From Streptomyces sp. M92 (GTDB taxonomy: Bacteria > Actinomycetota > Actinomycetes > Streptomycetales > Streptomycetaceae): a stretch of 64,000 nucleotides of DNA. The first letter of the stretch is position 1. Every line of letters starts with the position of its first letter. A program made the position numbers and the translations under genes. The notes under the pieces were generated by a model. That model saw nothing but the letters and a program-made list of their open reading frames with translations, was not told where the DNA came from and did no database searches. The stretch is taken from positions 310,001-374,000 of the forward strand of contig NZ_CP101137.1 in the NCBI RefSeq assembly GCF_028473745.1, written 5' to 3'. This document shows, piece by piece, positions 1 through 64,000 of the stretch.

Positions 1-2281
1 CCTCGTCGCTGTAGCCGTTCTTCCGGGCGCCGGCCTGGAAGATGACGAAGTTCTTCTCCAGTTCCTCGGGCTTCTTCTTGCCCATCACGCGGCGCAGGAT
101 GTCGGCCTCGCCGAGCGAGTAGCCCGCGATGATCTGGGCGGCCTTCTGCACCTGCTCCTGGTAGACGATCAGGCCGTAGGTGACCGCCAGGACCTCCTGG
201 AGGGGTTCCTCCAGCTCCTTGTGGATCGGCGTGATCTCCTGGAGGCCGTTCTTGCGCAGCGCGTAGTTGGTGTGCGAGTCCATGCCCATGGGGCCGGGGC
301 GGTAGAGCGCGGAGACGGCGGAGATGTCCTCGAAGTTGTCGGGCTTCATCAGCCGCAGCAGGGACCGCATGGGGCCGCCGTCGAACTGGAAGACGCCGAG
401 CGTGTCGCCGCGCTGGAGCAGTTCGAAGGTCGTCGGGTCGTCCAGCGGCAGTGACAGCAGGTCGAGGTCGATCCCCTTGTTGGACTTCACCATCTTGACG
501 GCGTCGTCCATGATCGTGAGGTTGCGCAGGCCGAGGAAGTCCATCTTCAGCAGGCCGAGCGACTCGCACTGCGGGTAGTCCCACTGCGTGATGGTCACGC
601 CGTCGGTGTGCCGGGTCCACAGCGGGGCGTGGTCGACGATCGGCTCGCTCGACATGATCACGCCGGCCGCGTGCACGCCCATCTGCCGCACCAGGCCCTC
701 GACGCCCTTGGCGGTGTCGATGACCTTCTTCACGTCCGGCTCGTTCTCGTACATCGAGCGGATCTCGCCGGCCTCGCTGTAGCGGGGGTGCTCCGGGTTG
801 GTGATGCCGTCGAGGTCGATGCCCTTGCCGAGGACGTCGGCGGGCATGGCCTTGGTGAGGCGGTCGCCCATCGCGTACGGGTAGCCCAGCACGCGCGCGG
901 AGTCCTTGATGGCGTTCTTCGCCTTGATCTTGCCGTACGTGCCGATCATGGCGACCTTGTCGGCGCCGTACTTCTCCGTCACGTACCTGATCACCTCGAC
1001 GCGCCGACGCTCGTCGAAGTCGATGTCGACATCGGGCATGGAGACGCGCTCGGGGTTGAGGAACCGCTCGAAGATCAGGCCGTGCGGGATGGGGTCGAGG
1101 TCGGTGATGCCCATGGCGTACGCCACGATCGAGCCGGCCGCGGAGCCTCGGCCGGGGCCGACCGCGATGCCGTTCTTCTTGGCCCACATGATGAAGTCGG
1201 CCACCACGAGGAAGTAGCCGGGGAACCCCATCTGGATGATGACGTCCATCTCGTACTCGGCCTGCTTCTGGCGGTCCTCGGGAACTTGGCCCGCGAAGCG
1301 GCGCTCCATGCCGCGGCGGACCTCCTCCTGGAACCAGGTGACCTCGGTGTACCCCTCGGGGATGTCGAACTTCGGCATGAGGTCGCGCTTCTCGAACATG
1401 CCGGTGGTGTCGATCATCTCGGCGATCAGGCGCGTGTTGGCGCAGCCCTCCTGCCAGGCGTCGGAGGAGTCGACGGCGTACATCTCGTCCGTCGACTTCA
1501 GGTAGTAGCCCGTGCCGTCGAAGCGGAAGCGGTCCGGGTCGGAGAGGTTCTTGCCGGTCTGGATGCACAGCAGGGCGTCGTGGGCGCTCGCCTCGTGCGC
1601 GTAGGTGTAGTGCGAGTCGTTGGTGACCAGCGGGGGGATGCCGAGCTTCTTGCCGATCCGCAGCAGGTCCTCGCGCACCCGGTGCTCGATGTCGATGCCG
1701 TGGTCCATCAGCTCCAGGAAGTACCGGTCCTTGCCGAAGATGTCCTGGTAGTCGGCGGCCGCCTTCACGGCCTCGTCGAAGTGGCCGAGGCGCAGCCGGG
1801 TCTGCACCTCGCCGGAGGGGCAGCCGGTGGAGGCGACGATGCCCTCCGACCACTGGGAGATGGTCTCCTTGTCCATCCGCGGCCACTTCTGCAGCCAGCC
1901 CTCGGCGTACGCGTCGGAGGAGAGGCGGAAGAGGTTGTGCAGTCCCGTGCTGTTCGTCGCCCACATGGTCTTGTGGGTGTAGCCGCCGGAACCCGAGACA
2001 TCGTCCCGCTTCTGGTGCGGCTGGCCCCACTGGATCTTGCGCTTGTTGCGGCGGGACTCGGGCGCCACGTACGCCTCGATGCCGATGATCGGGGTGACCC
2101 CGGCCTTCTGCGCGGAGTGGAAGAAGTCGTACGCCCCGTGCAGGTTGCCGTGGTCGGACATGGCGATGTGCGTCATGCCCATCTCATTGCAGGCGTTGAA
2201 CATGTCCTTCAGCCGCGCGGCACCGTCCAGCAGCGAGTACTGGGTGTGGACGTGCAGGTGCGTGAACGGCGCTTTGGACAC
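1..2281 (-). CDS. dnaE: DNA polymerase III alpha subunit, 5' part (cut by window edge)
   Basis: Replicative polymerase that copies the chromosome at the fork together with the beta clamp. Only about 760 N-terminal residues are here; the family is near 1,180 residues, so the C-terminal third is outside the window. The protein opens with the PHP-domain motif [15 protein letters not shown] and soon reaches SDHGN, the metal-binding His/Asp set of that domain; the polymerase domain follows. The GTG start at 2279-2281 was chosen because AGGAGG sits six bases upstream. The actinobacterial DnaE1 PHP domain is known to act as a proofreading exonuclease; the metal-ligand residues seen here fit that, but this is inference. 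Identity is very secure. Confidence 0.97.
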
Positions 2282-2515
2282 GTGCGGCCTCCTGAGAAAA
2301 CTGTGGGCTACGGGCTGCGGTCAGTCCGGGGGGTCAGCGTCGAAGTCTATGCCTCGCCACTGACACTCCGGGGACTCCCCGCGTACCTTCGGGGGCGGGT
2401 CCGCGCGTCGGTGCGGACGCCCGGACGCGGGCACTCCCGCCCGCCTTCGAACGTTGGTCCGAGTGGAGATCCGCTCCACCCGTCACAGCACCATCCGCAC
2501 CAGGAGGCACCCGGC

Positions 2516-3856
2516 ATGTCGGTCCCGCAGCTCAACGAGGAGCACCGCGGCGAGGAGATCCTCGCCGTCTTCGACGCCGCCTTCGGCCGGCTGCTGGCCG
2601 CGGATCCGGCGGCGTTCCGCGTGAAGTTCCGGAAGATGGCCGCCTCCGCCTTCGCGTTCTACCGCGGCACCGCATGCCTCTTTTACCACGATTTGACCGA
2701 TGACAAGGAGTTCGGCTCCCAGGCCGGCGGCCCCTACCTGGACGACCGGACCTCCCGGGTGTGGATCCACGGCGACCTGCACGCGGAGAACTTCGGCACG
2801 TACATGGACTCCACCGGCCGGCTGATCTTCAATGTCAACGACTTCGACGAGGCCTACGTCGGCCCCTTCACCTGGGACCTCAAGCGCTTCGCCGCCTCCG
2901 TCGCGCTGATCGGGTACGCGAAGGCGCTCAGCGACGAGCAGATCACCGAGCTGGTGCGGGTGTACGCGGAGGCGTACCGGGAGCGGATCCACGCCCTGGC
3001 CACCGGCGCCAAGAGCGACGAGGTGCCGCCCTTCACGCTGGACACCGCCGACGGGCCCCTGCTGGGCGCCCTGCGCGTCGCCCGGTCCCTGACCAGGTTC
3101 GGCCTGCTGGAGTCGATGACCGAGATCCGCGACTTCGAGCGCCGCTTCGCCCCGGGCGGCGGCTCCATCGAGCTGGACGCGGCCACCCGCTACAAGGTCC
3201 TGGCCGCCTTCGACGGTTACCTGGAGACCCTCCCGGAGTCCTCCCTGGCCCGCCCCGACTCCTACCGCGTCAAGGACGTCGTCGGCCGCCGCGGCATCGG
3301 CATCGGCTCGGCCGGCCTGCCCTCGTACAACATCCTCCTGGAGGGCAACAGCGACGCCCTGGAGAACGACGTCGTGATCTACATCAAGCACGCCCAGACC
3401 CCGGCGGTCTCCCGGCACATCACCGACCAGGCGATCCGGGACTACTTCCAGCACGAGGGCCACCGCACGGTGATCTCCCAGCGCGCCCTCCAGGCGCACG
3501 CCGACCCGTGGCTGGGCTGGACCGAGCTGGACGGCGCGGGACAGCTGGTCGCCGAGGTCTCGCCGTACGCCGTCGACCTGGACTGGGGCGACATCGACGA
3601 CCCGGAGGAGATCGCCGAGGTCGTCGCGGACCTGGGCCGGGCCACCGCCGCCATGCACGCGGCGGCGGACGACCAGTCCGGGGAGTCCCTGGTGCCGTTC
3701 TCCACGGAGCGGGCCATCGACGCGGCGATCGCGGCCGACGAGGAGGGCTTCGCGCCCCTGCTCGTCGACTTCGCGCACCGGTACGGGGCACGCGCGCGTG
3801 CCGACCACCAGACCTTCGTGGACCTCTTCCGCAACGGCCGGATCCCGGGTCTGTGA
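2516..3856 (+). CDS. DUF2252 family protein (446 aa)
   Basis: Uncharacterised protein of the DUF2252 family. ATG at 2516 follows AGGAGG (2502-2507). Visible motifs are FYRG near residue 48, IHGDLHAENFG near residues 83-93 and NDFDEAY near residue 108. The HGDxHxxN pattern followed by a second acidic motif resembles the catalytic and metal-binding loops of aminoglycoside phosphotransferase-type kinases, so a small-molecule phosphotransferase is possible, but no substrate is known. Length is normal for the family. It stands alone: dnaE is divergent upstream and a membrane-protein gene follows after a gap of about 86 bases. Confidence 0.85.
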   Translation: MSVPQLNEEHRGEEILAVFDAAFGRLLAADPAAFRVKFRKMAASAFAFYRGTACLFYHDLTDDKEFGSQAGGPYLDDRTSRVWIHGDLHAENFGTYMDSTGRLIFNVNDFDEAYVGPFTWDLKRFAASVALIGYAKALSDEQITELVRVYAEAYRERIHALATGAKSDEVPPFTLDTADGPLLGALRVARSLTRFGLLESMTEIRDFERRFAPGGGSIELDAATRYKVLAAFDGYLETLPESSLARPDSYRVKDVVGRRGIGIGSAGLPSYNILLEGNSDALENDVVIYIKHAQTPAVSRHITDQAIRDYFQHEGHRTVISQRALQAHADPWLGWTELDGAGQLVAEVSPYAVDLDWGDIDDPEEIAEVVADLGRATAAMHAAADDQSGESLVPFSTERAIDAAIAADEEGFAPLLVDFAHRYGARARADHQTFVDLFRNGRIPGL

Positions 3857-3942
3857 CCATTCCGGTTCGGTAACCGTCGCCCTTCTCACAGCAATCCTTT
3901 AGGGGTCCCTTACCGGCCCCCGTGACACACTCTTCTATCGCT

Positions 3943-4650
3943 ATGGACATATCCGGAACCCCACTCAGAGCCGTACGCGCGGCGCTGTTCACGGCACTCG
4001 TCGTGACGCTCAGCACCGCGTCGCACGTGCTGCTGTCCGGGGTTCCGCTGCCGCTGCCCACGGTGGCGGCCGTCGGCGCCGCCGTGTTCCTGATCGCGTA
4101 CGCCCTGGCCGGGCGGCGCGAGCGCGGCTTCGGGCGGATCGCCGCCCTGCTGATCCCGCTGGAGCTGGCCGCCGACACGGTCTTCACCACCGGCCAGCAC
4201 GTCTGCTACGGCAGGGCGGGCGGCCCGGTCGCGGGCCCGCTGCGCTCGGTCGGCTTCGACGTGCTGTGCGGCGACGGGACCGGCGTCCACGCCGGGGTCG
4301 CCGCCCCGCTGACCCGGGTGACCGGCGCCGAGACCGACCGGCTGGCGACCGCACTCGCCGACGCGGACCCCCGGACCGCCTGGCTGCTGCTCGGCGCGCA
4401 CATCGGGGTCGGGCTGCTGGCGGCGGCCTGGCTGCGGCGCGGCGAGCGCGCGCTGGCCCAGCTGCTGAGCGCGGTGGCCGCGACCACCTTCCGGCCGCTG
4501 CTGCTGGCCGTCGCGGCGGTGAACGTCCGCCGGGCCCCGGCGGTGCGCCGCCCGGCGGCCCTGGCCCACCGCACCGCCGACGCCCGCGAGGCGATCCTCA
4601 CGCACTCCCTGGGACGGCGCGGACCGCCGTGCTCGGTCGCCTTCGTGTGA
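3943..4650 (+). CDS. small multi-pass membrane protein, function unknown
   Basis: I do not recognise this family. The product (about 235 aa) has roughly four or five hydrophobic segments: near residues 9-28, 34-53, 64-82, 138-158 and 166-186. Between the third and fourth lies an extracytoplasmic-looking loop with two cysteines (HVCYG and DVLCGDG). The C-terminus is Arg-rich and ends in a Cys-containing tail (GPPCSVAF). The start is uncertain: ATG at 3943 is used, but an in-frame GTG at 3922 is equally possible and neither has a good ribosome-binding site. The DsbA-like gene downstream is in the same direction about 96 bases away, so a redox link through the loop cysteines is conceivable but untested. 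Confidence 0.6.
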   Translation: MDISGTPLRAVRAALFTALVVTLSTASHVLLSGVPLPLPTVAAVGAAVFLIAYALAGRRERGFGRIAALLIPLELAADTVFTTGQHVCYGRAGGPVAGPLRSVGFDVLCGDGTGVHAGVAAPLTRVTGAETDRLATALADADPRTAWLLLGAHIGVGLLAAAWLRRGERALAQLLSAVAATTFRPLLLAVAAVNVRRAPAVRRPAALAHRTADAREAILTHSLGRRGPPCSVAFV

Positions 4651-4746
4651 CACGCGCGCCTTCGCGCGACACGCGACCGAGCACCGGCAGTCCCCCGTAC
4701 ACATCCCGCACACACCCGTGTGCGCGTCCCCGGAGAGAACACCACC

Positions 4747-5547
4747 ATGAGCAAGCGGAACAGTCAGGCGGCGAAGTCGGCGGCCCGTGAGCGGCTGCGT
4801 CTGGAGCGCGAGCGCCAGGCCAAGCGCGACAAGGTCAAGCGGCAGGTCGTCGTGGCCTGCTCGATCGTCGGCGTGCTGGCGATAGCCGGCGGCATCAGCT
4901 ACGCCGTCGTCCAGAGCAACCAGCCCTCGAAGTGGGAGAAGGCCGCCGACGCCGAGGTGGTGGCCCCCGCCAACACCTCCGGCAAGAACGGCACGACGGT
5001 CACCCTCGGCGAGTCCAAGAGCGACCACGTCGTCCACCTCTACGAGGACCCGCGCTGCCCGGGCTGCGCCAACTTCGAGCAGACCATCGGCGAGGCCGTC
5101 AACAAGGGCATGGAGGACGGCACCTACAAGCTCTCCTTCACCATCGGCACCTTCCTCGACGGCAACCTCGGCGGCGAGGGCTCCAAGAACGCCCTCAGCG
5201 CCCTCGGCGCCGCGCTGAACGTCTCCCCCGAGGCGTTCATCGACTACAAGACCGCGCTGTACTCCGCCGAGTACCACCCGTCGGAGTCGACCGACGAGTT
5301 CGCCAAGGACGACTACCTGATCAAGGTCGCCGACTCGGTCGACGCCCTGAAGAACAACAAGAAGTTCCAGGACGCCGTGGAGAAGGGCACCTACGACGCC
5401 TGGGCGATGAAGATGAGCGACGCCTTCCAGAAGGCCGAGGACGTCCAGTCGACCCCGACCGTCAAGATCAACGACAAGGTGATCGAGACGCCGGGCACGG
5501 ACGCCGAGTGGCAGAAGGCGCTCAAGGACGCGGGCGTCACCAAGTAG
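4747..5547 (+). CDS. membrane-anchored DsbA-like thioredoxin-fold protein
   Basis: Predicted thiol-disulfide protein acting outside the membrane (266 aa). A charged, Lys/Arg-rich N-terminus (residues 1-32) is followed by one transmembrane segment (about 33-55) and a thioredoxin-like domain. The active site CPGC at residues 104-107 lies in HLYEDPRCPGCANFEQ, the DsbA/thioredoxin_4 arrangement. The C-terminal part carries STPTVKIN, the cis-proline loop of the fold. ATG at 4747 was chosen over an upstream in-frame start at 4720 because GGAGAG lies just upstream of it. A 14-bp hairpin at 5587-5620 follows the gene. Specific partner proteins cannot be read from the sequence. Confidence 0.85.
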   Translation: MSKRNSQAAKSAARERLRLERERQAKRDKVKRQVVVACSIVGVLAIAGGISYAVVQSNQPSKWEKAADAEVVAPANTSGKNGTTVTLGESKSDHVVHLYEDPRCPGCANFEQTIGEAVNKGMEDGTYKLSFTIGTFLDGNLGGEGSKNALSALGAALNVSPEAFIDYKTALYSAEYHPSESTDEFAKDDYLIKVADSVDALKNNKKFQDAVEKGTYDAWAMKMSDAFQKAEDVQSTPTVKINDKVIETPGTDAEWQKALKDAGVTK

Positions 5548-5586
5548 GCAGCGTCAAGCGGCGGGCCCCAGCCGTACGCACGTCGA

Positions 5587-5620
5587 CGAGCGGGCGAACT
5601 TTTGCGAGTTCGCCCGCTCG
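5587..5620. terminator. 14-bp inverted repeat between the DsbA-like gene and phoD
   Basis: Perfect arms at 5587-5600 and 5607-5620 with a 6-base loop. It fits a terminator for the gene ending at 5547, though no T-tract follows (usual in Streptomyces). The right arm contains GTTCGCCCG, which weakly resembles a PhoP half-site, so an operator role at phoD is an alternative. Confidence 0.6.
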
Positions 5621-5630
5621 GGCGCATACC

Positions 5631-5646
5631 GATCAGTAACCTGATC
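5631..5646. promoter_or_regulatory. short dyad and -10-like element at the phoD start
   Basis: GATCAG-TAAC-CTGATC is a perfect 6-bp dyad just upstream of the GTG at 5651. TAACCT (5637-5642) inside it resembles a -10 hexamer eight bases before the start codon, so phoD transcripts may be leaderless and the dyad could be an operator. No clear -35 was seen. Confidence 0.4.
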
Positions 5647-5650
5647 GTCC

Positions 5651-7336
5651 GTGACCAGTCGACACAGATCATCCGCGACCCCCGTCCCGTCGTCCACCGC
5701 ACGCACGGGCACCCGCACCCCGAGCCGCCGTACGGTCGTCAAGGCCGCGGCGGCCGGCGCCGTTCTGGCGGCCCCGCTCGCCGCCGCCCCGCCCGCCGGT
5801 GCCGCCGGCGCCGCCCCCGCCTTCCTGCACGGCGTCGCCTCCGGCGACCCGCTGCCCGACGGCGTCCTGCTGTGGACCAGGGTGACCCCGGTCCCCGGGG
5901 CCGTGCCGGGCTCCGGAACCGGCCCGGACACCGAGGTGAGCTGGGTCGTCGCCGAGGACAAGGACTTCACGAACGTCGTCGCCAAGGGCTCGGTCACCGC
6001 GACCGCCGCCTCCGACCACACCGTGAAGGCCGACGTCCGGGGCCTGGCGCCCGCCACGGACTACTGGTTCCGCTTCTCCGCCGGCCCCACCGACTCCCCC
6101 GCCGCCCGAACCCGCACCGCCCCCGCGGCCGGCGCCGCGGTGCCGGGCCTGCGCTTCGGCGTGGTCTCCTGCGCCAACTGGGAGGCCGGCCACTTCTCCT
6201 CGTACCGCCATCTCGCGGCCCGCGGCGACCTGGACGCCTGGCTGCACCTGGGCGACTACATCTACGAGTACGGCACCGGCGAGTACGGCACCCGCGACAC
6301 CGTCGTACGGCCGCACGCGCCCGCCCACGAGATCCTGTCGCTCGCCGACTACCGCGTCCGGCACGGCCGTTACAAGACCGACCCCGACCTCCAGGCGCTG
6401 CACGCCGCCGCGCCGGTCGTGGCGATATGGGACGACCACGAGATCGCCAACGACACCTGGTCGGGCGGCGCCGAGAACCACACGGAGGGCGCCGAGGGGG
6501 CCTGGGCGGCGCGCCGGGCCGCCGCCAAGCAGGCCTACTTCGAGTGGATGCCGGTCCGTCCCGCGATCGCCGGGACCACCTACCGCAAGCTGCGCTTCGG
6601 CAAGCTGGCCGACCTGTCGCTGCTGGACCTGCGCTCCTTCCGCTCCCAGCAGGTGGCGCTGGGCAACGGGGAGGTCGACGACCCGGACCGCAGCATCACC
6701 GGCCGGGCCCAGATGGACTGGCTGAAGTCCTCACTGGCCGCCTCGGACACCACCTGGCGGCTGGTCGGCAACCCGGTGATGATCTCGCCGTTCGCCATCG
6801 GCTCGATCCCCGCCTGGCTGCTGAAGCCGCTGGCCGAGCTGCTGGGGCTGCCCAAGGAGGGCCTGGCCCTCAACACCGACCAGTGGGACGGCTACACCGA
6901 CGACCGCCGCGAGCTGCTGGCCCACCTGCGCGCGAACGCCGTCCGCAACACGGTCTTCCTGACCGGCGACATCCACATGTCCTGGGCCAACGACGTGCCG
7001 CACAACGCCGCCACGTACCCGCTGTCCGCCTCGGCCGCCACGGAGTTCGTCGTCACCTCGGTGACCTCCGACAACCTCGACGACATCGTGAAGGTCCCCG
7101 AGGGCACCGTCTCGGCGATCGCGGCGCCGGTGATCCGGGCCGCCAACCGGCACGTGCACTGGGTCGACACCGACCGGCACGGCTACGGCGTGCTGGACAT
7201 CACGGCGGAGCGGGCGCAGATGGACTACTACGTCGTCTCCGACCGCACCGACCCGGACGCGACGTCGAAGTGGGCCCGTTCGTACCGCACGCGCAGCGGC
7301 ACGCAGCGGGTGGAGCGGGTCTACTCGCCCGTCTGA
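5651..7336 (+). CDS. phoD: PhoD-type alkaline phosphatase, Tat-exported
   Basis: Secreted metallo-phosphatase/phosphodiesterase of the PhoD family that releases phosphate from organic esters outside the cell (561 aa, usual length). The N-terminus has a twin-arginine signal (SRRTVVKAA at about residues 25-33) followed by an Ala-rich hydrophobic stretch and a likely cleavage region near AGAAPAF. The N-terminal fibronectin-like PhoD domain is followed by the catalytic domain with [30 protein letters not shown] and TGDIHMSW, all metal-site motifs. The start is GTG at 5651 with no Shine-Dalgarno, consistent with a leaderless message. PhoP control is expected from family knowledge, but a clear PHO box is not visible. 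Its 3' end overlaps the convergent hydrolase gene by 16 bases. Confidence 0.93.
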
Positions 7337-7929
7337 GCCCCGGTCTCCGCCCCGGTCTCCTGGAGCGAGTCGAGGAAGCCGAGCGCCACCCGCCAGGTGG
7401 CCTCGGCGGCCTCCGCGTCGTAGTCCGGCAGCTCGGGGTCGGTGTAGAGGTGGCCTGCTCCGGCGTATCTGTGCACCTCGACGTCGGCGCCGATGCGGCC
7501 CATCTGGAGATACCAGGCGCTGAGCCAGTCGTCGGTCTCGAAGGCGTCCGGCTCGGCGACGTGCAGCTGGACCGGCAGCTCGTCGACCGAGGCGTTGGGC
7601 GCGATGTCCGACGTGCCGTGCAGCAGGAGCAGGCCGCGCGCCCGGTGGTCGCCGAGGGCGAGGGTCTGGGCGATGGAGGCGCCGAGCGAGAAGCCCGCGT
7701 ACACCAGTCCCCGCTCCGAATAGGGCGCCGCGGCCAGCACCGCGCGCTTGAGCAGCTCCTCCCGGCCGATCCCGTCCTGGTGGGCCATGCCCTCCTCGAC
7801 CGTGTCAAAGGTACGGCCCTCGAAGAGGTCCGGGGTCCAGACCTGGTGCCCGGCGTCGCGCAGCCGGTCGGCGGCCTGCCGCACCGCGGGCCTGGGGCCG
7901 AGGGTCGAGTGAAAGAGCACGATGTTCAT
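7321..7929 (-). CDS. dienelactone hydrolase-like alpha/beta hydrolase
   Basis: Small single-domain alpha/beta hydrolase (202 aa), closest in layout to the dienelactone hydrolase family. The nucleophile elbow is GFSLGAS with Ser81, where classical dienelactone hydrolases have Cys; the likely catalytic His160 is in GAGHLY, and an Asp/Glu (SDIA or EPDAF region) would complete the triad. The ATG at 7927-7929 begins [12 protein letters not shown], the typical first strand and oxyanion loop. No signal peptide, so cytoplasmic. Substrate cannot be inferred. It converges on phoD, with the last 16 bases overlapping. Confidence 0.8.
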
Positions 7930-8034
7930 GAGGCCATGGTGCCAGCCGGGTGTGACAACGCGATCGGCGGCGATGCCCGGGGCGGGACGGAAGTCACAGG
8001 TTCACCGCACCCCGGGTCCGGTTACGTTCGAGGG

Positions 8035-9159
8035 ATGGAGACGATACTCCGCCCGCTGACCGTGGTCGGCGGCTCGATCCTGCTGACCCTCGTCATCGGA
8101 TGGGCCACCGACCTGCTGCTGCGCAAGGCCGACGCGCGGCATCCCGAGACGCCCCTGTGGGAGCTGCTGCGTCGTGCCCGCATCCCCTACCAGGTCATGT
8201 TGTGCGCCGCGCTGCTGAGAGGGTCGTACGTCGAGGCACAGGTGTTCCCGGAGCACCGGTCGGCGGTCGGCCGGGTGCTGACGCTGCTGCTGATCGGTTC
8301 GGTGGCCTGGCTGGTGACCCGCATCGCCTCCGCGGTCGTCGAGACGTCGTACTCCCGCTACGCCCACGCGCACGCCCAGCGCAACCCCGCCCGGGTGCGG
8401 CGGGTGCGGACCCAGGTGTCGCTGATCATGCGGGTGGTCACGGCGGTCGTCGGTGTGGTCGCCGTGTCGGCGATGCTGCTGACGTTCCCGGCGATGCGCG
8501 CGGCGGGTGCCTCGCTGCTGGCCTCGGCGGGCATCCTCGGCATCGTCGCCGGTGTCGCCGCCCAGTCCACGCTCAGCAACATGTTCGCCGGGTTCCAGAT
8601 CGCCTTCGGCGACATGGTGCGCATGGGCGACACCGTGGTGGTGGACGGCGAGTGGGGCACCGTCGAGGAGATCACCCTCACGTTCCTGACCGTGCGGACC
8701 TGGGACGAGCGCCGGATCACGATGCCGGTGTCGTACTTCACGTCCAAGCCGTTCGAGAACTGGTCACGCGGCACCCCGCAGATGACCGGGACCGTCTACT
8801 GGCACCTGGACCACACGGCGCCCCTCGACGCGATGCGCGAGCGGCTGCGCGACATCCTGCGCGAGTGCTCCGCCTGGGACGGCCGCGACTACAACCTGAC
8901 CGTCACCGACACCACGCCGAACACCATGCAGGTGCGGGCCCTGGCGACCGCGAAGGACGCGGACGACATCTGGACGGTGCGGGTCACGGTGCGCGAGGGG
9001 ATGATCCGCTGGCTGGCCGACGAGCACCCGTACGCGCTGCCCCGCGTCAACACGGCCGACGCGGCCCTGCGCCCGTCCGCCGACGGCGTCCACCGCCCCC
9101 GCCGCTCCCCCGACGGCAGCCCCCGCCGCTTCCCGGAACAGCCGGCGAAGAGCCTGTGA
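8035..9159 (+). CDS. MscS-family mechanosensitive ion channel
   Basis: Small-conductance mechanosensitive channel, which opens on membrane tension to release solutes on hypo-osmotic shock (374 aa). Hydrophobic helices lie near residues 6-26, 49-62, 79-100 and 128-151; the pore helix and cytoplasmic entry follow in GILGIVAGVAAQSTLSNMF (from about residue 164) and the beta domain in GDTVVVDGEWGTVEEI. The C-terminal tail (after about residue 340) is a Pro/Arg-rich extension. ATG at 8035 has only GAGGG directly upstream; TACGTT at 8023-8028 resembles a -10 six bases before ATG, so it may be leaderless. Convergent with the antiporter gene, from which it is separated by a degenerate repeat tract. 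Confidence 0.9.
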   Translation: METILRPLTVVGGSILLTLVIGWATDLLLRKADARHPETPLWELLRRARIPYQVMLCAALLRGSYVEAQVFPEHRSAVGRVLTLLLIGSVAWLVTRIASAVVETSYSRYAHAHAQRNPARVRRVRTQVSLIMRVVTAVVGVVAVSAMLLTFPAMRAAGASLLASAGILGIVAGVAAQSTLSNMFAGFQIAFGDMVRMGDTVVVDGEWGTVEEITLTFLTVRTWDERRITMPVSYFTSKPFENWSRGTPQMTGTVYWHLDHTAPLDAMRERLRDILRECSAWDGRDYNLTVTDTTPNTMQVRALATAKDADDIWTVRVTVREGMIRWLADEHPYALPRVNTADAALRPSADGVHRPRRSPDGSPRRFPEQPAKSL

Positions 9160-9162
9160 ACC

Positions 9163-9380
9163 CCGGCCCGGAGCGACGGGCCGCACCCAGTCCGACGGGC
9201 CATGCCGGACCGACGGGCCACATCCGGACCGACAGAACGCACCGAACCGACTGGCCACACCGGGCCCACGGGCCACACCCGGGCCGGACCGAACGAGCCC
9301 CGGACCGACGGACCGCAGCGGACCGACGGGCCACACCCGGACCGGGCGGGACGATCCCCGGCCCGACGGACCGGGCCATG
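9163..9380. repeat. degenerate 18-19 bp tandem repeat tract
   Basis: About ten imperfect head-to-tail copies of a unit close to GACGGGCCACACCCGGACC lie in the 375-base gap between the convergent MscS and antiporter genes. Several copies keep GACGGGCCACA and CGGACC exactly; spacing varies by a few bases. The rest of the gap (9381-9534) is GC-rich without a gene or strong hairpin that I can support. The tract is open in more than one frame, but nothing marks it as coding. Confidence 0.7.
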
Positions 9381-9534
9381 TCCAGCCCGGCGACACGGTC
9401 ACCGGCCCGGCCCGCGCCGCCCAAGGGCACAGGATCTACGGGCCCCGACACCACTGCCGCCCGGTCGCACGCCGCCTCCACCGCCCATCCCTCCCGCCCG
9501 GCGCCCGCTGCGCCGCCGCGCGTAAGGACCGGCC

Positions 9535-11127
9535 TCACCTCATGCTGCGCACGTCCAAGTGGCGCAGTACCCGGTCGACGATCTCCGGGTCCGCGCCGGG
9601 TTCGCTGCGGGCGGCCAGCACCTCGTGGCGGGCCGCGCTCAGCATCTCGCCGTGGATGCGGCGGATCCGCTTCACCCGGCGGGCCCGCTGCTCCTGGGCC
9701 TCGCGCCGCTCCTCGTCGCCGACGCCGGGGCTGATCCGCAGCCCGATGTCGAAGGCGCGCCGCAGCATCTGCTCGGACAGTTCCTCCGGCAGTTCCTCGA
9801 CCGACTCGATCTCCCTGAGCCGCCGCTTGGCCGCCTTGGCCGCCCGGACGGCCAGTTCCTTCTCGTACCGCTCCTCCCGTTCGGTGTCCGCGCGCACTCC
9901 GAGGCGGCTCACCAGCCACGGCAGCGTCAGGCCCTGCAGCAGCAGCGTGACCATGATCACGCCGAAGGCGATGAAGACGATCTCCTCGCGGTGCGGGAAG
10001 GCGGACCCGTCCTCCGTCTCCAGCGGGATCGCGAGCGCCAGCGCGACCGAGGCGACGCCGCGCATCCCCGACCACCACATGACGACCGTCTCCCGCCAGG
10101 AGGTGGGGATGTCCTCGTCCTGGTCCCGCCGTCGGTGCAGCCGCTGGGTCAGCCAGGTGGCCGGCAGCAGCCACAGCAGCCGTACGAGGATCACCACGCC
10201 CACGACGGCCGCGGACCAGCCGAGCAGCTCGGTCCAGCGTCCGGAGGCCGTGCGGATGGCGTTGTGCAGTTCCAGGCCGACGAGTCCGAAGGCGACGCCG
10301 GTGACGAGCGTGTCGACGACGTCCCAGACGGTGTGCCCGGCGAGCCGGGTCATCACGTCGTCGGCGTCGAAGGCGTACTCGGCGAGGAACATCGCGGTGA
10401 TGAGCACCGCCAGCACCCCGGAGCCGTGCAGTTCCTCGGCCAGTACGTACGCCACGTAGGGCACCAGCAGCGTCATGCCGATCTGCAGCGTGGCGTCGCC
10501 CAGCACGCTCATCAGCTTGTTGGTGACCCAGCCCAGCGCGAGGCCGACCGCGACGGCGACGACGGCGGACAGCACCAGGTCGAGCCCGGCCCGCCACGGC
10601 GAGAAGGTGCCGCCGACCGCGGCGGCGATGGCGACGTGGTAGAGGACGATGGCCGTCACGTCGTTGAACAGCCCCTCGCCCTCCAGGATGGACACCAGGC
10701 GGCGCGGCAGCCCCAGTTGACCGGCGACGGCGGTGGCCGCGACCGGGTCCGGCGGCGCCACCAGTGCCCCCAGCGCGAAGGCGGCGGCGATGGGCAGGCC
10801 CGGCACGATCGCGTGGGCGACCGCGGCGACGCAGGCCATGGTGACGAAGACCAGCGCCACGGCGAGCAGGAAGATCGGCCGCTTGTTGGCCGCGAACTGC
10901 CGCCAGGACGTGCGCCGTACGGCCGCGTAGAGGAGCGGCGGCAGCAGCGCGGGCAGGATCAGCTCGGGCGGGATGTCGACGTTGGGCACGAAGTCGAGCA
11001 GCGCCAGGACGATGCCGAGGACCGTCATCAGCACCGGCGCCGGCAGTCCGAGGCGGGCGCCGAGCGGGACGCTCAGCAAGGCCCCGAGCAGCAGCACGAA
11101 CAGCAGGCCCAACTGATCCACGGTCAC
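9535..11127 (-). CDS. CPA1-family Na+/H+ antiporter
   Basis: Monovalent cation/proton antiporter of the CPA1 (NhaP/NHE) type, exchanging Na+ or K+ for H+ across the cytoplasmic membrane (530 aa). About twelve hydrophobic helices fill residues 1-410. Family signatures visible are LGALVAPPDPVAA, FNDVTAIVLYHVA (the ND pair) and RETVVMWWSGMRGVASVALA near the end of the membrane part. A soluble, charged C-terminal tail of about 100 residues with alternating Glu/Arg suggests helical regulatory structure. Start is GTG at 11125-11127 (a second in-frame GTG is six bases further in), with GGAG upstream. Whether it favours Na+ or K+ cannot be told. Confidence 0.92.
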   Translation of the reverse strand: MTVDQLGLLFVLLLGALLSVPLGARLGLPAPVLMTVLGIVLALLDFVPNVDIPPELILPALLPPLLYAAVRRTSWRQFAANKRPIFLLAVALVFVTMACVAAVAHAIVPGLPIAAAFALGALVAPPDPVAATAVAGQLGLPRRLVSILEGEGLFNDVTAIVLYHVAIAAAVGGTFSPWRAGLDLVLSAVVAVAVGLALGWVTNKLMSVLGDATLQIGMTLLVPYVAYVLAEELHGSGVLAVLITAMFLAEYAFDADDVMTRLAGHTVWDVVDTLVTGVAFGLVGLELHNAIRTASGRWTELLGWSAAVVGVVILVRLLWLLPATWLTQRLHRRRDQDEDIPTSWRETVVMWWSGMRGVASVALALAIPLETEDGSAFPHREEIVFIAFGVIMVTLLLQGLTLPWLVSRLGVRADTEREERYEKELAVRAAKAAKRRLREIESVEELPEELSEQMLRRAFDIGLRISPGVGDEERREAQEQRARRVKRIRRIHGEMLSAARHEVLAARSEPGADPEIVDRVLRHLDVRSMR

Positions 11128-11208
11128 CGCTCCGGTGGGGTCTCGGCGTCACACGGCGGACCAAGCCTGTCACGTCACGGGCCCCACCAGCCCGTACGGC
11201 ACTTCCTG

Positions 11209-11691
11209 CTACAGGGCGCGCCGCATCGCGCGGTGGGGTATCCCGGCGTCGGGGAACTCGGGTCCGTACGCCTCGTACCCCAGTCGCTCGTAGAAACCCA
11301 GGGCGTGGGTCTGCGCGTGCAGGTCCACCGCGGTGAGTCCGCGCGCGCGTGCCGCCTCCTCGACGGCCCGCACCAGGGCGGCCCCGACGCCCAGTCCGCG
11401 TGCGTCCCGGGTCACCGCGAGCCGGCCCAGGGAGCCCACGGCCGCCTCGCCGCCGGTCTTCGCCGCGGCCGCCTCGCCGTGCAGCAGCCGGCCGGTGCCC
11501 AGCGGTACGCCGTCCGCCCGCACCGCGAGGACGTGCACGGCGACGGCGTCGTACGCGTCGTACTCGATGTCCTCGGGGACCTGCTGCTCGGCGACGAAGA
11601 CCTCCTTGCGCACGGCGAAGCACATCTCGAGGTCGGCGGGGTCCTCGGCGGCGCGTATCCCGTACGACGGCGGCCGCGACGGCGCGGTCAT
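11209..11691 (-). CDS. GNAT-family N-acetyltransferase
   Basis: Acetyl-CoA-dependent acyltransferase of the GNAT superfamily (160 aa). The N-terminal part [20 protein letters not shown] and [11 protein letters not shown] resemble the ElaA/YitI-like subgroup. The acetyl-CoA pyrophosphate loop is [13 protein letters not shown], and the C-terminal [19 protein letters not shown] is the usual beta6-alpha4 end. ATG at 11689-11691 overlaps the stop of the upstream pseudouridine synthase (ATGA), so the two are translationally coupled. The acceptor substrate is unknown; coupling to an RNA-modification enzyme does not settle it. Confidence 0.87.
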
Positions 11692-12632
11692 GCGTAGGTC
11701 TCCTCGCGGACCCGGTCCAGGGCCTGCTGGAGGTCCTCGGGGTAGTCGCTGGCGAACTCGGCCCAGTCACCGGTGCCGGGGTGCTCGAAGCCGAGGCGTA
11801 CGGCGTGCAGCCACTGGCGGGTCAGCCGCAGGCGCTTGGCGAGGGTCGGGTCGGCGCCGTAGGTCAGGTCGCCGACGCAGGGGTGGCGGTGGGCGGCCAT
11901 GTGGACGCGGATCTGGTGGGTGCGGCCGGTCTCCAGCTTCACGTCGAGCAGCGAGGCGGCGCGGAAGGCCTCGATCAGGTCGTAGTGCGTGACGGAGGGC
12001 TTGCCCTCGGCGGTGACGGCCCACTTGTAGTCGTGCTGGGGGTGGCGGCCGATGGGGGCGTCGATGGTGCCGCTGGTCGGGTCGGGGTGGCCCTGCACGA
12101 GCGTGTGGTACCGCTTGTCGACCGTGCGCTCCTTGAACTGGCGCTTGAGCGAGGTGTACGCCCGCTCCGACTTGGCGACCACCATCAGCCCGGAGGTGCC
12201 CACGTCGAGGCGGTGCACGATGCCCTGGCGCTCGGCGGCGCCGGAGGTGGAGATGCGGTAGCCGGCGGCGGCGAGTCCGCCGATGACGGTCGGACCGCTC
12301 CAGCCCGGCGACGGGTGGGCGGCGACGCCGACCGGCTTGACGATGACGACCACGTCCTCGTCGTCGTGCACGATCTCCATGCCCTCGACGGGCTCGGCGA
12401 CCACCTGGACCGGCGCGGGCGCCTGCGGCATCTCGACCTCGAGCCAGGCGCCGCCGTGGACGCGCTCGGACTTGCCGACCACCGATCCGTCGACCTGCAC
12501 CTTGCCCGTCGCGGCGAGCTCCGCGGCCTTGGTACGGGAGAAGCCGAACATGCGGGAGATGGCGGCGTCGACGCGCTCGCCCTCCAGGCCGTCGGGCACG
12601 GGCAGGGTACGGATCTCGGGAATCGTGCTCAC
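11688..12632 (-). CDS. RluD-type 23S rRNA pseudouridine synthase
   Basis: Pseudouridine synthase of the RluA/RluC/RluD family that isomerises uridines in 23S rRNA (314 aa). An S4 RNA-binding domain occupies about residues 15-75, then the catalytic domain with [10 protein letters not shown], where Asp143 is the nucleophile, and the [10 protein letters not shown] motif. GTG at 12630-12632 is chosen; extension further upstream in frame would run into lspA and lacks family similarity. It lies 44 bases after lspA and overlaps the GNAT gene by four bases, the conserved lspA-rluD arrangement found in many bacteria. Exact target uridines are inferred from family only. Confidence 0.92.
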
Positions 12633-12676
12633 CCCGTCGAGTATGCCGGACGGGTCGGACACTCCCGAACGCGCGC

Positions 12677-13273
12677 TCAGTCCTTGTGGACGGTCCCGTC
12701 CGGATCCAGTCCCCGGAAGGACAGGATCACGATCAGGATGCCGCCGCACACGATCGCCGAGTCGGCGAGGTTGAAGACGGCGAAGTGCTTGGGTGCGATG
12801 AAGTCCACCACCGCCCCCTCGAAGACGCCGGGCGAGCGGAAGATCCGGTCGGTGAGGTTGCCGAGCGCGCCGCCGAGCAGCATGCCGAGCGCGATCGCCC
12901 ACGGCAGGCTGTAGAGCTTGCGGGCGAGGCGGGCGATCACGACGATCACGATCGCCGCGATCACCGTGAAGATCACGGTGAAGGCCTCGCCGAAGCCGAA
13001 CGCCGCGCCCGCGTTGCGGATCGCGACGAACCGCAGCCAGTCTCCGAAGATCTCGATCGGCTCCTGGTGCTCCAGCTCGGCGACCACGATCATCTTGCTG
13101 ACCAGGTCGAGGAGGTACGCGAACGCGGCTACCGCGAACAGCACGGCGATCCGCCGCTTGCCCCGGGGACGCTCCGGGGCCGCCTGCTCCTGTTCGGCAT
13201 CGGGCCGCTCCTGTCCGTCCCCCGCCGCGTCCGGGGTGTCCGGCGTACCGATGATGCGCTCCGCCTCTGCCAC
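12677..13273 (-). CDS. lspA: lipoprotein signal peptidase (signal peptidase II)
   Basis: Membrane aspartyl protease that removes signal peptides from diacylglyceryl-modified prolipoproteins (198 aa). After a hydrophilic N-terminal extension of about 38 residues come four transmembrane segments. The catalytic aspartates are Asp142 in [20 protein letters not shown] and Asp171 in [11 protein letters not shown]; the conserved RNAGAAFG motif is present. Start is GTG at 13271-13273. The N-terminal extension rich in Glu, Pro and Asp is longer than in E. coli LspA but common in actinomycetes. Upstream of the rluD-type gene in one probable operon. Confidence 0.95.
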
Positions 13274-13373
13274 GTGAGTCCCTCAGCCTAGGTACCTGAC
13301 TGAGGACGAGGGTACGGCACGCCCCGGCTCCCGGCTGCGGCTCAGTACCCGCTTGCGCCCGATCAGGACCCGG

Positions 13374-14117
13374 TCAGTACCGCCGCTCCTGCTTCTGCTT
13401 GCACTCGACGCACAGGGTCGCCCTCGGGAAGGCCTGCATACGCGCCTTGCCGATGGGGTTGCCGCAGTTCTCGCACAGGCCGTAGGTGCCCGCGTCCAGG
13501 CGTTCCAGGGCGCGCTCGGTCTGGGTGAGCACCTCCCGCGCGGTGGCCGCCAGCGCCAGTTCGTGCTCGCGCGTGATGTTCTTGCTGCCGGTGTCCGCCT
13601 CGTCGTCGCCCGCGCCGTCGCCGGAGTCCCGCATCATGCCCTGGAGCGAGCGCTCGGAGGAGTCGATCTCGGTGCGCAGCCGGTCGGCCTCGGACTGGAG
13701 CTCTCCGCGCGCCTCCTCGACCTCTTCCGGGGTCCAGGGTTCCTCGCCGGGACGTACCGCGAGGTCGCCGGGGTCGGCGGCGGCGCCGCGCGCCTTGGGA
13801 ACGGCGGTCTTGGCCGCCGTGGCCGTGCCAGGAGTCTTCTTCGCAACCACCGTCGTGGCTCCCGTCTGCTCCGCGGCCTGCGCCGCGCCCACCTTCTCGG
13901 ACGTGCTCTTCTTCGCCGCGGTCTTCTTCGCCGCGCTCTTCTTCGCCGCGCTCTTCGTGCTCTTCTCGGCGGCGGTCTTCTTGGCCGTACTCTTCTTGGC
14001 CGTCGTCTTCTTGGCCGTCGTCTTCTTGGCGGCTGCCTTCTTGGCCGTCGTCTCCTTGGCGGCGGTCGTCTCCGCAGCCGTCTCCGGCTGCTCCTGGGCG
14101 GTCTTCTTCGCCACCAT
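13374..14117 (-). CDS. ddbA: histone-like Lys/Ala-rich DksA/TraR-type zinc finger protein
   Basis: Two-part protein (247 aa). Residues 1 to about 115 are Lys/Ala/Thr-rich with repeated AKKT/AKKS pentads, like the tail of histone H1 or mycobacterial HupB, and should bind DNA. The C-terminal half is a DksA/TraR domain: a helical coiled-coil stretch (about 130-205) and a zinc finger with Cys215, Cys218, Cys236 and Cys239 (C-x2-C-x17-C-x2-C). ATG at 14115-14117 has GAAGGGG upstream. The S. coelicolor equivalent was described as a bifunctional histone-like protein named DdbA (recalled, not searched). It may link nucleoid shape to RNA polymerase. Convergent downstream is lspA's operon start about 100 bases away. 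Confidence 0.88.
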
Positions 14118-14389
14118 GGCCGCGGCCCCTTCACATATTGTGATCTTGCTCGCGAATCGTGCTGGGACGATAAATCGACTCGGGCCCCGCGGCAACGGGG
14201 CACGCCGCCCGATTCGCCCGCCCACCGCGCGCCGCGCGGCGAGCATGCATGCGTTGTGCCCAGCTCCCCGCCGGGTAATCCGCCGGACGGGAGCCCGGCC
14301 GGGCCCGCCGGGAGCCGGACGCCCGGCGGCGGCATTCGGGTCACCGCCCTCCGTGCGAAAACCGGTCGGCCGCTGTCCGCGGGGCGCCG

Positions 14390-14395
14390 TACACT
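14390..14395 (+). promoter_or_regulatory. -10 candidate for ileS
   Basis: TACACT matches the TAnnnT -10 consensus and lies just before the T-box leader begins. The -35 region is poor (CGGCC-rich), so this is a tentative promoter assignment based on position. Confidence 0.45.
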
Positions 14396-14402
14396 GGGCG
14401 GA

Positions 14403-14677
14403 GCGAAAAGCTTGGATGGGGACGAGTAGCGGCGTAGGCAGCCCAGAGCGACCCGGGGGCGGTGTGAGCCCGGGGGCGAGCGCGACGTGAAGATCACCCC
14501 GGAGCCGCCGGAAGAAAGCCCTGGCAGGAGCGTCAGGGCAAGTAGAACCGGCTCGCGACCCCAATGAGGGGGTCGGCCGGCGCACACGACGCACCGGACG
14601 GCCAAGGAGGGTGGTACCGCGGGAGCACGGCTCTCGTCCCTCCGACGGAAGGCAGCACGTCCGCCGGAGGAAGCTCG
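14403..14677 (+). promoter_or_regulatory. T-box riboswitch leader of ileS
   Basis: Untranslated leader sensing uncharged tRNA-Ile. The T-box core AAGGAGGGTGGTACCGCGGG is at 14604-14623; its TGGT bulge (14612-14615) pairs with the ACCA end of uncharged tRNA whose discriminator is A. An ATC triplet in GTGAAGATCACC (near 14490-14498) is a plausible Ile specifier in stem I. No run of T follows the antiterminator region; instead the segment runs into the ribosome-binding site GGAGG (14666-14670). This matches the actinobacterial ileS leaders that control translation start rather than termination. Confidence 0.9.
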
Positions 14678-17833
<3,156 letters not shown>

Positions 17834-17840
17834 CCGAGCA

Positions 17841-17884
17841 GCGCGAGGGCCCGCTTCCCCGGACGGGGAGGCGGGCCCTCGCGC
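17841..17884 (+). terminator. strong terminator of ileS
   Basis: Arms GCGCGAGGGCCCGC (17841-17854) and GCGGGCCCTCGCGC (17871-17884) pair perfectly over 14 bp, and CCCC/GGGG inside the loop region can extend the stem. It begins seven bases after the ileS stop codon. Confidence 0.85.
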
Positions 17885-17900
17885 GTAGCTGCGGGCAGTC

Positions 17901-18077
17901 GTGCCTCCCCCAGTGCCTGAACGGCCTGGGAGGTACCCCCAGGGCGACGGGGTCCCCCCCTGCTCGAGCGAAGCCGAGAGCGGGGAGGGTGGGCAGTGCG
18001 GGCACCTCCCGCTCACGGGGCCCCTCCCGCGCGGACGAAGCCGAGCGTGGGGGAGAAGCCGAGAGTGGGGGAGGCAC
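17901..18077. repeat. 177-bp element bounded by 12-bp inverted repeats, with internal repeats
   Basis: GTGCCTCCCCCA (17901-17912) and its exact reverse complement (18066-18077) bound the element. Inside, CGAAGCCGAG occurs at 17969-17978 and 18036-18045, and AGAAGCCGAG at 18054-18063, each followed by a G-rich run. It sits between the two terminators of the convergent ileS and divIVA genes; 17885-18135 otherwise holds no gene. It resembles dispersed intergenic palindromic elements seen in Streptomyces genomes; copy number here is unknown. Confidence 0.65.
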
Positions 18078-18135
18078 CCCGCAGCGCCGGGCCACGCCCC
18101 CTCGCCCAGCGCCAACAGCCCCGCACCGCACACAA

Positions 18136-18170
18136 GGGCGGGCCCCGGGTCAGAAACCCGGGGCCCGCCC
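18136..18170 (-). terminator. terminator of divIVA and the dcw cluster
   Basis: GGGCGGGCCCCGGGT (18136-18150) and ACCCGGGGCCCGCCC (18156-18170) form a perfect 15-bp stem with a 5-base loop. It lies 33 bases downstream of the divIVA stop on the minus strand. Confidence 0.85.
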
Positions 18171-18203
18171 TGAACGCTGCCGAAGGCTACGCCGTACTAC
18201 AGA

Positions 18204-19388
18204 TCAGTTGTCGTCCTCGTCGATCAGGAACCCGCGCATCGGCGAGGGCGCCTGTCCCATCGGCGACGGCCCCTGCGGACGCACCGGCGCCATCGGCTGG
18301 GTCATCGCCGGCGACATCTGCTGCTGGCCGCCGTAGGACGGACCGTTCTGGCTCGGACCGCTGCCCATCGACTGGTTGCCGCCGTAGGACGGGGCACTCG
18401 CGCCGGCCGGTGCCATCGAGGGCGCCGGGGACGGCGGAAGCGAGGCCGTCGCGGGCGTACGCGGCGGGGCGAGCGAGTCGTCCGCCTGGGTCTCCAGCTG
18501 ACGCAGCTGCGACTCCAGGTACGACTTCAGTCGCGTCCGGTACTCGCGCTCGAAGCCGCGCAGGTCCTCGACCTTGCGCTCCAGCGTGGCGCGGGCGGAC
18601 TCCAGGGAGCCCATCGCGACGCGGTGCTTCTCCTGCGCGTCCCGCTCCAGGGCGTCCGCCTTGGCACGGGCGTCCCGCTCCAGACCCTCGGCACGCGAAC
18701 GCGCCTCGCCGACGATCTTGTTGGCCTCGGAGCGGGCCTCGGCGATCGCCTGGTCGGCGGTCTGCTGGGCCAACGAGAGGACACGCGCGGCGCTGTCGCC
18801 GCCGGGGCCGCCCTGACCGGGCATGCCGCCGGGACCGCCGGGACCCTGCGGACCGCCCATGGGGCCGCCCATCGGGCCGGGGCCCATCTGGCCCTGCATC
18901 GGACCGGGGCCGCCCTGGCCCATCGGTCCCGGACCCTGACCCATCGGGCCGGGGCCCTGCGGGCCACCCTGACCGCCGGGACCGGCAGGCAGCTGCGGGG
19001 CACCGCTCGGCAGCTGGGGCGGACCACCCATGGGGCCACCCATCTGCTGCTGCGGCGGGCCCGATATGCCGGCGGGCACCGGAGCGCCGGGACCTCGCAT
19101 GCCCTGCTGGGGCATTCCGCCCTGCTGCGGCGGGCCCTGCTGCTGCTGATGTTGCTGCTGCTGATCCTGCGGCGGTTCCGGTGGCTTGCGCATGTTCTGC
19201 TGGTTCTGCGCGGCCGCGCGCGTCGCCGCGGCCAGTTTGGCGCGCAGGTCCTCGTTCTCGCGGAGCAGTCGGGTCAGTTCGGCTTCGACCTCGTCGAGGA
19301 AGGCATCGACCTCGTCCTCGTCATAGCCTTCTCGGAGGCGGACGGTCGTGAACTGCTTGTTCCGCACGTCCTCGGGGGTCAACGGCAT
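18204..19388 (-). CDS. divIVA: DivIVA polar growth determinant
   Basis: Coiled-coil protein that marks hyphal tips and new branch sites and recruits the apical wall-synthesis machinery (394 aa). The N-terminal DivIVA domain begins [13 protein letters not shown] and continues with [21 protein letters not shown] (a lipid-binding tip and first coiled coil, residues about 1-60). A long Gln/Pro/Gly/Met-rich linker (about residues 70-200) separates it from a second coiled coil (about 205-320), followed by a Pro/Ser-rich tail ending DEDDN. This linker is larger than in Bacillus DivIVA and typical of streptomycetes. ATG at 19386-19388. Last gene of the division cluster. Confidence 0.96.
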
Positions 19389-19443
19389 CTCTTCACCTCA
19401 ACGTTGTCGTCGGCATTCGGCAAGCCCGTGTCTCTCTCATCGC

Positions 19444-19728
19444 TCACAGCCGGCTCACGATCGCGATCAGGATGTAGACGATGATCATCAGTACGAAGAA
19501 GGACAGGTCGAGCGCCACGCCCCCGAGACGCAGCGGCGGAATGAACCGCCGCAGAAGCTTCAGCGGTGGATCGGTGACAGTGTAGGTGGCCTCCAGAACG
19601 ACCACCATCGCCTTGCCGGGTTGCCACGAGCGGGCGAACTGGAAGACGTAGTCCATGACCAACCGGAAGATGAGCACGATGAGGAAGCACATCAGCGCGA
19701 TGTAGACGACATCCAGGACCACGCTCAT
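19444..19728 (-). CDS. YggT-family membrane protein
   Basis: Small integral membrane protein (94 aa) with hydrophobic segments at about residues 4-26 and 71-93 and the family motif DPPLKLLRRFIPPLRLGGVA between them. Found between sepF and divIVA in most Gram-positive division clusters; its role is not established, though linkage suggests wall or division function. ATG at 19726-19728. Separated from sepF by 80 bases and from divIVA by 55, all in one direction. Confidence 0.88.
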   Translation of the reverse strand: MSVVLDVVYIALMCFLIVLIFRLVMDYVFQFARSWQPGKAMVVVLEATYTVTDPPLKLLRRFIPPLRLGGVALDLSFFVLMIIVYILIAIVSRL

Positions 19729-19808
19729 GACCCTTGCTTCCCTCTCCCCTGAACCATCCCTCGGGCCCGTTCTCGGACCCGTGTCTTGCTCACTGCCGGT
19801 GTTGCGTC

Positions 19809-20450
19809 TCAGCTCTGGTTGAAGAACCCGCCCTCTGCGATGCGGGCCTTGTCCTCCGCCGTGACATCGACGTTAGCAGGAGACAGCAGGAACACCTTCT
19901 GCGTCACCCGCTCGATACTGCCGTGAAGACCAAACACCAAACCGGCCGCAAAGTCGACAAGTCGCTTCGCATCTGTGTCATCCATCTCAGTGAGATTCAT
20001 GATCACCGGCGTGCCCTCACGGAAGTGTTCCCCGATGGTACGGGCCTCGTTGTAGGTCCGGGGGTGAAGTGTGGTGATCCGGTAGGGCTCTCGTTCGGAC
20101 ACGACCTTGGGCATGATGACCGGTGCGCTCTTTTCCAGGCTTGCGCGTTCTTGTGTGATGGATGCCACGGGCGCGATACGCGCCGGGCGGCCCGATTCCG
20201 CCCCGGGCGAAGCGGATCGGGAGACCGGCTCGCGCGGCGCGGGCGGCTGGACGACTCGTACCTCTTCGTCCCTTTGGGGCTGATGTGAACCGTGCGGCTG
20301 GTGCGCCGGCTCGTGCCGCCGGTGGTCCCGCTCGGGCTCCGGGTCCAGTTCGGGTTCGAAGTCGTCGTCGGGGTCGAACCCCCGGCCGTCGTACCCATCG
20401 TCCTCCACGAGGCCGAGGTAGACCGCCATCTTGCGCATCGCGCCGGCCAT
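19809..20450 (-). CDS. sepF: SepF cell division protein
   Basis: Membrane-binding FtsZ anchor that bundles FtsZ filaments and shapes the septum, replacing FtsA, which is absent here (213 aa). The start [17 protein letters not shown] is the amphipathic membrane helix; it is preceded by GGAGGA, so ATG at 20448-20450 is preferred to longer in-frame forms. An acidic and His-rich linker (about residues 18-75) leads to the C-terminal SepF core with [20 protein letters not shown] and [18 protein letters not shown]. Streptomyces carry several SepF-like proteins; this is the one in the ftsZ cluster. Confidence 0.94.
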
Positions 20451-20579
20451 GCTCTGAGTCCTCCGCTCTGTGGTGGATCGGCTGACGACTGCCAAGTGCC
20501 CGCCATCCACGAGGTCGTTGCGTCCGCCTTTCAGCGGTAATGACCATATTTTCTGCTGTGGTCCGACTTCTTGGCGACG

Positions 20580-21299
20580 TTACCCGAGCCTGGGGCGGAC
20601 TCCGAGTACCGCAGTGCCGACGCGTACATGTGTCGCTCCGGCGGCCACGGCCTGTTCGAGATCCGCACTCATCCCTGCGGAGACCATGTTCGCAGCCGGA
20701 TGGGCTCGGCGCACGCAGGTCGACAAATCCATGAGGCGCTCGAACGCCGCCTGTTGGCGCCCCGCGTACTCCCCGGTGAGCGGCGCCACCGTCATCAGCC
20801 CGTCCAGGCGCAGTCCGTCGGCCCCGGCGACGAGGTCGGCCAACTCTTCGATTCCTTCGGGCGACACACCACCGCGATCACCGCGCGCGCCCTCCTCTGC
20901 GTCGAGGGCGACCTGAAGCAGGCACCCCACCTCGCGCCCGGCCCGCACGGCCTCCTTCGACAGAGCTGTGACGAGCTTGGGACGGTCGACGGACTGCACG
21001 ACATCCGCGTAACCGACCACCGAACGCACCTTGTTGGTCTGCAACTGACCCACGAAATGCCACGAAAGGGGCAGGTCCGAGCACGCGGCGGCCTTGGGCG
21101 CGGCGTCCTGGTCGCGATTCTCGGCGACGTGGCGCACGCCGAGGTCCGCCAGGGCGCGCACGTCGTCGGCGGGGTAGGTCTTGGTGACCACGATGAGGGT
21201 CACCTCGTCGCGGGGGCGGCCCGCGGCCGCACAGGCGGCGGCGATGCGCTCCTCCACTTTCGCCAGATTTCCGGCGAGTTCGTGCTTACGGTCCGTCAT
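20580..21299 (-). CDS. YggS/PLPBP-family pyridoxal phosphate-binding protein
   Basis: Single-domain PLP-binding protein with the fold type III alanine-racemase-like barrel (239 aa), involved in vitamin B6 homeostasis and amino/keto acid balance in other bacteria; it has no known enzyme activity. Lys40 in LIVVTKTYPADDV is the PLP Schiff-base lysine. WHFVGQLQTNK and the phosphate-binding SAGMSADLEQAV and THVRVGTAVLG motifs are present. The first is the usual HFIGxLQxNK with a Val. ATG at 21297-21299, six bases after the pgeF stop. Typical neighbour of sepF. Confidence 0.92.
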   Translation of the reverse strand: MTDRKHELAGNLAKVEERIAAACAAAGRPRDEVTLIVVTKTYPADDVRALADLGVRHVAENRDQDAAPKAAACSDLPLSWHFVGQLQTNKVRSVVGYADVVQSVDRPKLVTALSKEAVRAGREVGCLLQVALDAEEGARGDRGGVSPEGIEELADLVAGADGLRLDGLMTVAPLTGEYAGRQQAAFERLMDLSTCVRRAHPAANMVSAGMSADLEQAVAAGATHVRVGTAVLGVRPRLG

Positions 21300-21305
21300 G
21301 CCCCA

Positions 21306-22034
21306 TCAGTCCAGCCAGACATAGCCCGCGAGCCGCCCGGTGGTGCGGTCGCGTCGGTACGAGAAGTGGTCCTTCGACTCCAGCGTGCACACCGGCGACT
21401 GCGCCCGGTCGTGCACCCCGAGGCGTGCGAGCTGCGCGTGCACCCCGGCGCTCACATCGACCGCCGGTGTGCCCCAGCTCGTCTCGGCGTGCGCCGCCGG
21501 TTCGGCGGCGGCGACCTCGGCGCGCATCCGCTCGGGTACCTCGTAGCACCGGCCGCACACGGCGGGTCCGGTGCGGGCGATGATGCGGGCGGGGTCGGCG
21601 CCGAGTCCGGTCATGGCGCGTACGGCGGCGGGTACGACCCCGGCGACCAGGCCGGGCCGGCCCGCGTGGGCCGCGGCGGCGACGCCGGCGACCGGGTCGG
21701 CCAGCAGGACGGGCACGCAGTCGGCGGTGAGGACGGCGAGGGCGAGGCCGCGTTCGGCGGTGACGATCGCGTCGACCCGCGGAACGGGCGCGTCCCCCCA
21801 GGGGCCGTCGACCACGGCGACGTCGGCGCCGTGGACCTGGTTCATCCAGACCACCCGGGCCGGGTCGGCGCCCAGTGACTTGGCCGCCAGCTCCCGGTTG
21901 GCCATGACGGCGGCGGGGTCGTCACCGACCGCGCCGCCGAGGTTGAGCTCCTCGTACGGAACGGCGCTCACTCCGCCCCACCGGTCGGTGAAGCCGAAGT
22001 GCGCGCCGTTCACAGTGTCGCGCTGTCCTATCAC
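21306..22034 (-). CDS. pgeF: PgeF/YlmD multicopper-oxidase-fold peptidoglycan editing factor
   Basis: Member of the DUF152/YfiH family (242 aa). In E. coli the family member hydrolyses misincorporated UDP-MurNAc-L-Ser; human FAMIN/LACC1 is a purine-metabolising relative. Conserved metal or active-site residues are His68 ([11 protein letters not shown]), Cys106 ([13 protein letters not shown]) and His123 ([10 protein letters not shown]). The GTG start at 22032-22034 overlaps the ftsZ stop, so it is translationally coupled to ftsZ. The position downstream of ftsZ agrees with a role in keeping the wall precursor pool clean. Confidence 0.9.
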
Positions 22035-23239
22035 TTCAGGAAGTCCGGCACGTCCAGTTCCTCGGCCGCACTGTCCGAGTAGGTGCGGGACGGCGGGACC
22101 GGCGGCGGGGCGACCTGCGGCAGGTCGCTCACCGGCTCCGGCGCGGGGGCCGGCTCCGGCTCCTCCTTCGGCTTGACGCTGCCGAGCGAACCGAAGGACG
22201 GACGGCTCTCGGGCTGCCGCACCGGGGTGGGTTCCTCGCGCTTGGCCGAGGAGGAGGCGCCGAGGACGTTGTCCCGCTGCTTGGACGGCGGCTGGCCCCC
22301 GTCGAAACCGGCCGCGATCACGGTGACCCGGACCTCGTCGCCGAGGGCGTCGTCGATGACCGCGCCGAAGATGATGTTGGCCTCGGGGTGGGCGGCCTCG
22401 CTGACCAGCTGGGCGGCCTCGTTGATCTCGAACAGGCCGAGGTCGGAGCCGCCGGAGATGGAGAGCAGCACGCCTCGGGCGCCGTCGATGGACGCCTCGA
22501 GCAGCGGGGAGGAGATCGCCATCTCGGCGGCGGCCACCGCGCGGTCGTCGCCGCGGGCCGAGCCGATGCCCATGAGGGCCGAACCGGCCTCGGACATGAC
22601 GGACTTCACGTCGGCGAAGTCCAGGTTGATCAGGCCGGGCGTGGTGATCAGGTCGGTGATGCCCTGCACACCGGACAGCAGCACCTGGTCGGCGGACTTG
22701 AACGCGTCGAGCACGCTGACCTGCCGGTCCGAGATGGACAGCAGCCGGTCGTTGGGGATGACGATGAGGGTGTCGACCTCTTCGCGGAGCTCGGCGATGC
22801 CGTCCTCGGCCTGGTTGGCCCGGCGCCTTCCCTCGAAGGTGAACGGGCGGGTGACCACGCCGATGGTGAGGGCGCCGAGCGAGCGGGCGATGTTGGCCAC
22901 GACGGGCGCGCCGCCGGTGCCGGTGCCGCCGCCTTCACCGGCTGTCACGAAGACCATGTCGGCCCCCTTGAGGACCTCCTCGATCTCCTCGCGGTGGTCC
23001 TCGGCGGCCTTGCGGCCGACGGCCGGGTTGGCTCCGGCGCCGAGTCCGCGGGTGAGTTCGCGGCCGACGTCGAGCTTGACGTCGGCGTCGCTCATCAACA
23101 GCGCCTGCGCGTCGGTGTTGATGGCGATGAACTCGACGCCCTTGAGACCGACCTCGATCATCCGGTTGATGGCATTGACACCACCGCCGCCGACACCGAT
23201 GACTTTGATGACTGCGAGGTAGTTCTGCGGTGCTGCCAC
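22031..23239 (-). CDS. ftsZ: cell division GTPase FtsZ
   Basis: Tubulin homologue that forms Z rings, needed in Streptomyces for vegetative cross-walls and the ladder of sporulation septa (402 aa). The tubulin signature [10 protein letters not shown] is at residues about 101-110, following [15 protein letters not shown]. The globular core ends near residue 315, followed by a Pro/Glu-rich linker and the conserved C-terminal tail ELDVPDFLK, the SepF-binding peptide. GTG at 23237-23239 was chosen because GAGAGG lies nine bases upstream and the protein then begins [13 protein letters not shown] as in other streptomycetes. Promoters should lie in the 287-base gap upstream. Confidence 0.98.
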
Positions 23240-23526
23240 GTCGAAGGCCTCTCGCCTCGAGTTACGTGTCGCCGGCCGCCGAAGCACTGATGCCCCCGCG
23301 ACCCGACGACTGATGCCGATTGGGACGGTCCGTAGTGCCGACCCGAACCCTAACGCTGAAGTTTAGGGTTACCAGTGTGTCTGTTCCTTGGAGTCTTCTG
23401 AACAGGACACTAAGTCGACAAGTGGCGCGCGTTCAACGAACACGCCGAACCTCCCGTTTTTCTTTTCACCCTATGTGATCAGCCGTAGCGCTGCCCAACC
23501 AGGGTGCTGGCCTGCACGTATACCCG
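23240..23526 (-). promoter_or_regulatory. ftsZ upstream region with 8-bp dyad
   Basis: Gap between ftsQ and ftsZ, expected from S. coelicolor work to hold several ftsZ promoters, one sporulation-specific. The clearest structure is AACCCTAA (23346-23353) and TTAGGGTT (23363-23370), a perfect 8-bp dyad with a 9-base spacer, in a stretch that is more AT-rich than its surroundings. Individual promoters cannot be assigned from sequence alone. Confidence 0.6.
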
Positions 23527-24321
23527 TCAACTCCCTGATGACGCGGGCGCGGTGGGAACGCTCACGTCGAAGTGCCGCGCGCCGGGGGTCGCTTTCATCA
23601 GCGCGGTGAGCGCCCGGGCCTTCCGCTCGCCCTGCTCTCCGCTGCCCCAGGCCACCGTGCGGTCACCGCTCAACTTCAGCGAGATGGCGTCGTAGGAACG
23701 GACCTTGACGGTCCGTACGTCCTTGGCGACCGCGTCCGGAAGGCGGCCGGCCACCCCTACCGCCGCGCGCACCAGGCGGTCCTCGTCGAAGCGGCGCAGA
23801 CTCGCCGCGGCGTTGCCGGAACGGGCGAGGTCCAATTCCAGCTCGGGCACGCCTTTCGGGGCGCGGGAAACCGTGGCGAAACGGACGCCTTCATCGTCCA
23901 CTTCCACGTACTTTCCGCCCTTTTGGACAATGAGAACCGGGGTACGCTCCGTCACTTTCAGCTCGATTCCGTGCGGCCAGGAACGCTCTACGCGGACTTC
24001 GTCGATGCGGGGCAATGCCCGGGCGAGCCGCGCCTCGATCGCCGCGGTGTCGACGGCGACGAGCGGGTCCCCGATCGGCACGTCGGCGGCCGCACGCACC
24101 TGCCCGGGCGTCAGAACACGGGCGCCGGAGACCGACACGCGTTCCACGCGCGTCCAGTCCGAACCGTAGAGCAGCCAGACGGTGCCGCCCGCGAGAAGCA
24201 CCAGGACGACGGCCGCGACGACGACCGTGCGAAGGCGCGGCGGGCGCAGCCACCGGGCCCGGGGCGGGCCGGACGACTCCTGCTGGCGTTCACCGCGTTC
24301 GGCGGTGGTCGGTCCGGCCAC
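23527..24321 (-). CDS. ftsQ: cell division protein FtsQ
   Basis: Bitopic divisome protein joining FtsL and its partners to late division (264 aa). A basic cytoplasmic N-terminus (about 1-30) and one transmembrane helix (about 32-52) are followed by a POTRA domain (RVERVSVSGARVLTPGQV) and the FtsQ/DivIB domain (RSWPHGIELKVTERTPV). GTG at 24319-24321. The gap to murG is 25 bases; murC, which separates murG from ftsQ in many actinobacteria, is not here. Confidence 0.94.
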   Translation of the reverse strand: MAGPTTAERGERQQESSGPPRARWLRPPRLRTVVVAAVVLVLLAGGTVWLLYGSDWTRVERVSVSGARVLTPGQVRAAADVPIGDPLVAVDTAAIEARLARALPRIDEVRVERSWPHGIELKVTERTPVLIVQKGGKYVEVDDEGVRFATVSRAPKGVPELELDLARSGNAAASLRRFDEDRLVRAAVGVAGRLPDAVAKDVRTVKVRSYDAISLKLSGDRTVAWGSGEQGERKARALTALMKATPGARHFDVSVPTAPASSGS

Positions 24322-24346
24322 GCTCCCTGCCCTCCGTCAGACGTGT

Positions 24347-25441
24347 CTAGCGGTGTGCACGGGCGGCGATCGCCTCGTACACCATGCCGACGAGCAGGTC
24401 GTCGGCGTCCCGGCGGCCGAACTCGGCGGCGGCGCGGGACATCTCGTACAGCCTGTGCGGGTCGGCGAGCACGGGCAGGACTTCGTGCTGCACCCACTCG
24501 GGGGTGAGGTCCGCGTCGTCGACCAGCAGACCGCCGCCGGCCTTGACCACCGGCTGGGCGTTGAGCCGCTGTTCGCCGTTGCCGATGGGCAGCGGGACGT
24601 AGGCGGCCGGGAGTCCGACGGCGGAGAGTTCGGCGACGGTCATCGCGCCCGCGCGGCAGAGCATCATGTCGGCCGCGGCGTACGCGAGGTCCATCCGGTC
24701 CAGGTAACTTACCGGGATGTACGGGGGCATCCCCGGCATCTGCTGGACCTGCGGCAGTTCGTTCTTGGGGCCGACCGCGTGCAGGATCTGGATGCCGGCC
24801 TGCTGGAGCCGGGGCGCGACCTGCTGGATCACCTCGTTGAGGCGGCGGGCGCCCTGCGAGCCGCCGGTGACCAGCAGCGTGGGCAGGTTGGGGTCGAGCC
24901 CGAACATCGCGCGGGCCTCGGGGCGGGCGGCGGCCCGGTCGAGGGTGGCGATGGAGCGGCGCAGCGGGATGCCGATGTAGCGGGAGTTGCGCAGCTTGCT
25001 GTCCGGCGTGGACACGGCGACCTGGGCCGCGTACCGCGAACCGATCTTGTTGGCCAGACCGGGGCGGGCGTTGGCCTCGTGGACGACGATCGGCACGCCG
25101 AGCCGCTTGGCCGCGAGGTAGCCGGGCAGGGCCACGTAGCCGCCGAAACCGACGACGGCGTCCGCCTTGGTGCGCTCCAGGATCTGCTCGGTCGCCTTGA
25201 TGGTGCCGCGCAGCCGGCCCGGGACGGTGATCAGCTCGGGGGTGGGCTTGCGTGGCAGCGGTACGGCCGGGATCAGCGCCAGTTCGTACCCGCGCTCGGG
25301 TACGAGGCGGGTCTCGAGACCGCGTTCCGTGCCCAGGGCCGTGATGCCCACGGTCGGATCCTGCCTGCGCAGGGCGTCCGCGAGGGCGAGCGCGGGCTCG
25401 ATGTGGCCCGCGGTTCCTCCGCCGGCGAGTACGACATGCAC
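24347..25441 (-). CDS. murG: UDP-GlcNAc:lipid I GlcNAc transferase MurG
   Basis: Peripheral membrane GT28 glycosyltransferase making lipid II from lipid I (364 aa, usual). The first Gly-rich loop is [15 protein letters not shown], the second [14 protein letters not shown], and the donor-site loop [12 protein letters not shown]; the [11 protein letters not shown] stretch binds the UDP-sugar. GTG at 25439-25441 is preceded by GGAGAG. It starts six bases after the ftsW stop. Confidence 0.97.
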
Positions 25442-25447
25442 CGAAAT

Positions 25448-26818
25448 TCACCGCTCTCCGGACGAGCGCGCCTTCGAGGCACGCCGTCGCATCGTGTTCC
25501 AACTCCGGGGGTTCCGCTTGGACCCGGGACCCCTGGCTCCCCGCTTTCTACCAAAGCGAGGTTGCCGCAGCGCAAGCGCCGCCCGCGCACCGGGTTCGTC
25601 ACGCGCGAAGGCGATCAGCAGACCGATGGCGAACATGGTCGGCAGCAGGGCGGAACCGCCGTAGGAGAACAGCGGGAGCGGAACACCGGCGATCGGGAGC
25701 AGCCCGAGGACCGCACCGATGTTGATCACGGCTTGGGCCGTGATCCAGGTGGTCACGCCTCCCGCGGCATACCTCACGAACGGGTCTTCCGTGCGTCCGG
25801 CCACGCGGATACCCGCATAGCCTAGAGCCGCGAAGAGGGCGAGCACCGACAGCGTCCCCGCCAGGCCCAGCTCCTCACCGGTGACGGCGAAGATGAAGTC
25901 CGTGTGTGCTTCGGGGAGTTGACCCCATTTCTCCACACTGGCACCGAGCCCGGATCCGAACAGTCCGCCCGAGGCGAGGGCGTAGATGCCGTGCACCGCC
26001 TGCCAGCAGGCGTCGCCGGGGCCGGGGTCGGTGGCGCCGAGACAGCCCAGCCGGGCCATGCGGTTGGGGCTGGTCTTGATGAGGATGAAGCCGAGCAGCA
26101 CGGCGATCGACAGCACACCGGCGAACAGCCGGGTGGGCGCGCCCGCCAGCCACAGCAGGCCGAAGAGGATCGCGGTCAGGATGATCGCCGTGCCCATGTC
26201 GCCGCCGATCATGATCAGCCCGAGCAGCATGAACGCGGCCGGCACCAGCGGCACCAGCATGTGTTTCCACTGGGTCAGCAGCTTCTTGTCCTGCTTGCGG
26301 GCGAGCAGGTCCGCGCCCCACAGCACCAGGGCGAGCTTGCCGAACTCGCTGGGCTGGATCTGGAAGGAGCCGCCGAGCGCGATCCAGTTCTGGTTGCCGT
26401 TGACCGCGACTCCTATCCCGGGGATCTGCACCAGGATCATCAGGACGACGGCACCGGCGAGGATCGGGTAGGCCAGCGCCCGGTGCAGCTTCACCGGCAT
26501 CTTCATCGCGGCCACCAGCAGCCCGGCGCCGATCAGGGCGGCCAGGGCCTGCTTGCGGAAGAAGTACGACCCCGGCAGCGAGAGCTGGAGCGCGGTGATC
26601 TGGGACGCCGAGTAGACCATGATCAGACCGAGCACGGTGATCAGCGCGCCGGCGCCGGAGATCAGGTAGTAGGCGGTCAGCGGCCGGTCCCAGGCGCGGC
26701 GCAGGCGTCGGTGGGCGCGGAGCACGGGGTTGTCGCGCGGCGGCTTCGGCGCGGGAGGCCGTCCGGTGGCCCGCTGCACGGGCGGACGCCCGGTACGGCT
26801 CTGAGGACTACCGGGCAT
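25448..26818 (-). CDS. ftsW: FtsW SEDS-family peptidoglycan polymerase
   Basis: Septal peptidoglycan glycosyltransferase of the SEDS family working with FtsI (456 aa). About ten membrane helices span residues 45-420. Conserved parts include GIGVAVNGNQNWIALG, the catalytic-loop region FAVTGEELGLAGTLSVL and the GVPLPLFSYGGSAL motif. Cytoplasmic tails at both ends are Arg/Pro-rich. ATG at 26816-26818. There is a 76-base gap to murD upstream, the widest within this part of the cluster. Confidence 0.96.
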   Translation of the reverse strand: MPGSPQSRTGRPPVQRATGRPPAPKPPRDNPVLRAHRRLRRAWDRPLTAYYLISGAGALITVLGLIMVYSASQITALQLSLPGSYFFRKQALAALIGAGLLVAAMKMPVKLHRALAYPILAGAVVLMILVQIPGIGVAVNGNQNWIALGGSFQIQPSEFGKLALVLWGADLLARKQDKKLLTQWKHMLVPLVPAAFMLLGLIMIGGDMGTAIILTAILFGLLWLAGAPTRLFAGVLSIAVLLGFILIKTSPNRMARLGCLGATDPGPGDACWQAVHGIYALASGGLFGSGLGASVEKWGQLPEAHTDFIFAVTGEELGLAGTLSVLALFAALGYAGIRVAGRTEDPFVRYAAGGVTTWITAQAVINIGAVLGLLPIAGVPLPLFSYGGSALLPTMFAIGLLIAFARDEPGARAALALRQPRFGRKRGARGPGSKRNPRSWNTMRRRASKARSSGER

Positions 26819-26894
26819 CGCGGCCTCCGCTGTACGTCGGCATGGACCGTCCCACGCGTCCTCCCGAGATCACCCGGCGCAGGAGGCGGCCGGG

Positions 26895-28316
26895 TCAGGC
26901 GCCGAGTTCGCGAACGGCCTGTGCGAACGCGTCGCCGCGCTTGTTGTAGTTGGTGAACATGTCCATGGAGGCACAGGCCGGGGCCAGCAGCACCGTGTCG
27001 CCGGGCCGGGCGAGTCGCCGGGCCTCCTGGACGGCCTGGAGCATCGCACCAGTGTCGGTCCGGTCGAGGTCGACCACGGGTACCTCGGGGGCGTGTCGCG
27101 CCAGGGCTTCGCGGATCAGCGCGCGGTCGGCGCCGATGAGTACGGCGCCGCGCAGCCGCTTCGCCGCACCCGCGACCAGCTCGTCGAAGGTGGCGCCCTT
27201 GGCCAGTCCGCCCGCGATCCAGACGATCGACTCGTAGGCGGCCAGGGACGCCTCGGTGGCGTGGGTGTTGGTGGCCTTGGAGTCGTCCACGTACGCCACG
27301 CCGTCGACGTCGGCGACGTGCGCGATGCGGTGGGCGTCGGGGGTGAAGGCGCGCAGCCCGTCCCGTACGGCCGCGGCGGGGACGCCGAAGGCGCGGGCGA
27401 GGGCGGCGGCGGCGAGGGCGTTGGCGATGTTGTGCGGGGCCGGCGGGTTGACGTCGGAGACCTCGGCGAGCTCCTGGGCGTTCTTGTGCCGGTTCTCGAC
27501 GAAGGCGCGGTCGACCAGGATGCCGTCCACGACGCCGAGTTGGGAGGGCGCCGGGGAGCCGAGGGTGAAGCCGATCGCCCGGCAGCCCTCCTCGACGTCG
27601 GCCTCGCGGACCAGGTCCTCGGTGGCCTTGTCGGCGACGTTGTAGACGCAGGCGACGCGATTGCCCTCGTAGACACGGCCCTTGTCGGCGGCGTACGCCT
27701 CCATGGAGCCGTGCCAGTCGAGGTGGTCGGGGGCGAGGTTGAGGACGGCGGCCGAGTGGGCGCGCGGGGAGGGCGCCCAGTGGAGCTGGTAGCTGGACAG
27801 CTCCACCGCGAGGACGTCGTACTGCTCGTCGCCGGTGACCGCGTCCAGCAGGGAGACGCCGATGTTGCCGACGGCGGCGGTGCGCAGACCGGCCGCCTTC
27901 AGGATCGACGCGAGCATCTGGACGGTGGTGGTCTTGCCGTTGGTGCCGGTGACCGCGAGCCAGGGCGCGGAGTCGGGGCCGCGCAGGCGCCAGGCCAGTT
28001 CGACGTCGCCCCAGACCGGGACGCCGGCCTGTCCGGCCGCCGTGAACAGCGGCTTGGTGGGCTTCCAGCCGGGGGCGGTGACGATCAGCTCGGTGCCGTC
28101 GGGCAGCGTGTCCCCGTCGCCGAGGCGCACGGTGATGCCGAGCGCCTCCAACTCGGCCGCCTGCGCCCGCGCGCGCTCGTCCGCGCCGTCGTTGACGACG
28201 GTCACGCGCGCGCCGAGGCCGTGCAGGGCCTTGGCCGCCGGAACACCGGAGACGCCGAGTCCGGCGACGGTGACGTGCTTGCCCTGGAATTCGAAAGGCA
28301 CCGAGGAGTCGGTCAC
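26895..28316 (-). CDS. murD: UDP-MurNAc-L-Ala:D-Glu ligase MurD
   Basis: Cytoplasmic ATP-dependent ligase adding D-Glu to UDP-MurNAc-L-Ala (473 aa). The N-terminal Rossmann-like domain has [16 protein letters not shown]; the ATP loop is [14 protein letters not shown], followed by [11 protein letters not shown] and [11 protein letters not shown], then the C-terminal [15 protein letters not shown]. The GTG at 28314-28316 overlaps the mraY stop (GTGA), giving translational coupling; an in-frame ATG at 28331 is the alternative start. Confidence 0.96.
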
Positions 28317-29407
28317 TTGTCCGCTGCCCATCCCGCGTAGAAGAGGCCCAGTCCGACGATCACACAGATGCCCTGGATGATCCAGAAACGGACCACGACA
28401 AGGACCTCGGACCAGCCTTTGAGTTCGAAGTGGTGCTGGAGTGGCGCCATTCTGAAGACGCGCTTGCCGGTGAGCCGGAAGGAGCCGACCTGGATGACCA
28501 CCGACATGGTGATCAGGACGAACAGGCCGCCCAGGATGGCCATCAGCAGCTCGGTGCGCGAGCAGATCGCCAGACCCGCGAGCACACCGCCGAGCGCGAG
28601 CGAACCGGTGTCGCCCATGAAGATCTTGGCCGGCGAGGTGTTCCACCACAGGAAGCCGAGGCAGGCGCCCATCAGGGCGGAGGAGACCACCGCGAGGTCG
28701 AGGGGGTCGCGCACCTCGTAGCAGGCGCCCGGGTTGGTCAGGGTCAGCGCGTTGGCGCAGGACTCCTGGAACTGCCAGACGCCGATGAATGTGTAGGCGC
28801 CGAAGACCAGGACGGAGGCGCCGGTGGCCAGGCCGTCCAGACCGTCGGTCAGGTTCACGCCGTTCGACATCGCGAGGATCATGAACAGCGCCCAGATGAC
28901 GAACAGCACCGGGCCGATCGACCAGCCGAAGTCGGTGATGAACGACAGCTTGGTGGACGCCGGGGTGTTGCCGCGGTTGTCCGCGAACTGGAGGGAGAGC
29001 ACGGCGAAGGCGATGCCGACGATGAGCTGGCCGGCCATCTTCGCCTTGGCCCGCAGGCCCAGCGAACGCCTCTTGACGATCTTGATGTAGTCGTCGAGGA
29101 AGCCGACCAGGCCCATGCCCACCATCAGGCCGAGCACCAGCAGACCGGAGAAGGTCGGCGCCGCGTCCGCCTCCGGGTCCAGGTAGCTGGTGATCACCTT
29201 GGCGAGGAAGTAGGCGGCGACCGTCGCCAGGATGAAGGCGATACCACCCATGGTCGGCGTACCGCGCTTGCTGGCGTGCTCGCGCGGTCCGTCGTCGCGG
29301 ATGTACTGGCCGTAGCCCTTGCGGGCCAGCAGCTTGATCAGCAGCGGGGTGCCGACCAGCGTCAGGAACAGACCGATGACGCCCGCGAACAGGATCTGCT
29401 TCATCAT
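28313..29407 (-). CDS. mraY: phospho-MurNAc-pentapeptide transferase MraY
   Basis: Integral membrane enzyme making lipid I from UDP-MurNAc-pentapeptide and undecaprenyl phosphate (364 aa). Ten hydrophobic segments; catalytic and metal motifs are [32 protein letters not shown] and [11 protein letters not shown], with [13 protein letters not shown] near the end. ATG at 29405-29407 overlaps the murF stop (ATGA); a second ATG follows directly. Confidence 0.97.
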
Positions 29408-30819
29408 CGGGCGGCAACCTCACCCTCGGCGCCGGTCTCGAGCAGCGCCGCGGCGACGCTCTCCAGCCCCACCGAACGGGACGCCTTCACGAGCACGACG
29501 TCCCCCGGGCGCAGCTCGCTGCGCAACAGGTCGACCGCCGCCTGTGCGTCGGACACGTGCACCGACTCCTCACCCCACGAACCCTCGTTATATGCGCCCA
29601 GTTGCAGCCATTGGGCTTCCCTGCCCCCGACCGCGACGAGCTTGCTGACGTTGAGCCGGACGGCGAGCCGTCCGACCGCGTCGTGCTCGGCGAGCGCCTC
29701 GTCCCCGAGCTCGGCCATCTTGCCGAGCACCGCCCACGTACGACGCCCCTTTCCCATGGCGGCGAGCGCACGCAGCGCGGCCTTCATGGACTCGGGGTTC
29801 GCGTTGTAGGCGTCGTTGACGACCGTCACGCCGTCCGGGCGCTCGGTGACCTCCATCCGCCAGCGGGAGAGGGAGCCCGCCTCGGAGAGCGCGGTGGCGA
29901 TCTCGTCTGCGGACATGCCCAACTCGTGGGCGACGGCGGCCGCGGCGAGCGCGTTCGACACGTGGTGCTCACCGTACAGGCGCATGGTCACATCGCTTGC
30001 ACCGGAGGGTGTGTGAAGCCTGAAGGAGGGCTGTCCGGTGTCCGTGAGTCGCACGTTCTCACCGCGAACGTCCGCTTCGTCGGACTCTCCGAAAAGAAGC
30101 ACCTTCGCCTTCGTTCGGGAGGCCATGGCCCGTACGAGGCCGTCGTCGGCGTTGAGGATCGCGGTGCCGCCCTCCTCGGCCGAAGGCAGCGCCTCGACGA
30201 GTTCGCCCTTGGCCCGGGCGATCTGCTCGCGGCCGCCGAACTCCCCGATGTGCGCGGAGCCGACGTTGAGGACGAGACCGATCCGCGGTGGGGTCAGCTC
30301 GCAGAGGTACCGGATGTGGCCGATGCCGCGGGCACCCATCTCCAGCACGAGGAACCTGGTCTCCTCGGTGGCGGTGAGCGCGGTGAGCGGCAGCCCCACC
30401 TCGTTGTTCATGGAGCCGGGCGTGAAGACCGTGGGCGCCTTGCGGCGCAGCACCTGGGCGATCAGGTCCTTGGTGCTGGTCTTGCCGGCCGACCCGGTGA
30501 GGGCCACGAGGGTGGCGCCGAGGCGTCGTACGACGTGCCGGGCGAGGGCACCGAGGGCGGCCTGGACGTCGTCCACGACGATCGCGGGCACGCCGACGGG
30601 GCGGGAGCCGAGCACGGCCACCGCGCCCGCCTCGACGACCGCCGGCGCGTAGTCGTGGCCGTCCACCCGCTCGCCGACGAAGGCGACGAAGAGGCAGCCG
30701 GGCCCCGCTTCCCGCGAGTCCCGGACGACCGGCCCGGTGACCTGCGCGGACGCGTCCGGTATGTCGTGCATCCGCCCGCCGACGACTTCTGCGATCTCGG
30801 CGAGAGAGAGGGTGATCAC
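29404..30819 (-). CDS. murF: UDP-MurNAc-tripeptide:D-Ala-D-Ala ligase MurF
   Basis: Cytoplasmic ligase completing the pentapeptide precursor by adding D-Ala-D-Ala (471 aa). The N-terminal substrate domain has [21 protein letters not shown]; the ATP loop is [13 protein letters not shown]; central motifs include [11 protein letters not shown] and [22 protein letters not shown] at 30817-30819 with AGGGGAC upstream. Lies 49 bases after murE and couples to mraY. Confidence 0.97.
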
Positions 30820-30868
30820 AAGTTCGTCCCCTGGATCAGGATCAGGATCGGCTGGATCTTTCGGGATC

Positions 30869-32524
30869 TCATCCCTGGGCTTTCTGGATGGCTTCGCGCA
30901 GCACCTGGCGGTCGTCGAAGGGACGGACCACCCCGGCGATGTCCTGGCCCTGCTCGTGGCCCTTGCCCGCGACCAGCACGGTGTCGCCGGGCCGGGCCCG
31001 GGCGACGGCGGCGGCGATGGCGGCGGCGCGGTCCTCGAAGACCTGGACCTCGCCGCGCTCGTGGGCGGGCACGGACGCCGCGCCCTGAAGCATGGTGGCG
31101 AGGATCGCGAGGGGGTCCTCGGAGCGGGGGTTGTCGGAGGTCAGTACGGCGGTGTCGGCGAACCGGGCCACGGCGGCGCCCATCGGCTCCCGCTTGGACG
31201 TGTCCCGGTCGCCGCCGCAGCCGAGCACGGCGTGCAGCTTGCCCTCGGTCACCTTGCGCAGGGCGCGCAGGACGGACTCGACGGCGTCGGTCTTGTGGGC
31301 GTAGTCGACCACGGCGAGGTACGGCTGGCCCTCGTCCACGCGCTCCAGGCGGCCCGGCACGCCGGGGACGGCGGCGATGCCGTCGGCGGCGGTCTGCGGG
31401 TCGAGGCCGGCGGCGGCGAGGGAGACGATCGCGGCGAGGGTGTTCGCCACGTTGAACGGTCCGGCCAGCGGCGACTTGGCGGCGATCTGCTCGCCCTTGG
31501 GACCGAACACGGTGAAGGTCGAGTCCAGCGGGCCGACCTCGACCTCGTCGGCGCGCCAGTCGGCGTCCGGGTGGCCCTCGGCGGAGTAGGTGACGACCGG
31601 GACGGTGGCCTCGTTCGCGAGGCGGCGCCCGTACTCGTCGTCCACGTTGACCACGCCGAGCTTGCTGCGCCGCGGCGTGAAGAGCTGCGCCTTGGCCTGG
31701 AAGTAGTCCTCCATGCCGGAGTGGAACTCCATGTGCTCCGGGCTGAGGTTGGTGAAGACCGCGATGTCGAAGACGCAGGCGTCGACGCGGCCGAGTACCA
31801 GGGCGTGGCTGGAGACCTCCATGGCGACCGCGTCGGTGCCGCGCTCGCGCATCACCGCGAACAGCGCCTGGAGGTCGGTGGCCTCGGGCGTGGTGCGCTC
31901 GGACTTGATGCGCTCGTCGCCGATGCGCATCTCGACCGTGCCGATCAGGCCGGTGGACTTCACCGTACGCAGACCGCCCTCGACGAGGTAGGCGGTGGTG
32001 GTCTTGCCGGAGGTGCCGGTGATGCCGATCTGGAGCAGGTCCCGGCCCGGGTGGCCGTAGATCGTGGCCGCCAGCTCGCCCATCCGCGCGCGCGGGTCGT
32101 CGACGACGAGCGCCGGCAGACCGGCGGCGGCGACGCGCTCGGCACCGGACGGGTCGGTCAGCACGGCGACGGCGCCGAGGCCGGCGGCCTGGGTGGCGAA
32201 GTCGGCGCCGTGCAGGCGGGCCCCGGGCAGGGCGGCGTACAGGTCACCGGGGCGGACGGCACGCGAGTCGTGGGTGATGCCCGTGACCCCGGCGGTGCTG
32301 TCCGGTGCGGTGACACCCAGCTGGTCGGCGAGTTCCGCGAGGGGTGTGGCGGAGATCCGCGCCGGCCTGGGCGGTCCCGGGTAGGTCACGGGGTGGCCCT
32401 TCTGGGTGGTTTGGGACTGATCAGCGTGTGGCACGGCGGTGAGCGTACCGGGCGTACCCGCCTGCGGGCGAAGTGAGGTGGGGGCGCTGCTCTGGTTCCC
32501 GGGATCGGGGGTGATCGTTGTCAC
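30869..32524 (-). CDS. murE: UDP-MurNAc-L-Ala-D-Glu:diaminopimelate ligase MurE
   Basis: Cytoplasmic ligase adding diaminopimelate to the dipeptide precursor (551 aa with this start). ATP loop GITGTSGKTTTAYLVEG, MEVSSHALVLGRVD, and the amino-acid specificity motif DNPR in TSDNPRSEDP, characteristic of diaminopimelate-adding enzymes; streptomycetes use the LL form. The GTG at 32522-32524 has AGGAA eight bases upstream and gives a 45-residue low-complexity N-terminal extension. An internal GTG at 32387-32389, with AAGGG upstream, would begin at TYPGPPRP and give the more usual length of about 506 aa. I cannot decide between them by sequence alone. Confidence 0.94.
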   Translation of the reverse strand: MTTITPDPGNQSSAPTSLRPQAGTPGTLTAVPHADQSQTTQKGHPVTYPGPPRPARISATPLAELADQLGVTAPDSTAGVTGITHDSRAVRPGDLYAALPGARLHGADFATQAAGLGAVAVLTDPSGAERVAAAGLPALVVDDPRARMGELAATIYGHPGRDLLQIGITGTSGKTTTAYLVEGGLRTVKSTGLIGTVEMRIGDERIKSERTTPEATDLQALFAVMRERGTDAVAMEVSSHALVLGRVDACVFDIAVFTNLSPEHMEFHSGMEDYFQAKAQLFTPRRSKLGVVNVDDEYGRRLANEATVPVVTYSAEGHPDADWRADEVEVGPLDSTFTVFGPKGEQIAAKSPLAGPFNVANTLAAIVSLAAAGLDPQTAADGIAAVPGVPGRLERVDEGQPYLAVVDYAHKTDAVESVLRALRKVTEGKLHAVLGCGGDRDTSKREPMGAAVARFADTAVLTSDNPRSEDPLAILATMLQGAASVPAHERGEVQVFEDRAAAIAAAVARARPGDTVLVAGKGHEQGQDIAGVVRPFDDRQVLREAIQKAQG

Positions 32525-32583
32525 GGGTGGTTCCTGGTGGCTCGGTACTGCGTCGGCGCCGGCTCGGTGGGGGCCCGGCGGGG

Positions 32584-34542
32584 TCAGGGTTTGAAGGTGA
32601 CCGGGAGGTTCGCGGGGGCGGCCCCGGTCGGCGGGACCTGGAGGGTCTTCAGGGCGAACTCCATGACCTGCTTGTAGATGGGGCCGCAGATCTGACCGCC
32701 GAAGTAACTGCCCTCCGTGGCGTTCTGGATGGCGCAGTAGACGGTGACCCGCGGCTTGTCGGCGGGGGCGAACCCGGCGAACGACGACGTGTAGCCGTGG
32801 TACTTGCCGGTGGCCGGATCCACTCGGTTGGCCGTGCCGGTCTTGCCCGCGACGCGGTAGCCGGCGATCTGCGCCTTGTTGCCGGTGCCCTCCTCGTCGT
32901 CGACCACGGACTCCAGCATCCGCGCGAGGGTCTTCGCGGTCTTCTCGCTGATCACGCGGGTCTTCTCCGGTTCGGGGGCCGGGGTGAAGCGGCCGTCCTC
33001 CCCCTTGGTGCCGCGTACGAGCGTGGGTTCGACGCGAACGCCGCCGTTGGCGACGGTCGAGTAGACGGAGGCCGCCTGGAGCGCGTTGATGGAGACGCCC
33101 TGGCCGAAAGGAATCGTGTACTGCTGCGAGGTCGACCACTGGTCCGGCGGTGCGAGGATGCCCATGGTCTCGCCGGCGAGGCCGAGCCCGCTGTAGCTGC
33201 CGAGGCCGAACTTGCGCATGTAGGAGTAGAGGACCTTGTTGGCCTCCGCCTGCGTCTTGCCCAGCTCGCCGGTGGCCATGATGGTGCCGATGTTGCTGGA
33301 CTTGGCGAGCACGCCGTTGAGCGTGAGGTACCAGGTCGGGTGGTCGACGTCGTCCTTGAAGAGCCGGTCGCCGCGCTTGAGCCGGTTGGGCACGGTGATG
33401 TGGGTCATCGGCGTGGCCGCGTTCTCCTCCAGCACGGCCGCCATCGACAGCACCTTGGCGGTGGAGCCGGGTTCGAAGGCGTCCTGGAGCGCGGCGTTGC
33501 CCAGCGCGTCCGGGTCGGCGTGGGCGAGGTCGCCCGGGTCGAAGCCGGGTGAGTTGGCCATGGCGAGGATCTCGCCGGTGGCGGTGTCCTGGACGATCAC
33601 GTAGCCGCCGTCCGCCTTGGACTTCTCCACCTGCTCGCTGATGGCGTGCTGCGCGGCCCACTGGATGTCGCGGTCGATGGTGAGCTCGACGTCCTTGCCG
33701 GGCACGGCGGGCGTCTCGGTGGAACCGGCGGTGGGCACCTGGCGGCCACCGGACTGGGCGTAGCGGATCTTGCCGTCCTCGCCGGCCAGCGTCTTGTTCA
33801 GCTTCCGCTCCAGGCCGCCGCCGCCCTTGCCGTCGGCGCCGACCCAGCCGAGGATGCCGGCGGCGAGGTCGCCGCCCGGGTACACGCGCTTGCTGCTGGG
33901 GTCGGCGAAGACGCCCGCGAGGACGTTGACCACGGACTTGTCCGTCTCCGCCTTCTTGGCGAGCGCGGTCTTCAGGTCCTTGATCTGGTTCCAGACCTGC
34001 GGGGTCTCCCGCCGGGCGAGACGGACGTAGCGCAGCTCCTTGTTCTCGGGGCGGAGCTGTTCGGCCAGGTCCTTCTGCTCCTTGCCGAGGACCGGCGCGA
34101 GGAGCGCCGCGGCCTGCTCGGGACCGTCGCCGATCTTCAGCTGCTCGCGGGTGAACATCGTGGGGTCGGCGGTGATGTCGTAGGCGTCCACGGTGGTCGC
34201 GAGGGCCACGCCGTTGCGGTCCGTGATGCCGCCGCGTTCGGCGGGCAGGGTGTGGACGACGTAGCGGTTCTGCTCGGCCTTGGCGGTGTACGTGCCGGCG
34301 TCGACGGCCTGCACCTGGAGCAGCCGTACGACGAAGGCGGTCATCACCAGGGTCAGCGCGAGGCCGACCATGCGCAGGCGCGGGCGGGGGCTGCCCAGCC
34401 GGATGGTGCTGGGCGCGGCCTGCCGGGGCGGGCCGGGCCTGCGGGCGGGCCGGGCGCCGGGGCCGGGCTGCCGTCGCGCGCCGGGGCGGACGGGCCTGGC
34501 GGGTCCGGGCACGCGGCGGCGCGGCGGTTCCCTGTCGGACAC
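32584..34542 (-). CDS. ftsI: penicillin-binding protein FtsI (PBP3-type transpeptidase)
   Basis: Class B PBP that crosslinks septal peptidoglycan (652 aa). A Pro/Arg-rich cytoplasmic N-terminus precedes one membrane helix (about 57-78). Next is the dimerisation/pedestal domain (ERGGITDRNGVALA), then the transpeptidase with GSTAK (active Ser near residue 358), SSN (near 414) and KTGTAN (near 565). GTG at 34540-34542 is preferred because AGGTGA, formed by the last codons of ftsL, sits five bases upstream as a ribosome-binding site; a second GTG nine bases earlier overlaps the ftsL stop. Confidence 0.96.
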   Translation of the reverse strand: MSDREPPRRRVPGPARPVRPGARRQPGPGARPARRPGPPRQAAPSTIRLGSPRPRLRMVGLALTLVMTAFVVRLLQVQAVDAGTYTAKAEQNRYVVHTLPAERGGITDRNGVALATTVDAYDITADPTMFTREQLKIGDGPEQAAALLAPVLGKEQKDLAEQLRPENKELRYVRLARRETPQVWNQIKDLKTALAKKAETDKSVVNVLAGVFADPSSKRVYPGGDLAAGILGWVGADGKGGGGLERKLNKTLAGEDGKIRYAQSGGRQVPTAGSTETPAVPGKDVELTIDRDIQWAAQHAISEQVEKSKADGGYVIVQDTATGEILAMANSPGFDPGDLAHADPDALGNAALQDAFEPGSTAKVLSMAAVLEENAATPMTHITVPNRLKRGDRLFKDDVDHPTWYLTLNGVLAKSSNIGTIMATGELGKTQAEANKVLYSYMRKFGLGSYSGLGLAGETMGILAPPDQWSTSQQYTIPFGQGVSINALQAASVYSTVANGGVRVEPTLVRGTKGEDGRFTPAPEPEKTRVISEKTAKTLARMLESVVDDEEGTGNKAQIAGYRVAGKTGTANRVDPATGKYHGYTSSFAGFAPADKPRVTVYCAIQNATEGSYFGGQICGPIYKQVMEFALKTLQVPPTGAAPANLPVTFKP

Positions 34543-34547
34543 TTCCG

Positions 34548-35090
34548 TCACCTGCCGGGGGTCGGGGTCGGGGTGGGCGTCGCCGCGGTGGTGGGGGTGG
34601 CCGCTGGGGTGGGGGTGGGCGGCGTGGTGAGGGCCGGGTCGGGCGGCTCGCCGCCGGGAGAGGCGGTGGCGGGCGGCGCGGTCAGCGCCTCGGGGGCGAT
34701 GACCAGCGGGGTGGCCGGGGTGGGCGCGGGGCTGGGCGAGCCCTTGACGGTGCCGTCGGGGGCGAGGAAGGCGGGGTCGCCGCCGGGCACCATGCCCAGC
34801 TCGCGGGCGCGGCGCTGCAGGGCGCGGGGGGCGGAGTAGGCGTCGATGTCCCGCTGGAGCGCCTGTTCCTCGTCGGTGAGCTCCTTGGTCTGCTGCTTCA
34901 GGTCGTCCAGCTGGAACGAGCCCTCGCTCAGCGCGGAGTTGAGGACGAGGAGCCCGATGAGCCCGCCGCCGAGGAGGACGACCACCAGGAGGACGAAGGG
35001 AGCCCGGGCGGCCTGGCCGCGTCTGCTCCCGGGCGGGAAGAGCTTGGCCAGCCGGGCCGCCCTCCCCTTCAGTTCGGGTTCCCGGCTCAT
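34548..35090 (-). CDS. ftsL: FtsL-type divisome protein with Pro/Thr-rich tail
   Basis: Small bitopic protein (180 aa) linking FtsQ and FtsI. A basic N-terminus, a membrane helix (about 32-53) and a short coiled coil (QLDDLKQQTKELTDEEQALQ, then RALQRRARELGMVP) give the FtsL pattern by position and layout rather than by strong sequence similarity. After about residue 105 the protein continues with a Pro/Thr/Ala-rich low-complexity tail (ATPTTAATPTPTP) that E. coli FtsL lacks. ATG at 35088-35090 has GGGAGGG upstream. Its end supplies the ribosome-binding site of ftsI. Confidence 0.88.
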   Translation of the reverse strand: MSREPELKGRAARLAKLFPPGSRRGQAARAPFVLLVVVLLGGGLIGLLVLNSALSEGSFQLDDLKQQTKELTDEEQALQRDIDAYSAPRALQRRARELGMVPGGDPAFLAPDGTVKGSPSPAPTPATPLVIAPEALTAPPATASPGGEPPDPALTTPPTPTPAATPTTAATPTPTPTPGR

Positions 35091-35116
35091 CGGCCCTCCC
35101 CCCTGCCTCACTCGTT

Positions 35117-36073
35117 TCACCCGATGGACTCCCTGATGCGCTCGGCTCCGCGCAGCCGCGCGGGTGCCGCTCGCCGGTTCTCGGCGATCTCCTCCTCGGT
35201 GGGAAGTTCGGCACCGCGCGTGAGCAGCTTGAGCCGGGGCGCGTAGCGTTCGGGGACGACCGGGAGTCCGGGCGGCGCGGTGTTGGCGGCGCCGGCCGCG
35301 AACACCTGCTTGACCAGGCGGTCCTCCAGGGAGTGGTACGACAGCACGGCGATCCGTCCGCCCACGCCGAGCGCCTCCACGGCGGCCGGGACCGCCCGCT
35401 CCAGGACGGACAGCTCGCCGTTGACCTCGATCCGCAGGGCCTGGAAGGTGCGCTTGGCCGGGTTGCCGCCGGTGCGCTTGGCGGCTTGCGGCAGCGCCGC
35501 GCGGATCAGCTCGACGAGCCGGGCGCTGTTGCTGAACGGCTCCTTCTCGCGTTCCCGGACGATCGCGGACACGATCCGCTTGGCCTGCTTCTCCTCGCCG
35601 TACGCCCGCAGGATGCGGACGAGTTCGCCCGGCGGGTAGGTGTTGAGGACCTCGGCGGCGCTCATGCCGGTCGTCTGGTCCATCCGCATGTCGAGCGGGG
35701 CGTCCTGGGCGTAGGCGAAGCCGCGGTCGGCCTCGTCGAGCTGCATGGAGGAGACGCCGAGGTCGAACAGCACGCCCTGGACGCGGGGGACGCCGAGCCG
35801 GTCGAGCACGTCGGGCAGCTCGTCGTAGACGGCGTGCACCAGGGTGGCGCGCTCCCCGTACGGGGCGAGCCTCTCGCCGGACAGGCGCAGGGCCTCCTTG
35901 TCCCGGTCGAGGGCGATCAGCCGGGCCTCGGGGAAGCGGGCAAGGAGCGCCTCGCTGTGCCCACCGAGTCCCAGCGTGCAGTCGACGACCACGGCGCCCG
36001 GCTCGTTCAGGGCGGGCGCCAGCAGGTCCAGGCACCGCTGGAGCATCACCGGGACGTGTCGACTCTGACTCAA
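35117..36073 (-). CDS. rsmH: 16S rRNA (cytosine1402-N4)-methyltransferase
   Basis: SAM-dependent methyltransferase (MraW) modifying C1402 of 16S rRNA (318 aa). Motifs: [17 protein letters not shown] at the start, [15 protein letters not shown] for [21 protein letters not shown], and [12 protein letters not shown] followed by [13 protein letters not shown]. The start is TTG at 36071-36073 with GAGAGG nine bases upstream; no ATG or GTG gives the conserved beginning. First gene of the dcw operon; mraZ, which precedes it in many bacteria, is absent here. Confidence 0.96.
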
Positions 36074-36501
36074 GTGGGACGGCCTCTCAGGTCCGGCACG
36101 GCGTCACGCACCGCCGGGTCCCCTCCCGCTCGCTCGTGAAGGGGAGTCCTGCCGGCGCCGGAAGCGTCGGCCGGCCGGGAGCGGGAGGAGGCCGAGCCGT
36201 ACGTACGCGCCGCGCACGTGGGGAGATCTGGTGGGACTTCGCCCAGGTCTCCGGGGTTTTCAGTCCAGCAGGGAGAGCCTCGCCTCCCGCTTCGCGTCAC
36301 TTTAGTCCACCCTGTCGGCCGGTCAATCAACCGGCCTGCGCGTCGCGGAAGCCGGCGTCCGCGAATCGCCGCGGGACGGTACTTCACCCGTGTGGCGGCG
36401 GCCGTGCGGGTCTGTGGAGTGGCTCACAACAAGCCGCGATGGCGTTCTTTGTCCGCCTTCCCGAGGGGACCGGCGCGACGGTGACCAGTAACGTCATGGT
36501 T
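36074..36501. other. 428-base divergent intergenic region upstream of rsmH
   Basis: Holds the rsmH promoter (separate entry) and the upstream region of the carbonic-anhydrase-like gene. TAACGT at 36489-36494, eight bases before the ATG at 36502, could be a -10 for a leaderless message of the latter. I see no further gene; reading frames here show no protein character. Confidence 0.5.
36299..36326 (-). promoter_or_regulatory. sigma-70-type promoter of the dcw operon
   Basis: On the minus strand TTGACC (36326-36321) and TAAAGT (36304-36299) are separated by 16 bases, close to the HrdB-type consensus. It lies about 225 bases upstream of rsmH, the first gene of the division cluster, implying a long leader. 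Confidence 0.7.
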
Positions 36502-37050
36502 ATGACGACTTCTGCATCGGCTCCCACAGGCTCCGAGTCCGCCCCCGCCGGCGGCGGCTCCGTCACCGACCGGCTCGTCGAGGCGAACGGGCGCTATGCC
36601 GACGCGTTCGCCGACCCCGGGATGGACGCCCGCCCCGTCCAGCGCGTCGCCGTCGTGGCCTGCATGGACGCCCGCCTCGACCTGCACCGCGCGCTCGGCC
36701 TCAACCTGGGTGACTGCCACACCATCCGCAACGCGGGCGGTGTCGTCACCGACGACGTGATCCGCTCGCTCACCATCAGCCAGCGGGCGCTCGGCACGCG
36801 CAGCGTGGTCCTCATCCACCACACCAACTGCGGCATGGAGTCCCTCACCGAGGACTTCCGGCACGACCTGGAGCTGGAGGTCGGCCAGCGTCCCGCGTGG
36901 GCGGTCGAGTCCTTCCGGGACGTCGACCAGGACGTCCGGCAGTCGATCGAGCGGGTGCGCACCTCGCCGTTCCTCCTGCACACCGAGGACGTGCGCGGCT
37001 TCGTCTTCGACGTGAAGACGGGCCGGCTGCGCGAGGTCACCCCCGCCTGA
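36502..37050 (+). CDS. beta-carbonic anhydrase-like protein
   Basis: Beta-class carbonic anhydrase family (182 aa) converting CO2 and bicarbonate. The zinc-site residues are Cys54, Asp56 and Arg58 (VACMDARLDL), His107 and Cys110 (LIHHTNCGM); NAGGVVTDDVIRSL is conserved. ATG at 36502 chosen; ATG at 36496 is also in frame. No Shine-Dalgarno is near, consistent with a leaderless transcript. Cytoplasmic. Short relative to plant-type enzymes, typical of the actinobacterial subgroup. Confidence 0.88.
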   Translation: MTTSASAPTGSESAPAGGGSVTDRLVEANGRYADAFADPGMDARPVQRVAVVACMDARLDLHRALGLNLGDCHTIRNAGGVVTDDVIRSLTISQRALGTRSVVLIHHTNCGMESLTEDFRHDLELEVGQRPAWAVESFRDVDQDVRQSIERVRTSPFLLHTEDVRGFVFDVKTGRLREVTPA

Positions 37051-37172
37051 CTCCGGGCGCCGTTGCCGCGCGCAAGCTCCGCAAAGGCCGTAAGGCGCGA
37101 CATATCGCAGCCAGTTGTCCACAGGCGAGTGACACGAATCGGTAACGGCGGCAAGAATGCGGGAAGTGGTGT

Positions 37173-37194
37173 CGTGCGGAACCTTTTCCGCACG
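37173..37194. repeat. 9-bp perfect inverted repeat upstream of the MoxR operon
   Basis: CGTGCGGAA (37173-37181), 4-base loop CCTT, TTCCGCACG (37186-37194). It lies about 105 bases before the MoxR start and 120 bases after the previous gene's stop; either a terminator or an operator. The rest of 37051-37299 has no gene that I can support. Confidence 0.6.
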
Positions 37195-37299
37195 GCGTCC
37201 GTGATGAGGGGTGGGCCGGTCCGCGGTTACGGTGCCGGCCCGGCAAGCTGGGGTACCCCCGCTTCCCAGGGAGCGAGGGGAAAGGCCGAGGAGGGCCGG

Positions 37300-38340
37300 G
37301 TGACGACCTATGACGATCGAGCGAGCCTCACTGACATGACCGCGGTGGTCGAGCGCGTACGCGGTTCGGTGGAGGACGTGATCGAGGGCAAGCCCGAGGT
37401 CGTACGGCTCTCGCTGACCGTGCTGCTCGCCGAGGGACACCTGCTGATCGAGGACGTCCCGGGAGTCGGCAAGACCATGCTGGCCAAGGCGCTGGCGCGG
37501 TCCATCGACTGCTCCGTGCGCCGGATCCAGTTCACGCCGGACCTGCTGCCCTCGGACATCACCGGGGTGTCCATCTGGGACCAGCAGCGCCGGGACTTCG
37601 AGTTCAAGCCGGGCGCGATCTTCGCCCAGGTGGTGATCGGCGACGAGATCAACCGCGCCTCACCGAAGACGCAGTCGGCGCTGCTGGAGTCGATGGAGGA
37701 GCGCCAGGTCACCATCGACGGGCAGACCTACGAGCTGCCCAGCCCCTTCATGGTGGTGGCGACGCAGAACCCGGTCGAGATGGAGGGCACCTACCCGCTG
37801 CCGGAGGCCCAGCGCGACCGCTTCATGGCGCGGGTCTCCATCGGTTACCCCAGCCCGGACGCCGAGCTGCAGATGCTCGACGTGCACGGCGGGGTGAACC
37901 CGCTGGACGACCTCCAGCCGGTGGCGCACGCGGACGAGATCCTGAAACTGATCGAGGCGGTCCGGAGCGTCCACGTCGCGGAGCCGGTCCGGCGGTACGC
38001 CGTCGACCTGGTCGCCGCCACCCGCACCCACCCGGACCTCAGACTCGGCGCCTCACCGCGCGCCACGCTGCATCTGCTGCGCGCGGCGAAGGCGTCCGCC
38101 GCCCTGAGCGGCCGGGAGTACGCGCTGCCGGACGACGTCCAGGCCCTCGCGGTCGCCGTCCTGGCCCACCGCCTGCTGCCCACCGCCCAGGCACAGCTGG
38201 GCCGCCGCACCGCGGAGCAGGTCGTGCAGGAGATCCTGCAGCGCACCCCGGTGCCCGCGGCGCCCCAGCAGCAGACGGGCGGCTACGGCATGGGCCACGG
38301 CATGCCGGCGTACGGTCAGCAGCCGCCGCGGAGGCTGTGA
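37300..38340 (+). CDS. MoxR-family AAA+ ATPase
   Basis: AAA+ chaperone-like ATPase of the MoxR family (346 aa), usually acting with DUF58 and von Willebrand-type partners. Walker A is EDVPGVGKTMLAKA (residues 51-64), Walker B VVIGDEINRASPKTQ, and the sensor region VVATQNPVEMEGTYPLPEAQ. The C-terminus carries a short Gln/Gly/Pro-rich tail. GTG at 37300 follows GAGGAGGG. Its stop overlaps the start of the DUF58 gene (TGATG), so they form an operon with the transglutaminase gene downstream. Confidence 0.94.
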   Translation: MTTYDDRASLTDMTAVVERVRGSVEDVIEGKPEVVRLSLTVLLAEGHLLIEDVPGVGKTMLAKALARSIDCSVRRIQFTPDLLPSDITGVSIWDQQRRDFEFKPGAIFAQVVIGDEINRASPKTQSALLESMEERQVTIDGQTYELPSPFMVVATQNPVEMEGTYPLPEAQRDRFMARVSIGYPSPDAELQMLDVHGGVNPLDDLQPVAHADEILKLIEAVRSVHVAEPVRRYAVDLVAATRTHPDLRLGASPRATLHLLRAAKASAALSGREYALPDDVQALAVAVLAHRLLPTAQAQLGRRTAEQVVQEILQRTPVPAAPQQQTGGYGMGHGMPAYGQQPPRRL

Positions 38341-39707
38341 TGGAAGCCGGGGGGACGGACCGGCCGGAGGACGACCGGGACCAGGGCGGCGGTATCCGCA
38401 CCGCCCTGACGGGTCTGACCACCCGCGGGCGTTCCTTCCTGGCCGCCGGCGTCGCCGCCGCGGTCTGCGCGTACGTCCTCGGGCAGAGCGATCTGCTCCG
38501 CGTCGGTCTGCTGCTGGGCGTGCTGCCCCTGGTCTGCGCGACGGTGCTCTACCGCACGCGCTACCGGGTGGCGGGCAGCCGCCGGCTCTCCCCCGGACGG
38601 GTGCCCGCGGGCAGCGAGGCACGGGTCCACCTGCGCGTCGACAACGTCTCGCGGCTGCCCACCGGCCTGCTGATGCTCCAGGACCGGGTGCCGTACGTAC
38701 TCGGCCCGCGCCCCCGTTTCGTCCTCGACCGGGTCGAGCCGGGCGGCCGCCGCGAGGTGTCCTACCGGGTCCGTTCGGACCTGCGCGGCCGCTATCCGCT
38801 GGGCCCGCTGCAACTGCGCCTGACCGACCCGTTCGGCCTGTGCGAGCTGACCCGCTCCTTCTCGACGTACGACACCCTGACCGTGACCCCGCGGGTGGAG
38901 GCGTTGCCTCCGGTGCGGCTGAGCGGGGAGGCGAAGGGGTACGGCGAGGGACGGCAGCGCTCGCTCGCCCTCGCCGGCGACGACGACGTGATCCCGCGCG
39001 GGTACCGGTACGGCGACGACCTGCGCCGCGTGCACTGGCGGTCCACCGCGCGGTACGGCGAGCTGATGGTGCGCCGCGAGGAGCAGCCGCAGCGCGCCCG
39101 CTGCACGGTGCTGCTGGACACCCGGGGCGGCGCCTTCGAGGGCGCGGGCCCCGACTCGGCCTTCGAGTGGGCGGTGTCGGGCGCGGCGTCCGTGCTGACG
39201 CACATGCTGGAGCGGGGTTTCTCCGTCCGGCTGCTCACGGACACCGGCGACTGGGTGCCCGGCGAGGGCGCCGACGGTTTCGCGGGCGCGAGCCAGGGCT
39301 CGGCCGACGCGGCGGGGCTGATGATGGACTCCCTCGCGGTGATCGACCACTCCGACGGCACGGGCCTGTCCCTGGCGTACGACGTGCTGCGCGGTGGGAA
39401 CGAGGGGCTGCTGGTGGCGTTCTTCGGCGACCTGGACGAGGAGCAGGCGGCGGTGGTCGCCCGGATGCGGCAGCGCAGCGGCGGCGCGGTCGCCTTCGTC
39501 CTCGACCCCGACAGCTGGGCCCGGGATCCGGTCGGCGCACCCGGTCCGTCGGGCAGGAGCGAGGAACGGCTGCGGATGCTCCGCGAGGCCGGCTGGACCG
39601 CCGTGCACGTCCCCCGGGGCGCCTCCTTGGAGGAGCTGTGGCGCCTGGCGGACCGCGAGCGCACCGGCCTGGCGACGGCGAGCGGCGGGGAGGGGGCGGC
39701 CCGATGA
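38340..39707 (+). CDS. DUF58 domain protein
   Basis: MoxR-associated membrane protein (455 aa). Two hydrophobic segments near residues 32-50 and 52-68 are followed by a beta-rich region and the DUF58 core with GDDLRRVHWRSTARYGELMVR; the von Willebrand-like part has TVLLDTRGGAFEGAG. ATG at 38340 shares its A with the MoxR stop; a GTG three bases upstream is possible. Its TGA overlaps the next ATG (ATGA at 39704-39707). Substrate unknown; the operon type is often linked to envelope or complex assembly. Confidence 0.9.
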   Translation: MEAGGTDRPEDDRDQGGGIRTALTGLTTRGRSFLAAGVAAAVCAYVLGQSDLLRVGLLLGVLPLVCATVLYRTRYRVAGSRRLSPGRVPAGSEARVHLRVDNVSRLPTGLLMLQDRVPYVLGPRPRFVLDRVEPGGRREVSYRVRSDLRGRYPLGPLQLRLTDPFGLCELTRSFSTYDTLTVTPRVEALPPVRLSGEAKGYGEGRQRSLALAGDDDVIPRGYRYGDDLRRVHWRSTARYGELMVRREEQPQRARCTVLLDTRGGAFEGAGPDSAFEWAVSGAASVLTHMLERGFSVRLLTDTGDWVPGEGADGFAGASQGSADAAGLMMDSLAVIDHSDGTGLSLAYDVLRGGNEGLLVAFFGDLDEEQAAVVARMRQRSGGAVAFVLDPDSWARDPVGAPGPSGRSEERLRMLREAGWTAVHVPRGASLEELWRLADRERTGLATASGGEGAAR

Positions 39708-40212
39708 GCGAACAGGCGCGGGGAAGCCTGCGGACGTGGGGGCCACCGCTCCCCGACGGCGACGAGCGGACACGGCCGGGGCGATGCGACGCGTCACCGA
39801 CCCGACCACACCACCGCCCGGCAGACCACCGGTGCCACCCCGACAACGACCCGCGGCGGGGAGACGGCTCGACGAGAGAACAAGCACGCCGAACCCCGCT
39901 GACCTACGGGGCACCGCTCCCCGACGGCGACGAGCGGACACGGCCGGGGCGATGCGACGCGTCACCGACCCGACCACACCACCGCCCGGCAGACCACCGG
40001 TGCCACCCCGACAACGACCCGCGGCGAGGAGACGGCTCGACGAAAGAACAAGCACGCCGAACCCCGCCGACCTACGGGGCACCGCTCCCCGACGGCGACG
40101 AGCGGACACGGCCGGGGCGATGCGACGCGTCACCGACAGGACGCCATCACCGCCCGGCAGACCACGGGTGCGCCGCCGCCGCGACGACGGCCGACGGCGG
40201 GGAGGGGACGCG
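39704..40212 (+). repeat. three-copy tandem repeat, unit 168 bp
   Basis: Three head-to-tail copies begin at 39704, 39872 and 40040. Copies 2 and 3 differ at few positions over most of their length; the block CCGACGGCGACGAGCGGACA recurs exactly at 168-base steps (39753, 39921, 40089). The third copy diverges in its second half and is 173 bases long. The first 18 bases of each unit are similar to the start of the transglutaminase gene at 40213 (ATGAGTGGGCGGGCGCGG), so that gene's beginning looks like a fourth unit boundary. 168 is a multiple of three, so frames remain open through the array. Confidence 0.92.
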
Positions 40213-40216
40213 ATGA
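39704..40216 (+). CDS. possible 170-aa protein made of three 56-aa repeats
   Basis: An open frame runs exactly across the tandem repeat. Its ATG overlaps the DUF58 stop (ATGA at 39704) and its TGA overlaps the transglutaminase ATG (ATGA at 40213), and GGGGAGGGGG lies just upstream as a ribosome-binding site. Each repeat would read like PLPDGDERTRPGRCDASPT plus HHRPADHRCHPDNDPRRGDG: hydrophilic, His/Cys/Pro/Arg-rich, without membrane segments. Against coding: codon third positions look less GC-rich than in the neighbouring genes, two other frames are also open, and no family is recognised. Copies 2 and 3 carry ACG where copy 1 has ATG. Confidence 0.35.
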   Translation: MSEQARGSLRTWGPPLPDGDERTRPGRCDASPTRPHHRPADHRCHPDNDPRRGDGSTREQARRTPLTYGAPLPDGDERTRPGRCDASPTRPHHRPADHRCHPDNDPRRGDGSTKEQARRTPPTYGAPLPDGDERTRPGRCDASPTGRHHRPADHGCAAAATTADGGEGTR

Positions 40217-42606
40217 GTGGGCGGGCGCGGGTGGCGCTGTGTGCGTGGGCGGCCACCTTGATGACGGCGTGCGCGTTGCTGCCACTGGTCGATCCGGCCA
40301 CCTGGATCCTGCAGGCCGCGTTCCTGCTGGCGGTCCAGTCCGGGGTGGGCGCGGCCGCCCGCCGGGTGCCGCTGGCCCGGCCGCTGACCATCGCCGCGCA
40401 GACCCTGGTCACGCTGGTGCTCCTGACCCTGGTCTTCGCCCGGCAGCAGGCGTTCGCCGGGCTGATCCCCGGCCCGCAGGCCTTCCAGCGCTTCGCCGAC
40501 CTACTGCAACGGGGCGGCGACGACATCGCCCGGTACGCGATCCCGGCCCCGCTGGAGTCGGACGGCATCCGGCTGATGCTGGTCGGCGGCGTCCTCGTGA
40601 TCGGGCTGCTCGTGGACACCCTGGCGGTGACCTTCCGCAGCGCCGCACCGGCCGGTCTGCCGCTGCTCGCCCTCTACTCGGTGGCCGCGGGGCTGTCCGA
40701 GGGGGGCGCCGACTGGCTGTGGTTCCTGGTCGCCGCGGTCGGCTATCTGATGCTGCTGCTGGCCGAGGGGCGCGACCGGCTCTCCCAGTGGGGCAGGGTC
40801 TTCGGCGGCGCACCACGCGGCCCGGGCGCGGAGCAGGGCGGCGCGGTCGCCCCGGTCCGCACCGGGCGGCGCATCGGCGCGTTCGCGCTGGGCATCGCCC
40901 TGGTGGCGCCGCTCGCCCTGCCCACGATGAACGGCGGGCTGCTGGACAGCTCCAACACGGGCGTCGGCTCCGGAACCGGGGGCGGCGGCACGATCTCCGC
41001 GGTGAACCCCCTCGTCTCCCTGCGCGACAGCCTCAACGTCGACGAGAACCGGCAGGTCCTCTCCCTCGAGACCGACTCGGGCGACATATCGAACCTGTAC
41101 CTGCGGATCGTGTCCCTGGACGACTTCGACGGCACCACCTGGAAGCCGTCCAAACGGCACATCACGGCGGTGCCGGACGGCACGTTCCCCACCCCGGTCG
41201 GCCTCGGCCCGGACACCAGGCGCGCGGAGATCCGGACCACGATCACGGCCGCCGACTGGTACGCCCAGGACTGGCTGCCGATGCCGTATCCGCCGAGCGG
41301 CGTCCGCGTCCCCGGCAACTGGCGCTACGAACCCGTGGGCATGACCCTGGTCGGCGACCACGGCCAGAACACGCGCGGGCTCACCTACCAGGTGCGGAGC
41401 CTCGACGTGCAGCCGACGGCGGAACAGCTGGCCGCGGCACCGCCGCCGTCGGCGGTCCTGAAGCGGGAGTACACGGAACTGCCGGACTCGCTTCCCGACG
41501 TGGTCTCCCAGACGGCCCGCGACGTCACCGCCGGCGCGGCGAACCCCTACGAGCAGGCAGTCAGGCTCCAGGAGTACTTCGCGCTCAACGGCGGTTTCGA
41601 GTACGACACCCAGGTGGAGGTCGGCAGCGGCTCCCGGGCGATCGCCCGGTTCCTGAAGGACAAGGAGGGCTTCTGCGTCCACTTCTCCTTCGCCATGGCG
41701 GCGATGGCCCGCTCCCTGGACATTCCGGCCAGGGTCGCGGTCGGCTTCGCACCGGGCACCCCGCAGGCGGACGGTTCGGTGTCGGTGGGGCTGCGGGACG
41801 CGCACGCCTGGCCGGAGGTCTACTTCGAGGGCGTGGGCTGGACCCGGTTCGAGCCGACGCCGACGCGCGGCTCGACGCCGTCGTACACCGTGACCGACAC
41901 GCCGGGCAGCTCGGTGCCCGACCCGGCGCTGCCGTCCCGGAACCCGCAGACGGAGCCGTCGGCGGCCCCTTCGGTCAGCGAGAGCTGCTCGGCCGAGCTG
42001 AAGAGGGTGCAGGGCTGCGCGAGCGAGTCCGCCGCCGCCGTGCCGGTCACGGGTGGCGACGGGACGAGGTGGTACACCGTCCTCGCCTGGGCCGTCGGCG
42101 GCCTGGCGGTCCTGCTGGCCCCGCTCGCCCCGCTGCTGTGGCGGCTGCGCACCCGGTCGGTGCGGCTGGGGGCGCACGGCCGCGCCGAGGCGGACGCGGG
42201 ACCGCACACCCTGGCGGTCTGGCAGGAGCTGACCGATACGGCGTGGGACCTCGGAATCCTGCCGGACGAGTCGCAGACCCCGCGCGGGGCGGCGGCCCGG
42301 ATCGTGCGGCTGGGACACCTCGACCCGGCGGCGGCCGCCGCGGTGCACCGGGTGGCGGACGCGGTGGAGCAGGTCCTCTACGCTCCACGCCCGCGGCTGA
42401 CGGCGGGCCTCACGGAGGACGTCCTCCGGGCGAGCGCCGGTCTGCGGGCCGGGGTCGGGCGCCGCACGCGGTTGCGCGCACGGTTCGCCCCGCGTTCGAC
42501 CGTACGGGTGGCCTGGGCGGTGTCGGCCCGGTGGGCGGCCGCGAAGCGGCGGGTCGTGGCGGCGGCCCGGCCGACCTTGCGGAAGGCCTCGGGGCAGCGG
42601 AGCTGA
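40213..42606 (+). CDS. TgpA/transglutaminase-like membrane protein
   Basis: Large membrane protein (797 aa) of the TgpA-N plus transglutaminase-like type. Six or so hydrophobic helices fill residues about 5-235, followed by an extracytoplasmic region with the papain-like transglutaminase core: Cys488 in EGFCVHFSFAMAAMAR, His531 in RDAHAWPEVYFEG and the GWTRFEPTP end. Another membrane helix (about 622-642) precedes a cytoplasmic C-terminal domain of DUF4129 type. ATG at 40213 with GGGGAGGGG upstream; an in-frame ATG at 40120 within the third repeat copy is a weaker alternative. Part of the MoxR-DUF58 operon; likely crosslinks or cleaves an envelope protein, unproven. Confidence 0.92.
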   Translation: MSGRARVALCAWAATLMTACALLPLVDPATWILQAAFLLAVQSGVGAAARRVPLARPLTIAAQTLVTLVLLTLVFARQQAFAGLIPGPQAFQRFADLLQRGGDDIARYAIPAPLESDGIRLMLVGGVLVIGLLVDTLAVTFRSAAPAGLPLLALYSVAAGLSEGGADWLWFLVAAVGYLMLLLAEGRDRLSQWGRVFGGAPRGPGAEQGGAVAPVRTGRRIGAFALGIALVAPLALPTMNGGLLDSSNTGVGSGTGGGGTISAVNPLVSLRDSLNVDENRQVLSLETDSGDISNLYLRIVSLDDFDGTTWKPSKRHITAVPDGTFPTPVGLGPDTRRAEIRTTITAADWYAQDWLPMPYPPSGVRVPGNWRYEPVGMTLVGDHGQNTRGLTYQVRSLDVQPTAEQLAAAPPPSAVLKREYTELPDSLPDVVSQTARDVTAGAANPYEQAVRLQEYFALNGGFEYDTQVEVGSGSRAIARFLKDKEGFCVHFSFAMAAMARSLDIPARVAVGFAPGTPQADGSVSVGLRDAHAWPEVYFEGVGWTRFEPTPTRGSTPSYTVTDTPGSSVPDPALPSRNPQTEPSAAPSVSESCSAELKRVQGCASESAAAVPVTGGDGTRWYTVLAWAVGGLAVLLAPLAPLLWRLRTRSVRLGAHGRAEADAGPHTLAVWQELTDTAWDLGILPDESQTPRGAAARIVRLGHLDPAAAAAVHRVADAVEQVLYAPRPRLTAGLTEDVLRASAGLRAGVGRRTRLRARFAPRSTVRVAWAVSARWAAAKRRVVAAARPTLRKASGQRS

Positions 42607-42717
42607 GCCGGCGGGGAGCCGGCGGGGCAGGTGGCACGGTACGGGGCACCGACGGGCGGGGCCGGGGCGGAGGGAAGGCCCCGGCCCGAGCTCTGGGGAG
42701 CACCGGCCCACACGCGC

Positions 42718-42759
42718 GTGTGAGGGGGTGACCACCGGTCGGTGGTCACCCCCTCACAC
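42718..42759. terminator. 19-bp bidirectional terminator
   Basis: Perfect arms at 42718-42736 and 42741-42759 with loop GGTC, midway between the convergent transglutaminase and DUF3040 genes. The symmetry suits termination from both sides. Confidence 0.85.
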
Positions 42760-42787
42760 GAACGTCCTGGTGAGCGGTTGCCCGCGG

Positions 42788-43189
42788 CTACTGGCCGCCC
42801 TGCTGATCATCCCGGCGCCGCTGCCAGCGCTCGTCGATGCGATCCATCATGGAACGCTTCTGTTTTCCCTGGTGGCGCGCCTGCGGTCCGGCGCCCGCAG
42901 CCGGTTGCTCGCCCGGCTTCGGGGCCTTGCGCCAGCCGGTCACGGCGAGAACCGCACAGCCCAGCATGACCAGGAAGCCCACCACACTGAGCCATACCCG
43001 CTGGGCGACCATACCGGCCATGAGGAGCGCAATACCTACGAGGAAGCCCGCGACCGCCTGGTAGACCCGTCGCCGGGTGTACGTACGCAGCCCGCTTCCC
43101 TCGAGCGCTGTCGCGAACTTGGGATCTTCGGCGTACAGCGCTCGCTCCATCTGCTCGAGCATGCGCTGCTCGTGCTCCGAGAGCGGCAC
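42788..43189 (-). CDS. DUF3040 family membrane protein
   Basis: Small actinobacterial membrane protein (133 aa). The DUF3040 signature PLSEHEQRMLEQMERALYAEDPKFA opens the protein, followed by two hydrophobic helices (about 46-64 and 68-87) and a basic Gln/Arg-rich tail. GTG at 43187-43189 is preferred over longer forms because GAGGAGG is just upstream. Function unknown; members are commonly found near division genes in actinomycetes. Confidence 0.88.
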   Translation of the reverse strand: MPLSEHEQRMLEQMERALYAEDPKFATALEGSGLRTYTRRRVYQAVAGFLVGIALLMAGMVAQRVWLSVVGFLVMLGCAVLAVTGWRKAPKPGEQPAAGAGPQARHQGKQKRSMMDRIDERWQRRRDDQQGGQ

Positions 43190-43240
43190 GGAGTCCTCCT
43201 CATCGTGCAGTCGCCGGGGCGACCCGGGGGGGGTCCCTTC

Positions 43241-43269
43241 AGGATAGGCAGGGAATCGCCCCCGTGAAA
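43241..43269 (-). promoter_or_regulatory. promoter candidate for the DUF3040 gene
   Basis: Minus strand TTTCAC (43269-43264), 17-base spacer, TATCCT (43246-43241), about 50 bases upstream of the GTG start. Hexamers are imperfect but spacing is ideal. Confidence 0.5.
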
Positions 43270-43468
43270 CCCGCCCCTCTACGCCAATTGGCCAACCGGT
43301 CTCCGTCATGGCCGTGCCGGCTCGCTGAAGTTCCCATTCCCCAGCGGCCGACCCGTCATGCCGGGCGGTCTCCCTCGATCATACGGCGACTGGCCCCCGT
43401 TCGGGGGGCCTGTGGCGTACTCCATGTGCAGTCGCGCCCCTGATCAGCGCCGTACCCCACCGGGCGGC

Positions 43469-44296
43469 TCAGTCCTCCTGGGCCCCTCGCGTCTCACCGA
43501 GCACGTGGAGCTGGGTGGCCACGGAGTGGAAGGCGGGGAGTTCGGCGGCCGCGGCCTCCAGCTCCAGCAGCGCGTCCATGGCACCCGGCTCGGTGTCCAC
43601 CAGGACTCCGGGCACGAGGTCGGCGAAGACGCGGACACCGTGCACGGCGCCCACCCGGAGCCCCGCGGCCTCGACCAGGCCGGTGAGCTGTTCGGCGGTG
43701 AACCGGCGCGGCACGGGGTCGCCCTCGCCCCAGCGGCCGTCCGGGTCGCCGAGGGCCTGCCGGGCCTCGGTGAAGTGACCCGCGAGGGCACGCGCCAGCA
43801 CGGCTCCGCCGAGACCCGCGGCGAGCAGGCTGAGGACGCCCTCGGGACGCAGCGCCGCGACCACGTTGCGCACGCCCTCGGCGGGGTCGTCCACGTACTC
43901 CAGGACGCCGTGGCAGAGCACGGCGTCGTAGCCGCCGCGCTCGACCACGTCGAAGAGGCCGCGGGCGTCTCCCTGGACACCCCGCACACGGTCGGCGACA
44001 TCGGCCTCGGCGGCCCGGCGTTCCAGGGCGAACAGGGCGTTGGGGCTCGGGTCGACGACGGTGACGCGGTGGCCGAGGCGGGCCGCGGGCACCGCGAAGT
44101 TGCCGCTGCCGCCACCGGTGTCCAGGACGTCCAGCGCCTGGCGGCCGGTGGCCTTGACCCGGCGGTCCAGGGCCGCTCGGAGGACGTCCCAGACCACGGC
44201 GGTCCTCAGTGCGGCGCGGGAACGGGAGGGCTCGGAGCGCGGCGACGCCGGGTGAGGGCGGTGGGGGGAGACGGGCGGGCGCATCGGGTCCGACAC
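43469..44296 (-). CDS. class I SAM-dependent methyltransferase
   Basis: SAM-dependent methyltransferase (275 aa). The SAM loop is VLDTGGGSGNFAVPAARLG (residues 57-75), acidic loop VVDPSPNALF, then GDARGL and YDAVLCHGVLEYVDDP. The layout resembles small-molecule or tRNA-wobble methyltransferases of the UbiE/CmoA kind, but no substrate motif is recognisable. GTG at 44294-44296 chosen (GAGGAG upstream, spaced somewhat far); ATG at 44284 is an alternative. Confidence 0.85.
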   Translation of the reverse strand: MSDPMRPPVSPHRPHPASPRSEPSRSRAALRTAVVWDVLRAALDRRVKATGRQALDVLDTGGGSGNFAVPAARLGHRVTVVDPSPNALFALERRAAEADVADRVRGVQGDARGLFDVVERGGYDAVLCHGVLEYVDDPAEGVRNVVAALRPEGVLSLLAAGLGGAVLARALAGHFTEARQALGDPDGRWGEGDPVPRRFTAEQLTGLVEAAGLRVGAVHGVRVFADLVPGVLVDTEPGAMDALLELEAAAAELPAFHSVATQLHVLGETRGAQED

Positions 44297-44791
44297 GGCA
44301 GTTGACTCCTCGGCGCGGCACCGCCTCGGGCACGGGCGGAGCGGAACGGGCTGCCGCCCCGGCGCGGGAGCGGGACGGGGCAGGCTTCAGGCGTCTCCCA
44401 CCCTATTGCCTCCGGTACGGCGACCGGTCACCCCGTACCGCCCGTGACCTCGCGGACGGGCAGGCACGGCATGCGGGCAGGGGAACGCCGGGCGGACCGG
44501 CCGCCCGGCGCGGTCCGCCGAGCCGCCGGCCCGCGGCCAGTGCCCCGGCGGGCGCCTCCGGTACGCGGCCGGGTGGACGCCTGCGGACCGTGGCGCCGGC
44601 GGACGCGACCGACGCGGCCCCAGCAGCGCCCGCCCACGAGCCACCCCACCGGCCCACACCCGCACGTCCCGCCCCGGCACGGACCCGTGAACGCGGCGGC
44701 CGCGCACGCCTGGCGCCATGAACCGGCGGACGCACCCGACAAGGCGCGAGCCGTGGCCCGGCGGGCGTGGCCGGTGCGGGCCGGGGATCGT
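44297..44791. other. 495-base GC-rich intergenic region, no gene supported
   Basis: Lies between the methyltransferase and the HEPN-domain gene, both on the minus strand. Open frames exist on both strands simply because of the very high GC content; none has a ribosome-binding site with a convincing protein. No strong hairpin or direct repeat noticed. Confidence 0.5.
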
Positions 44792-45424
44792 TCAGCCCGC
44801 GTCCGGCAGGGGGCGGCCCGGCCCGGCGTTCCCGGCGCGGGGCGGGGGGCCGGAACCCGGCCGGTCCGGGCCGGGGGCGTCGGGACCCGTGCCGTCCGGG
44901 CCGGAGCCGTCCGTGTCGGGGCGGGGCTGGGGCAGTACCGGCTGGAGGGCCAGCATCCGCTCCACCAGGCGCAGGAACATCGCCGCGTCGCGTATCAGGT
45001 CGTCGGCGTCCCGGCTGCCCGCCGCGCCCTGGATGCCCGCCTCGGCCCGCGCCCGGCGTGCGGCGCCGGAGGCGAACAGCGCGCTCCAGTCGGCGAGCTC
45101 GGGCGCGATCTCGGGCAGCACTTCCCAGGCGCTTCGGATACGGGCCCGGGCCCGCGGGGTGGTCTCGGGCCGGCCCCGGGCGGCGAGCACGGCGGCCGCC
45201 GTGCGCAGGGCGGCGAGGTGGGCGGTCGCATAGCGCTCGTTCGGTGTCTCGAGGACGGTGGCTTCCTCGAGGCCGGCCCGCGCCTGGGCGAGCAGGCCGA
45301 GGGCGGCGGGCGGGGCGGTCGTCCGGCGGAGCACGGGGTGCACGTCGCTCGCCGGGCCGGTCAGTGAGGGTGCAGGGCCGGCTGCGCGGGGCCGCCGGGC
45401 GGCGGCTGCGGACGAGTGGGCCAT
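44792..45424 (-). CDS. SAV_6107-type HEPN domain protein
   Basis: Protein of 210 aa with a HEPN-fold four-helix region at about residues 38-170, matching the actinobacterial SAV_6107-type family by overall pattern (ALGLLAQARAGLEEA, RYATAHLAALRTAAAVLA, SAWEVLPEIAPELADW, RDADDLIRDAAMFLRLVE). Arg64 and His69 form an R-x4-H motif, the catalytic signature of HEPN ribonucleases. The tail from about residue 165 is Pro/Gly/Asp low complexity. ATG at 45422-45424 has AGGAGG upstream. No nucleotidyltransferase or other antitoxin partner is adjacent. RNase activity is inference. Confidence 0.8.
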   Translation of the reverse strand: MAHSSAAAARRPRAAGPAPSLTGPASDVHPVLRRTTAPPAALGLLAQARAGLEEATVLETPNERYATAHLAALRTAAAVLAARGRPETTPRARARIRSAWEVLPEIAPELADWSALFASGAARRARAEAGIQGAAGSRDADDLIRDAAMFLRLVERMLALQPVLPQPRPDTDGSGPDGTGPDAPGPDRPGSGPPPRAGNAGPGRPLPDAG

Positions 45425-45525
45425 GACGATCCTCCTGTCGTCTCCGTGACGGCACGCTCTGTGACGAGGTGCCGTATGTGCCCATCGTGAGGTATGCCAC
45501 TGACAATCCGTTCTGACCTGCGCTT

Positions 45526-45554
45526 TTGCCTCGATCGTCGGTTCGGGTTAGCTT
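45526..45554 (+). promoter_or_regulatory. promoter candidate for the ABC/YhgE genes
   Basis: TTGCCT (45526-45531), 17-base spacer, TAGCTT (45549-45554). It lies in an AT-richer stretch directly before the palindrome at 45559-45572. Confidence 0.55.
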
Positions 45555-45558
45555 TTGC

Positions 45559-45572
45559 ACTGACCAGTCAGT
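45559..45572. promoter_or_regulatory. palindromic operator candidate
   Basis: ACTGAC-CA-GTCAGT, perfect 6-bp arms with a 2-base centre, starting five bases after the -10 candidate and so covering the expected transcription start. A further half-site ACTGAC is at 45499-45504. The TetR gene two genes downstream is the obvious candidate ligand-responsive repressor. Confidence 0.6.
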
Positions 45573-45599
45573 TCAAAAAGGGGCGAGGGGTGAGGCGGC

Positions 45600-46424
45600 G
45601 TGGACGGTCCGCACGGGCTCGCGGTGGAGGCCCGCGACTTCGGGCTGAGGGGACCACGCGGCTGGGTGTTCCGCGGCGTCCGCGTCGAGGCGGAGCCCGG
45701 CTCGCTGATCGCGGTGGAGGGGCCGTCCGGGTCGGGCCGCACCTGCCTGCTGCTCGCGCTCACCGGGCGGATGAGGCCGACCGACGGCACGGCGGTCGTG
45801 GGCGGGCTGCGGCTGCCCCGGCAGATGTCCGCCCTGCGCCGGACCAGCGCCCTCGCGCACGTACCGGGTGTCACCGATCTGGAGCCGTCTCTGACCGTCG
45901 CCGAGCACCTGCGCGAGCGGGCGCTGCTGCAGCGCCGCTTCGGCGACTCGGTGCGCGGCCTGCTGCTCCCGCGCGCGGAGCGGGCGGCGAAGGCACGGCT
46001 CCTGACCGACGCGGCCCTGGAGGCGGCCGGGCTCGACCTGGAGACGCTGCCCAAGGGACCCCGCACCGCCGTACGGGACCTGGAGCGCACGGAGGCACTG
46101 CGGCTGTCGATCGCCCTCGCGTTGATCGGCCGCCCCCGGCTGCTCGGTGTCGACGACGCCGATCTCAAGCTGTCGGCCGCCGAGCGGGACGAGATCTGGT
46201 CCCTGCTGGTGTCGATCGCCGCGTCGGGCACGACGGTCGTCGCGGTGTGCAGCGAGGCACCCGCGGACGCGGTGACCGTCTTCACCGGCCCGGACACCGA
46301 GCCGGACGCCGACACCGAGGCGGACGACACCGAGTCGGACGGCCCCGGAACCGACGGCGACGCCGCCGACGACGACACGACGAAGGAGGACGCCGATGCG
46401 CTCGCCGAAGCTGGCCGCGCTTGA
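45600..46424 (+). CDS. ABC transporter ATP-binding-like protein with degenerate motifs
   Basis: ABC-type nucleotide-binding domain (274 aa) paired with the membrane protein gene that follows, which it overlaps by 29 bases. The P-loop reads GPSGSGRT (residues 41-48), with Arg47 replacing the invariant Lys. The expected LSGGQ signature is replaced by DLERTEALRL (about 160-169), and Walker B reads RLLGVDDAD with Asp in place of the catalytic Glu. The tail after about residue 228 is a long Asp/Glu/Thr run. Start is GTG at 45600 (GTGAGG upstream). It may be a non-hydrolysing or slow partner; transport is unproven. Confidence 0.82.
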   Translation: MDGPHGLAVEARDFGLRGPRGWVFRGVRVEAEPGSLIAVEGPSGSGRTCLLLALTGRMRPTDGTAVVGGLRLPRQMSALRRTSALAHVPGVTDLEPSLTVAEHLRERALLQRRFGDSVRGLLLPRAERAAKARLLTDAALEAAGLDLETLPKGPRTAVRDLERTEALRLSIALALIGRPRLLGVDDADLKLSAAERDEIWSLLVSIAASGTTVVAVCSEAPADAVTVFTGPDTEPDADTEADDTESDGPGTDGDAADDDTTKEDADALAEAGRA

Positions 46425-48480
46425 GCTCAGGCGCTTCGGGCGCGGCCGGCTGCCGCGGGCCGCGCTGGTGGCGCTGCTGTTGCTGCCCCTGCTCTACGGC
46501 GCCCTGTACCTGTGGTCGTTCTGGGACCCGTACGGACGCCTGGACCGCATCCCCGTGGCGCTGGTCAACGACGACCGGGGAGCCACCGCTGACGGCCGCA
46601 GGCTCACGGCGGGCGACGACATCACCGCGGGGCTGCGCGAGAGCGAGGTCTTCGACTGGCACGAGGTGAGCGCCGCCGAGGCCCGGCGGGGCGTGGAGGA
46701 CGGCACCTACTACCTGTCGCTCACCATGCCCGCGGACTTCAGCCGCCGCATCGCCTCCAGCGCGGGCGACTCGCCCGAGACCGGTGCTCTCCAGGTCCGT
46801 ACGAACGACGCCAACAACTACATCGTCGGGCAGATCTCCCGGACCGTCTTCGCCGAGGTGCGCGAGGCGGCGTCCAGCAAGGCGTCGCGGTCGTTCCTCG
46901 ACCGGATCTTCATCTCCTTCTCCGACATCCACGGCGAGACCGTGAGGGCGGCCAAGGGCGCGGACGAGCTCAAGGGCGGCATCGGCAAGGCGGAGAAGGG
47001 CGCCCAGGACCTCGCCGACGGGCTGAAGGACGCCGAGGACGGCAGCGGCGACCTGTCCAAGGGCCTGAAGAAGCTCGACACCAAGGCGGGCGAGCTGGAG
47101 AAGGGCGCCAAGCGGGTCGCGGACGGCACCGAGAAGCTCGCCGAGAAGGTCAACGGCGCGGCCGGCCGGGTGGGCCCCTTCCTGGAGGACAACGAGAAGA
47201 CCATCGGCGAGACCGCCCGGTTCGTCGCCGACTCCTCCGGCGCGCTCCGCGAGAACCTGGACGCCCTGGTCGAGAAGGCCCCCGCGGCGGCGAAGGACGC
47301 CCGCGCGGAGGCCGACACGCTGGCCGAGGTGTACCGGACGCGCTGCGAGGACCCGGCGCTCCCCGACGCCGCCTGCCCCGACCTCGGGAAGGGCAGGGAC
47401 GCGGCGGCGGCCGTGGCGACGGTCGCCGAAGACGTCAGCGGCCTGGTCACCGACCGCGAGGAGGAGCTGAAGAAGCTCGACGCGAACCTGTCCGCCCTCG
47501 AGAAGCAGGCCCAGGCCCTCGCCGAGCGCGCCCCGAACCTCTCCGAGGACCTCGACGACGCCGTCAAGAAGGTCAACGACCTGAACACGGGCGCGGGGAA
47601 GGTCGCCGACGGCGCCGAGAAGATCCACAAGGGCATCGGCACCGCCAAGACCGGCGCCAAGGACCTGGACGAGGGCGTCGGCAAGCTCCGCACCGGTGCC
47701 GACGACCTGAACGGCGGCATGTTCAAGCTGGCCGACGGCTCCGAGAAACTCGCCGGCGGCCTGCACGACGGGGCCGGGCGGATCCCCGACTACGACGAGA
47801 AGGAGCGCGACGAGCGCACCGGTGTGATGGCGGACCCGGTCCGGCTGGCCTCCGAGTCCCTGCACCGGGCGCCGAACTACGGCACCGGTTTCGCCCCGTA
47901 CTTCATCCCGCTGTCCCTGTGGGTGGGTGCCATGGTGGCGTACATGCTGATCCCGCCGATGAACCGGCGGGCGCTCGCCGCGGGGGCGTCGGCCTGGCGG
48001 ATCGCCCTGGCGGGCTGGCTGCCGGTGGTGACGCTCGGGGTGCTCCAGACGGCGGCCCTGATGTCCGTGCTGCACTGGGCGGTCGGGCTGCAGATGGCCC
48101 GGGCGACCGGGACGGTGGGCTTCCTGTTCCTGGTGACGGCGTGCTTCGCGGCGATCGTGCAGTGGCTGAACGCGCGCTTCGGGGCGGCGGGCCGCATCCT
48201 GGTGCTCGCGCTGCTGATGCTGCAGCTGACGTCCGCGGGCGGCACGTACCCCGTGCAGACCAGTCCGGGCTTCTTCAACGCGCTGCACCCCTTCCTGCCG
48301 ATGAGCTACGTCGTCGAGGCCCTCAGGAGGCTCATCACGGGCGGCGGTCTCGAACCGGTGTGGCACGCGTGCGTGGTGCTCGCCGCGTTCACCGCGGCGG
48401 CCCTCGCGCTGACCGCCCTGTCGGCCCGCCGCCGGCAGGTGTGGACCGTCGACCGGCTGCACCCGGAGCTGACCCTGTGA
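46396..48480 (+). CDS. YhgE/Pip-family ABC-2-type membrane protein
   Basis: Large membrane protein (694 aa) of the YhgE/Pip family. One N-terminal helix (about 22-42) precedes PVALVNDDRGAT, the family start of a long extracytoplasmic region. That region contains heptad-like repeats such as GADELKGGIGKAEKGAQDLA and GTEKLAEKVNGAAGRVG, expected to form long coiled coils. Five or six helices follow from about residue 500 (YFIPLSLWVGAMVAYML) with the ABC-2 end HPFLPMSYVVEALRRLI. Relatives include the phage-infection protein and ESX-type EsaA, so export of protein or a drug is possible. AAGGAGGA precedes the ATG at 46396. Confidence 0.9.
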   Translation: MRSPKLAALELRRFGRGRLPRAALVALLLLPLLYGALYLWSFWDPYGRLDRIPVALVNDDRGATADGRRLTAGDDITAGLRESEVFDWHEVSAAEARRGVEDGTYYLSLTMPADFSRRIASSAGDSPETGALQVRTNDANNYIVGQISRTVFAEVREAASSKASRSFLDRIFISFSDIHGETVRAAKGADELKGGIGKAEKGAQDLADGLKDAEDGSGDLSKGLKKLDTKAGELEKGAKRVADGTEKLAEKVNGAAGRVGPFLEDNEKTIGETARFVADSSGALRENLDALVEKAPAAAKDARAEADTLAEVYRTRCEDPALPDAACPDLGKGRDAAAAVATVAEDVSGLVTDREEELKKLDANLSALEKQAQALAERAPNLSEDLDDAVKKVNDLNTGAGKVADGAEKIHKGIGTAKTGAKDLDEGVGKLRTGADDLNGGMFKLADGSEKLAGGLHDGAGRIPDYDEKERDERTGVMADPVRLASESLHRAPNYGTGFAPYFIPLSLWVGAMVAYMLIPPMNRRALAAGASAWRIALAGWLPVVTLGVLQTAALMSVLHWAVGLQMARATGTVGFLFLVTACFAAIVQWLNARFGAAGRILVLALLMLQLTSAGGTYPVQTSPGFFNALHPFLPMSYVVEALRRLITGGGLEPVWHACVVLAAFTAAALALTALSARRRQVWTVDRLHPELTL

Positions 48481-48535
48481 TCCCGGCGGGCCCTGCGGTG
48501 ACGTACCGGGGGCGGGTGCTGTGACAATCGGGACC

Positions 48536-49165
48536 ATGGAAAGCAGCAGCGCCACCTCGCACGGCAGCGGCCGCCGCGAGGCCACCCGGCAGAAGCTCTA
48601 CGAGGCGGCCGTCACCCTCATCGCCGAGCAGGGCTTCTCCGCCACCACCGTGGACGAGATCGCCGAACGCGCCGGGGTCGCGAAGGGCACGGTGTACTAC
48701 AACTTCGCCAGCAAGTCCGTCCTCTTCGAGGAGCTGCTGCGGCACGGTGTCGGTCTGCTGACCGCATCGCTGCGGGAGGCGGCCGAGCAGGCGGCGCGCG
48801 AGGGCCGGAGCCGGGTCGACGCCCTGGACGCGATGATCCGCGCGGGGCTCGTCTTCATCGACCGCTATCCGGCCTTCACCCAGCTGTACGTGGCCGAGCT
48901 GTGGCGCACCAACCGGGCGTGGCAGTCCACCCTGCTGGTGGTCCGCCAGGAGGCCGTCGCGGTGGTGGAGGGTGTGCTGCGCGACGGCGTGGCGGGCGGG
49001 GAGTTCAGTGACGAGATCGACGTGCCGCTGACCGCGGCCGCCCTGGTCGGCATGGTCCTGGTGGCCGCGCTGGACTGGAAGTCGTTCCAGCCGGAGCGTT
49101 CCCTGGACGACGTGCACTCGGCCCTGTCCCGGCTGCTCCAGGGGCGGGTGAGCGGCCGGCCCTGA
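48536..49165 (+). CDS. TetR-family transcriptional regulator
   Basis: TetR regulator (209 aa) with the N-terminal helix-turn-helix region ATRQKLYEAAVTLIAEQGF and TTVDEIAERAGVAKGTVYYN, followed by an all-helical ligand domain. Placed 55 bases after the YhgE/Pip gene in the same direction, it likely represses the operon through the palindrome at 45559-45572. ATG at 48536 is used; GTG at 48521 is also in frame and gives 214 aa. Confidence 0.92.
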   Translation: MESSSATSHGSGRREATRQKLYEAAVTLIAEQGFSATTVDEIAERAGVAKGTVYYNFASKSVLFEELLRHGVGLLTASLREAAEQAAREGRSRVDALDAMIRAGLVFIDRYPAFTQLYVAELWRTNRAWQSTLLVVRQEAVAVVEGVLRDGVAGGEFSDEIDVPLTAAALVGMVLVAALDWKSFQPERSLDDVHSALSRLLQGRVSGRP

Positions 49166-49628
49166 GGCGCCGCGCACGAAGAGCGCCGGTCCGTGACGGC
49201 CGCGTCCCCCGCGGGCCGCCCTCGGACCGGCGCCTTCTCGTACTCCCCCGTACGTCCCCCCGCAGGAACCCCCGTTCTCGGTCGTTCCCCCGGGCTCCCC
49301 CGTGCCTCGCTCCCGCCGACCGCGGCCGGCGGAAGGAGCGGATCGCGGGCCCGGCTCCGTTCCGGCACCCCGTGTCGCCGGTGCCGGAGCCGTGCCCCTC
49401 TCCGTGCCCCCACTCTCTCGTTCACGCGGGTCGGCACCCATCCGCGCGCGTACTCATCTGAGGCAGTAGGTACAAGTACTCAGGCCTGCGCACGCCGGCT
49501 CATCACGGCGGCCGGCCGGGCACGCCCGCGCCCGTCGCGGTACTCAGCTCCGGCCCGGCACCCGTCGTCGCCGCGGGCCGCGGCCCCTCGGACCGGGATT
49601 GTCGGTGGCGGCGGATAAAGTCGTCGGC
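49166..49628. other. 463-base intergenic region with TACTCA motifs
   Basis: No gene is supported. TACTCA occurs at 49451-49456, 49477-49482 and 49541-49546; the first is part of CTCA-TC-TGAG (49453-49462), a short dyad. TAAAGT at 49616-49621, seven bases before the downstream ATG, looks like a -10 and may give a near-leaderless message. Confidence 0.5.
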
Positions 49629-51137
49629 ATGGCACGGATTGCGGTGATCGGCGCCGGGATGGGCGCCATGGCGGCCGCCGCCCGGCTGGCCGTCGCGGGC
49701 CACCGGGTGGCGGTGTACGAGCGGACGGCGACGTACGGCGGGGCGCTGCGCCGCTTCGAGCGGGACGGGTTCTCCTTCGACACCGGCCCCGGTCTGCTGC
49801 CGCTGCCCGCGGTCTGGCGCGATCTGTTCGTCAAGACCGGCAAGGAGCCGCTGGAGTCCTGCGTCGACCTGGTCCAGGTCGACCCGTCCGCACGCCACGT
49901 GTTCGCGGACGGCACGGACGTCTCCCTGCCGAACGCCTCGCGGGCCGGCGTCCTCGCGGCCCTGGACGCCGCGCTCGGCCCGGACGCCGGGCGGCGTTGG
50001 GGCGACTTCCTGGTGCGGGCCCGGGAGACCTGGGACCGCACCCGCCGTCCGCTCCTGGAGGAGCCGCTCTGGCCGAACTGGGAGGTGCTGGCCGAGCGCG
50101 AGCCCTACCCCGCGGTCCCGCACAAGCGGCTGCTGCGCACCCGCCGGGCCGGCACGCTCGCCGAGGTCGGCGCCTGGGAGCTGCGGGACGCGCGGCTGGC
50201 CGCCCTGCTGGAGAGCCACGCCCTCGCCCACGGCCTGGACCCACGGACCGCACCGGCCAACACCGCGGTGCTGCCGTACATGGAGTACGCGTTCGGCATG
50301 TGGTACGTGCGCGGCGGCGGTCTGCGGGAGCTGGCGCGGGCGGTGTACGAGCGGTGTCTGGCCCGCCGCGTCGAGTTCCGCTTCGGTGCCGAGGTCACCG
50401 GAGTCGTCGAGAAGGACGGCCGGGTGGCGGGCGTGGAGCTGGCCGAAGGCGGCGTGGCGGAGGCGGAGTTCGTGGTCGCCGGGGTGGCGCCCGGGGTGCT
50501 GGACCGCCTGTGCGGGGGATCATCGGCGCGGGGTGACGGGGAGGTGCCGGCGCAGCGCGGCGGGGCGAGCCGGCTGACGGTGCTGCTGGCGCTGCGGGGT
50601 GGCCGCCCGGAGGGGACGGCGCACCGGACGGTGGTGCACGCGCCCGACCGCGAGGCCGAGTTGGAGGCGCTGTTCGGCACCACGCCCGGTATGGCCGCGC
50701 GGCCGACGGTCACCGTCCTGCGGCCGGACGATCCGGGGCTGGTGCCGGACTCGGACCACGAGGCGGTCACCGTGACCTCGGTGGTGCCGGCGGGCAGTGG
50801 GGCGGACGCGGGCGGACACCAGGAGCACGCCGAGCGCCTCGTCCAGGCCGCCGAGCGTGCGATACCGGACCTGCGCGACCGTCTCCTGTGGCACGAGGTG
50901 CGTACCCCGGCCGACGTGGCGGCGGCCACCGGGGTGGCGGACGGCGCGGTGCCGGTGCCGGCCCTGGCGGGTGCCGGCGGGCGCCTGCTGCACCCGGCGA
51001 ACAGCACGCGCACCGAGGGGCTGTTCACGGTCGGCGGCTGGTCGCACCCCGGCGGCGGTCTGCCGCACGCGGGCATGTCGGGTGCGCTGGTCGCCGGACT
51101 CGTCGTGGAGGGACCGGAGTTCCGGGGCTCCCAGTGA
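49629..51137 (+). CDS. phytoene-dehydrogenase-like FAD oxidoreductase
   Basis: FAD-dependent amine-oxidase-fold protein (502 aa) resembling phytoene desaturases (CrtI type). The dinucleotide loop is VIGAGMGAMAAAARLAVAGH (residues 5-24), followed by FSFDTGPGLLPLP, the substrate-side conserved motif; the C-terminal FAD motif is FTVGGWSHPGGGLPHAGMSG. No carotenoid gene cluster surrounds it, so the natural substrate is uncertain; many actinomycetes have stand-alone members. ATG at 49629 with no clear ribosome-binding site. A hairpin at 51142-51166 follows. Confidence 0.86.
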   Translation: MARIAVIGAGMGAMAAAARLAVAGHRVAVYERTATYGGALRRFERDGFSFDTGPGLLPLPAVWRDLFVKTGKEPLESCVDLVQVDPSARHVFADGTDVSLPNASRAGVLAALDAALGPDAGRRWGDFLVRARETWDRTRRPLLEEPLWPNWEVLAEREPYPAVPHKRLLRTRRAGTLAEVGAWELRDARLAALLESHALAHGLDPRTAPANTAVLPYMEYAFGMWYVRGGGLRELARAVYERCLARRVEFRFGAEVTGVVEKDGRVAGVELAEGGVAEAEFVVAGVAPGVLDRLCGGSSARGDGEVPAQRGGASRLTVLLALRGGRPEGTAHRTVVHAPDREAELEALFGTTPGMAARPTVTVLRPDDPGLVPDSDHEAVTVTSVVPAGSGADAGGHQEHAERLVQAAERAIPDLRDRLLWHEVRTPADVAAATGVADGAVPVPALAGAGGRLLHPANSTRTEGLFTVGGWSHPGGGLPHAGMSGALVAGLVVEGPEFRGSQ

Positions 51138-51141
51138 GCGG

Positions 51142-51166
51142 CCGGCGCCCGGTCGCCGGGCGCCGG
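51142..51166. terminator. 11-bp hairpin between convergent genes
   Basis: CCGGCGCCCGG, loop TCG, CCGGGCGCCGG. Begins four bases after the flavoprotein stop and ends eight bases before the stop of the convergent membrane protein gene, so it may serve both. Confidence 0.8.
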
Positions 51167-51174
51167 AGGCACCG

Positions 51175-52203
51175 TCAGAAGCGGTACTGCTCGTCGTAGC
51201 CCTGGCTCTGCCCCTGCGGTCGGCCGTCGCCCTGGTACGGGTACGTCTGCTCCGGCGGGAGTTCACCGCCGTAGGGGTCGTCGGTGCTGCGCTGCTGCGG
51301 CACCCAGACTCCGCCGGCCGGGGTCTCGCCGCCGTAGCCGCCGGTCGTGCCGGTGGCGTACGGGTCCTGCCCGTAGTCCTGCCGGCCGTACTGCTGCCCG
51401 TCCGACGTGTCGTAGCCGCCGGTGTCGTACGGCGCCCCGTCGTAGGTGTGGGTGCCGATGTACGGGTCGGAGTAGGCGGCGTACTGCTGCTGGCCGCCGG
51501 TGTCGTAGCCGTACCCCTGCTGGGTGCTGCCCGGGTAGTCGTAGGCGTAGGAGGGGTCGGCGCCGTGCACGGCGGCGGCCGGGGTCTGCTGGTCGGGTCC
51601 GTAACCCGTGTCGCCGTACACGCCGTAGGAACCGGTGTCGTCCGGCACGGGCAGCGGCTCGTAGACGGCCGTGGTCTCCGCCGCGCCCGGGTCGGCGGGG
51701 CGGGCCGGGGTGAAGACGTCGTCGCGGTCGTAGTCGTCGCGGTCGTAGTCGTCGTGGCCGTAGTCGTCGTGGCCGTACGAGGGGCCGCCGTCGCCCTGCG
51801 CTTGGTCGTCGTAGGTGTCACGCTCGTCGTACGCGTCACGGTCGCCGTAGGCCTCGTGGCCGGAGCCGGTCGCCTCGAGGCCGGAGACCTCCAACGTCGG
51901 TTCCTGGCGGCCGCGTTCCGGACGGGCGCGCCTGCCGACCAGGCTCACCGGGGCGTTGACCGCCCAGCCGGCCTCGAAGCCGCGGCGGAAGGACAGCGTC
52001 ACGTAGGTCTGGCCGACCGCGAAGGCGGCGGCGCCGAGACCGATGACGATCACGTCGGACAACAGCACACCGGCGACGACGCCGACGAAGCCACCGAAGG
52101 CGAGCAGCCGCCAGCGCAGCCGCGCCTTGTACTGCAGCAGCACCTCACCGAGCAGCCACAGCGCGACGACGCCGAACGCGATGTAGAGGACCGTCCAGCC
52201 CAT
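51175..52203 (-). CDS. membrane protein with long Tyr/Gly/Asp-rich tail
   Basis: Protein of 342 aa. Two or three membrane helices lie within residues 1-75 (LYIAFGVVALWLLGEVL; LLAFGGFVGVVAGVLLSDVI; VIGLGAAAFAVGQTYV). Residues about 105-342 are low complexity, rich in Tyr, Gly, Asp, Gln and Pro, with the tandem YGHDD/YDRDD repeat at residues about 143-162 and many GYD or QQY blocks. The family is found next to metF in streptomycetes, as far as I recall, but has no known role; the tail could be phosphorylated or phase-separating, which is speculation. ATG at 52201-52203 has GGGAGAGGGG upstream. Confidence 0.82.
   Translation of the reverse strand: MGWTVLYIAFGVVALWLLGEVLLQYKARLRWRLLAFGGFVGVVAGVLLSDVIVIGLGAAAFAVGQTYVTLSFRRGFEAGWAVNAPVSLVGRRARPERGRQEPTLEVSGLEATGSGHEAYGDRDAYDERDTYDDQAQGDGGPSYGHDDYGHDDYDRDDYDRDDVFTPARPADPGAAETTAVYEPLPVPDDTGSYGVYGDTGYGPDQQTPAAAVHGADPSYAYDYPGSTQQGYGYDTGGQQQYAAYSDPYIGTHTYDGAPYDTGGYDTSDGQQYGRQDYGQDPYATGTTGGYGGETPAGGVWVPQQRSTDDPYGGELPPEQTYPYQGDGRPQGQSQGYDEQYRF
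51717..51777. repeat. four 15-bp tandem units inside the membrane protein gene
   Basis: Four copies of a unit such as GTCGTAGTCGTCGCG (last bases alternate CGCG and CGTGGCC) encode YGHDD-YGHDD-YDRDD-YDRDD in the Tyr-rich tail. Because the unit is in phase, copy number could vary without frameshift. Confidence 0.75.
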
Positions 52204-52259
52204 GTACGCCCCTCTCCCAGTGGCCGCAAGGCAGTGTGTCGTAAGTATGTGCGGCCGGT

Positions 52260-53192
<933 letters not shown>

Positions 53193-53255
53193 TTAGCCAG
53201 GGGGTGGCGGCCACCCAACCGGATGCGGGATATTTGTCCGCATTGTCGAGTTGTT

Positions 53256-53272
53256 TGTCCACCCTTTGGACA
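53256..53272. promoter_or_regulatory. short dyad upstream of metF
   Basis: TGTCCA-CCCTT-TGGACA, perfect 6-bp arms, about 75 bases upstream of the metF start in the AT-richer part of the gap; TTTGTCC recurs at 53233-53239. Could be an operator for metF; no known methionine riboswitch or box was recognised. Confidence 0.4.
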
Positions 53273-53331
53273 CATGCCCCCGGCACCCGCCGCGGCCCGC
53301 GCCCCGCCCGCGCCGGGGACCCGGTCCGCGC

Positions 53332-53988
53332 CTACGCCTCCCGCAGCCGCTCGGCGAACTCGGCCGCCGCCGCGCCCGGGTCGTCCGCCGCGGTGATCGC
53401 CCGTACGACGACGACGCGGCGGGCACCGGCCTCCAGCACCTCGCCGAGGTTGCCGAGGTCGATGCCGCCGATGGCGAACCAGGGGCGGTCGGTGCCCAGG
53501 GACGCGGTGTACCGGACCAGGTCGAGGCCGGGTGCGTGGCGGCCGGGCTTGGTGGGGGTCGGCCAGCACGGGCCGGTGCAGAAGTAGTCCACGCCGTCCT
53601 GGACGGCCGCGGCGGCGGCCTCGGACTCGGCGTGGGTGGAGCGGCCGACGAGCACGTCGTCGCCGAGGATCGCGCGGGCGGCGGGCACCGGGAGGTCGCC
53701 CTGCCCGAGGTGCAGTACGTCGGCGCGGACGGCGTGAGCGACGTCCGCCCGGTCGTTGACCGCGAGGAGCTTGCCGTGGCGGGCGCAGGCGTCGGCGAGG
53801 ACCTTCAGGTGCTCCAGCTCCTCGGCCGCCTCCATGCCCTTGTCGCGCAGCTGCACGATGTCGACGCCGCCGGCCAGCACCGCGTCGAGGAACTCGGGCA
53901 GGTCGCCCTGGTCGCGGCGGGCGTCCGTGCACAGGTAGAGCCGGGCGTCGGCGAGCCGGGCGCGTGCGGTCGCGGCGGTGTCGGGCAT
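53332..53988 (-). CDS. thiE: thiamine phosphate synthase
   Basis: Joins HMP-pyrophosphate and thiazole phosphate to give thiamine phosphate (218 aa, TIM barrel). Motifs: [68 protein letters not shown] and [11 protein letters not shown], all catalytic or phosphate-binding segments. ATG at 53986-53988 preferred over longer forms; GGGGGA upstream. It is separate from, and opposite to, the thiO-thiS-thiG operon and has no riboswitch of its own that I can see. Confidence 0.95.
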
Positions 53989-54010
53989 GCGGGTGTCCCC
54001 CCAGGTGTGC

Positions 54011-54039
54011 GGTGTGCGGCCCGCGGTGGGCCGCACACC
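54011..54039 (-). terminator. 12-bp hairpin between the Rv2175c-type gene and thiE
   Basis: GGTGTGCGGCCC (54011-54022), loop GCGGT, GGGCCGCACACC (54028-54039). It lies upstream of thiE and downstream of the DNA-binding protein gene, separating the two units. Confidence 0.75.
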
Positions 54040-54164
54040 TCGGCTAACGGGCTGCGGCGCGCCCACGCGGCCCTCGGACGGAGGATCGCGGGGTGCGCCG
54101 CCCCAAGGTACGACGCGACGGTGCCGCCGCCGTGGGGCGGACCCCCGCCGCCCCGGGGATCAGG

Positions 54165-54530
54165 TCAGACGGCGAGCGCCTGGGCGCGGCGCTTCACCTC
54201 CGTGCCGCGGTTCTCGCTCAGCGCCTGTGCGGGGGTGCCGGGCAGGGAGTCGTCGGGCGTGAAGAGCCACTCCAGCATCTCCTCGGCCGTGAAGCCGTCG
54301 TCCCGCAGCAGCGTCAGGGTGCCGACCAGGCCCTTGACGACCCTGTCCCCGTCGATGAAGGCCGCCGGGATGTGCAGTGCGCGGTTCTCGCCGCGGCGTA
54401 CGGCGATGAGCTGGCCTTCCTTGATCAGCTGGCGCACGCGGGTCACCTCGACGCCGAGCATCTCGGCGATGTCGGGAACGGTGAGCCAGGCAGGCACGAG
54501 AGCATCGATCTTTGCGTCAATCTCGGTCAC
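54165..54530 (-). CDS. Rv2175c-family DNA-binding protein
   Basis: Small DNA-binding protein (121 aa). An N-terminal helix-turn-helix (PAWLTVPDIAEMLGVEVTRVRQLIKE, split by LTVPDIAEML and VRQLIKEG) is followed by an all-helical C-terminal domain (GLVGTLTLLRDDGFTAEEML). The mycobacterial member Rv2175c is a DNA-binding substrate of the kinase PknL, encoded next to it; a PASTA-type kinase lies 4.3 kb away here. Start is GTG at 54528-54530. Target sites are unknown. Confidence 0.88.
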   Translation of the reverse strand: MTEIDAKIDALVPAWLTVPDIAEMLGVEVTRVRQLIKEGQLIAVRRGENRALHIPAAFIDGDRVVKGLVGTLTLLRDDGFTAEEMLEWLFTPDDSLPGTPAQALSENRGTEVKRRAQALAV

Positions 54531-54571
54531 GCCTCAAGCCTGCCATCTGGCACTGACAGTCGGAAACCGGA

Positions 54572-55828
54572 CTACGCCGTGGCCGCCTTCAGCGGCTGGG
54601 CCGGGTCGGCCAGCAACCGCGGGTCCATCGCCGTGCCCGCCTGGATCAGTCTCCTGCCCTGCGCCAGGTCCCGGGGGCGGCCCACCGCCAGCAGGGCGAC
54701 CAGGCGGTCCTCCCGCAGCCAGCAGACCGTCCAGGCGGCGGACGCCGGGTCGCCGCGCCACAGGGTCGTGTCGGCGGCCGTGTGGTGACCGGCGTACTGC
54801 ACGAAGCGGCCGAACTGCTCGGACCAGAAGTACGGCACCGGGTCGTAGGGCTCGGGGAGCTCGCCGGCGGCGGCGACGATGTCGGCGGCGACCGTGCGCG
54901 GGCCCTGGAGGGCGTTGTCCCAGTGGTGCACCATCAGCCGCTCCCCGTAGCGGCCGGAGGGGAAGGACGCGCAGTCGCCGACCGCGTACACGTCCGCGGC
55001 GGACGTGCGCAGGCGGTCGTCGGCCAGGACCTCGCCGTGCGCGCCGAGGGCGATTCCGGAGCCGGCCAGCCAGGCGGTGGCGGGCCGGGCGCCGATGCCG
55101 ACGACGACCGCGTCGGCGGGCAGCCGCGAACCGTCGTCCAGGACCACCACGTGACCGGGCTCCCCGGAGCCTTCGCCGGGCTCGACGCGCCGCACGCGCG
55201 CGTGGGTGCGCAGGACGGCGCCGGCTTCCGCGTACCACCGCGTCATCGGGGCGGCGACCTCGGCGGGCAGTGCGCCGGCCAGCGGCCGGTCGGCGGCCTC
55301 CACCACGGTCACCGCGCAGCCCGCCTCCCGCGCGGCGGTCGCGAACTCGGCGCCGATCCAGCCCGCGCCGACGACCACGATGTCGTGCTGCCGCGCGAGC
55401 AGCGGGCGCAGCCGTTCGGCGTCGTCCAGGGTGCGCAGCAGGTGTACCCCGGACACGCCCTCGGTGTCGGGCAGCCGCAACGGTTCCGCGCCGGTCGCCA
55501 GGACCAGGCGGTCGTACGGCACGGGTCCCTCGGACGTGTCGAGGACGTGCTCGTCGGGGCGGACGCCCAGGGCCTCGCAGCCGAGCCGCAAAGTAATCCG
55601 GAGCGCCTCGAAGTCGATGTCGAAGGCGGAGCCCTCGGCGGTCCCGAGCAGGACGGCCTTGGACAGCGGGGGACGGTCGTAGGGCTGGTGCGGCTCGGCG
55701 CCGATCAGCGTGACGGGGCCGGTGAAGCCCTGCTCACGCAGGGCGACCGCGGTCTGCACGCCCGCCATGCCCGCGCCCACGACGACCACGCGGCGCTCCG
55801 GGGCCCGCTCCCGCGTCTGCTCGCTCAC
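54572..55828 (-). CDS. FAD/NAD(P)-binding oxidoreductase (ferredoxin reductase type)
   Basis: Two-dinucleotide-binding flavoprotein (418 aa) like rubredoxin/ferredoxin reductases. FAD loop VVVVGAGMAGVQTAVALREQ, then PYDRPPLSK, LVLATGAEP, the NAD(P) loop IVVVGAGWIGAEFATAAREA, and VYAVGDCASF; a reductase C-terminal domain ends the protein. GTG at 55826-55828 with a strong AAGGTGAT ribosome-binding site. No ferredoxin or P450 gene is adjacent, so the partner is unknown. Confidence 0.9.
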   Translation of the reverse strand: MSEQTRERAPERRVVVVGAGMAGVQTAVALREQGFTGPVTLIGAEPHQPYDRPPLSKAVLLGTAEGSAFDIDFEALRITLRLGCEALGVRPDEHVLDTSEGPVPYDRLVLATGAEPLRLPDTEGVSGVHLLRTLDDAERLRPLLARQHDIVVVGAGWIGAEFATAAREAGCAVTVVEAADRPLAGALPAEVAAPMTRWYAEAGAVLRTHARVRRVEPGEGSGEPGHVVVLDDGSRLPADAVVVGIGARPATAWLAGSGIALGAHGEVLADDRLRTSAADVYAVGDCASFPSGRYGERLMVHHWDNALQGPRTVAADIVAAAGELPEPYDPVPYFWSEQFGRFVQYAGHHTAADTTLWRGDPASAAWTVCWLREDRLVALLAVGRPRDLAQGRRLIQAGTAMDPRLLADPAQPLKAATA

Positions 55829-55860
55829 CTGATCACCTTAGACATCCCGCGCGCCGCCGG

Positions 55861-56211
55861 TCAGTGCCCGTGCGCGGTGACCTGCTCCACAACGCTGGTC
55901 CCGCTGCCCCGCTGCGACTCCCACTCCCAGGTCTCGTCCAGCCGCACCCGCCCGTCCGGCAGTTCCACGACGGTCGACACGCAGTGCCCCGACGACGTGC
56001 TGCCGTCGGTCTTGAGCTGCACGTACCGGAAGTCCAGGCGGTCGCCCTCCCGGGTGCCCACCAGGTGGCCGCGCAGGACGTCACCGCCCGCGTACTCGGC
56101 CCACACGGCGCCGTCCTGCTCGTGGTAGGTGAATCGGGTGCGCGTGCCCACCTGACCGGGCGCCTGGTCGGCGACGGGGGCGAGGACGAGACCGTCCAGT
56201 GAACGGGCCAC
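55861..56211 (-). CDS. small beta-strand protein often labelled n-acetylglutamate synthase
   Basis: Protein of 116 aa predicted to be mostly beta-strand (FTYHEQDGAVWAEYAGGDVL, LRGHLVGTREGDRLDFRYVQ, then HCVSTVVELPDGRVRLDETW). I recognise the AEYAGGDVLRGHLVGT and GxGHC patterns from a widespread small family that databases often label n-acetylglutamate synthase; there is no GNAT fold here, so that label is probably wrong. It looks like a small calycin-like barrel. GTG at 56209-56211 with AAGGGAG upstream; longer frames would run into the riboswitch. Function unknown. Confidence 0.7.
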   Translation of the reverse strand: MARSLDGLVLAPVADQAPGQVGTRTRFTYHEQDGAVWAEYAGGDVLRGHLVGTREGDRLDFRYVQLKTDGSTSSGHCVSTVVELPDGRVRLDETWEWESQRGSGTSVVEQVTAHGH

Positions 56212-56266
56212 GGGCTGAGGCTCCCTTACGAGTGCGATGTGCTGCGGGCTAGGGTGGCCAACGTAA

Positions 56267-56362
56267 GGCACTCGCGGGAGCCCGGACGCACCGGGCTGAG
56301 AGGGAGGCTGGCGGCCTCCGACCGTACGAACCTGATCCGGGTCATGCCGGCGAAGGGAGGGG
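56267..56362 (+). promoter_or_regulatory. TPP riboswitch (THI element)
   Basis: Thiamine-pyrophosphate aptamer before thiO. Conserved blocks are CGGGAGC and GGGCTGAGAGGG (5' domain, pyrimidine-sensing CUGAGA) and GAACCTGATCCGGGTCATGC with GGCGAAGGGAG (3' domain, pyrophosphate-sensing). P1 closes CTCGC with GCGAAG. The AGGGAGGGG at the end (56354-56362) is also the ribosome-binding site of thiO, so ligand binding probably blocks translation start. Confidence 0.95.
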
Positions 56363-56372
56363 CTGGACGCCC

Positions 56373-58578
<2,206 letters not shown>

Positions 58579-58793
58579 GCCTGCGCTGTCCTGACGTCTT
58601 GGTCTCCCACCCGCGCACCACCCGTTTCCAGTCGGGCGAGAGGTGGGCCCTGCCCGTGGGAGTGCATCGCCGTCGGCGGCTCACCGTTCATGGTCGTCGT
58701 CCGGAACGGCGCTCGTGCGTGGGAAGCGTCACAGGTGCGCTGCAGTACCGGGGCCGATCGGCGACAGCGGCGCCGGGTGTCCGTGGTGGCTCG

Positions 58794-58799
58794 TAGACT
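58794..58799 (+). promoter_or_regulatory. -10 element of the kinase gene
   Basis: TAGACT ends six bases before the GTG at 58806, which has no ribosome-binding site, the pattern of a leaderless transcript. The -35 is not clear. The rest of 58579-58793 shows no gene. Confidence 0.55.
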
Positions 58800-58805
58800 C
58801 GCTGC

Positions 58806-60776
58806 GTGGACACGACCCTCCAGGACCCTCTCGTCGGGCAGGTGCTCGACGGCCGGTACCGCGTAGAGGCGCGGATCGCGGTCGGCGGGATGGCCACGGT
58901 CTACCGGGCCGTGGACACCCGCCTGGACCGCGTGCTCGCGCTGAAGGTGATGCACCCGACGCTCGCGACCGACGCCACCTTCGTGGAGCGCTTCATCCGC
59001 GAGGCGAAGTCGGTGGCCCGGCTGGACCATCCCAATGTCGTACAGGTGTTCGACCAGGGGGCCGAGGGAGCGTACGTCTACCTGGCGATGGAGTACATCG
59101 CCGGTTGCACCCTGCGTGACGTGCTGCGCGAGCGCGGGGCGCTCGGGCCGCGGGCCGCGCTGGACATCCTGGAGCCGGTGCTGGCCGCGCTGGGCGCCGC
59201 GCACCGGGCCGGTTTCGTGCACCGGGACATGAAGCCGGAGAACGTGCTGATAGGGGACGACGGCCGGGTCAAGGTCGCCGACTTCGGACTGGTCCGGGCC
59301 GTGGACACGGTCACCAACACCACCGGCGCCGTCCTCGGCACCGTCTCCTACCTGGCGCCCGAGCAGATCGAGCAGGGCACGGCCGACCCCCGGGTCGACG
59401 TGTACGCGTGCGGCGTCGTGCTGTACGAGATGCTGACCGGCGGAAAGCCGCACGAGGGCGACTCCCCGGCCCAGATCCTCTACAAGCACCTGCACGAGGA
59501 CGTGCCACCGCCGTCGGCCGCGGTGCCGGACATGGCGTACGAGCTGGACGAGCTGGTCGCCTCGGCGACCGCGCGCAACCCCGAGATCCGGCCGCACGAC
59601 GCCGTGGCGCTGCTCGCGCGGACCCGTGAGGCCCGGGCCGCGCTCACCCAGGAGCAGCTGGACGCGGTGCCGCCGCAGGCGCTCCCCGGTGAGCACGACA
59701 ACGCGGAGGACCGCACGAGCGTGATCCCCCGCGCGCTGACGATGCCCCGGCCGCTGCCCGTCAACGAGGACGAGGGCGACGGCACGGACGGCGCCTTCCC
59801 CGCGCACGACGCCTCCTCGTCGGACGGGGTGCACCGCACCAGCCGGCTGACCGCTCCCCCGCCGACCCCGCCCCACAGCCGGCGGCCCCGGCTTCGACGC
59901 GGTCCGCTGGCGGTCGTCGTGGCCGTCCTGCTGGTGCTCGGCGTCGGCACGGGCGTCTGGTACATCAACTCCGGCCAGTTCACGAAGGTGCCGGCGCTGC
60001 TGTCCAAGACCGAGGCGCAGGCCCGGGACCGGCTGGCGGACGCCGGGCTGGACGTCGGGAAGGTCGACCACGCCTACAGCGACACCGTCGAGCGCGGCAA
60101 GGTCATCAGCACCGACCCGGGTGTGGGCACCCGCATCCGCAAGAACGACTCGGTGTCGCTCACGGTCTCCGACGGCCCCGAGACCGTGAAGCTGCCGGAC
60201 GTCCAGGGCTACAAGCTGGACCGGGCGCGGACCGTACTGAAGGACGAGGGGCTGGAGCCGGGCATGGTGACCCGGGCGTTCAGCGAGGAGGTGCCGAGGG
60301 GCTTCGTGATCTCCACGAAGCCGAAGACGGGCACCACGGTGCGCGCGGGCTCCGCGGTCGCGCTGGTCGTCAGCAAGGGCAGCCCGATCGACGTCCCGGA
60401 CGTCACCGGCGACGACCTGGCCGGCGCGCGGGCCGAGCTGACCGAGGCCGGGCTGAAGGTGAAGGTCGCCGACGAGCAGGTGAACTCGGAGTACGACAGG
60501 GGCCGGGTCGCCCGCCAGACGCCGGGTTCGGGCAGCCGGGCGGCCGAGGGCGACACGGTGACCCTCACGGTCTCCAAGGGCCCCGAGATGATCGAGGTCC
60601 CGGACGTGGTCGGCGACAGCGTGGACGACGCCAAGCGGAAGCTGAGGGACGCGGGCTTCGAGGTGGACGAGGACCGCGGGCTGCTCGGGCTGTTCGGCGA
60701 CACCGTGAAGGAGCAGTCCGTGGAGGGCGGGGACACCGCACCCAAGGGGTCCACCATCAAGATCACCATCAGGTGA
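58806..60776 (+). CDS. Ser/Thr protein kinase with four PASTA domains
   Basis: Membrane Ser/Thr kinase (656 aa), cytoplasmic kinase at residues 15-280 with VGGMATVYRA, Lys47, HRDMKPENVL (Asp141), DFG at 159-161 and APE at 184-186. A Pro/Asp-rich linker leads to one membrane helix (about 370-388) and four extracellular PASTA repeats (about 397-656), which bind muropeptides or lipid II in related kinases. By domains it is PknB-like, but its neighbours (class II DAHP synthase, Rv2175c-type gene, metF) match the mycobacterial pknL locus. GTG start, likely leaderless. Confidence 0.95.
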   Translation: MDTTLQDPLVGQVLDGRYRVEARIAVGGMATVYRAVDTRLDRVLALKVMHPTLATDATFVERFIREAKSVARLDHPNVVQVFDQGAEGAYVYLAMEYIAGCTLRDVLRERGALGPRAALDILEPVLAALGAAHRAGFVHRDMKPENVLIGDDGRVKVADFGLVRAVDTVTNTTGAVLGTVSYLAPEQIEQGTADPRVDVYACGVVLYEMLTGGKPHEGDSPAQILYKHLHEDVPPPSAAVPDMAYELDELVASATARNPEIRPHDAVALLARTREARAALTQEQLDAVPPQALPGEHDNAEDRTSVIPRALTMPRPLPVNEDEGDGTDGAFPAHDASSSDGVHRTSRLTAPPPTPPHSRRPRLRRGPLAVVVAVLLVLGVGTGVWYINSGQFTKVPALLSKTEAQARDRLADAGLDVGKVDHAYSDTVERGKVISTDPGVGTRIRKNDSVSLTVSDGPETVKLPDVQGYKLDRARTVLKDEGLEPGMVTRAFSEEVPRGFVISTKPKTGTTVRAGSAVALVVSKGSPIDVPDVTGDDLAGARAELTEAGLKVKVADEQVNSEYDRGRVARQTPGSGSRAAEGDTVTLTVSKGPEMIEVPDVVGDSVDDAKRKLRDAGFEVDEDRGLLGLFGDTVKEQSVEGGDTAPKGSTIKITIR

Positions 60777-60836
60777 CGGCGTCGAGTGACGGCACTCACG
60801 GTCCGGGGGCGCGACCAGTCATGACACCCTGAACGG

Positions 60837-61739
60837 GTGAACAGCCAACGGTCCGCCGCCTCCCTCTCCCCCGCCCCCGCGCTCCCCCGCAACCCCGTCG
60901 GCGGTCACGTCCCCGTGGCCGGCGGCCTGCACTCGGTCGGCCTGTCCTACGCCCGTGACCTGAAGGCGGAGACTGTGCAGGTCTTCGTCGCCAACCCGCG
61001 CGGCTGGGCCACGCCGGCCGGCAACCCGAAGCAGGACGAGGCGTTCCGGGAGGCCTGCGCGGCCGGGTCGATCCCGGCGTACGTGCACGCTCCGTACCTG
61101 ATCAACTTCGGTTCGCACACCGAGGCGACGGTGGAGCGGTCGGTCGAGTCGCTGCGGCACTCGCTGCGGCGCGGGCGGGCGATCGGGGCGCTCGGCGTGG
61201 TCGTGCACACGGGCAGCGCGACCGGCGGCCGGGACCGGTCGGTGGCCCTGAAGCAGGTGCGGGAGCACATGCTGCCGCTGCTCGACGAGCTGACCCACGA
61301 CGACGACCCGTACCTGCTGCTGGAGTCGACGGCGGGCCAGGGCGCGTCCCTGTGCTCGCGGACCTGGGACTTCGGACCGTACTTCGAGGCGCTGGACTCC
61401 CACCCGAAGCTGGGCGTGTGCCTGGACACCTGCCACATCTTCGCGGCCGGGCACGACCTGACCGGGCCGTCCGGCATGCACCAGACCCTGGACCTGCTGG
61501 TGGACACGGTCGGCGAGGGCCGGCTGAGGCTGATCCACGCCAACGACTCCAAGGACGTGGCCGGCGCCCACAAGGACCGGCACGAGAACATCGGCGCCGG
61601 ACACATCGGCGAGGACCCGTTCCGGGCGCTGATGACCCACCCGGCGACCGAGGGCGTGCCGCTGGTCATCGAGACCCCGGGCGGCAAGGAGGGGCACGCG
61701 GCGGACGTGGAGCGGCTGAAGAAGCTGCGCGACGCCTGA
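60837..61739 (+). CDS. nfo: deoxyribonuclease IV (AP endonuclease)
   Basis: Zinc TIM-barrel AP endonuclease cutting at abasic sites in base-excision repair (300 aa). Motifs: VGGHVPVAGGLHSVG, FVANPRGWATP, YVHAPYLINFGS, VVVHTGSATGG, LLLESTAGQG, VCLDTCHIFAAGHDL, IHANDSKDVAGAHKDRHENI and LVIETPGGKEG, which supply the three-metal ligands (His, Glu, Asp). GTG at 60837, no ribosome-binding site seen. Confidence 0.94.
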   Translation: MNSQRSAASLSPAPALPRNPVGGHVPVAGGLHSVGLSYARDLKAETVQVFVANPRGWATPAGNPKQDEAFREACAAGSIPAYVHAPYLINFGSHTEATVERSVESLRHSLRRGRAIGALGVVVHTGSATGGRDRSVALKQVREHMLPLLDELTHDDDPYLLLESTAGQGASLCSRTWDFGPYFEALDSHPKLGVCLDTCHIFAAGHDLTGPSGMHQTLDLLVDTVGEGRLRLIHANDSKDVAGAHKDRHENIGAGHIGEDPFRALMTHPATEGVPLVIETPGGKEGHAADVERLKKLRDA

Positions 61740-61758
61740 CCCCGGAGGGGCCGGCCGG

Positions 61759-62406
61759 TCAGAGCCCGGGGCCGTCCCCCGGTTCCTCCTGGTAGGAGTA
61801 GCGCTGCTCCTTCCAGGGGTCGCCGATGTTGTGGTAGCCGCGCTCCTCCCAGAAGCCGCGGCGGTCTGCGGTCATGTACTCGATGCCGCGGACCCACTTC
61901 GGGCCCTTCCAGGCGTACAGGTGCGGCACGACCAGCCGCAGCGGGAAGCCGTGCTCGGCGGTGAGCAGCTCGCCGTCCTTGTGGGTGGCGAAGAGGGTGC
62001 GCTCCGCGGCGAAGTCGGACAGCCGGAGGTTGGAGCTGAAGCCGTACTCGGCCCACACCATCACATGGGTGACGGCCGGCGCGGGCGGCGCCAGGTCCAG
62101 GATCGTGGCCGCCGGGACGCCGCCCCACTCGGAGCCGAGCATGCTGAACTTGGTGACGCAGTGCAGGTCGGCGACGACCGTGGTGTACGGCAGGGCGGTG
62201 AACTCGTCGTGGGTCCAGCCGTGCTTCTCACCGTCGGCGGTGGTTCCGAAGACCCGGAACTCCCAGCGCTCGGGGCGGAACTTGGGGACCGGCCCGTAGT
62301 GCGTGACCGGCCAGCCGCGCTGCAGTCGCTGTCCCGGCGGGAGCTCGAACCGCGGCGCTCCTCGCGAACCGCCTTCTCCCGATCCGTCTTCCACCGGCTG
62401 ACCCAT
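61759..62406 (-). CDS. sulfite oxidase-like molybdopterin oxidoreductase
   Basis: Single-domain molybdoprotein of the sulfite oxidase/YedY fold (215 aa). Cys83 in ADLHCVTKFSMLGSEWGG is the molybdenum ligand; FPLRLVVPHLYAWKGPKWVRG is the pterin-binding end. There is no Tat signal, unlike MsrP/YedY, so it should be cytoplasmic, and no partner haem protein is nearby. The physiological substrate is unknown. ATG at 62404-62406. Confidence 0.88.
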   Translation of the reverse strand: MGQPVEDGSGEGGSRGAPRFELPPGQRLQRGWPVTHYGPVPKFRPERWEFRVFGTTADGEKHGWTHDEFTALPYTTVVADLHCVTKFSMLGSEWGGVPAATILDLAPPAPAVTHVMVWAEYGFSSNLRLSDFAAERTLFATHKDGELLTAEHGFPLRLVVPHLYAWKGPKWVRGIEYMTADRRGFWEERGYHNIGDPWKEQRYSYQEEPGDGPGL

Positions 62407-62483
62407 GCCTCCATCCTGACAGACCCGGACCGATGCCCCGGACCCACCCCACTTACATTCGGGTAATCAGCAACAAAATGGAC

Positions 62484-62516
62484 TAAGCCTGTACTTACTT
62501 ACTAAGTCTAGACTTA
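62484..62516. promoter_or_regulatory. two related 14-bp dyads in the bfr promoter region
   Basis: TAAGCCTGTACTTA (62484-62497) and TAAGTCTAGACTTA (62503-62516) share 11 of 14 positions; the second is a perfect palindrome. Their starts are 19 bases apart. TGGACT (62479-62484) and TAAGTC (62503-62508) with an 18-base spacer would put a promoter across both, so a repressor could bind here. Confidence 0.6.
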
Positions 62517-62588
62517 CTGGACGATCTTGGAAGCCGGTGCAATCATGCGGCGCAACACGCCAGTTCCCGTTCGAAGGAGCGTCAAGCG

Positions 62589-63092
62589 ATGCAGGGCGAC
62601 CCCGAGGTCATCGAGTTCCTGAATGAGCAGCTCACCGCCGAGCTCACGGCGATCAACCAGTACTTCCTGCACGCGAAGCTGCAGGACCACAAGGGCTGGA
62701 CCAAGCTCGCGAAGTACACGCGCGCGGAGTCCTTCGACGAGATGCGCCACGCCGAGGTGCTCACCGACCGCATCCTGCTCCTGGACGGCCTGCCGAACTA
62801 CCAGCGGCTCTTCCACGTGCGGGTCGGCCAGAGCGTGACCGAGATGTTCCAGGCCGACCGGGAGATCGAGGTCGAGGCCATCGACCGGCTGCGCCGGGGC
62901 GTCGAGGTGATGCGGGCCAAGAACGACATCACGTCGGCGAACGTCTTCGAGGCGATCCTCGCCGACGAGGAGCACCACATCGACTACCTGGACACCCAGC
63001 TGGAGCTGATCGAGAAGCTGGGCGAGTCGCTGTACCTGTCCACGGTGATCGAGCAGTCCCAGCCGGACGCGTCCGGCCCCGGCTCGCTGTAG
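62589..63092 (+). CDS. bfr: bacterioferritin
   Basis: Haem-containing iron-storage protein that assembles into 24-mers (167 aa). All diiron ferroxidase ligands are present: Glu18, Glu51, His54, Glu94, Glu127 and His130; the haem ligand Met52 is in FDEMRHAE. GAAGGAG precedes the ATG at 62589. Stops directly next to the convergent bfd stop. Its promoter lacks a DmdR/IdeR iron box but has a pair of related dyads. Confidence 0.97.
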   Translation: MQGDPEVIEFLNEQLTAELTAINQYFLHAKLQDHKGWTKLAKYTRAESFDEMRHAEVLTDRILLLDGLPNYQRLFHVRVGQSVTEMFQADREIEVEAIDRLRRGVEVMRAKNDITSANVFEAILADEEHHIDYLDTQLELIEKLGESLYLSTVIEQSQPDASGPGSL

Positions 63093-63317
63093 TCAGGCGG
63101 CTTCGGGAAGCTCCGTGAGGACCGGCTGCCCCTGGTCGGCCAGCTGACGGCGGGGGCAGGCGCCCCGGCCGAGCAGCGCCTGGATACGGCGTACGCAGCC
63201 GCCGCAGTCGGTGCCGGCCTTGCAGGCGGAGGCGATCTGCCGGGGCGTGCAGGCGCCGGCTGCCGCGTGGCTCTTCACCTGTTCCTCGGTGACACCGAAG
63301 CAGCTGCAGACGAACAC
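63093..63317 (-). CDS. bfd: bacterioferritin-associated ferredoxin (2Fe-2S)
   Basis: Small [2Fe-2S] protein (74 aa) that passes electrons to bacterioferritin to release iron. Cluster cysteines are Cys4, Cys6, Cys38 and Cys41 (VCSCFG and TDCGGC, C-x-C...C-x2-C). GTG at 63315-63317 is chosen because GGAGGTG lies six bases upstream; a GTG at 63326 is within that site. The upstream iron box indicates derepression when iron is low, when stored iron is needed. Confidence 0.92.
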   Translation of the reverse strand: MFVCSCFGVTEEQVKSHAAAGACTPRQIASACKAGTDCGGCVRRIQALLGRGACPRRQLADQGQPVLTELPEAA

Positions 63318-63386
63318 GCGGTTCACCTCCCGGGCGGGGTACAAGATCGTGCCGTACCGACGACGACCGGAAGGCTCGCTGATCGG

Positions 63387-63405
63387 TGAGGCAAACCTAA
63401 CCTTA
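63387..63405 (-). promoter_or_regulatory. DmdR/IdeR-type iron box upstream of bfd
   Basis: Minus strand reads TAAGGTTAGGTTTGCCTCA, 14 of 19 positions matching TTAGGTTAGGCTCACCTAA, the consensus for the iron-dependent DmdR1/IdeR repressor. It sits about 70 bases upstream of the bfd start. Confidence 0.8.
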
Positions 63406-63434
63406 CCCATCACGCAAGATCGACAAAAGGGAAG

Positions 63435-63464
63435 GGGGCGCGGATCGTGTGTGACCCGCGCCCC
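63435..63464 (-). terminator. 9-bp hairpin after the DAHP synthase gene
   Basis: GGGGCGCGG (63435-63443) and CCGCGCCCC (63456-63464) with a 12-base loop, 29 bases downstream of the minus-strand stop at 63494. Confidence 0.6.
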
Positions 63465-63493
63465 ATTCACCGGCCCCGGCGGGGGGCCGTCCG

Positions 63494-64000
<507 letters not shown>

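Follow-up and report, generated by a model that had tools for sequence, protein, structure and literature searches.

The bacterioferritin gene (bfr) of Streptomyces carries a 14-bp dyad, TAAG-N6-CTTA, just upstream of its presumed promoter, and this site was found in every one of 94 Streptomyces bfr promoters. The dyad has the geometry of one dimer site of a DmdR/IdeR iron box, and we tentatively propose, with a probability of about 0.43, that bfr may be activated in an iron-dependent manner by DmdR1/IdeR through such half sites.

RESULTS

Two dyads between bfr and a divergent oxidoreductase gene

We analyzed a window of 64,000 nucleotides from Streptomyces sp. M92, in which bfr and a divergent oxidoreductase gene are separated by 182 bp (Table 1). 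The Bfr protein of the window is 100% identical in S. rochei NRRL B-2410 and S. mutabilis JCM 4400. The ORF that adjoins bfr on the other strand is presumably bfd, judging from synteny with SCO2114. Its two upstream iron boxes start 5 bp apart and match the 19-mer consensus at 15/19 (start 63382) and 14/19 (start 63387).

Table 1. Genes, dyads, iron boxes, and presumed promoter elements around bfr in the window
Feature	Position	Strand	Basis
Molybdopterin oxidoreductase (SCO2112-like), divergent from bfr	61762..62406	-	Pfam PF00174
Distal dyad TAAG-CCTGTA-CTTA (TAAG-N6-CTTA)	62484..62497	.	Sequence; same register in other Streptomyces
Proximal dyad TAAGTCTAGACTTA, perfect 14-bp palindrome	62503..62516	.	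Sequence and conservation
Probable -35, TGGACG	62518..62523	+	CTGGA in 94/94; 17/18-bp spacing to extended -10
Probable extended -10, TGC-AATCAT	62538..62546	+	Conserved TGNNANNAT position
bfr, bacterioferritin (Ferritin family)	62589..63092	+	Pfam PF00210, E 2e-30; ORF
bfd-like gene (bacterioferritin-associated ferredoxin)	63093..63326	-	ORF; start read from sequence; SCO2114 synteny
Iron boxes (DmdR/IdeR type), 5' of bfd	63382..63405	.	19-mer scoring

Two tandem dyads, 19 bases apart and spanning 62484-62516, had been predicted upstream of bfr, and both are present at these coordinates. The distal dyad (TAAGCCTGTACTTA) pairs at its outer 4+4 bases, with 4/7 pairs overall, the proximal dyad (TAAGTCTAGACTTA) forms 7/7 pairs, and their starts are separated by 19 bp. 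When the 182-bp intergenic region was shuffled 20,000 times with its dinucleotides preserved, 35 shuffles contained at least one TAAG-N6-CTTA, and none contained two. Across the whole window, TAAGN6CTTA with at most one mismatch gave four matches against a shuffle mean of 0.65; the only exact matches were the two bfr dyads.

In the genome-wide motif search that the original prediction had proposed, the pattern showed no excess over its reversed control; the strict form described below occurred once per genome in 39/40 Streptomyces. TAAGN6CTTAC was not enriched genome-wide (three forward matches and one reverse, versus one and four for the reversed control), nor was TAAGN5RCTTAC at up to one mismatch, either in the same genome (27 + 26 versus 37 + 32) or in the second genome searched, G071 (20 + 24 versus 59 + 48). 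The significance of the dyads therefore lies in their place and conservation.

The proximal dyad is conserved throughout Streptomyces bfr promoters

Our 94 Streptomyces bfr promoters were drawn from a single scan (its top 80 named loci), from the window, and from 13 bfr-bearing genomes chosen as negative for a stricter pattern; they are related to one another, and their counts are of non-independent events. The original prediction had staked itself on conservation upstream of bfr in other streptomycetes, and this it has: the proximal dyad is exact in 91/94 promoters and keeps 7/8 bases in the other three. Both arms are nearly fixed, and the six central bases are variable. CTGGA follows directly 3' in 94/94, a conservation slightly favored because the anchoring of dyads gave a bonus to sites with CTGG next to them. 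Bases outside the dyad are also kept, position -2 being A in 75 and G in 19 of the 94 and position +15 being T in all.

In a class-wide sample, the strict pattern TAAGN6CTTACTGGA occurred exactly once in each of 39/40 Streptomyces genomes. In 35 of these 39, it lies just 5' of bfr (coordinates compared by eye), and the other 4 had no listed bfr coordinate; in the 40th genome, G039, Bfr was matched but the strict site is missing. Beyond Streptomyces, 5 of 354 genomes contained the strict pattern, in matches that look sporadic or coding, none of which was recognized at bfr. In a set of 199 genomes, 18 had no match to another, stricter pattern. Thirteen of these have bfr, all with an exact dyad and a different flank; Bfr was not found in the remaining five, of which two are at least 90% complete.

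A second, distal copy is mostly restricted to one clade

At the 19-bp offset, a distal dyad is exact in 35/94 Streptomyces bfr promoters and keeps at least 7/8 bases in 42/94. In a 108-row Bfr tree, one supported set of 47 rows holds 39 of the 41 tandem rows together with 8 single-dyad rows; one extra row, tandem but imperfect in its proximal dyad, carried a separate label. The tandem trait requires 9 changes on this tree versus 33.1 for shuffled labels. The distal dyad is thus a second copy, mainly of one Streptomyces clade. The single dyad probably predates the tandem arrangement, which some lineages would have lost or gained late. Both members of the predicted pair are real, but they are not equals: the proximal one is present in 94/94, and the distal one is clade restricted.

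The dyad keeps a constant distance to the presumed promoter

The prediction that the dyads lie over the likely bfr promoter region agrees with the spacing to the presumed -10, which we assigned as the first TGNNANNAT within 45 nt. In all 94 promoters, this motif starts 21 nt (84/94) or 22 nt (10/94) past the proximal dyad. TGGACG, separated from the proximal dyad by a single base, is taken as the probable -35 because of its 17- or 18-bp spacing to the extended -10. The dyad therefore has the layout of an activator site, upstream of the -35 and at a constant distance to promoter elements that were themselves assigned from sequence. On this assignment, the centers of the proximal and distal dyads would lie near -44 and -63, respectively. 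The first position of the presumed -10 hexamer (62541-62546) is T in 0/94, and the TG extension is present. Farther upstream, an element CGG(G/T/A)CA, often in the form TTCGGGCAA, occurs within 65 bp 5' of the dyad in 61/108 loci; its variant in the window is TTCGGGTAA, at 62458-62466.

An altered dyad in a related genus and a kept one at a paralogue

Among 14 bfr promoters from a related genus of the same family, the exact dyad occurs in 3, and (T/C)GAG-N6-CTT(A/G) occupies the same place in 11; CTGGA is kept in 13/14. One of these related-genus regions (L324) reaches a 13/19 iron-box match. A second bfr in genome G026 is preceded by TAAG-N6-CTTC (7/8), CTGGA, and a -10 at the same spacing, as counted by hand. 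This paralogue (L250, near 3996) is 80% identical and sits in another genomic context, with genes resembling an iron ABC transporter downstream. In 14 bfr upstream regions from other families, T(A/T)AG-N6-CT(A/T)A was seen only in L331, within a 14/19 iron box, a comparison weakened by some wrongly called start codons. No dyad was seen at bfr in order-level relatives, in a check made partly by eye.

The bfr promoter lacks a full iron box

As predicted, the dyads differ from the 19-bp iron box of the bfd type, and they do not match Zur-like (8/15) or Fur-like (11/19) consensus sequences. The full 19-bp box (TTAGGTTAGSCTAACCTAA) was absent from all 80 bfr regions scored, where the best matches were 9-13/19 (13/19 in three regions) versus 7-14 in mononucleotide shuffles; bfd regions, in contrast, had 14-17/19 in 72 of 80 named loci. 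PWM scores of the 80 bfr regions averaged -5.1 with a maximum of 7.8, while every bfd box used scored at least 20.5, and the bfr regions were only slightly higher than mononucleotide shuffles (mean, -8.1; largest, 13.2). A complete DmdR/IdeR box at bfr was therefore rejected, its matches being near shuffle level.

The dyad has the layout of an IdeR half site

The IdeR box consists of four CCTAA repeats, of which each dimer takes the first and third or the second and fourth (PMC8464063). One IdeR dimer of Saccharopolyspora erythraea binds in vitro, with a KD of 78 nM, to a half site composed of two quintets separated by 4 bp (PMC8464063, PMC10317159). The minimum for IdeR is given as T at quintet position 3 plus C at position 1 or 2, and this minimum is insufficient, because the minimal NCTNN design was not bound by IdeR (PMC8464063).

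Read in this way, the bfr dyad is TAAGN-N4-NCTTA, two opposed quintets 4 bp apart, with exact arms in 91/94. The right quintets of the 94 promoters are ACTTA (85), GCTTA (7), TCTTA (1), and GTTTA (1); the left ones are ACTTA (58), GCTTA (31), CCTTA (3), GCTCA (1), and ACTGA (1). T is found at position 3 in 94/94 on each side, and C at position 2 in 93/94 on the right and 94/94 on the left. The consensus spelling CCTAA is not kept: position 1 is C in 0/94 right and 3/94 left quintets, with T at position 4 in 94 and 92, respectively.

The dyad thus shares with the S. erythraea half site its opposed quintets, 4-bp spacer, C2, and T3, and in both cases the host is an actinobacterium in which IdeR has a single strong match. 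Unlike that site, the bfr dyad is RCTTA rather than CCTAA and is a candidate known here from sequence; the natural half site discussed is in the nuo cluster of a single species, whereas the bfr dyad is genus-wide and altered in the family. In a canonical iron box, such as that of bfd, each interleaved dimer site is T-N-A-G-N6-C-T-N-A, as is the bfr dyad, but the bfr site has no second interleaved dimer site.

Iron boxes with TAAG and CTTA arms do exist: one is spelled TAAGGTAAGGCTTAC, and another, TAAG-GTTAGC-CTTA, lies 5' of a bfd-like gene (L321). The spelling TAAGGTAAGGCTTAC is that of a strong iron box at G000:C1:4110540-4110555 (L003) in the genome of the window and of another at L221; the L003 box sits between a siderophore-reductase-like gene and a GntR-like gene. 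The dyad pattern had 97 matches in two genomes, for which 60 loci were retrieved. Among 59 of these loci, 6 (5 distinct sites) have an iron box of at least 14/19, versus 2 of 4,772 random stretches, a retrieval that is partly due to the spelling shared by both. TTCGG stands directly 5' of the dyad in 11/94 promoters.

S. coelicolor has a second DmdR. The genome of the window has one strong match to PF01325 (72.4 bits), with the canonical SGPTVSQ helix, and four further matches near or below the 26-bit cutoff. Each of seven Streptomyces genomes tested has one strong match (69.7-74.1 bits, SGPTVSQ helix), others scoring at most 27 bits; none of the seven has a second strong match. The DtxR-family (PF01325) gene also persists in G157, G232, and G234, near-complete Streptomyces genomes that have no Bfr match at E 0.001.

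Other candidates and recurring near-matches

SenR was dismissed as a reader of the dyad, since the SenRc sites described are GC-rich and unlike it (PMC4991794). A possible second regulon member, ACTAAGC(A/G)GTAACTTA, was set aside as well; its palindrome is TTAC-N6-GTAA, with a different center, which suggests a TetR-type operator. The site TTACTAAGC(A/G)GTAACTTA is found at G000:C1:1993826-1993843 and at L116, L130, and L147, 5' of an oxidoreductase-like gene, and recurs in many of the matches listed. The gene 3' of it resembles an (Fe-S) oxidoreductase.

The recurring near-matches inspected in two genomes were rejected as iron boxes, rRNA-like repeats, what looks like a ribosomal-protein region, or other stretches that are coding or resemble signal peptides. 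Two further near-matches recur in pairs: AGTAAGGCTTGACTTACT at G237:C12:98769-98786 and G325:C521:24974-24991, and ACTAAGGGTTACCTTA, which resembles an iron box, at G209:C259:42178-42195 and G235:C184:17615-17632.

DISCUSSION

We favor activation of bfr by DmdR1/IdeR. At the bfr promoter, the proximal dyad would serve as the operator; each dyad would take a single dimer of DmdR1/IdeR, the only DtxR-family iron sensor clearly recognizable in the cell. In this scheme, two such sites interleaved 5 bp apart would make up the 19 bp of a canonical iron box, of which the dyad may be regarded as one half. An Fe2+-loaded dimer bound directly 5' of the -35 would assist initiation by RNA polymerase where the -35 is poor and the -10 unusual, and bfr would accordingly be made when iron is plentiful. 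DmdR1/IdeR would also fill the full box at bfd and repress iron release. With RCTTA quintets in place of CCTAA, weaker binding would be expected at bfr, and storage would thus be switched on only after the uptake genes are shut.

An activating role is favored from the mycobacterial storage genes. In M. tuberculosis, IdeR activates bfrA and bfrB, the latter with four boxes, one of which overlaps the -35 (PMC10317159). Like bfrB, Streptomyces bfr is a ferritin-type gene with upstream sites, one touching or adjoining the -35; unlike bfrB, where the boxes are full and Lsr2 repression is relieved, it has one or two half-length dyads. The original prediction that bfr may answer to a different regulator than bfd is borne out as to the missing iron box, but the need for a separate regulator is open to challenge, since a dyad with the IdeR half-site layout could let the same DmdR1/IdeR read both genes.

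Several observations speak against DmdR1/IdeR. The IdeR consensus has C at quintet position 1, so the A kept there in 85/94 right quintets, with C in none of them and in only 3/94 left ones, points to another reader. At position 4, T replaces the A of the consensus, and an NCTNN target was left unbound by IdeR in the study cited above (PMC8464063). The full box is found in none of the 80 scored regions, and genome-wide the dyad pattern shows no enrichment. For S. coelicolor, a prediction of DmdR1 sites across the genome lists SCO2114, which the study also describes, and in its accessible text gives SCO2113 no site (PMC12161575). A look-elsewhere effect also applies, because the similarity was found after comparison with several known operators.

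A serious competitor, if itself tentative, is an undescribed dimeric regulator dedicated to bfr, which would bind TAAG(T/C)-N4-(A/G)CTTA beside the -35 and activate the gene; we place it close behind DmdR1/IdeR, mainly because the position-1 A is so well kept. The strict pattern is found exactly once in 39/40 Streptomyces, just 5' of bfr in 35/39, so a dedicated factor would have a one-promoter regulon, and with a single strict site per genome it would have been overlooked. The conserved bases outside the dyad (A or G at -2 and T at +15) fit such a reader, and among the matches listed for 199 genomes at up to one mismatch, only one other site recurs widely, with another center and near an Fe-S gene. 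The stricter pattern searched in the 199 genomes is also absent from G232 and G234, near-complete genomes in which Bfr was not found, although this absence says little because 13 bfr-bearing genomes lack that pattern too. However, inspection of the ORFs at 59.5-64 kb and, by eye, of the surroundings of the G026 paralogue brought no recognizable candidate gene; near-invariant C2, T3, and A5 in a 4-6-4 layout suit a DtxR dimer; and an autoregulated factor would be expected to show a second recurring site. That all bfr-bearing Streptomyces, and in altered form the family, might have such a factor unrelated to DmdR, with an iron-storage regulon of one promoter, is possible, though we hold it with slightly more doubt. 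It is unlikely that the dyad is instead a repressor operator, at which a dimer by the -35 and the upstream copy would block RNA polymerase until a signal arrives. Repressors also bind one base from a -35, a position that alone is indecisive, but the presumed -35 and -10 both fall outside the 14-bp dyad, with the second copy still farther 5'; a -10 without its first T in 94/94 and a TGGACG -35 would better fit a promoter in need of help.

Two further readings place the dyads in other hands. Binding by the OmpR-type response regulator CutR, which would put bfr into a secretion-stress regulon, draws on a ChIP-seq core peak of S. coelicolor at 2,271,015 (4.10-fold), assigned to SCO2112 and SCO2113 (PMC10433416), and on the junction of the tandem dyads, TAAGTAAG in 37/94, which is one base off TAAGTAAA in a table for S. 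venezuelae (PMC12802291). Despite this shared assignment, bfr differs from a CutR target in lacking the measured motif TAWATAAA, found in 0/94 upstream regions (other listed spellings in 1/94, L032). According to the S. venezuelae study, no targets other than htrA3 and htrB are shared by the two species (PMC12802291). In the genome of the window, TAAGN6CTTAC occurs only at bfr and at one iron box. CutR could account for binding where the dyads are tandem, though not for a dyad kept across the genus. Because its motif is missing from the conserved element, CutR was rejected as the main explanation, and we consider it quite improbable. That the dyads govern the divergent oxidoreductase gene and not bfr is scarcely credible: they do lie between both start codons, but the presumed bfr -10 follows at 21 or 22 nt in 94/94, the G026 paralogue keeps the site elsewhere (7/8, -10 at the same spacing), and the dyad is also found with bfr in L321, L323, and L324, despite their different upstream sequences.

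Expression of bfr was down-regulated in an abrB mutant (PMC7581861), and bfr was among the up-regulated genes in an aor1 study (PMC5733086); the accessible text of neither names a binder. In the accessible parts of the literature searched, neither the bfr dyad nor the switch-on of iron storage in streptomycetes is described. The bfr dyad is best filed as a candidate variant of a metal-regulator operator. A 2023 review states that IdeR half sites in other species, and their role, remain to be investigated (PMC10317159), and the bfr promoter offers a concrete, conserved case in which to test this question. If DmdR1 reads the dyad, one sensor would set both iron storage and iron release through two site architectures; if DmdR1 is not the reader, a further iron-storage regulator would await discovery in this antibiotic-producing genus.
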